A DNA stretch of 21,492 nucleotides from IMG/VR virus record IMGVR_UViG_3300047673_000388, positions 1 to 21,492 of that record, one strand, 5' to 3'. The DNA is from a virus. Shown in pieces: positions 1-21,492 of the stretch (position 1 is its first letter; each line of letters starts with the position of its first letter). Both the position numbers and the translations under genes were made by a program. A model generated the notes under the pieces. It was not told the origin of the DNA, did no database searches, and worked only from the letters and a program-made list of their open reading frames with translations.

Positions 1-1
1 C

Positions 2-727
2 GTCGGTTGGGCCTTCGAGCAGGCCCGCGAGCTCGAGCTCTCCCCGACCCAGCGCTTCGTCCTCGTCGCCTACGGCGACAACGCGAGCGAAGCCGAGGGC
101 AAGTGCTGGCCGGACAAAGAGGAGATCATCGAAAAGACCGGCTACTCGCAGGCGACGGTCTATCGGGCGATCAAGGAGCTCGAAGCCGCGGATCTGATCG
201 TCTTCACCGAGGACTCGAAGGGCCGCGAGTGCGCCTATTTGAAGGTGCCGTGGTTTTCTCACAGTGAGAAAGCCGATTCTCAGAGTGAGAAAAATAATTC
301 TCACAGTGAGAAACGCACTAATACAAGTGAAACGTCAAAGAACCGTCACAAGGGAAAGCGTCCGAAAAAAGAGGTCAATCGGAAGGCGGTTACAGACGAC
401 GAGCTGACCCTCGCTGCTGCTGTTGTTTCGATGTTCAACGAAGAGGCCGGCACCCAGCTCTCGGTCGACGCGCACCTGACGCCGATCGTCGGCCGGATTC
501 GCGAAACCCCGCGCTTCACCGAGAGCACCCACCGCAAAATCATCAAGGCCGTCTTTGCCGGCGACAATTGGTGGACGGGGCCGCCGACGCCGCGGATCAT
601 CTACGGCAACCCGGCCCAGTACGAGGCCTCGATCGAGCTCGGCCGCGCCGCGGCGAAGGAGAAGACGGAGGGCTACGACGTCAACGCCGAAGCCGCCCGG
701 ATCCGCAAAGAGCAGGGGCTCGAGTAG
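2..727 (+). CDS. Winged-helix phage replication initiator (5' truncated)
   Basis: The frame is open from base 2, so the true start lies outside the window; 241 residues are visible and end at TAG 725-727. Visible residues 1-80 form a typical winged-helix DNA-binding domain: a WPDKEEI segment, a helix-turn-helix with GYSQATVYRAIKEL as recognition helix, then the wing ADLIVFTEDSKGR. A low-complexity linker follows with a seven-residue repeat (SHSEK, SQSEK, SHSEK) encoded by DNA iterons, then a basic stretch and a helical C-terminal domain. An N-terminal HTH, an origin array inside the gene and a helicase gene directly downstream are the arrangement of lambda-O-type initiators. The role is inferred from domain and context. 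It could instead be only a regulator. Confidence 0.75.
   Translation, partial: VGWAFEQARELELSPTQRFVLVAYGDNASEAEGKCWPDKEEIIEKTGYSQATVYRAIKELEAADLIVFTEDSKGRECAYLKVPWFSHSEKADSQSEKNNSHSEKRTNTSETSKNRHKGKRPKKEVNRKAVTDDELTLAAAVVSMFNEEAGTQLSVDAHLTPIVGRIRETPRFTESTHRKIIKAVFAGDNWWTGPPTPRIIYGNPAQYEASIELGRAAAKEKTEGYDVNAEAARIRKEQGLE
256..333. repeat. Iteron array, putative phage replication origin
   Basis: Three 15-bp near-palindromes lie at 256-270, 277-291 and 298-312. The first and third are identical (TTCTCACAGTGAGAA); the second differs at one base (TTCTCAGAGTGAGAA). They recur at exactly 21 bp, two helical turns and seven codons, so the reading frame is kept. A degenerate fourth unit sits in register at 319-333 and retains AGTGA. 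The array and the following 60 bp are strikingly AT-rich against the surrounding GC-rich DNA. Position inside the initiator gene and next to the helicase gene matches lambdoid origins, where initiator dimers bind iterons beside an AT-rich unwinding region. Function is inferred. Confidence 0.75.
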
Positions 728-2101
728 ATGGGCTCGGTGACGATGCCAGAGCAGCACGTGCCGCCCCAGAACATCGAGGCCGAGGAGTCGGTGCTCGGGG
801 CGATGCTCGTCTCCGATCGGGCGCTCAAGGGGGTGCGGGTCGACTCGGGCCTGACCCCGCAGCACTTCTACCTCGATAAGCACCGCGAAATCTTCGCCGC
901 GATCTGTCGCGTCGCCGAGCGCACCGGCACCGCCGACGAGCTGCTCGTCTGCGAGGAGCTGCCGGCGCACAAGCTGCTGATCTCCGAGCTCGCCGCCAAG
1001 GTGCCGGCGGCGGGGAACGCTTTGCACTACGCGCAGATCGTTCTGCTCAACGCCCAGCTCCGAGCGAAGTTGGAAGGCGCGCAGCTGATCCAACAGGGGG
1101 TGCACGAACGGTTGGACGAGGAGCTCTCGGCGCGGCTGATCCGCGAGGGCCTGCAGCTCGCCGCCTCCGACTACACGATCGACGCCGAGCCGACGTCGGG
1201 GGAGGAGATCCTCGACGAGCTCTTCGAGCACTTCGACTCCGACCAGGAGGGCGAGGTCTTCGAGCTGCCGTGGTCGGAGCTGAACGAGTGTGTCCTCGGC
1301 GGTTACCGGCGCAAGCAGATGTCGGTGTTGGCCGGCTGGACGAACATGGGCAAGAGCTGGGTGCTCGATCAGATGATGGCCGGCTTCGAGGGGCAGGGAT
1401 TGAAAGTCGCGATCTTCGCCACGGAGATGTCGCGCGAGGAACGGGCGGCCCGGTGGTTGACCTCGCAGACCGCGGTGCCGCTCGAAAAAATCCTCCGCAA
1501 CATCCTCGACGCCGACGATCACCGCCGGTTGGCGAAGGCTCGAGCGGAGGCCAACGGCAAGCTGCCCTTCGACTACTTCGAGGCCTTCGGGTGGAGCGCC
1601 GATCGGATCTGCGAGCGGATCATCTGGGGCGGCTACGACGTCGTCGCGATCGACCCCGTCACCGAAATCCCCGGCTTTGAAAAACCCGAGGTCGCCTCCG
1701 CGGCGTCGCGCCGCTTCGCCGAAGTCGCCGGCCGGGCCAACTGCCACGTGATCGCCGTCTCCCACCTGAATCGGAAACGGCTGGGCGATCCGAAGGGGGT
1801 CAAGCCGCCGCCGGTCCTCGCCGACCTCAAGGGCTCGGGTGCCCTCGAAACCAACGCCCACGCGGTGCTCTTCTTGCACCGCAAGCAGGACGCGAAGACG
1901 GCCTACATTCTTCCCGAGGGCGAGCTCTCCTTCGCCAAGATCAGGAACGGGTTGCCGAAGAAGATCGGCGTCGTGCAGTCGAGTCGGACCCACCTGTTTC
2001 TCCACCTGGCGCCGGAGCCGGTGCACGAGCAAGAGGCGCTCGAGGTCGGTTCGATGAAGCCCTCCCACGACACCGGAGACGGCCGGGAGTTCCCGTTCTG
2101 A
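728..2101 (+). CDS. dnaB-like: DnaB-type replicative DNA helicase
   Basis: 457 residues. The N-terminal domain opens with the DnaB hallmark VPPQNIEAEESVLGAML, and the RecA-fold C-terminal domain carries Walker A GWTNMGKS (203-210), the ATEMSREE segment with the likely catalytic Glu (about 233), Walker B VVAIDP (Asp 309), a SHLNRK segment (345-350), and LADLKGSGALETNAHAVLF, matching DnaB motif H4. It would unwind DNA 5' to 3' as a hexamer at the fork. The usual SQLNR glutamine is His here. The start at 728 abuts the upstream stop; a second ATG at 743 (MPEQHVPP) is possible. The stop TGA overlaps the next ATG. No primase gene is seen in the window. Confidence 0.93.
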   Translation: MGSVTMPEQHVPPQNIEAEESVLGAMLVSDRALKGVRVDSGLTPQHFYLDKHREIFAAICRVAERTGTADELLVCEELPAHKLLISELAAKVPAAGNALHYAQIVLLNAQLRAKLEGAQLIQQGVHERLDEELSARLIREGLQLAASDYTIDAEPTSGEEILDELFEHFDSDQEGEVFELPWSELNECVLGGYRRKQMSVLAGWTNMGKSWVLDQMMAGFEGQGLKVAIFATEMSREERAARWLTSQTAVPLEKILRNILDADDHRRLAKARAEANGKLPFDYFEAFGWSADRICERIIWGGYDVVAIDPVTEIPGFEKPEVASAASRRFAEVAGRANCHVIAVSHLNRKRLGDPKGVKPPPVLADLKGSGALETNAHAVLFLHRKQDAKTAYILPEGELSFAKIRNGLPKKIGVVQSSRTHLFLHLAPEPVHEQEALEVGSMKPSHDTGDGREFPF

Positions 2102-2490
2102 TGGACAAGCCCCGACTCCTCCGAGCCAGCCCGCACAGCGCCGACTACGGTGCCATCCGACGCTCCTTCGACGATGAAGGAGTGCCCAGGGATCTGCACG
2201 ACGCCGGAGCCGATGCCGTCGCCGCCGAGGAGAGCGGCTACACGTCGTCGCCGAGCTCGGCCCTCTCCAACGAGCCCGAGGCCGTCTCGCGCGAGGAGCA
2301 GGACCGGCAGTCGCGGGAGGCTCGAGCCAAACGCGAGCGGGTGGTGATGTCGCCGCTCTACGCGATCGACCACGAGCTCACCAAACTCGAAGCGACCGGC
2401 AACTACAAGAACGGCAAGATCCGCTTCATCCGCAAGCTGCTCAACCAGCTCGGCGAGGACGCGATGCGATCGGCGGTCGACTCGGAGTGA
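2101..2490 (+). CDS. Hypothetical protein in replication operon
   Basis: 129 residues, translationally coupled to the helicase gene (TGATG overlap). The N-terminal 70 residues are low in hydrophobics and rich in Ser, Glu and Ala, probably disordered. The C-terminal half is helical and charged: EEQDRQSREARAKRER leads into a compact segment with YAIDHELTKLEATGNYKNGKI and IRKLLNQLGEDAM. I do not recognise the family. Location between helicase and recombination genes suggests a replication accessory or loader role, but nothing in the sequence proves it. It ends four bases inside the next gene (GTGA overlap). Confidence 0.8.
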   Translation: MDKPRLLRASPHSADYGAIRRSFDDEGVPRDLHDAGADAVAAEESGYTSSPSSALSNEPEAVSREEQDRQSREARAKRERVVMSPLYAIDHELTKLEATGNYKNGKIRFIRKLLNQLGEDAMRSAVDSE

Positions 2491-2705
2491 GCCCCTCGGC
2501 CGAGAAGGTGCAGTGCCCCTTCTGTCTCGGCCACCCGAGGATCAAGCAGGACGGCACGATGTACGCCCACGATCGGGGGAGGCCGGGGGTGCGGAAGCTC
2601 TGCCCCGGCGCCGGGCTCACCAAGGAGGCCGCAAAGTCCGCGCGTCAGGCCGGCGAGGTTACGTCCGGCCGGCCGGATTCAATCGAGCCCGAGGATATTT
2701 TCTGA
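2487..2705 (+). CDS. Small zinc-ribbon-like protein
   Basis: 72 residues starting with GTG that overlaps the upstream stop as GTGA. A CPFC knuckle near residue 10 is followed by HPRIKQDGTMYAHDRG and a later Cys in KLCPGAG, so one Cys pair plus His or Cys partners could hold a zinc ion. The pattern resembles the small zinc-ribbon proteins common in actinophage replication operons. The tail is acidic (SIEPEDIF). Coupling to both neighbours (GTGA, TGATG) supports it as a real gene. The specific role is unknown. Confidence 0.75.
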   Translation: MSPSAEKVQCPFCLGHPRIKQDGTMYAHDRGRPGVRKLCPGAGLTKEAAKSARQAGEVTSGRPDSIEPEDIF

Positions 2706-2938
2706 TGCCCAACTGCCGAGACTGCAAGGAGCCGATCAAGTTCGCCCGCATCGCGGGGCGGACGATTCCGCTCGACGCCGTCGACGCCTTCACCGGCAGC
2801 TACGTCCTCTATCACGAAGGCGGAATTCTCAAGGCCCGGCCGGCGCGGTTGCCCCAGGACTACGCCCGCCCGCGGCATCGGCCCCACTTCGATACCTGCC
2901 CAGCTCGCCGCTACCGAAAGGACCCCCTCCCAGCATGA
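2705..2938 (+). CDS. Small zinc-knuckle protein
   Basis: 77 residues. The ATG at 2705 overlaps the upstream TGA, which decides the start although the frame is open further upstream. It has CRDCKEPIKFARIAGRTIPLD at the N-terminus and HRPHFDTCPARR near the C-terminus, so a split CxxC...HxxxC metal site is likely. The middle is a short beta-rich stretch (GSYVLYHEGGILKAR). It is the second small zinc-type protein in a row, and the ATGA junction at 2935-2938 couples it to the nuclease gene. It may be a partner of the nuclease or helicase; this is inferred from position only. Confidence 0.75.
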   Translation: MPNCRDCKEPIKFARIAGRTIPLDAVDAFTGSYVLYHEGGILKARPARLPQDYARPRHRPHFDTCPARRYRKDPLPA

Positions 2939-4080
2939 CTCGAGCGATCAGCTTCACCGAGCAGTCGATGCTTCTCACCTGTCAGGCCCAGTGGGATTTC
3001 AACTACGGCGGGTATCTCGCCGGCACGACGCTGCGGCCGAAGTCGGTGCCGATCCGGCTGCAGGAGGGGCGGGCCTGGGGTGCCGGCGTTGCCGCCTTCC
3101 ACGCCGCCGGGGAGGACCAACTCGACGTCGGGATCATCGCCTTGGTCAAGGCCCTCGACGACGAAGCCAAGAAGCTGCAGGAGGCCGGCTTCTACGACGC
3201 CGACGCGCACCGCGAGATGGCTTCCAAGCTGCGGGCACTGCTCGAGCAATACGCCGGGGAAGAGGACGAGAAGGCGACGCAGATCTCCGGCCTGTCGCGG
3301 CTCGAGCACGAGTTGCTCGTCCCCCTGCCGAGCCGCTCGGGCAAGGGCGACTCGAGCAAATACCGGCTACAGGTCTTCTTCGACGGTGTCGCCCCCGAGG
3401 ACGGCCGCAACTGGCTCGTCGAGTACAAGCTCCGCGAAAAGCTTTCGCCCCTCGAGCTGATCGCCAACTCGAGGCAGATTCGCTACTACGCCTGGGCCTG
3501 GCAGCGGGAGTTCGGTCAGCCGGTCGTCGGGGTGATCGTCGACGAGCGACTCAACGCGCAGCCGAAACCGGCGCGCTGGGTGAAGCCGAAGAAAAAGGAC
3601 GAGGGCATCGCCGTCGACCCCGACCAGGCCGCGGAGCTCGGCGCCCCCTACTCCGACAAAGAGCGGGAGATCTACATCGGCGACGAAGGCAAGCTGGCTC
3701 GGCGCACCGTCTCCCACGCGAAGGAACAGCTCACGACCCCCGAGTCCTACGAGGCCGCCTGCGAGAAGGCCGGCGTCGAGCACGAGCCCGAGACGCTCGA
3801 GGAGATCCGCTCGAGGCGGTGGTCCCAGCGCCACGCGATCTTCCTGACCCCGGAGGAGATCGAGGAGAGCGGCCGCGAGCTCGTCTCCCTCGGCCGCCAG
3901 GTCGCCCGCGTCGACTCCGGCGAGGTCTACCCGGTGCGCAACGTCAAGCCCCAGAACTGCAACGGCTGCCGATTCAAGGCGATCTGCAACAACCCCCACG
4001 ACACCGAGTTGGTCGACTCGCTCTTCGACCGCAAACCAGCGAAGCGCGACCTGCCCAACAAGGAGGCAATCCCAGCATGA
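2935..4080 (+). CDS. Cas4/RecB-like PD-(D/E)XK exonuclease with Fe-S signature
   Basis: 381 residues. The N-terminus ISFTEQSMLLTCQAQWDFNY is the typical RecB/Cas4 opening with a lone Cys (16), and a C-terminal CNGCRFKAIC gives Cys 342, 345 and 351, together the four ligands of the 4Fe-4S staple seen in AddB and Cas4. The nuclease core is visible as His 56, Asp 150 in FFDG, and the E-x-K pair in LVEYKLREK (163 and 165). It should resect double-stranded ends for recombination or replication repair. It is coupled by ATGA to the Sak4-like gene. No cas1, cas2 or repeat array is nearby, so a CRISPR role is unlikely. Confidence 0.85.
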   Translation: MTRAISFTEQSMLLTCQAQWDFNYGGYLAGTTLRPKSVPIRLQEGRAWGAGVAAFHAAGEDQLDVGIIALVKALDDEAKKLQEAGFYDADAHREMASKLRALLEQYAGEEDEKATQISGLSRLEHELLVPLPSRSGKGDSSKYRLQVFFDGVAPEDGRNWLVEYKLREKLSPLELIANSRQIRYYAWAWQREFGQPVVGVIVDERLNAQPKPARWVKPKKKDEGIAVDPDQAAELGAPYSDKEREIYIGDEGKLARRTVSHAKEQLTTPESYEAACEKAGVEHEPETLEEIRSRRWSQRHAIFLTPEEIEESGRELVSLGRQVARVDSGEVYPVRNVKPQNCNGCRFKAICNNPHDTELVDSLFDRKPAKRDLPNKEAIPA

Positions 4081-4859
4081 GCCCGCTCGAGTTCAACACC
4101 CCCGACCTATCAGCGCCGACGTGGAACGTCCTGCTCTACGGCCCCCCCGGCAACGGCAAGACGATGGGCGCCGTCTCGGCACCCGGCCCGGTCCTGCTCG
4201 TCAACGCGGACGGCCCTGACGGCTCTCGCAAAGCGCACGCGATCTACGGCGAGAAGGTGAAGGAAGTCGTCCTCAACCACAGCAACGCCTCGAAGGTGTT
4301 GAAAGACGTGTACCTCGAGGCGAAGGAGGGCACGACCTTCAAGACCATCGTGTTCGACACGATGGGGGAGATCTACTCGGCCCTGCTCGACGAGGCCTCG
4401 AAGGTCGGCAAGATCTCGCTGCCGATGCGCGGCGACGCCTCGACCATGATCGAGCGTTACCTGCGCTCGCTGCGGGACGTGCCGGTGAACATCGTGCTCG
4501 TCTGCCAGGAGCAGGTCGAGCCGCCGGCCGACGACGACGAGAACGCGCAGACCACGGTGAAGCCGCTGATCGGCCCGCGTACCGGCCTGCTCCACGAGAA
4601 GGCGATGGAGATGATGGGCATCGTCGCCTACACCCGCGAAATCCCGGCCACCGACGACGAGGAGCGGCGCTGGGTCGGCCAGCTCGTCGAAGCTCGAGGC
4701 CGGCGCGCCAAGGACCGCTCCGGGGTGCTCGGCGACTCGCGGCAGATCAACCTGACCGAGTGGTTCGACACCGCGGCGAAGGCGATCGACAAAGAGAAAG
4801 CCACGGTGGACAAAGCGGCGGCGAAGGCGGCCGAGAAGAAGGAGGAGAAAGGCAAATGA
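4077..4859 (+). CDS. Sak4-like RecA-fold ATPase (phage recombinase)
   Basis: 260 residues. ATG 4077 overlaps the upstream TGA (ATGA). Walker A GPPGNGKT sits at 22-29, followed by a strand ending in VLLVNADGP, Walker B in TIVFDTMGEI (Asp about 94), and a sensor-like strand VNIVLVCQEQ (about 137-146). This short single-domain RecA-like ATPase pattern fits the Sak4 family of phage single-strand annealing or strand-exchange proteins (AAA_24-type). Nuclease upstream and SSB-like protein downstream is the usual recombination cassette. The C-terminus is a Lys/Ala/Glu-rich helix (KAAAKAAEKKEEKGK). A GGAGGAG ribosome site for the next gene lies in its last codons. Confidence 0.82.
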   Translation: MSPLEFNTPDLSAPTWNVLLYGPPGNGKTMGAVSAPGPVLLVNADGPDGSRKAHAIYGEKVKEVVLNHSNASKVLKDVYLEAKEGTTFKTIVFDTMGEIYSALLDEASKVGKISLPMRGDASTMIERYLRSLRDVPVNIVLVCQEQVEPPADDDENAQTTVKPLIGPRTGLLHEKAMEMMGIVAYTREIPATDDEERRWVGQLVEARGRRAKDRSGVLGDSRQINLTEWFDTAAKAIDKEKATVDKAAAKAAEKKEEKGK

Positions 4860-5314
4860 GCTTCAAGCTCTCACTGGACGACGTCGAGCCCTGGAAAGGT
4901 GGCGGTGTGATTCTCAGGACCGGCACCCACCCGGTTCGGGTCGTCGACGAAGAGGTCAAACTCGACGGCGATCACCCGGTGGTGGTGGTCACGCTCGAGG
5001 CAATCGGCGGCGACGAAAAGGGCGGCGAAATCCGCGACTGGATTCACGTCACCGAGGCCAGCCTCGGCCGCGTCGCTCAGATCTACGAGGCGTTCAAGGT
5101 CGACGTGCCGGCGGGCGAGTTCGAGTGGATCCCGCTCAAGGGCAAGCAGGCCAAGGCGGTCGTCCGCGAAAAGCCCGGCCGCGACGATCCCTCCAAGACG
5201 TTCTCGGAGGTCGCGGCCTACTCGGCGCTCGCCTCCGGCGACGAGGTCGCGTCGGCGATTCAGGAGGAGTTCAACGCCGAGAAGGTCGACGACGACAAAG
5301 ACATCCCCTTCTAG
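4856..5314 (+). CDS. Phage SSB-like protein (DUF669-type) with acidic tail
   Basis: 152 residues, ATG 4856 overlapping the upstream stop and preceded by GGAGGAGAAA. A beta-rich body (GVILRTGTHPVRVVDEEVKL, HPVVVVTLEAIGG) is followed by a helix and an extremely acidic C-terminal tail ending DDDKDIPF. The D-I-P-F ending is the hallmark of bacterial and phage SSB proteins, which use it to dock partner enzymes. Its position after Sak4 fits an SSB partner for annealing. Homology to the OB fold is inferred; the body also resembles the DUF669 family often found next to Sak or Sak4 genes. Confidence 0.75.
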   Translation: MSFKLSLDDVEPWKGGGVILRTGTHPVRVVDEEVKLDGDHPVVVVTLEAIGGDEKGGEIRDWIHVTEASLGRVAQIYEAFKVDVPAGEFEWIPLKGKQAKAVVREKPGRDDPSKTFSEVAAYSALASGDEVASAIQEEFNAEKVDDDKDIPF

Positions 5315-5317
5315 ACG

Positions 5318-5872
5318 ATGGGGAAGCCCGCCAAACGGACGACGTCGACGCCCGAGGAGCGGGCCGCCAAGAAGGCGTATGCAGTCGAGGCGAAAATCAA
5401 GAAGGGGGTGGGGGCGATCCGGCAGGTATGGATCGCCCTCGCCGGCTTCTTGCACGAGTTCTACTCGGCGAAGATGTGGGAGCACCTGGGCCACGACAAA
5501 TTCGAGGAGTGGCTCGGGACCCCGGAGATCGGGCTCGGCCGCAGCCAGGTCTACGCGCTGATCGAGGCGTATGAGGAGCTCGTCGTGAAGCGGGAGGTCG
5601 AGCCCGAAGTCCTGGCCGAGCTCGAGGCGACGAAGCTGGCCGTCGTCCTGCCGGCGATCCGCAAGGGTGAGGTCGAGCTCGAGGACGCGCTCGCCGACTG
5701 CGAGTCGCTGTCGCGCTCGGCGCTCCGCGAGAAGTACGGCAAGGCGGTGCCGGTCGAGCGTGTGCCGCTCGTCGAGTGCGAGGACTGCGGCTGCATGAAG
5801 CGGCCGAAAACCGCCGCCGAACAGAGCGAGCCGATCCCCGGTCAGATGTCGACCGAGGAAGCGAACGGGTGA
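5318..5872 (+). CDS. HTH protein, possible ParB/KorB-like DNA-binding protein
   Basis: 184 residues, starting 3 bp after the SSB-like gene. A basic N-terminus (KPAKRTTSTPEERAAKK) leads to two helices (VWIALAGFLHEFYSAKMWEH), then a clear HTH-like stretch LGRSQVYALIEAYEELV (about 77-93). The following segment alternates leucine-rich helices (PEVLAELEATKLAVVLPAIR, EDALADCESLSRSALREKYG), like the helical domain behind the HTH of ParB/KorB-type proteins. The C-terminus has a CEDCGC knuckle. It could bind the parS-like site 323 bp downstream, but that is only a hypothesis. Alternatively it is an ordinary phage regulator. Confidence 0.72.
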   Translation: MGKPAKRTTSTPEERAAKKAYAVEAKIKKGVGAIRQVWIALAGFLHEFYSAKMWEHLGHDKFEEWLGTPEIGLGRSQVYALIEAYEELVVKREVEPEVLAELEATKLAVVLPAIRKGEVELEDALADCESLSRSALREKYGKAVPVERVPLVECEDCGCMKRPKTAAEQSEPIPGQMSTEEANG

Positions 5873-6303
5873 AGCGCGGCCCGAAGGAGCTGACCGGCCC
5901 CTTCCACAAGGCGGGGATGCTGCTGCCGCGCATCCCGCCCTTTCTCGACCGTGTGCCCTGCTGCTGGTTGGCCCCCTTCGACCCTCTTCACAAGCCCTGC
6001 GGCGGCGGCATGAAGTGGGAGGCGTTCCACTTCATCTCGAAGGTGGAAATCCGCAACTGCGCCACCCTGCAGGGCCTCGACGACGAGCTGCTCGAGCTCG
6101 CCCAGTGGGACCCGCGCAACGCCGGCCCCGGCTGCGTCAATCACCATCGCCGCTTCGACAATCTCGCCGACGCCGGACCTGGCTCTGCAATTGAGGTTCC
6201 ACGTGAAACCCTGCCCGACGACGTCGAGGACTTCATCGCCGAATGGGGCCTGGACGTCGAGGCCGAGCGCAAATTCCCCGTGCGGCCGCTGTCGCCCGTC
6301 TGA
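5869..6303 (+). CDS. HNH-like nuclease or recombination endonuclease
   Basis: 144 residues with GTG start overlapping the upstream TGA (GTGA) and GAGGAAG as ribosome site. Cys 31, 32 and 44 (CCWLAPFDPLHKPCGGG) form an N-terminal zinc-type cluster. WEAFHFISK gives a His (54) at the first HNH position, and WDPRNAGPGCVNHHRRFDN supplies the Asn (84), Cys 89, His 92/93 and Asp 97 of the second half. The usual HH pair is FHF, so catalysis is uncertain. The position at the end of the recombination operon fits a junction or branched-DNA endonuclease. The gene also contains a parS-like palindrome at 6195-6210. Confidence 0.7.
   Translation: MKRGPKELTGPFHKAGMLLPRIPPFLDRVPCCWLAPFDPLHKPCGGGMKWEAFHFISKVEIRNCATLQGLDDELLELAQWDPRNAGPGCVNHHRRFDNLADAGPGSAIEVPRETLPDDVEDFIAEWGLDVEAERKFPVRPLSPV
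6195..6210. promoter_or_regulatory. parS-like ParB-binding site
   Basis: GGTTCCACGTGAAACC matches the inner 14 bases of the bacterial parS consensus (GTTTCACGTGAAAC) at 13 positions, and the one difference is at the position known to vary in parS. It lies inside the HNH-like gene, where it encodes ordinary residues (EVPRETL). No other CACGTG in the window has the flanking GTT/AAC arms. It may be bound by a host ParB or by a phage-encoded ParB-like protein. The match is seen directly; binding is inferred. Confidence 0.6.
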
Positions 6304-6308
6304 GCGGG

Positions 6309-6314
6309 TACAAT
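6309..6314 (+). promoter_or_regulatory. Candidate -10 element for the structured RNA region
   Basis: TACAAT, five of six matches to the sigma-70 -10 hexamer, sits 6 bp after the HNH-like gene's stop, just before the first strong hairpin. No convincing -35 hexamer lies 16-18 bp upstream, so the promoter is tentative. A start near 6320 would place the hairpin series at the 5' end of the transcript. Confidence 0.3.
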
Positions 6315-6319
6315 TCGCC

Positions 6320-6616
6320 TTGCCCGTGCGCAGCCTCCCCCCATACTGGGAGGCAAGCCAAGAGCCGCTAGTAATAGCGCGTCCCCTTGGGCCACGAGGC
6401 AGAGGACTACTCCTCCTCGTCCCGCCGCCGCCGTTCCCTGGCGGCGTCTGTACATGGCGGCGGGAAGTCTTCGCCGGGCCGCGGCTCGCCAGAGCCAGCG
6501 GGTGTAGGGGTCAGCCGTAAGGCTCACGCTCTGCTCGACCGATTGGGATGCGCGCGCATTGTGGCCGCTCTGCTGGGAGGCAGGCCGCACGCGGCGCCCG
6601 GCGAGGAGTTGTCCAA
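6320..6616 (+). ncRNA. Candidate structured noncoding RNA
   Basis: There is no convincing reading frame here, but perfect or near-perfect hairpins follow one another: GCCTCCC/GGGAGGC (6333-6354); CCAAG/CTTGG (6358-6390) enclosing CGCTA-GTAA-TAGCG with a GNRA loop (6366-6379); ACGAGG/CCTCGT plus AGGA/TCCT with a 3-nt bulge (6394-6420); CGCCGCC/GGCGGCG (6426-6446); CCGC-GGCTC/GAGCC-GCGG with a one-base bulge (6479-6501); AGCC-GTAA-GGCT (6513-6524), a second GNRA loop. They are arranged consecutively and lead into a tRNA-like 3' end. In GC-rich DNA single hairpins mean little, but the density and two GNRA loops suggest a folded RNA. Boundaries and family are unknown. Confidence 0.45.
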
Positions 6617-6722
6617 GGCGGTCGGGACGGTGGAGAAAGTCGCCGGCCAAGATCAGGCGTCAACCAAACGGTTACGGGCCTGCAGACCGGAGAGCCAGGT
6701 TCGACCCCTGGGGCCGCCACCA
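6617..6722 (+). tRNA. tRNA-like element with CCA end, identity unresolved
   Basis: The 3' part is a clean tRNA: T stem CCAGG/CCTGG with loop TTCGACC (6695-6711), acceptor strand GGCCGCC (6712-6718), then A and encoded CCA (6720-6722). A full 7-bp partner GGCGGTC (one G-U pair) lies at 6617-6623, followed by a D-arm-like GAC/GTC hairpin (6626-6641). The total of 106 nt is about 30 too long for a standard tRNA, and no good 5-bp anticodon stem with U33 can be drawn; a TGCAG loop near 6681 hints at Cys (GCA) or Ala (TGC). It is either a degenerate tRNA, a tRNA with extra sequence, or the tRNA-like end of a larger RNA. Confidence 0.45.
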
Positions 6723-6723
6723 A

Positions 6724-6743
6724 CTCCATAGCTGTCTCGTCCT
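6724..6743. repeat. 20-bp exact direct repeat, copy 1
   Basis: CTCCATAGCTGTCTCGTCCT lies one base after the tRNA-like CCA end and recurs exactly at 7037-7056. The copies flank 293 bp of gene-free, hairpin-rich DNA. The flanking bases differ, so the match stops sharply at 20 bp. Confidence 0.85.
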
Positions 6744-6872
6744 CTCCCCGGTGCGTCGCCCCTCTGAGTGCGGAGCGGGGGTGCGTTAAACGTCGGAGCC
6801 AGCGCCCGCAACGCTGGAAGACCGGCGGCCGGGGCCTGCGCCCTGTCGCTACGTCTTGTGTCTCTCTTGCAG

Positions 6873-6920
6873 TTGACTGCCCGGCCCGGTGATCCTCCCC
6901 AAATCCGGGCCGGGGGTCAA
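6873..6920. other. Long GC hairpin
   Basis: CCCGGCCCGG (6880-6889) pairs perfectly with CCGGGCCGGG (6905-6914) across a 15-nt loop. After a small internal loop, TTGAC (6873-6877) pairs with GTCAA (6916-6920), giving 15 pairs in all. A short T-containing stretch (TCGTCTATTTG) follows on the plus strand, so a plus-strand terminator is possible but not typical. Confidence 0.5.
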
Positions 6921-7007
6921 TCGTCTATTTGTCCGGCCGGCCGGATTGGGCCGGGGTGCCCCGTCGAGCGGAAGCGCGGGGGACGGCCTTCGCCGCCGAC
7001 AGAGCGA

Positions 7008-7032
7008 GGGCCGGAGACGAAACCCCCGGCCC
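7008..7032 (-). terminator. Putative terminator of the minus-strand operon
   Basis: Read on the minus strand, GGGCCGGGGG pairs with TCTCCGGCCC over a 5-nt TTTCG loop, ten pairs including two G-U. It lies 23 bp past the stop of the last minus-strand gene. On the plus strand the inner three pairs are weaker, so the structure favours minus-strand transcripts. There is no U-tract, so it may be only a stabilising 3' hairpin. Confidence 0.45.
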
Positions 7033-7036
7033 ATCG

Positions 7037-7056
7037 CTCCATAGCTGTCTCGTCCT
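7037..7056. repeat. 20-bp exact direct repeat, copy 2
   Basis: Identical to 6724-6743. This copy reaches two bases into the stop codon of the last minus-strand gene, so one edge of the duplicated segment coincides with the end of that operon. Confidence 0.85.
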
Positions 7057-7282
7057 AGCCCGGCGTGCGAGAGCCGGCCTGGGCGAGTTCGTAGGCCGTC
7101 TGCCGCGGGATCGGCTTCTCGGGGATCTGCCGCGCCTCTTCAAGCGTCAGCTCGGGATGCCCGCGAGCCTCGGCAAGCGCGCGGCCGAGCCGGTGCCGCA
7201 GCTCGACCACGCGCATCTCCGCTTCGAGGATTTCCTGCGCGGTCGCGCCGATGTCTAGGCGGATCTGCTCGGCCGCTCTCAC
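7055..7282 (-). CDS. Small helical protein, possible HTH
   Basis: 75 residues, last gene of the minus-strand operon. The GTG start at 7282 overlaps the upstream stop as GTGA, which decides it against longer upstream readings in the same frame. The first 45 residues are an amphipathic helix pair (AAEQIRLDIGATAQEILEAE, RVVELRHRLGRALAEARG). LTLEEARQIPEKPIPRQTAY may form a short helix-turn-helix. The C-terminus is AGSRTPG. I do not recognise a family; it could be a small regulator or an antitoxin-like protein, but no toxin partner is evident. Confidence 0.6.
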   Translation of the reverse strand: MRAAEQIRLDIGATAQEILEAEMRVVELRHRLGRALAEARGHPELTLEEARQIPEKPIPRQTAYELAQAGSRTPG

Positions 7283-7578
7283 TCTGCGACTCCGTAGAAC
7301 TCGCCGCACTCGATGCACTGGTACTCGACCGTGTCGGCCGTGAGCCGGTTGCGCGATCCTTTCCGCGGTGTGTGCTCGTGCTCGGCGAGTGCCTCTTCGA
7401 GCCAGTCGATGGCCGGGCCGCCGACCGCCTCCCAGAGCTCGTCGACGTCGACCAGGGCGAGCCTCCCAGGACTGACCGGCTCCCCGGTGCGGTCCTTGAC
7501 CAGGTCGGCCAGGACCGCCACGAGGCACTCAGAGCGGCCGCCGTGAACCTCGCCGCAGTTGCGGCAGGCCACGCTCAT
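7279..7578 (-). CDS. Small zinc-binding hypothetical protein
   Basis: 99 residues. The ATG at 7578 overlaps the upstream TGA (ATGA). CRNCGE at the N-terminus (residues 5-8 region) and CIECGEFYG at the C-terminus give two CxxC knuckles that could share one zinc across the fold. Between them lies VAVLADLVKDRTGEPVSPGR and an acidic helix AIDWLEEALAEHEHTPRKGS. The CIECGEFY ending resembles small phage zinc fingers. It is part of an overlapping three-gene set at the end of the operon. Function unknown. Confidence 0.72.
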   Translation of the reverse strand: MSVACRNCGEVHGGRSECLVAVLADLVKDRTGEPVSPGRLALVDVDELWEAVGGPAIDWLEEALAEHEHTPRKGSRNRLTADTVEYQCIECGEFYGVAE

Positions 7579-8057
7579 TCGACCAGCTCCGGCACGACGC
7601 GACGCCCCAGCTCTTCCGCGGCGGCGCGGTCCTGGCCGCTGAGCACGCGCTCGGCCGAGCCGGTCCACGAGTAGCGGTAGAGAACGCGGCTGATCTCGAG
7701 CGGCCCATAGGCCGTCGAGCCGTCTCCCGCGACCGCGGCCGGGTCGACGACGTCACACTCGAAAATGAGCCGGTCGTCGGGGCCGCCGGTCCCGAGCACG
7801 ACTTCGAGCGAGACGGTCCTTTCAACTGCGAGCGGGTACTCGTCGAGCCGCTCTGCCGCTTCCTCTTCGATCTGCGGTGCCTCGATCGGTCCCGGCTGCC
7901 CGTAGGCAATGCCAAGGCCGAGCATCTGATCGTTACTGATCTCGTCGATTCCCTCGCCGCGCGCCAGGCCGGTGAGGAGGATTAGATCGTCGAGACGGTC
8001 GCGGAGCTGCTGCTCGACTTCCGCGGCCGCGTCTCCGACCTCGTGTTGCGTGTTCAT
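7575..8057 (-). CDS. Hypothetical acidic protein
   Basis: 160 residues. The start at 8057 (MNTQHEVGD) follows GAAGGAG with good spacing; an in-frame ATG at 8081 (MNATEGDT) lies in a conserved leader box and lacks a ribosome site. The N-terminal 35 residues form an acidic helix (AAAEVEQQLRDRLDDLILLT), the middle is mixed, and strands such as VERTVSLEVVLG and DRLIFECDVVD suggest a small beta sheet. No family is recognised. It overlaps the next gene by four bases. Confidence 0.7.
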   Translation of the reverse strand: MNTQHEVGDAAAEVEQQLRDRLDDLILLTGLARGEGIDEISNDQMLGLGIAYGQPGPIEAPQIEEEAAERLDEYPLAVERTVSLEVVLGTGGPDDRLIFECDVVDPAAVAGDGSTAYGPLEISRVLYRYSWTGSAERVLSGQDRAAAEELGRRVVPELVE

Positions 8058-8075
8058 CGTGTCTCCTTCGGTTGC

Positions 8076-8088
8076 GTTCATGGGTACA
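8076..8088 (-). promoter_or_regulatory. Conserved leader box upstream of the 160-aa gene
   Basis: On the minus strand TGTACCCATGAAC, identical to the box at 8429-8441. It sits directly after a T-arm-like hairpin and before the ribosome site GAAGGAG. A shorter variant (GTACATGAACGCA) precedes the first gene of the operon. It may be a protein-binding or RNA element, or the remains of a leader start codon. Confidence 0.5.
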
Positions 8089-8093
8089 AGGGG

Positions 8094-8116
8094 CGGCCGG
8101 GAATCGAACCCGGCCG
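8094..8116 (-). other. tRNA T-arm-like hairpin (A)
   Basis: On the minus strand CGGCCGGG-TTCGATT-CCCGGCCG: eight perfect pairs around a canonical T loop. It lies 12 bp after the stop of the 92-aa gene and just before the conserved leader box. No anticodon or D arm can be drawn, and no CCA follows, so it is not a complete tRNA. It may be a remnant of a tRNA or an RNA-processing hairpin. Confidence 0.6.
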
Positions 8117-8128
8117 ATGCCAATCGCC

Positions 8129-8407
8129 CTAGCGCTCTGCGTGTACGTGACGTCGTGCACCGTCGAGAATCGCGTCGACCTCGCAGCCCTCTTCGACTGC
8201 CCAGTGGAGAACGTTCGCCACGACGTCGACGGCGCCCGTATGCGCCGCGTCGGCCCCTTCACCGTCTGGGTAGTCCGGCGCGCCTGCTTCGACCGCTGCG
8301 AGGCCGTAGGCGACTCTGCAGGCCTGCCCGATATGCCCGTACTCGGCCAGGTCGGCGTCGATCTCCGATTGGCTCGGCACGTTGACTGCCTTTGCACTGA
8401 GGATCAT
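8129..8407 (-). CDS. Hypothetical protein
   Basis: 92 residues. The start at 8407 (MILSAKAVNV) follows GAAGGGAAG. An in-frame ATG at 8434 (MNSDRREAP) lies in the conserved leader box with no ribosome site, so the shorter form is preferred. The sequence is largely helical with many Ala and acidic residues: SEIDADLAEYGHIGQACRVA, then AAHTGAVDVVANVLHWAVEE and a basic C-terminus RRHVHAER. It resembles the small unknown helical proteins of phage accessory regions; no motif identifies a function. T-arm-like hairpins flank the gene on both sides. Confidence 0.68.
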   Translation of the reverse strand: MILSAKAVNVPSQSEIDADLAEYGHIGQACRVAYGLAAVEAGAPDYPDGEGADAAHTGAVDVVANVLHWAVEEGCEVDAILDGARRHVHAER

Positions 8408-8428
8408 GGGTGCTTCCCTTCTGTCGCT

Positions 8429-8441
8429 GTTCATGGGTACA
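8429..8441 (-). promoter_or_regulatory. Conserved leader box upstream of the 92-aa gene
   Basis: On the minus strand TGTACCCATGAAC, the same 13 bp as at 8076-8088, again placed immediately after a T-arm-like hairpin and before a purine-rich ribosome site. Confidence 0.5.
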
Positions 8442-8443
8442 GG

Positions 8444-8474
8444 ACCGCCCGCCGGAGTCGAACCGACGAGCGGC
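8444..8474 (-). other. tRNA acceptor/T-arm-like minihelix (B)
   Basis: On the minus strand a 7-bp GCCGCTC/GGGCGGT stem (two G-U pairs) stacks directly on a 5-bp GTCGG/CCGGC stem with loop TTCGACT. This gives a continuous 12-bp helix, exactly the geometry of a tRNA acceptor-T minihelix. It occupies the gap between the 96-aa and 92-aa genes. D arm, anticodon arm and CCA are absent. The structure is seen; a processing or regulatory role is inferred. Confidence 0.6.
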
Positions 8475-8481
8475 CAGGTGC

Positions 8482-8772
8482 TCAGCGTCCGTCGTGCGTG
8501 CACCCGATCTGACCGCAGACCGAGCAGTACTCCTCGTCGTCGAGCTTGCGCAGCTCCGATACCTCGAGCACGTGCACGCGGTCGTCTCCGACCATCACGG
8601 CGCGCACCCTCGACGTATCGGTATCGACGAATCCGTCCTCGTCGGCCTCGCCGACGTCGTAGCCGGTCAGATACCAGGCGACGCCCTCATAGCCCTCGAC
8701 CGCGTAGCGAGCCTCGAAGTCGACGGGATCGCCTCCCAGGCCGTCGCAGTGCATGTAGTCCTCAACGATCAT
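8482..8772 (-). CDS. Hypothetical protein with C-terminal zinc knuckle
   Basis: 96 residues, beginning 3 bp after the upstream stop. The body looks beta-rich (FEARYAVEGYEGVAWYLTGY, VRAVMVGDDRVHVLEVSELR). The C-terminus CSVCGQIGCTHDGR has three Cys and a His, a likely zinc knuckle. Acidic residues are abundant (DVGEADEDGFVDTDTS). I do not recognise the family. It would be cotranscribed with the 169-aa gene upstream; a T-arm-like minihelix follows its stop. Confidence 0.72.
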   Translation of the reverse strand: MIVEDYMHCDGLGGDPVDFEARYAVEGYEGVAWYLTGYDVGEADEDGFVDTDTSRVRAVMVGDDRVHVLEVSELRKLDDEEYCSVCGQIGCTHDGR

Positions 8773-8775
8773 CGG

Positions 8776-9285
8776 TCAGCCCCGCGGCTTCCGCTCGGCC
8801 AACATGCCGAGCCGATGGTGACCCTCGCCGCGACCGATCATCGTCGAGTACTCGATGATCGCGTAGCGGACACCGGATCGAGATTCGCGACGCACGGCCA
8901 GGATCTCGGAGAACGCGGTGTCCCCGTAGGCCTTGCGCCAGAGGTCCCCGACTTCGAGGTCGTCGACGGTGACGACTTCGACGGTGAGCGTGCGGTTCTC
9001 TTTGTCGACCTGCTCCCGCACACGGTCGCCTCTCGCTCTCGCGTCCTCCTCGATCACGAGCAGGCGCCACACGCAGCCGGGAAACGGATTGACGGTCAGC
9101 CCACCATGCCGCTCGACGTAGTCGACCAGCTCCTCGACAGTGTCGCCGGGCATCCCGGCCTCGCCGCCGCAGTTGATGAGCATGGAGTTCGCCGCGTCGA
9201 CCAGCTCGTCGTAGTTCTCAGTCATCGTGACTTCGCCGCGCGTCTCCTCGACGATGCGGTACTGGGTCTGGGTCTGGGTGCTCAT
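8776..9285 (-). CDS. Hypothetical protein, first gene of minus-strand operon
   Basis: 169 residues. The start at 9285 (MSTQTQTQYRIVEETRG) follows a strong GAAGGAGG; an in-frame ATG at 9315 (MNADPIEGGS) falls in a variant of the leader box. A first part carries a helix ENYDELVDAANSMLINCGG and GDTVEELVDYVERHGGLTV. A second part is beta-rich: RTLTVEVVTVDDLEVGDLWR, then TAFSEILAVRRESRSGVRYA and IIEYSTMIGRGEGHH. This looks like two small domains, the second possibly a barrel-like fold. No family is recognised. Confidence 0.72.
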   Translation of the reverse strand: MSTQTQTQYRIVEETRGEVTMTENYDELVDAANSMLINCGGEAGMPGDTVEELVDYVERHGGLTVNPFPGCVWRLLVIEEDARARGDRVREQVDKENRTLTVEVVTVDDLEVGDLWRKAYGDTAFSEILAVRRESRSGVRYAIIEYSTMIGRGEGHHRLGMLAERKPRG

Positions 9286-9472
9286 GCTGCCTCCTTCGAT
9301 TGGGTCTGCGTTCATGTACGGATCATCGTACACCCGATACCACGGATCGAGAGCGGGTGGACACATGTTCGAGGGGTCAGCTCGTCGACGACAGAGCGAG
9401 AGACGGCCCGATGGCTCGACGCGCGATGGCAGCAAACACGCGCGCGACGTCCTCGACCAGGTCGACGAGCTG

Positions 9473-9500
9473 GGTTGACATACCCGAGGGAATGACAACC
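9473..9500. promoter_or_regulatory. Operator-like inverted repeat
   Basis: GGTTGACAT (9473-9481) and ATGACAACC (9492-9500) form an inverted repeat with one mismatch and a 10-bp spacer. Half-site centres are 19 bp apart, suited to a dimeric repressor. It contains a perfect TTGACA (9475-9480), but no -10 follows at 16-18 bp on the plus strand. Confidence 0.4.
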
Positions 9501-9672
9501 CCCCTTCGGCTCTGCGAGTGAGTCTCCATCGTGGCCTCGCATCATGGGCACGATGGCCGGTGCCGATCACGCACGAAACCGACGACGGCCAGCCGGCGAA
9601 ACCAGGGGGGGAGGGGAGTGTGCGAATCCCGCGGCGGCGGCGTATATATATGGCCCTCCCGCTCTACAAGAA

Positions 9673-9701
9673 TTGCCCTAAATAGCGGCCTTGTGTACAC
9701 A
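9673..9701 (+). promoter_or_regulatory. Weak candidate late promoter
   Basis: TTGCCC and TACACA are separated by 17 bp in the most AT-containing part of the region, about 115 bp upstream of the first rightward gene. Matches to consensus are four and three of six, so this is only a suggestion. The nearby TATATATAT run could serve instead. Confidence 0.2.
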
Positions 9702-9814
9702 TTCCGCCTCCCCGTCCGCTAGGTTGCCCGAGTCCCGATCCCCCGCAGTGACGGAATGGATGCGGTGAGGGGGGCCGGGACAGCCTTGATCCCAGCGACG
9801 TGAGGAGAGCCCCA

Positions 9815-11329
9815 GTGAGCGACACCGTCAAGCCCGACCCAACCGATCAGCCCGGCCAGATGGCAGAGGCGATGCCCCTCGACCACCTTCCGGGGTTCTA
9901 CGGTCGGCTCGGCGAGGTTCTCGAGGAGGGGGCCGCCCCGGATGTACGGGAGGCCGTGCGTTTCGTCGACGACGCCTTCCCGATCAGCTTCCTCCTCCCC
10001 AACGAGGCGGTGCGGCCGTGCCACCCGCCGATGAAGGGGATCTCGATCGACTTCCGCGGATCGAAGATTGACGCCTCCCTGGGGGTGCCGCCGGGCTACT
10101 GGGTTGTCCGCGATGCCGAGGGCAAGCTGTACCTCTACTCCGACTTCGACCTCAAGCGAGGTTGGTATCGCCTCGGCGAGCCCGAGTACGTCTGGACGCC
10201 GGCCAAGGAGCGCTTCCCGGAGGGGACCACCCAGGCGATCAACCGCCTCGAGCATCGCATCGAGCGGGAGCGCGATGCCGAGCGATCCGCACCGCGGCGC
10301 GAGAAGACCTCCGAGCGGATCGCTGCCAAGCAGGCCGGGATGGAGCAGATCTCCCGCGAGGCGATGGAGCGCGGCGCCGAGATCCTCGCCGGGGGGATCG
10401 AGAAGGTCGCCCCGGATGGCTGGCAGGGCGAGGAGCCCGCCGAGGGCAGCCGCCGGAAGCTGATCCGCGACGTCGTCTGGGAGACGATCAAGGGCTGGGA
10501 CCTCGAGCGCTCGAGCGGCGAGGGCTACGCCGGAGCGACCGGGACCGATGCCCTGACGATCGCCGACGCAGTCGAGGCGGCCCTCCTGCGGGCCCACGGG
10601 CACCGCGGCTGCGCCGAGTGCGACGGCAGCGAGGAGCGAGCCCTGCGGCTCGAAAAGGAGCGCGACGAGCTCGCCGAGGAATGCCGGCAGGCCGATGCCC
10701 GCGCGACCGCGGCCACGATCCGCGCCGATCGGCTCGACGAGCATCTCAGCCAGCTCCGCTTCGTCGAGGCCCCCGGCGGCAAAGTTCGCGAGGGCACCCG
10801 CGAGCTGCACATCGTCCTCGCCGACAACCACAACCCCGGCGATCCGCAGCCCTTCTTCGTCGAGCTCGAGGATCAGGACGGTCGCGGCGTCGGCGGCTTC
10901 GAGCGGCGCCAGGGCGAGCCGGGCCTGACCCACATCGTGATCCCCTATGGCCGCGACGACGAGTGGCTCACCGAGGTCGCCTACCAGGCCGCGGGGGCCG
11001 CGACTCGGCCGTTGATGGAAGACCATCCCGACTACGTCTTCCCCTCTGAGCGCGTCTCCGAGGCCGTCGCCGAACTCTTGCGCGACTTCAATATCGAGGT
11101 CCCCGACAGCTACCCCGGCGGCCGGCGACTCGAGATGAACGGGCTCCGGTCGCTCGTCGAGGAGCGCGAGCTCTCCGACTACGAGCGGCGCCTGCTCGAG
11201 CAGCGCGAAGACGCCCGCGCCGGGGAATCCCGCCTCATGGAACAGCGCAACGCGGCCCTCGGCCTCCTGCGCTGGCTGATCGGCGATCTGATCCCGCCCT
11301 ACCCCGGCTTCGAGGAGGAGGCGGACTGA
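9815..11329 (+). CDS. Large hypothetical protein, multi-domain
   Basis: 504 residues. The GTG at 9815 (VSDTVKPDPTDQPG) is chosen because GAGGAGAG lies 6 bp upstream; a GTG at 9800 is in frame but overlaps that site. The N-terminal 110 residues are mixed, with RFVDDAFPISFLLPNEAVRP and PPGYWVVRDAEGKLYLYSDF. A long basic/acidic helical section follows (RLEHRIERERDAERSAPRRE), then a CAECDGSEE knuckle and a coiled coil (LRLEKERDELAEECRQADAR). The last 200 residues include a beta-rich segment and a final helical part. It heads the rightward operon. It looks like fused phage accessory domains; no function is recognised. Confidence 0.8.
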   Translation: MSDTVKPDPTDQPGQMAEAMPLDHLPGFYGRLGEVLEEGAAPDVREAVRFVDDAFPISFLLPNEAVRPCHPPMKGISIDFRGSKIDASLGVPPGYWVVRDAEGKLYLYSDFDLKRGWYRLGEPEYVWTPAKERFPEGTTQAINRLEHRIERERDAERSAPRREKTSERIAAKQAGMEQISREAMERGAEILAGGIEKVAPDGWQGEEPAEGSRRKLIRDVVWETIKGWDLERSSGEGYAGATGTDALTIADAVEAALLRAHGHRGCAECDGSEERALRLEKERDELAEECRQADARATAATIRADRLDEHLSQLRFVEAPGGKVREGTRELHIVLADNHNPGDPQPFFVELEDQDGRGVGGFERRQGEPGLTHIVIPYGRDDEWLTEVAYQAAGAATRPLMEDHPDYVFPSERVSEAVAELLRDFNIEVPDSYPGGRRLEMNGLRSLVEERELSDYERRLLEQREDARAGESRLMEQRNAALGLLRWLIGDLIPPYPGFEEEAD

Positions 11330-11622
11330 TGCCGGCCGAGAAGAAGGGCGTCGTCGGCCCCACCGATCGGGACGAGATCACCGACGAGGAGCTCGCCAGG
11401 CGGGTCCGTGAGGCCGACGTGGTCGTGCTCCTCTCTGACGGGGGCCGGACGGCGACGAACTTCGTCAAGGGGGTCGGCCCGGTCCCGATCGACTGGGAGG
11501 TCAGCTTCGGGGAGAAAGACGATCCGCCCGGCACGATCCGCATGTTCACGATGAAGGGCGGTTGGACGAAGGCCGAGTGGCTCAAGTGCGATCGCTCTGC
11601 GCTCCACGAGGAGGCCGGCTGA
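11329..11622 (+). CDS. Hypothetical protein
   Basis: 97 residues, ATG in a TGATG overlap. The N-terminus is polar, then EELARRVREADVVVLLSDGG suggests a helix and a strand, followed by short strands (PVPIDWEVSFGEKD, GTIRMFTMKGGWTKAEW). The second half shares the flavour of the 117-aa gene at 12219, which also ends in a HIDWEDPS-type strand, but the similarity is weak. No family is recognised; it is coupled to both neighbours. Confidence 0.72.
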   Translation: MPAEKKGVVGPTDRDEITDEELARRVREADVVVLLSDGGRTATNFVKGVGPVPIDWEVSFGEKDDPPGTIRMFTMKGGWTKAEWLKCDRSALHEEAG

Positions 11623-11888
11623 TGGAGGCCAAGCTCGCGGCGATCGCGAAGTTCTGCGCCGAGCACGAGGGCACCTTCGCCCTCGGCATCGGTCAGAAAG
11701 GCGGGTGGTCGGCGATGCTCAACTTCGGCCGCGAGGCCCCCGACTCGCCGATGGCCGGCGGCTCGGCGATCGGTGCCGGCGACACCGCGCTCGAGGCGAT
11801 CGACGGGGTGATCTCCGAGGCGAAGATCGAGGTCGGCCCGGACCCGAAGGGGAAGCCGGTCGATCAGCCTGACGGGACGATCGAGTGA
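11622..11888 (+). CDS. Hypothetical protein
   Basis: 88 residues. The ATG at 11622 overlaps the previous stop (TGATG), which decides the start although the frame is open further upstream. It begins with a helix (EAKLAAIAKFCAEHEGTFAL), then GIGQKGGWSAMLNFG and a helix GDTALEAIDGVISEAKIEVG. This helix-strand-helix layout recalls small phage proteins with a dsRBD-like or DUF-type fold, but I cannot name one. It ends in GTGA with the next gene. Confidence 0.7.
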   Translation: MEAKLAAIAKFCAEHEGTFALGIGQKGGWSAMLNFGREAPDSPMAGGSAIGAGDTALEAIDGVISEAKIEVGPDPKGKPVDQPDGTIE

Positions 11889-12016
11889 GCAAGAAGCGCG
11901 GCAAGGCCCGGAAACGGATGCCCAAGTCCAAGCGCGGTCACAAGGCTTGGTGCGCGTCGCGGCTCTCAAGCGCGGCCTGCAACTGCGGCGTCGAGCGGCA
12001 GCAGGAACGACGCTGA
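11885..12016 (+). CDS. Tiny basic Cys-containing protein
   Basis: 43 residues, GTG start in a GTGA overlap with the upstream stop, and a TGATG junction with the next gene. The N-terminal half is extremely basic (KKRGKARKRMPKSKRGHK); the second half has three Cys (WCASRLSSAACNCGVERQ). Such a peptide could bind nucleic acid and perhaps a metal. Existence rests on exact coupling at both ends and in-frame fit between two genes, since it is too short for codon statistics. Function unknown. Confidence 0.6.
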   Translation: MSKKRGKARKRMPKSKRGHKAWCASRLSSAACNCGVERQQERR

Positions 12017-12219
12017 TGGGCGCCTGGGCCGAGACGGTCGTTCACGACCGCGACAACTCCTACCCACCCCGCGTCGGCGAAGAGTGTGCATATCGGTGTG
12101 GCCGGGTCTTCAAGTCGGGCGACAGCGCCTTCCGCCTGACCGAGCGCAACGACGACGATTGGGTCTGCGCGGCCTGCGAGCGGGGAGAGAAAGCTGCGCC
12201 CGAGGGGATGGGCGTCTAG
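12016..12219 (+). CDS. Small zinc-finger-like protein
   Basis: 67 residues, start fixed by the TGATG overlap. ECAYRCGRVFKSGDSAFRLT and DDWVCAACERGE supply two CxxxC/CxxC knuckles about 30 residues apart, the spacing of a zinc ribbon. The N-terminus is polar. It is the fourth small zinc-type protein in the window. A DNA- or protein-binding adaptor role is plausible but unproven. Its stop overlaps the next start (TAGTG). Confidence 0.72.
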   Translation: MGAWAETVVHDRDNSYPPRVGEECAYRCGRVFKSGDSAFRLTERNDDDWVCAACERGEKAAPEGMGV

Positions 12220-12572
12220 TGGCCGACCGACACCGCGAGATCGGCAAGCGGCAGCAGGCCCGCCAGAGGGTCCTCGACGGCCGCGCCGCGTCCCGCAAGT
12301 ACACCGCGGAGTGCGTCGAGCGCCGCCACCGCAGGGCAGCCGCTTTCCTACTCTCTGACGCGCTCGACCTGGCCGACGAGATCCCCGTGCCGGGGGCGCT
12401 GACCAGGACCGCTGACAAGCAGTACGTCGCGGCGATGGAGGGTGTCGAATACACGGTGAACATCGACACGGGTGTGATCCGCTTCCGCACCGACAGCAAG
12501 GGGATCTGGGAGGGCAATCTGCAAAATCCCGAGCTCAGGCCGATTCACATCGACTGGGAGGACCCCTCCTAG
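12219..12572 (+). CDS. Hypothetical protein
   Basis: 117 residues from a GTG overlapping the upstream stop. The N-terminal 50 residues are strongly basic and helical (RHREIGKRQQARQRVLDGRA, VERRHRRAAAFLLSDAL). The C-terminal half is beta-rich, with GVEYTVNIDTGVIRFRTDS and IWEGNLQNPELRPIHIDWED. A basic helical arm plus a small beta domain could be a nucleic-acid-associated or virion-associated protein. No family is recognised. GGGAGG near its end is the ribosome site of the next gene and could pair with CCCCTCC just after it. Confidence 0.68.
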   Translation: MADRHREIGKRQQARQRVLDGRAASRKYTAECVERRHRRAAAFLLSDALDLADEIPVPGALTRTADKQYVAAMEGVEYTVNIDTGVIRFRTDSKGIWEGNLQNPELRPIHIDWEDPS

Positions 12573-12763
12573 TGGCCGCCAAGTCGGTGCGCAACCAAAA
12601 CGGGATCGAGCTGCGGATCGCCGCGAGGAGCTCTACCGGCGAGAAGGGCGAGGCCGCCTATGCCGAGCTCGAGCGGCGCATCGGCAACCTGCGCGGCGCC
12701 GTGGTCCCGGCCTGGGAGTTCGAGCTGCGCGGTCCTGTCCCCGCTCTCTGGAAGGTGGCCTAG
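12572..12763 (+). CDS. Small hypothetical protein
   Basis: 63 residues from a GTG in a TAGTG overlap, with GGGAGG 9 bp upstream. The sequence is basic at the start (AAKSVRNQNGIELRIAARSS), then has an amphipathic helix GEAAYAELERRIGNLRGAVV and a Trp-containing end. No motif identifies a function. It is included because it is coupled at both ends and shares the base composition of its neighbours. Confidence 0.6.
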   Translation: MAAKSVRNQNGIELRIAARSSTGEKGEAAYAELERRIGNLRGAVVPAWEFELRGPVPALWKVA

Positions 12764-13102
12764 ATGGATGGTGAAGAGCAGTTCGACACAACGCTCGAGT
12801 CGCTCGAGGCGACGGGGGTGGGGCGGGCGAATAAAGAGGATCGACTGCCGCTTCCCATCGTCGTCGAAGAGTTCCTCAAGATCGGGATCGAGCGGCAGCC
12901 CGAGTACAACAACCTGACGAAGCAAAAGCAGGCCGAGATCGACCGGGAACGCCTCGGCTTCTACAAAGCCCAGGAGAAACTTCGCGAGTTCATCGCCCTC
13001 GTCGGCAAGGAGGCCGTCGCCAACCTGGCCGACGTCCGCACCGAGCAGCAGATCCGGCCGGTGAACATGGGCACGATGCGGGTCTGGGGAGTGACGGACT
13101 GA
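12764..13102 (+). CDS. Hypothetical charged helical protein
   Basis: 112 residues, ATG directly after the upstream TAG with GGAAGGTGG as ribosome site. An acidic N-terminus (DGEEQFDTTLESLEATG) is followed by LPIVVEEFLKIGIERQPEYN and a long charged helix (LTKQKQAEIDRERLGFYKAQ, EKLREFIALVGKEAVANLAD). The C-terminus is NMGTMRVWGVTD. A coiled-coil or dimeric protein is likely. No family is recognised. One base separates its stop from the membrane peptide that follows, which starts at 13103. Confidence 0.7.
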   Translation: MDGEEQFDTTLESLEATGVGRANKEDRLPLPIVVEEFLKIGIERQPEYNNLTKQKQAEIDRERLGFYKAQEKLREFIALVGKEAVANLADVRTEQQIRPVNMGTMRVWGVTD

Positions 13103-13189
13103 ATGAGCCTCGGCGCCCTGATCGCTTGGATCATCTTCGGCTACTTCCTGATCGCCGTCGTCGCGGCCTACTTGGTGACGCACCTGTGA
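13103..13189 (+). CDS. 28-residue single-helix membrane peptide
   Basis: MSLGALIAWIIFGYFLIAVV, then AAYLVTHL: essentially one transmembrane helix with almost no soluble part. The ATG follows the upstream stop directly and the stop overlaps the next GTG (GTGA), so it sits exactly in the operon's coupling pattern. It could modulate a host membrane protein, act as a small holin-like peptide or belong to superinfection exclusion; none of these is shown. It is easily missed because of its size. Confidence 0.6.
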   Translation: MSLGALIAWIIFGYFLIAVVAAYLVTHL

Positions 13190-13401
13190 TCGAGCTCTTC
13201 GGCGGCCGGCTGCAGATCGCCTGGGGCCGGCGCGAGTGGGAGCTGCAGGCGAAAACCGAAGGCGGCTACCTGCACTGGTCGGGGCCGCCGTTTCTGACCA
13301 AACGGCAGGCCCTCCGCGGGCTCAAGGCTTGGCGCGGCTACGATTTCTTCTCCGACGCGCAGGCCGTCAACGTCCGAACCGGATGGAGGCTCCACGGATG
13401 A
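13186..13401 (+). CDS. Small hypothetical protein
   Basis: 71 residues from a GTG overlapping the stop of the membrane peptide. It is rich in Trp, Gly and Arg: LFGGRLQIAWGRREWELQAK, GGYLHWSGPPFLTKRQALRG. The alternating pattern suggests a small beta sheet followed by a helix (RQALRGLKAWRGYDFF). No family is recognised. The stop overlaps the next ATG (ATGA). Confidence 0.65.
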   Translation: MIELFGGRLQIAWGRREWELQAKTEGGYLHWSGPPFLTKRQALRGLKAWRGYDFFSDAQAVNVRTGWRLHG

Positions 13402-13628
13402 ACGCACTCGACCAAGATCACGGCGGCGTCGCCCCCGCGCTCGAGCTGGACGACGCCGAGTCGGTCACGGTGTGGCTCTGCACCAAGACCGGGCAGGCGA
13501 TGCACGTGAGCAGCGACTCCGAGGAGGAGCACGACTACCGCGAGTGCGCCTGCGGGGCGCCGCTCAAGAAGCGGCTCTACGAGCTCGCCGAGTGGCCCTA
13601 CGCCGACGATCCGCCCGACCCCCTCTAG
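13398..13628 (+). CDS. Small acidic protein with Cys cluster
   Basis: 76 residues, ATG overlapping the upstream stop. It is very acidic. WLCTKTGQAMHVSSDSEEEH and YRECACGAPLKKR provide a Cys, a His and a CxC pair that may hold a metal. The C-terminus is Pro/Asp-rich (AEWPYADDPPDPL). No function is recognised; the layout resembles the other small zinc-type proteins of this window. Confidence 0.65.
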   Translation: MNALDQDHGGVAPALELDDAESVTVWLCTKTGQAMHVSSDSEEEHDYRECACGAPLKKRLYELAEWPYADDPPDPL

Positions 13629-13631
13629 CCC

Positions 13632-13904
13632 GTGGCATACGGCCCCTTGAAGCGCGGTCCCCAGACCGACGACCCACTCGACCGTCAGTTCAAGATCCGC
13701 TGCAAGACGGCCGACCTCGACAAGATCGAGGAGCTCGCCCGCGACGGGGTGTCGCTGCCGGCGCGCAAGATCCCGGCCGGGGTGAGCAAATCGGAGCTGA
13801 TCCGGCTCGCCCTCGGCCTCACCGACGCCGAGCCGCCGAAGGGCGAACCCGGCAAGAACGCCGTCGAGGAGTTGCAGCGTCGACTCAGGGAGGCGGACGA
13901 CTAA
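13632..13904 (+). CDS. Ribbon-helix-helix-like DNA-binding protein
   Basis: 90 residues from GTG 13632, 3 bp after the upstream stop. A strand RQFKIRCKTADLDKIEELAR followed by VSKSELIRLALGL has the pattern of ribbon-helix-helix or MobC-type proteins: basic strand, helix, then a second helix opening with S-x-S-E. A Lys/Pro linker and a short charged helix (AVEELQRRLREADD) end it. A regulator of the packaging and head operon that starts 20 bp downstream is a reasonable guess. Confidence 0.62.
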   Translation: MAYGPLKRGPQTDDPLDRQFKIRCKTADLDKIEELARDGVSLPARKIPAGVSKSELIRLALGLTDAEPPKGEPGKNAVEELQRRLREADD

Positions 13905-13924
13905 ACCCAGCGAAAGGAGAAGGC

Positions 13925-14728
13925 GTGGCCGCCAAACGCGATTACAGCAGCCAGGAAATTGACATCGCGCTTGCGGCCTTTGCGACCGAGGGTGGTCGCG
14001 GGAAGCCGACTCAGAAACTCCTCCGCGATGCCGGCGTCAAAGTCCCGATCGCGACGATCCGCGGCTGGGCCTACAACACCCACAAAGAGCGCTACCAGCA
14101 GATCTCGCTCGAAGTCGAGGAGCTCGTCCGCTCGAGGATGGCGGACACCTACCAGCGCCTTGCCGAGACGTCGGCCGAGCTCTCCGAAGACGTCCTGCGC
14201 CGGCTCTCGGAGAAGCTCGTCAAGCGCGACAAGGAACTCGCCGAGGTCGAGGTTCGGCTCGAGGAGTGCGAAGAGGAATTGGGCGAGCTCGCCACGGCGA
14301 TCGGCGTCGCCCAGGTCCGGCTCGCCGAGTCGCTCGAGATCCCCAACGTCGACGCGCTGCTCGAGCAGGTTCTCGGCGAGGAGCCCGAGCGCGCCGACTC
14401 CGAGCTCGTCGCCGAGCTCACCCAGCTCTACCGTCGCCGCGAGGCCCGCGCCTCGGAGGCCCAGCGGCTCTGGGATCGCCGCGAACGGCTCGAGGTCAGC
14501 TTCAAGGATCTGAACAAAACGCTCCGCGAGTCGGCGGTGATGGGCGGCGTCTCCACCGAAAAACTGCAGCTCCTCACCGGCCAGGCAACCGAGCGAGTCG
14601 AGCACAACTTCACCGAGCTGCAGCGGGCGCTCGAGGCGAAGGGCGCCCGGCTCACGGTCGGCCAGGGCGCTCCACGTGCTTTGCCGGCTCCTCCGGTGCC
14701 GATCGACTCCACCCCCGTCGATGGTTGA
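13925..14728 (+). CDS. Candidate terminase small subunit
   Basis: 267 residues from a GTG preceded by AAAGGAGAAGGC, the best ribosome site in this part. The N-terminal 60 residues look like a DNA-binding HTH (SQEIDIALAAFATEGG, TQKLLRDAGVKVPIATIRGW). A long coiled coil follows (ELAEVEVRLEECEEELGELA, SELVAELTQLYRRREARASE) that could drive ring assembly. The C-terminus is Pro-rich. The gene overlaps the large terminase by 8 bp. Small terminases bind the packaging site and recruit the motor; the call rests on HTH plus coiled coil plus position, not on a diagnostic motif. Confidence 0.7.
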   Translation: MAAKRDYSSQEIDIALAAFATEGGRGKPTQKLLRDAGVKVPIATIRGWAYNTHKERYQQISLEVEELVRSRMADTYQRLAETSAELSEDVLRRLSEKLVKRDKELAEVEVRLEECEEELGELATAIGVAQVRLAESLEIPNVDALLEQVLGEEPERADSELVAELTQLYRRREARASEAQRLWDRRERLEVSFKDLNKTLRESAVMGGVSTEKLQLLTGQATERVEHNFTELQRALEAKGARLTVGQGAPRALPAPPVPIDSTPVDG

Positions 14729-16361
14729 GCACGTCCGCGAGGACGGCCTCGGCCCTGCGGTCCCACCCGGCTTCGAGCTCGAGATCGACGACCCCGAGCT
14801 GCTCAAGGATCCCGAGTTCCTCTCCCTGCTCGCCCAGGCCAACGAGTCGCTCGAGGAAAACCCGCTCTACCGCTACGTGCCGCACTCGCGCCAGCGGATC
14901 TTCCACGAGCACCGGGTGAAGACCAAAGCCTTCGTCGGCGGCAACCGCTCGGGCAAGTCGACGGCCACGGTGATCGACTGCCTCGTCCAGGCGATCGACC
15001 TCGACGCCGTCCCCGAGGCCCTGCGCAAGTATCGGATCTGGCCGAAGGGCACGAAGTTCAAATGCCGCTTCATCACCCCCGACTACGGCAAGCCCTTCCA
15101 ATCGCTGCTCGAGACGATTCAGATGTGGGTGCCCCCGTCGCAGCTCAAGGGCGGCTCCTGGGAGACGGCCTACAAGGACAAGGATCACGTCGTCCTCTTC
15201 GCCAACGGGTCGGTCTTCGACTTCATGACGACCGAACAGCCGCCCTCCAAGCACGGCGGCTCGGCCCGTCACCGCATCGTCTGGGACGAGGAGCCGCCCG
15301 ACACCGAAGACGGGGAACGGATCTACACCCAGGCCCGGATGCGGATCGCCGACTACCACGGCGACATGCTCTGGGGCTTCACCCCGATCTCCGAAAAGTT
15401 GGGCTGGGTCTTCGACGAGCTCCACGAGGAAGCGGTTGAAGACGGCGAGCAGCTCGAGGAGCGGGTCTGGCTGAACGAGGGCGAAGGCGTCCTGCTCGTA
15501 CAGGCCTCGATCTATGAGAACCCGCATCTCTCCGAGGAAGGCCGCGACGAAGCGATCTCCGGCATCCGCGGCGATCAGCGCGCGGCCGTGGTCGAGGGTG
15601 CCTTCACCAACGCGAAAGGGTTGGTCTGGGAGTCCTTCGAGCCCAAGCCGGCGCCGGACGGGATTCACGTCGTGCCCGAGGCCTGGCTCGAGAAGGACTA
15701 CGTCAAGTCGCTCGAACATCTCGACTCGATCGACCCCGGCCAGGTGGAGACGGCGATCCTCTTCGGCGGCGTCGACTCGAAGAACCGGATCGTCGTCTAC
15801 GACGAGCTCACCCTCTCCGGCAAGGCCGCCACCCCCGAGCGCGCCGCGGAAAGCATCGCCACCAAGCGCGAAGGCTGGGGCCTGCAGCAGATCTGCAAGT
15901 ACACGATCATCGACCCGGCCGCCCGCTCCCGCGATCTGGGTTCCGGGGAGAAAGTCGGTCAGCAGTGGATCGACGCCGGGGTTCCGGTGATCTACGGCAA
16001 GCACGATCTCGAGGCCGGCTGCACCGAGGTCGAACGCCGGCTCATTCACCACATCGACGATCCCGACAACGAGGGCGAGAAAAAGCCCTACCCCCTGATC
16101 GTGATCTCCTCCCGCTGCACCAACCTCATTCGGCAGATGCGGCGCTACCGCAAGAAACCGAAGGAGGACGGCAGCTTCGGCGTGGTCAAGAAGGACGACC
16201 ACTCCTGCGACGCGCTCCGCTACCTCTGCATGGAACGGCGAATCCCGGTGAAGCGGAAACGACGTCGGGCTCGTCAGCAAGCATGGGTGCCCGGCACCGC
16301 GCCGCCCTTCAATCCCAGCAACGAACGCCGCCAGGGCACGGTCCTTGGCAAGTTCACCTAA
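14721..16361 (+). CDS. terL: Terminase large subunit (packaging ATPase-nuclease)
   Basis: 546 residues. Walker A GGNRSGKS at 73-80 and Walker B IVWDEE at 186-191 mark the ATPase that drives DNA into the prohead. The C-terminal RNase H-like nuclease is visible through acidic residues in SIDPG (338), IIDPA (398) and DDHSCDALRY (497), with the last motif typical of large terminases. A very basic tail (KRKRRRARQQ) follows. The ATG overlaps the upstream gene by 8 bp; an earlier in-frame ATG at 14676 lies deep inside it and is less likely. Length is normal for the family. Confidence 0.95.
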   Translation: MVEHVREDGLGPAVPPGFELEIDDPELLKDPEFLSLLAQANESLEENPLYRYVPHSRQRIFHEHRVKTKAFVGGNRSGKSTATVIDCLVQAIDLDAVPEALRKYRIWPKGTKFKCRFITPDYGKPFQSLLETIQMWVPPSQLKGGSWETAYKDKDHVVLFANGSVFDFMTTEQPPSKHGGSARHRIVWDEEPPDTEDGERIYTQARMRIADYHGDMLWGFTPISEKLGWVFDELHEEAVEDGEQLEERVWLNEGEGVLLVQASIYENPHLSEEGRDEAISGIRGDQRAAVVEGAFTNAKGLVWESFEPKPAPDGIHVVPEAWLEKDYVKSLEHLDSIDPGQVETAILFGGVDSKNRIVVYDELTLSGKAATPERAAESIATKREGWGLQQICKYTIIDPAARSRDLGSGEKVGQQWIDAGVPVIYGKHDLEAGCTEVERRLIHHIDDPDNEGEKKPYPLIVISSRCTNLIRQMRRYRKKPKEDGSFGVVKKDDHSCDALRYLCMERRIPVKRKRRRARQQAWVPGTAPPFNPSNERRQGTVLGKFT

Positions 16362-16374
16362 CGAGAGGAACCAC

Positions 16375-16713
16375 TTGCGCCCCAAACTCGTCACCCTCCC
16401 CGCCCACAACTCCAAGCCGCCGCACACGTGCATCGTCTCCGGCCGCCGCGATGGCGAGGTCGTCGACTTCGGCAAGGACTACGTCGGCACCGACCCGCAC
16501 ATCTACATCCGCAAGGAGCGGGTCGAAGAGGCGGGCGAGGTCTGCGGGATGGTGCGCTCGGCCAAGGTCGAGGAGCTGCGCGAGGAGCTCGCCGCCGCCC
16601 GCGAGGGAATCGAGCGCCTGACGGCGATCGTGTCCGGCGGCGAGGAGTTGTCCGCTGCGGAAGACAAGCTACGCGAGGCTCTCGGCCCCGCCCAAACCCC
16701 GGAGGGAAAATGA
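16375..16713 (+). CDS. Small hypothetical protein, TTG start
   Basis: 112 residues. GAGAGGAA lies 4 bp before a TTG at 16375; the frame is open further back but that would overlap the terminase gene. The N-terminal part is beta-rich (RPKLVTLPAHNSKPP, GEVVDFGKDYVGTDPHIYIR); the C-terminal part is a coiled coil (KVEELREELAAAREGIERL). The position between terminase and portal suggests a head-associated or packaging accessory protein. No family is recognised. The stop overlaps the next ATG. Confidence 0.7.
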   Translation: MRPKLVTLPAHNSKPPHTCIVSGRRDGEVVDFGKDYVGTDPHIYIRKERVEEAGEVCGMVRSAKVEELREELAAAREGIERLTAIVSGGEELSAAEDKLREALGPAQTPEGK

Positions 16714-17102
16714 ACGGCACACTTCTCGAGTCAGCAGAGCGCGTAGCGACCACGTCCTCAGACGACGTCGTCGCCCAGGCCGGCCAGCGCGGGGTGCAGG
16801 TCACCCTCGACATCACCAAAGCGCCCAACGCCGAAGAGACGCTCACCCTGCAGCTCGAAGCGAAGGACCCGGCGAGCGGCAAGTACACGCCGGTCACCGC
16901 CTTCGCCGCCTCCAAAAAAGGGAAAGAACTCGAAGCCGGCGCCACCCTCGCCTTCACCGTTTACCCCGGCGGCGCCGAGACGGCCGCGGTCGGCAACCAC
17001 GAGGTTCAGGCCCTTCCCCTGCCCCGCAAGTTCCGCGTCAAGGTGACGCACTCGGGGGCCGGCAAATGGACCTACACGGTCGGGGCCTCACCCCTCAACT
17101 AA
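16710..17102 (+). CDS. Probable virion protein with beta-sandwich fold
   Basis: 130 residues, ATG 16710 in an ATGA overlap with GGAGGG upstream. Beta strands alternate throughout: RGVQVTLDITKAPNAEETLT, GATLAFTVYPGG, KFRVKVTHSGAGKWTYTVGA. This is the look of small Ig-like or decoration domains found on phage heads and tails. It precedes the gene with an FFGTAP motif and belongs to the same set, so a head-decorating or fibre-base role is plausible. Confidence 0.7.
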   Translation: MNGTLLESAERVATTSSDDVVAQAGQRGVQVTLDITKAPNAEETLTLQLEAKDPASGKYTPVTAFAASKKGKELEAGATLAFTVYPGGAETAAVGNHEVQALPLPRKFRVKVTHSGAGKWTYTVGASPLN

Positions 17103-17112
17103 GGAGGAACAC

Positions 17113-17544
17113 GTGTTTCGAGCAACAGTCAAGAGCGACGAGGTCACCTTCATCTCGGCCGACGCCGAGCATCCCGTCGAAATCATCAACGCCGCCGGCG
17201 ACGACCTCTTTCGCAAGACGGCGCCCGACGTCGACTCCGGCGACACCGAACTCGAATCCGGCGCCGCGGTCGTCGTCACGGACGGCCAGTACCTCGTCTC
17301 GAAATCCTCGAGCGAGATCGTCGCCCGCGAGGTCAAGGCCGGCACCTTCGAGCAGGCCACGATCACGGGCAAGTTGATCGTCGACGGCGAGCTCGAAGCC
17401 AACGGCGACATCAACCACGACGGCGCCAAAGCCGGCTTCTTCGGCACCGCCCCCGCGGCGCGGCCGAAAAAGAAAGCGCCGGCCGAAGTCTCGGCGAAAG
17501 AAATCGCCGAAGGCCTCGAGACTCTCGGCCTGCTCGAACACTAG
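17113..17544 (+). CDS. Head fibre/decoration-type virion protein
   Basis: 143 residues from a GTG preceded by AAGGAGGAAC. The N-terminal 90 residues are beta-rich. KLIVDGELEANGDINHDGAK leads to AGFFGTAPAARPKKK and then an acidic helix ending ALEGL-like (EIAEGLETLGLLEH). The sequence N-H-D-G-x-x-x-G-F-F-G-x-x-P, followed by a Pro-rich linker and short C-terminal helix, recurs in phage head-fibre and tail proteins that display a beta-structured tip. The motif is seen; the placement on the virion is inferred. Confidence 0.7.
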   Translation: MFRATVKSDEVTFISADAEHPVEIINAAGDDLFRKTAPDVDSGDTELESGAAVVVTDGQYLVSKSSSEIVAREVKAGTFEQATITGKLIVDGELEANGDINHDGAKAGFFGTAPAARPKKKAPAEVSAKEIAEGLETLGLLEH

Positions 17545-17548
17545 GCCC

Positions 17549-17830
17549 TTGCTCTACCTGGCCGCCACCTGTCTCGCGCTCGTCGCCCTACTCGCATATC
17601 GCGAGTGGGGTGCTCGGCGCGATCGGCAGGAGGCGGCCGCTGAGCTCGCCAGGGAGCGCGCTGAGGCGGCCACGGAGCGTCGCCAGCTCTACCAGCGCAT
17701 ACAGGCCCCCAAGGAGGCTGTGCTCGAGCACGTGCGCGCTGAGCGCGGTCCCCACAAGCCCCGCCGGCCGATAGCCGCCGACGACGATGCTCGCTTCAAG
17801 GCGAGGGATGCGGAGGCCAACGGTGGCTGA
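17549..17830 (+). CDS. Membrane-anchored coiled-coil protein
   Basis: 93 residues from a TTG at 17549. Residues 2-17 (LYLAATCLALVALLAY) are an N-terminal transmembrane segment or signal anchor. A charged coiled coil follows (RDRQEAAAELARERAEAATE), then a basic, polar tail. It overlaps the portal gene by 8 bp. A membrane protein between decoration and portal genes is unusual. It resembles a phage Rz/spanin-type or membrane-docking protein, but lysis genes are not seen here, so the role is open. Confidence 0.65.
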   Translation: MLYLAATCLALVALLAYREWGARRDRQEAAAELARERAEAATERRQLYQRIQAPKEAVLEHVRAERGPHKPRRPIAADDDARFKARDAEANGG

Positions 17831-19973
17831 CGAAAAGAAGCCCGACGAGGCGAAGGACCCGAAGGGCAAAGAGAACGTCCCCACCGAGGTCGAAGACAAA
17901 CTCAAGCGCGGCCGCGAGGGGCTGAAAGAAGTACAGGCCCGCCGTCTGCTCGGGATCGAGTTCGCCAACAACAACCACTTCTCCGAGCTCAAAAAGGACG
18001 GCACCGCGGTCGTCAACCTCGACACGACGGCGGTTGCCCAGGGCGGCGAAAAGCCCGACCACCGGGTGCGCCGATCGCACGACATCATCTCGCCGATGCT
18101 GCAGCGGAAGATCTCCGCTTCCACCCAGCGCGAGCCCGACTGGGAATCGACCGCGGTGACCTCCGACCCCGAGGACTACGCGGCCTCGCGGATCGCGATG
18201 CGCCTCGCCCGCGCCGGCTACTCGCTCTGGGGCTTCCCCGAGTCAGAGGGCAAGGCGCTTTGGTGGGCGATGGTCACCGAGGAAGCCTTCGGCCGCGCCA
18301 GCTTCAACGCGAACATCGGCCCCTTCACCGACGTCTCCCAGCACCCCGAGGCCGACCACGAAGAAGAGGACGGCACCAAGCCGTATGAGGGCCAGAGCGA
18401 CCCGGAGAATCCGAAATGGGTCGGCCGCGGCGAGATCGCCCTGACGATCTACTCCGGGCTCGAGGTTCTCTGGGAGCCGGGTGTCGACTTCGAGAAGTCA
18501 CGTTGGTACGCGGTCGAGCACGCGCGCTCGATCGAGGAGCTCGAAAACGAGCCCGAGTTCCTCGCGGTCCCCGGCGAGAAGCTGCAGGCCGACGCCTCGA
18601 CCGTCATGCAGGGCCGCCAGACGCAGCGCGAGAAGAAGGGCTCCAAGCTCTGCATCGTCAGCGAATACTTCGAGCGGCCCTGCCCCAAGTACCCGAAGGG
18701 GCGCTGGGGCACCTACGCGAACGGGCGCAAAGTCCTCCCAGACGGCACCTACCCGCTCGAGGACGGCAAGGGCGAGGTCGTCGACCGTCCCTGCCTGCGC
18801 CGGCTGATCTATGACATCGACGGCTCGAGTGATCGGGCCAAGGGCCTCGTGCAGAAGATCATCGACGTCGTCCGCTCCTACGACCAGTCCATCAACAAGC
18901 AGTCGGAGTACAGCCAGATCGGCCTCGTCGCGCAGATCCTCGCCGCCGAGGGTGTGTTGCTGACGGACCCGACCGACGAGCCCGGCCTCGTGATCGAGTA
19001 CGACCGCAGCCTCGCCAACGGCGAAAAGCCCGAATGGCGGGAAAACATCACCTTCCCCTCCGAGCTCTTTGAAATGGAAGACCGGGCCAAGGCGCGCTTC
19101 TCCTCGATCGCCTTCGACGAGGACATCCCGCCCCAGGTCGAATCGGGCAAGGCGATCGGCCAGGTGACCGAACTCAACCGCACCGCCTGGCAGAAGTTCC
19201 TCAACGACTTCGACCGCTTCCGCTCGGACCTGATGTCGGACTGCCTCGTGATCGCCCAGCGCAAGTACGGCTCCGACCGGGTGATGAAATTCCGGGGCTC
19301 GACGGGCTGGGAGCCGGTCGGCGACTTCGAGGGTGCCGACCTCCGCGACCAAACCGACGTCGCGATCCGCCAGTCGGCGACGCAGACGCAGACGCGGCCG
19401 CAGATCGAACAGCGGATCATGCAGCTTGTCCAGACCTTCCCCAACGTCTTCCCGCCCGAAGTCGTGATCGAGGCCCTCAACTCGGCCAACCCCGAGAAAC
19501 TCATTCAGGGCTACGAAGAGGACGTCGGCCGAGCTCACCGCCTGATTCAGCAGCTCCGCGACGGCACCTTCTGGAACCAGCCGCTCCGGCCGGCGCTGCC
19601 CGGCGAGGAAGTGCTCGAGGAACGCGGCGGGCGCCCCTTCGTGCCGGGTTGGCTGCCGCGCCCCTTCGACTCCCTGCCGGTCCTCAAAACGGCGCTCGAG
19701 AACTGGATGAAGACCGACGACTGGGACCGCTCCGAGAACAAAGTCAAGGAGGCCTCGCTCTTCGTCTACCAAAAGCTGCTCGACCTCGAAACCCAGCAGC
19801 AGCTCCGCTCCCAGGAAGAGCAGGAACGGCTCGCCGAGGAACAGGGTCAGGCCAACGCCTCCCGCGAACCCGAAAAGCCGATGCCCTCGATCCCCGGCGG
19901 CGCGGCGCAGCCCGGCGGCTCCCAGCCCGGCGAAGGCGGCGGCGAAGGTGCACCGCCCTCGGCCGGCGAATAG
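17823..19973 (+). CDS. Portal protein (P22-like size)
   Basis: 716 residues from GTG 17823, with GGAGG 9 bp upstream. The N-terminus is a charged arm, followed by an alpha/beta stem and wing region including GYSLWGFPESEGKALWWAMV, SGLEVLWEPGVDFEKSRWYA and PCLRRLIYDIDGSSDRAKGL, and the long helices VRSYDQSINKQSEYSQIGLV. The C-terminus is Gln/Gly/Pro-rich (QPGGSQPGEGGGEGAPP). The size is close to the P22 portal (725 residues). It forms the dodecameric gate for DNA entry. Position after terminase and before scaffold and capsid supports the call. Confidence 0.87.
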   Translation: MADEKKPDEAKDPKGKENVPTEVEDKLKRGREGLKEVQARRLLGIEFANNNHFSELKKDGTAVVNLDTTAVAQGGEKPDHRVRRSHDIISPMLQRKISASTQREPDWESTAVTSDPEDYAASRIAMRLARAGYSLWGFPESEGKALWWAMVTEEAFGRASFNANIGPFTDVSQHPEADHEEEDGTKPYEGQSDPENPKWVGRGEIALTIYSGLEVLWEPGVDFEKSRWYAVEHARSIEELENEPEFLAVPGEKLQADASTVMQGRQTQREKKGSKLCIVSEYFERPCPKYPKGRWGTYANGRKVLPDGTYPLEDGKGEVVDRPCLRRLIYDIDGSSDRAKGLVQKIIDVVRSYDQSINKQSEYSQIGLVAQILAAEGVLLTDPTDEPGLVIEYDRSLANGEKPEWRENITFPSELFEMEDRAKARFSSIAFDEDIPPQVESGKAIGQVTELNRTAWQKFLNDFDRFRSDLMSDCLVIAQRKYGSDRVMKFRGSTGWEPVGDFEGADLRDQTDVAIRQSATQTQTRPQIEQRIMQLVQTFPNVFPPEVVIEALNSANPEKLIQGYEEDVGRAHRLIQQLRDGTFWNQPLRPALPGEEVLEERGGRPFVPGWLPRPFDSLPVLKTALENWMKTDDWDRSENKVKEASLFVYQKLLDLETQQQLRSQEEQERLAEEQGQANASREPEKPMPSIPGGAAQPGGSQPGEGGGEGAPPSAGE

Positions 19974-19975
19974 AT

Positions 19976-20026
19976 CTGCGATCGCAGCGTCTTACATCTC
20001 GTCGGGATCCCGACCACTTGTAAGAC
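19976..20026. promoter_or_regulatory. Nested palindromes between portal and scaffold genes
   Basis: CTGCGATCGCAG (19976-19987) is a perfect 12-bp palindrome. Next, GTCTTACA (19989-19996) pairs with TGTAAGAC (20019-20026), enclosing a second perfect palindrome GTCGGGATCCCGAC (20001-20014). The structure starts two bases after the portal stop. It could be a transcript stabiliser, an attenuator that sets scaffold and capsid levels, or a binding site. There is no U-tract, so a classical terminator is not indicated. Confidence 0.55.
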
Positions 20027-20134
20027 AGCGCTCGAGCAAAACACTTACCACCGGACAAGGGTGAAAGCCCCCCGGACCAAACCAGCGGACAAGCGCTCAG
20101 GTCGAGCCGCCCCGCGCCAACGATAGGAGTCACA

Positions 20135-21100
20135 GTGAATGACCAGGCCCCCGCGATCGAGCGGGACAAGCACACTCACATCCCCATGCTGGACGAGGTA
20201 CTTGCACTCGCTCCGGCGCTCGAAGCCAACTGGCCGGCCGAAAGGGCGGCTTTCTCACCCGACACCCTCCTCAACGATGGAACCGAGGCGGGCGAAGGGG
20301 GAGAGGGCGGCGAGGGTGGTGAGTCCGAGGGCGCCCCCGGTGAGGGACAAGCGGCCGAGGGCGGCGAGGAGGAGTCGTTCATAGAGTTCGATCCGTCTCA
20401 GATTCCCGAGGGCACCGACCCGCTCAAGTGGGTCGGTGAGCAGTACGGGGAGATGCGCAAAGCATTCACCCAGAAGACCATGGGGATCTCCGAGACGAGG
20501 CGTGAAGCCGAACAGTCGCAGGCCCTCATCGAAGGCCTGCAGGACCCCACCACCATGCCCCACTACCTGCGGCTCCTCGGAGTCGACCTGTCGAAGCCGG
20601 AGACGCTCGAGCAACTCGGGATCTCCGCGCCCGCCGCGGTCGACGAGGACGAGGAGCTGCGTCGCTTGCTCGAGGACGACGACGAGAACAACGTCGAGAC
20701 GCGCCTCGAGCAGATAGAGCGCGAACGAGCCGAGGAAAAACAGGCCCGAGAGCACTCCGATATGGAGCAGGCTCTGGACAACCTGGCGGACCAGGAGCTC
20801 GAGGGGATCGAAAAGGCATGGGGACGTGAGCTCGACGACGACGAGGATGCGTTCATCCGCCACCGCGCGGAGGCATCCCCCGGAGCGGACGGGCTCCCCG
20901 ACTACGAGTCAGCAGCGAAGGTGCTCAAAGGGTTCCTCAACCGCCGTGTACAGGAGGAGCTCAAGCGCCGCTCGGAGCCGGGAAGGGGTGCACCGGGAGG
21001 TAAGCCCGGCGGCAAGGCGCTCGACCCGACCAAAGATGAGGACCGACTCGCCCTGGGTGCCGCGGCGGCAGAAAGGGCGATGGCCTCACAAGAGCAGTAA
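20135..21100 (+). CDS. Capsid scaffolding protein
   Basis: 321 residues from a GTG with ATAGGAG 6 bp upstream. The N-terminal part carries an acidic Gly/Glu repeat (TEAGEGGEGGEGGESEG), the middle is highly charged and helical (EDEELRRLLEDDDENNVETR, LEQIERERAEEKQAREHSDM), and the C-terminus is basic with Gly/Pro (KRRSEPGRGAPGGKPGGK). An acidic helical protein with a basic C-terminal helix, placed between portal and major capsid genes, fits the scaffolds that direct prohead assembly and are then removed. Intergenic spacing of 161 bp before it is the largest in the module. Confidence 0.85.
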   Translation: MNDQAPAIERDKHTHIPMLDEVLALAPALEANWPAERAAFSPDTLLNDGTEAGEGGEGGEGGESEGAPGEGQAAEGGEEESFIEFDPSQIPEGTDPLKWVGEQYGEMRKAFTQKTMGISETRREAEQSQALIEGLQDPTTMPHYLRLLGVDLSKPETLEQLGISAPAAVDEDEELRRLLEDDDENNVETRLEQIERERAEEKQAREHSDMEQALDNLADQELEGIEKAWGRELDDDEDAFIRHRAEASPGADGLPDYESAAKVLKGFLNRRVQEELKRRSEPGRGAPGGKPGGKALDPTKDEDRLALGAAAAERAMASQEQ

Positions 21101-21109
21101 GGAGCGCAA

Positions 21110-21492
21110 ATGCAGAACGCCACGGCATTTATTGCCGCGATGAAAGAGACGTGGCTGAGTGACTCGATCGAGAACAGCGTCTTCGTAGGAAGCCAGCTGC
21201 TCGATCAGTTCACGAAGGTCACGCCTACCGGCGAACACGGTGACAAGGTGCTCGTCGCGGTCCGTACCGGCCTCTCCGGCGGTTACTCGGCGGTGTCCCG
21301 AGACGGATCTTCGGAACTCAACGAAGGCACCAACGTCGTAACCAAGCAGGCGGAATATCACTATTCGCACAACTGGTTCGACGTCATCATCGAGTCCGCC
21401 GTGATCGACGAATCCGCCACGAGTGCCTTGGCGGTCGCGAAAGCGGTGGAGACGGAGCGCGAGGGCGCGGTCGACGGCATCAAGCGTCAGCT
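21110..21492 (+). CDS. Major capsid protein (3' truncated)
   Basis: ATG 21110, preceded by AAGGAG; 127 codons are visible and the frame is open to the window's edge. The start MQNATAFIAAMKETWLSDSI and the segment NSVFVGSQLLDQFTKVTPTG are followed by a strand-rich part (DKVLVAVRTGLSGGYSAVSR, GTNVVTKQAEYHYSHNWFDV) and a helix ESATSALAVAKAVETEREGA. The pattern resembles the start of HK97-fold capsid proteins of tailed phages: N-arm, E-loop region, spine helix. Position right after the scaffold strongly supports the call. Base composition is slightly less GC-rich than in the preceding genes. Confidence 0.85.
   Translation, partial: MQNATAFIAAMKETWLSDSIENSVFVGSQLLDQFTKVTPTGEHGDKVLVAVRTGLSGGYSAVSRDGSSELNEGTNVVTKQAEYHYSHNWFDVIIESAVIDESATSALAVAKAVETEREGAVDGIKRQ

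Follow-up and report, generated by a model that had tools for sequence, protein, structure and literature searches.

The window analysed here is the whole 21,492-base IMG/VR virus record IMGVR_UViG_3300047673_000388, a fragment of ~33% AT that begins with an O-like replication initiator gene (positions 2–727, plus strand) encoding an HTH_36 winged helix, a disordered linker and a helical C-terminal part. The 5′ end of this ORF is cut by the contig edge; in the relative L004 an ATG is found four codons upstream of the first whole codon of the window. The encoded protein matches PF13730 (HTH_36) with an E-value of 8.3e-10 and 38.8 bits, above the curated cut-off of 25, as well as several PHROG families labelled O-like or replication initiation protein, and Phage_rep_O (PF04492) was absent from its domain matches at E 0.01. 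In an AlphaFold model, the winged-helix domain is predicted with confidence and extends to about residue 84; it is followed by a disordered linker at residues 86–127 (pLDDT under 50), within which the iteron codons described below fall, and by a helical C-terminal part that is modelled less confidently. No Rep_3 match was obtained for the protein, the model of which has a single winged-helix domain. A plasmid tblastn search and a PDB sequence search with a three-sequence profile gave no match, and a PDB fold search returned MarR/Fur-type winged helices only, with weak E-values and no initiator among them. The next gene in the operon encodes a DnaB-type replicative helicase (728–2101, plus strand; PF03796, E 9e-25; PF00772, E 9e-19; phrog_19, E 8e-59), with a PD-(D/E)XK exonuclease and a Sak4-like annealing protein encoded further downstream. 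Judged from its sequence, the first gene of the window thus encodes an O-like winged-helix initiator, with DnaB next to it.

The linker-coding part of the initiator gene harbors three 15-bp palindromic iterons of the form TTCTCA-N3-TGAGAA, starting at 256, 277 and 298 with start-to-start distances of 21 and 21 bp, which confirms the three iterons of the original prediction and their exact spacing. Iteron 1 (256–270, TTCTCACAGTGAGAA) is a proposed initiator-dimer site and is conserved in the relatives L004 and L005, iteron 2 (277–291, TTCTCAGAGTGAGAA) has a centre that varies among relatives between constant arms, and iteron 3 (298–312, TTCTCACAGTGAGAA) has the same letters as iteron 1; none of these palindromes is assigned to a strand. 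At up to three mismatches the record contains six iteron matches (the three sites on both strands) vs 0.17 expected from dinucleotide shuffles, and no further copy was found in the whole record at this tolerance. Perfect 6-3-6 palindromes occur four times in the initiator ORF, an unrelated one at position 65 included, vs a mean of 0.55 and a maximum of 4 in 2000 rounds of synonymous resampling. The predicted AT-rich stretch is likewise present, as the 60-mer at 284–343 (not assigned to a strand) reaches 65% AT, the window maximum for this length (runner-up region, 55%), and is the proposed opening region. The assignment of the array to a left arm holds in that it lies at the left end, although this is the end of a 21.5-kb fragment only, where the contig edge cuts the gene.

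A degenerate fourth iteron, which had also been predicted, was rejected. Its best register (319–333) matches only 8 of 15 bases, a level that 182 of the 15-mers on the same strand reach or exceed across the window (the three iterons themselves included), and the relatives align GGGAACCGTCA, a different direct repeat, at this place; the register overlaps the degenerate first copy (330–337) of the AACCRTMA repeat discussed below. Elsewhere in the window, a second 21-bp tandem repeat, GC-rich and of two copies (17638–17679), sits between a terminase-like ORF (14676–16361) and a P22-portal-like ORF (17787–19973). A tRNA scan of the window was negative.

DNA-level constraint on the palindrome array

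The 21-bp period corresponds to seven codons, and the array is translated as SHSEK/SQSEK/SHSEK. In a codon comparison against L004 and L005 (74 and 73% protein identity), the array codons at which the amino acid is conserved and synonymous choices exist are identical in both relatives in 17 of 17 cases vs a fraction of 0.75–0.76 elsewhere, and GC3 is 0.37 inside the array vs 0.89 in the rest of the gene. L009 (64% identity) has kept the 21-bp spacing together with TCTCA/TGAGA cores, while L010 (33%) carries TTCCCACAGTGGGA twice, with the 21-bp spacing kept and both arms altered together in both copies. Spacing that is kept while the sequence drifts, which the original prediction had proposed to look for by alignment of related phages, was thus found in L009 and L010. 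Arrays at 21 bp are also present in L015 (TTCTCATTTTGAGAA, four copies), in an initiator-like ORF with a weak HTH_36 and Phage_rep_O match, and in L016 (TTCTCAATCTGAGAA, three copies), in an initiator-like ORF with a phage C-terminal domain; kinship of L015 and L016 to the window protein was not detected.

The HTH_36 ORF of L046, a Sulfurovaceae contig, contains TTCTCAAAATGAGAA at 24 and 21 bp, and the unrelated phage L058 has five copies of TTCTCAAAATGAGAA with a spacing of 26, 22, 23 and 22 bp, which fall into alternating reading frames and are read as the peptide SQNEN in one frame and LLKMR in the other. That L058 carries one and the same palindrome in two frames argues that it is the DNA, rather than the peptide, that is under selection, and, together with the 22–26 bp spacing in this phage, that the peptide repeat of the window simply follows from the 21-bp period. 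The earlier proposal that the DNA repeat is also a peptide repeat hence stands for the seven-codon period, but not for the peptide as a selected feature.

A strict DNA search for two copies of TTCTCANAGTGAGAA in viral contigs gave 0 matches, the pattern being too strict, and a genome scan for palindrome pairs yielded 40 loci, mostly with other spacings and outside initiator ORFs; the analysis drew only on those inside an ORF of this kind, for example L046. In L024, L031, and L033, pairs of TTCTCA-N3-TGAGAA are located beside sigma-54-type regulator ORFs (spacing 17, 22, and 40 bp) and are probably operators of an unrelated regulator. Within the initiator gene of the window, a run of T-ending codons is present at 408–430 (CTCGCTGCTGCTGTTGTTTCG, LAAAVVS) despite the gene GC3 of 0.89; its codons are identical in L004 and L005 (7/7) but not in L009, and the run may be a further origin part or reflect short shared ancestry.

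Iteron classes and the AACCRTMA repeat across the initiator family

A similarity search seeded with five relatives retrieved 80 initiator loci, of which 73 were usable and distinct, forming 32 clusters. The iterons encoded in the linkers of this family can be divided into the classes CCCCGCAG...TGC, GTCCG...CGGAC, GGTGC...GCACC and CCGGCA...TGCC. In a column-by-column test over the 32 clusters, residues 46, 49, 44, and 45 had the top association with iteron class (z ~10), residues 50 and 53 also scored high, all six being located in the recognition helix, and linker positions 82–89 were associated as well (z 4–7); as the classes were drawn from simple patterns and phylogeny was left uncorrected, these values denote association and no proof. 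The recognition-helix residues are SERAVQN in class A, GRTAVI in class B, SKRAVID in class C, and ERAVR in class E. Since they track the iteron class, it is very likely, as far as sequence comparison can tell, that the encoded protein reads its own in-gene iterons, and the association suggests a readable specificity code.

A second repeat element, AACCRTMA, which the original prediction did not mention, follows the iterons. In the window it is limited to one degenerate copy (330–337, plus strand, AAACGTCA), at the aligned place of which L004 and L005 have AACCGTCA, and one exact copy 11 bp after it (341–348, plus strand, AACCGTCA); two exact copies are present in L004, and two in L005 by alignment. 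In the 32 clusters, all of which were positive (32/32), 108 copies were counted on the coding strand and 0 on the opposite strand, directly after the iterons, whereas flanking DNA contained 15, with both strands counted and a length nearly six times greater, and codon-order shuffles gave 1.7 on average and 7 at most. The repeat was first noticed in the relatives of the window and in CUB19 and was tested on loci fetched by protein similarity, not by motif, while AACCRTCA was broadened to AACCRTMA post hoc, after reading the family linkers. In a set of 84 non-redundant initiators, whose members beyond the similarity-fetched ones were picked by motif, AACCRTMA is found in all three frames (131/96/57), with 37 frame patterns and 81 different peptides, and the copies are spaced mostly 10–13 bp apart, sometimes 20–23 or 33 bp.

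The taxonomic reach of AACCRTMA covers phages of Pseudomonadota and a cyanobacterial phage, and an actinobacterial phage has a related repeat. The strict 8-mer is present in initiator genes of Pseudomonas, Vibrio, Sphingopyxis and Microcystis phages, and related repeats occur in Arthrobacter phage Renna12 (GAACCGTCCTT), coliphage mEp460 (AACCAGTCA), and Pseudomonas phage CF183a (AACCACCAAAG). Across 398 genomes from the phylum to which a Vibrio belongs, and with simple hexamer arrays set aside, the triple repeat was found in three HTH_36-type initiator ORFs, the other loci being one beside an integrase gene and one in an RNase-E-like repeat; of 299 Bacillota-type genomes one matched, through a peptide repeat in a ComEC-like ORF. 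A winged-helix ORF was not recognised at 40 triple-motif viral loci, many of which consist of (AACCGT)n hexamer arrays or of truncated versions of the same genes. AACCRTMA is absent after the iterons of L046, L058, and lambda, and is hence not required of every such origin.

Putative origin function, proposed mechanism and rival explanations

The case for origin function is indirect. In the window, G703, and G704, the AT maximum falls on the array; in G006, a near-full-length relative of 42.7 kb, the array is nearly the AT maximum, with one 60-mer being richer, and in G007 it is not the maximum. The cumulative GC-skew, which the original prediction had named as a check, spoke for an origin at the array in G006, the one near-full-length relative for which this check is informative and where the global minimum lies 0.36 kb from the array, but not in the fragments (the window, G703, and G704), where the minimum lies elsewhere; in G007 the minimum is 0.3 kb from the array, yet carries little weight, as the array is only 1.4 kb from the contig end. 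In Pseudomonas phage MD8, the gene belonging to this family is annotated as replication protein O, and the gene order is cI, cro, CII, O, P.

As in the lambda O gene with ori-lambda, inverted-repeat iterons are located midway along the initiator gene, where the linker is encoded, and an AT-rich tract lies on their downstream side (PMC6022878, PMC7466680). The spacing of the lambda iterons is 20, 24, and 23 bp, i.e., two helical turns or slightly more. In lambda O, a flexible linker joins the DNA-binding and P-binding domains, and the origin is mid-gene (PMC6022878, PMC7466680). In contrast to lambda, the window protein is of the HTH_36 type and does not match Phage_rep_O above threshold, the three iterons are of unrelated sequence, the gene is followed by that for DnaB and not for the loader P, and the corresponding place in lambda has no AACCRTMA block. 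The HTH_36 O-like phage initiators (Pseudomonas MD8, LESphi3; PHROG 270, 391, 678) have the same domain as the window protein and in-gene palindromic iterons followed by an AACCRTMA block; the domain, the linker-coded iterons and AACCRTMA after the iterons are all found in the window, which differs from other members in its TTCTCA-N3-TGAGAA class, in its number of iterons (three, vs roughly five to seven), and in having just one exact and one degenerate AACCRTMA copy. The earlier reading of a lambda-O-like in-gene origin is thus supported by the O-like initiator, the linker-coded iterons, the spacing kept under drift and the tracking by the recognition helix, and we put the probability at roughly 70% that the locus is a compact theta-type origin of the lambda-O type within the initiator gene.

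We infer a mechanism in which the winged-helix protein, probably as dimers, would bind the three palindromic iterons in the linker-coding part of its own gene, and the bound dimers, two helical turns apart, would be aligned on one face of the DNA. The aligned dimers could strain the adjacent AT-rich stretch so that the duplex opens. In lambda, every iteron is occupied by a dimer of O, which puts strain on the AT-rich region next to the iterons and also binds the single-stranded DNA of this region (PMC6022878, PMC7466680, PMC5043065). One strand of the opened region might then be held, probably by the initiator itself, through the coding-strand AACCRTMA repeats with their spacing of about one helical turn, and the phage DnaB encoded next door would be loaded during strand capture. 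AACCRTMA is proposed as the opening or strand-capture element because it is located at the place of known opening repeats, is confined to one strand, is spaced by about a helical turn and is independent of the iterons. RK2 and F plasmids and the 13-mers of oriC likewise have iterons or boxes beside short direct repeats in the opening region, and TrfA of RK2 and RepE of F bind one strand of this region, gripping it via its repeats (PMC4081077). The plasmid Reps, however, have two winged-helix domains, while the window protein has one, and the 13-mer TAAACnTTnTTTT and the 8-mer repeats of F have no resemblance to AACCRTMA (PMC4081077). The odds are even that the O-like initiators of phages share a two-part in-gene origin code, in which a fast-changing palindromic iteron is read by the recognition helix of the respective phage and a slow-changing coding-strand AACCRTMA element, free of any fixed reading frame, serves for opening or strand capture as an apparently undescribed phage counterpart of the 13-mers of oriC and RK2.

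The main rival to strand capture, tentative but to be taken seriously, is an origin in which AACCRTMA is a duplex site for a conserved factor, either a host protein or the wing of the initiator. The spacing of 10–13 bp, with the occasional 20–23 and 33, resembles helical phasing, which is weightier for duplex DNA, and the repeat persists while the iterons change; however, every copy has the same orientation, the copies are found at the place of the opening regions of lambda and plasmids, and the absence from lambda, L046, and L058 indicates that the repeat seems to track the clade of the initiator, not the host. An autoregulatory operator, by which the palindromes would limit transcription of the initiator's own gene while replication starts elsewhere, is unlikely. 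The nearest solved folds are winged helices of the MarR/Fur type, and many bacterial genomes have TTCTCA-N3-TGAGAA pairs that lie outside initiator ORFs, in some cases beside sigma-54-type regulator genes, but the array lies in the linker-coding part and not at a promoter, also in phages with unrelated iterons, it is followed by the AACCRTMA block, and the DnaB and O–P neighbourhood is nothing that an operator would need. Improbable to a similar degree is a role of AACCRTMA in the messenger RNA, for example in translation control or transcript handling, unrelated to replication: its restriction to the coding strand would fit RNA as well as single-stranded DNA, but its position directly after the iterons is that of the AT-rich opening region in lambda, the spacing near a helical turn is unneeded in RNA, and an Rfam scan of the window gave no match. 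That the repeats exist for the sake of the peptide (SHSEK, NRKEPS), with DNA similarity following from amino-acid constraint, is very improbable, since the seven-codon period and the recurrence of NRKEPS-like peptides in part of the family are set against the two frames of the L058 iterons, the three frames and 81 different peptides of AACCRTMA in 84 initiators, the frozen synonymous codons of the array and the predicted disorder of the linker.

Implications and related repeats elsewhere

In-gene iteron origins are known from lambdoid phages; their presence in HTH_36 initiators is a natural extension of the lambdoid case, and the window is a member of this group. The shared AACCRTMA block, on the other hand, appears to be undescribed and is offered as a lead, not as a demonstrated first: in the open-access literature that was searched, lambda, Stx-phage, and plasmid origins were found but no such repeat in phage initiators, and a search by the letters of the motif returned primer noise only. 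The direction of strand opening beside an iteron array and the strand that is captured are still debated, and a repeat that remains the same where iterons differ offers a direct way into the step of opening and capture. With its help, origins could also be recognised from sequence in many temperate phages with initiators that at present bear no annotation other than 'hypothetical' or 'primosomal protein I'.

Similar repeats were observed in other settings. In L205 (7803–7833), three copies of AACCGTCA, 11–12 bp apart, lie outside any long ORF, upstream of a 746-aa phage-primase-like ORF and near several GTGACA/TGTCAC words, possibly marking a separate origin. In L265 (1501–1532), three copies of GAACCGTCAATG at 12 bp are remote from any initiator and lie a short distance upstream of an integrase-like ORF, which is on the opposite strand. 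Direct repeats of 12 bp follow the iterons in AT-richer phages, namely AAATCCTCCGTT in L016 and AATAAATCAAYT in Lactococcus phage CAP (L301), which suggests that the position of the block is shared more widely than its sequence. In the iteron class CCCCGGCA (L098 and relatives, ORF offset 398), a single AACCRTCA on the opposite strand, TGACGGTT, is often found ~20 bp downstream of the block.
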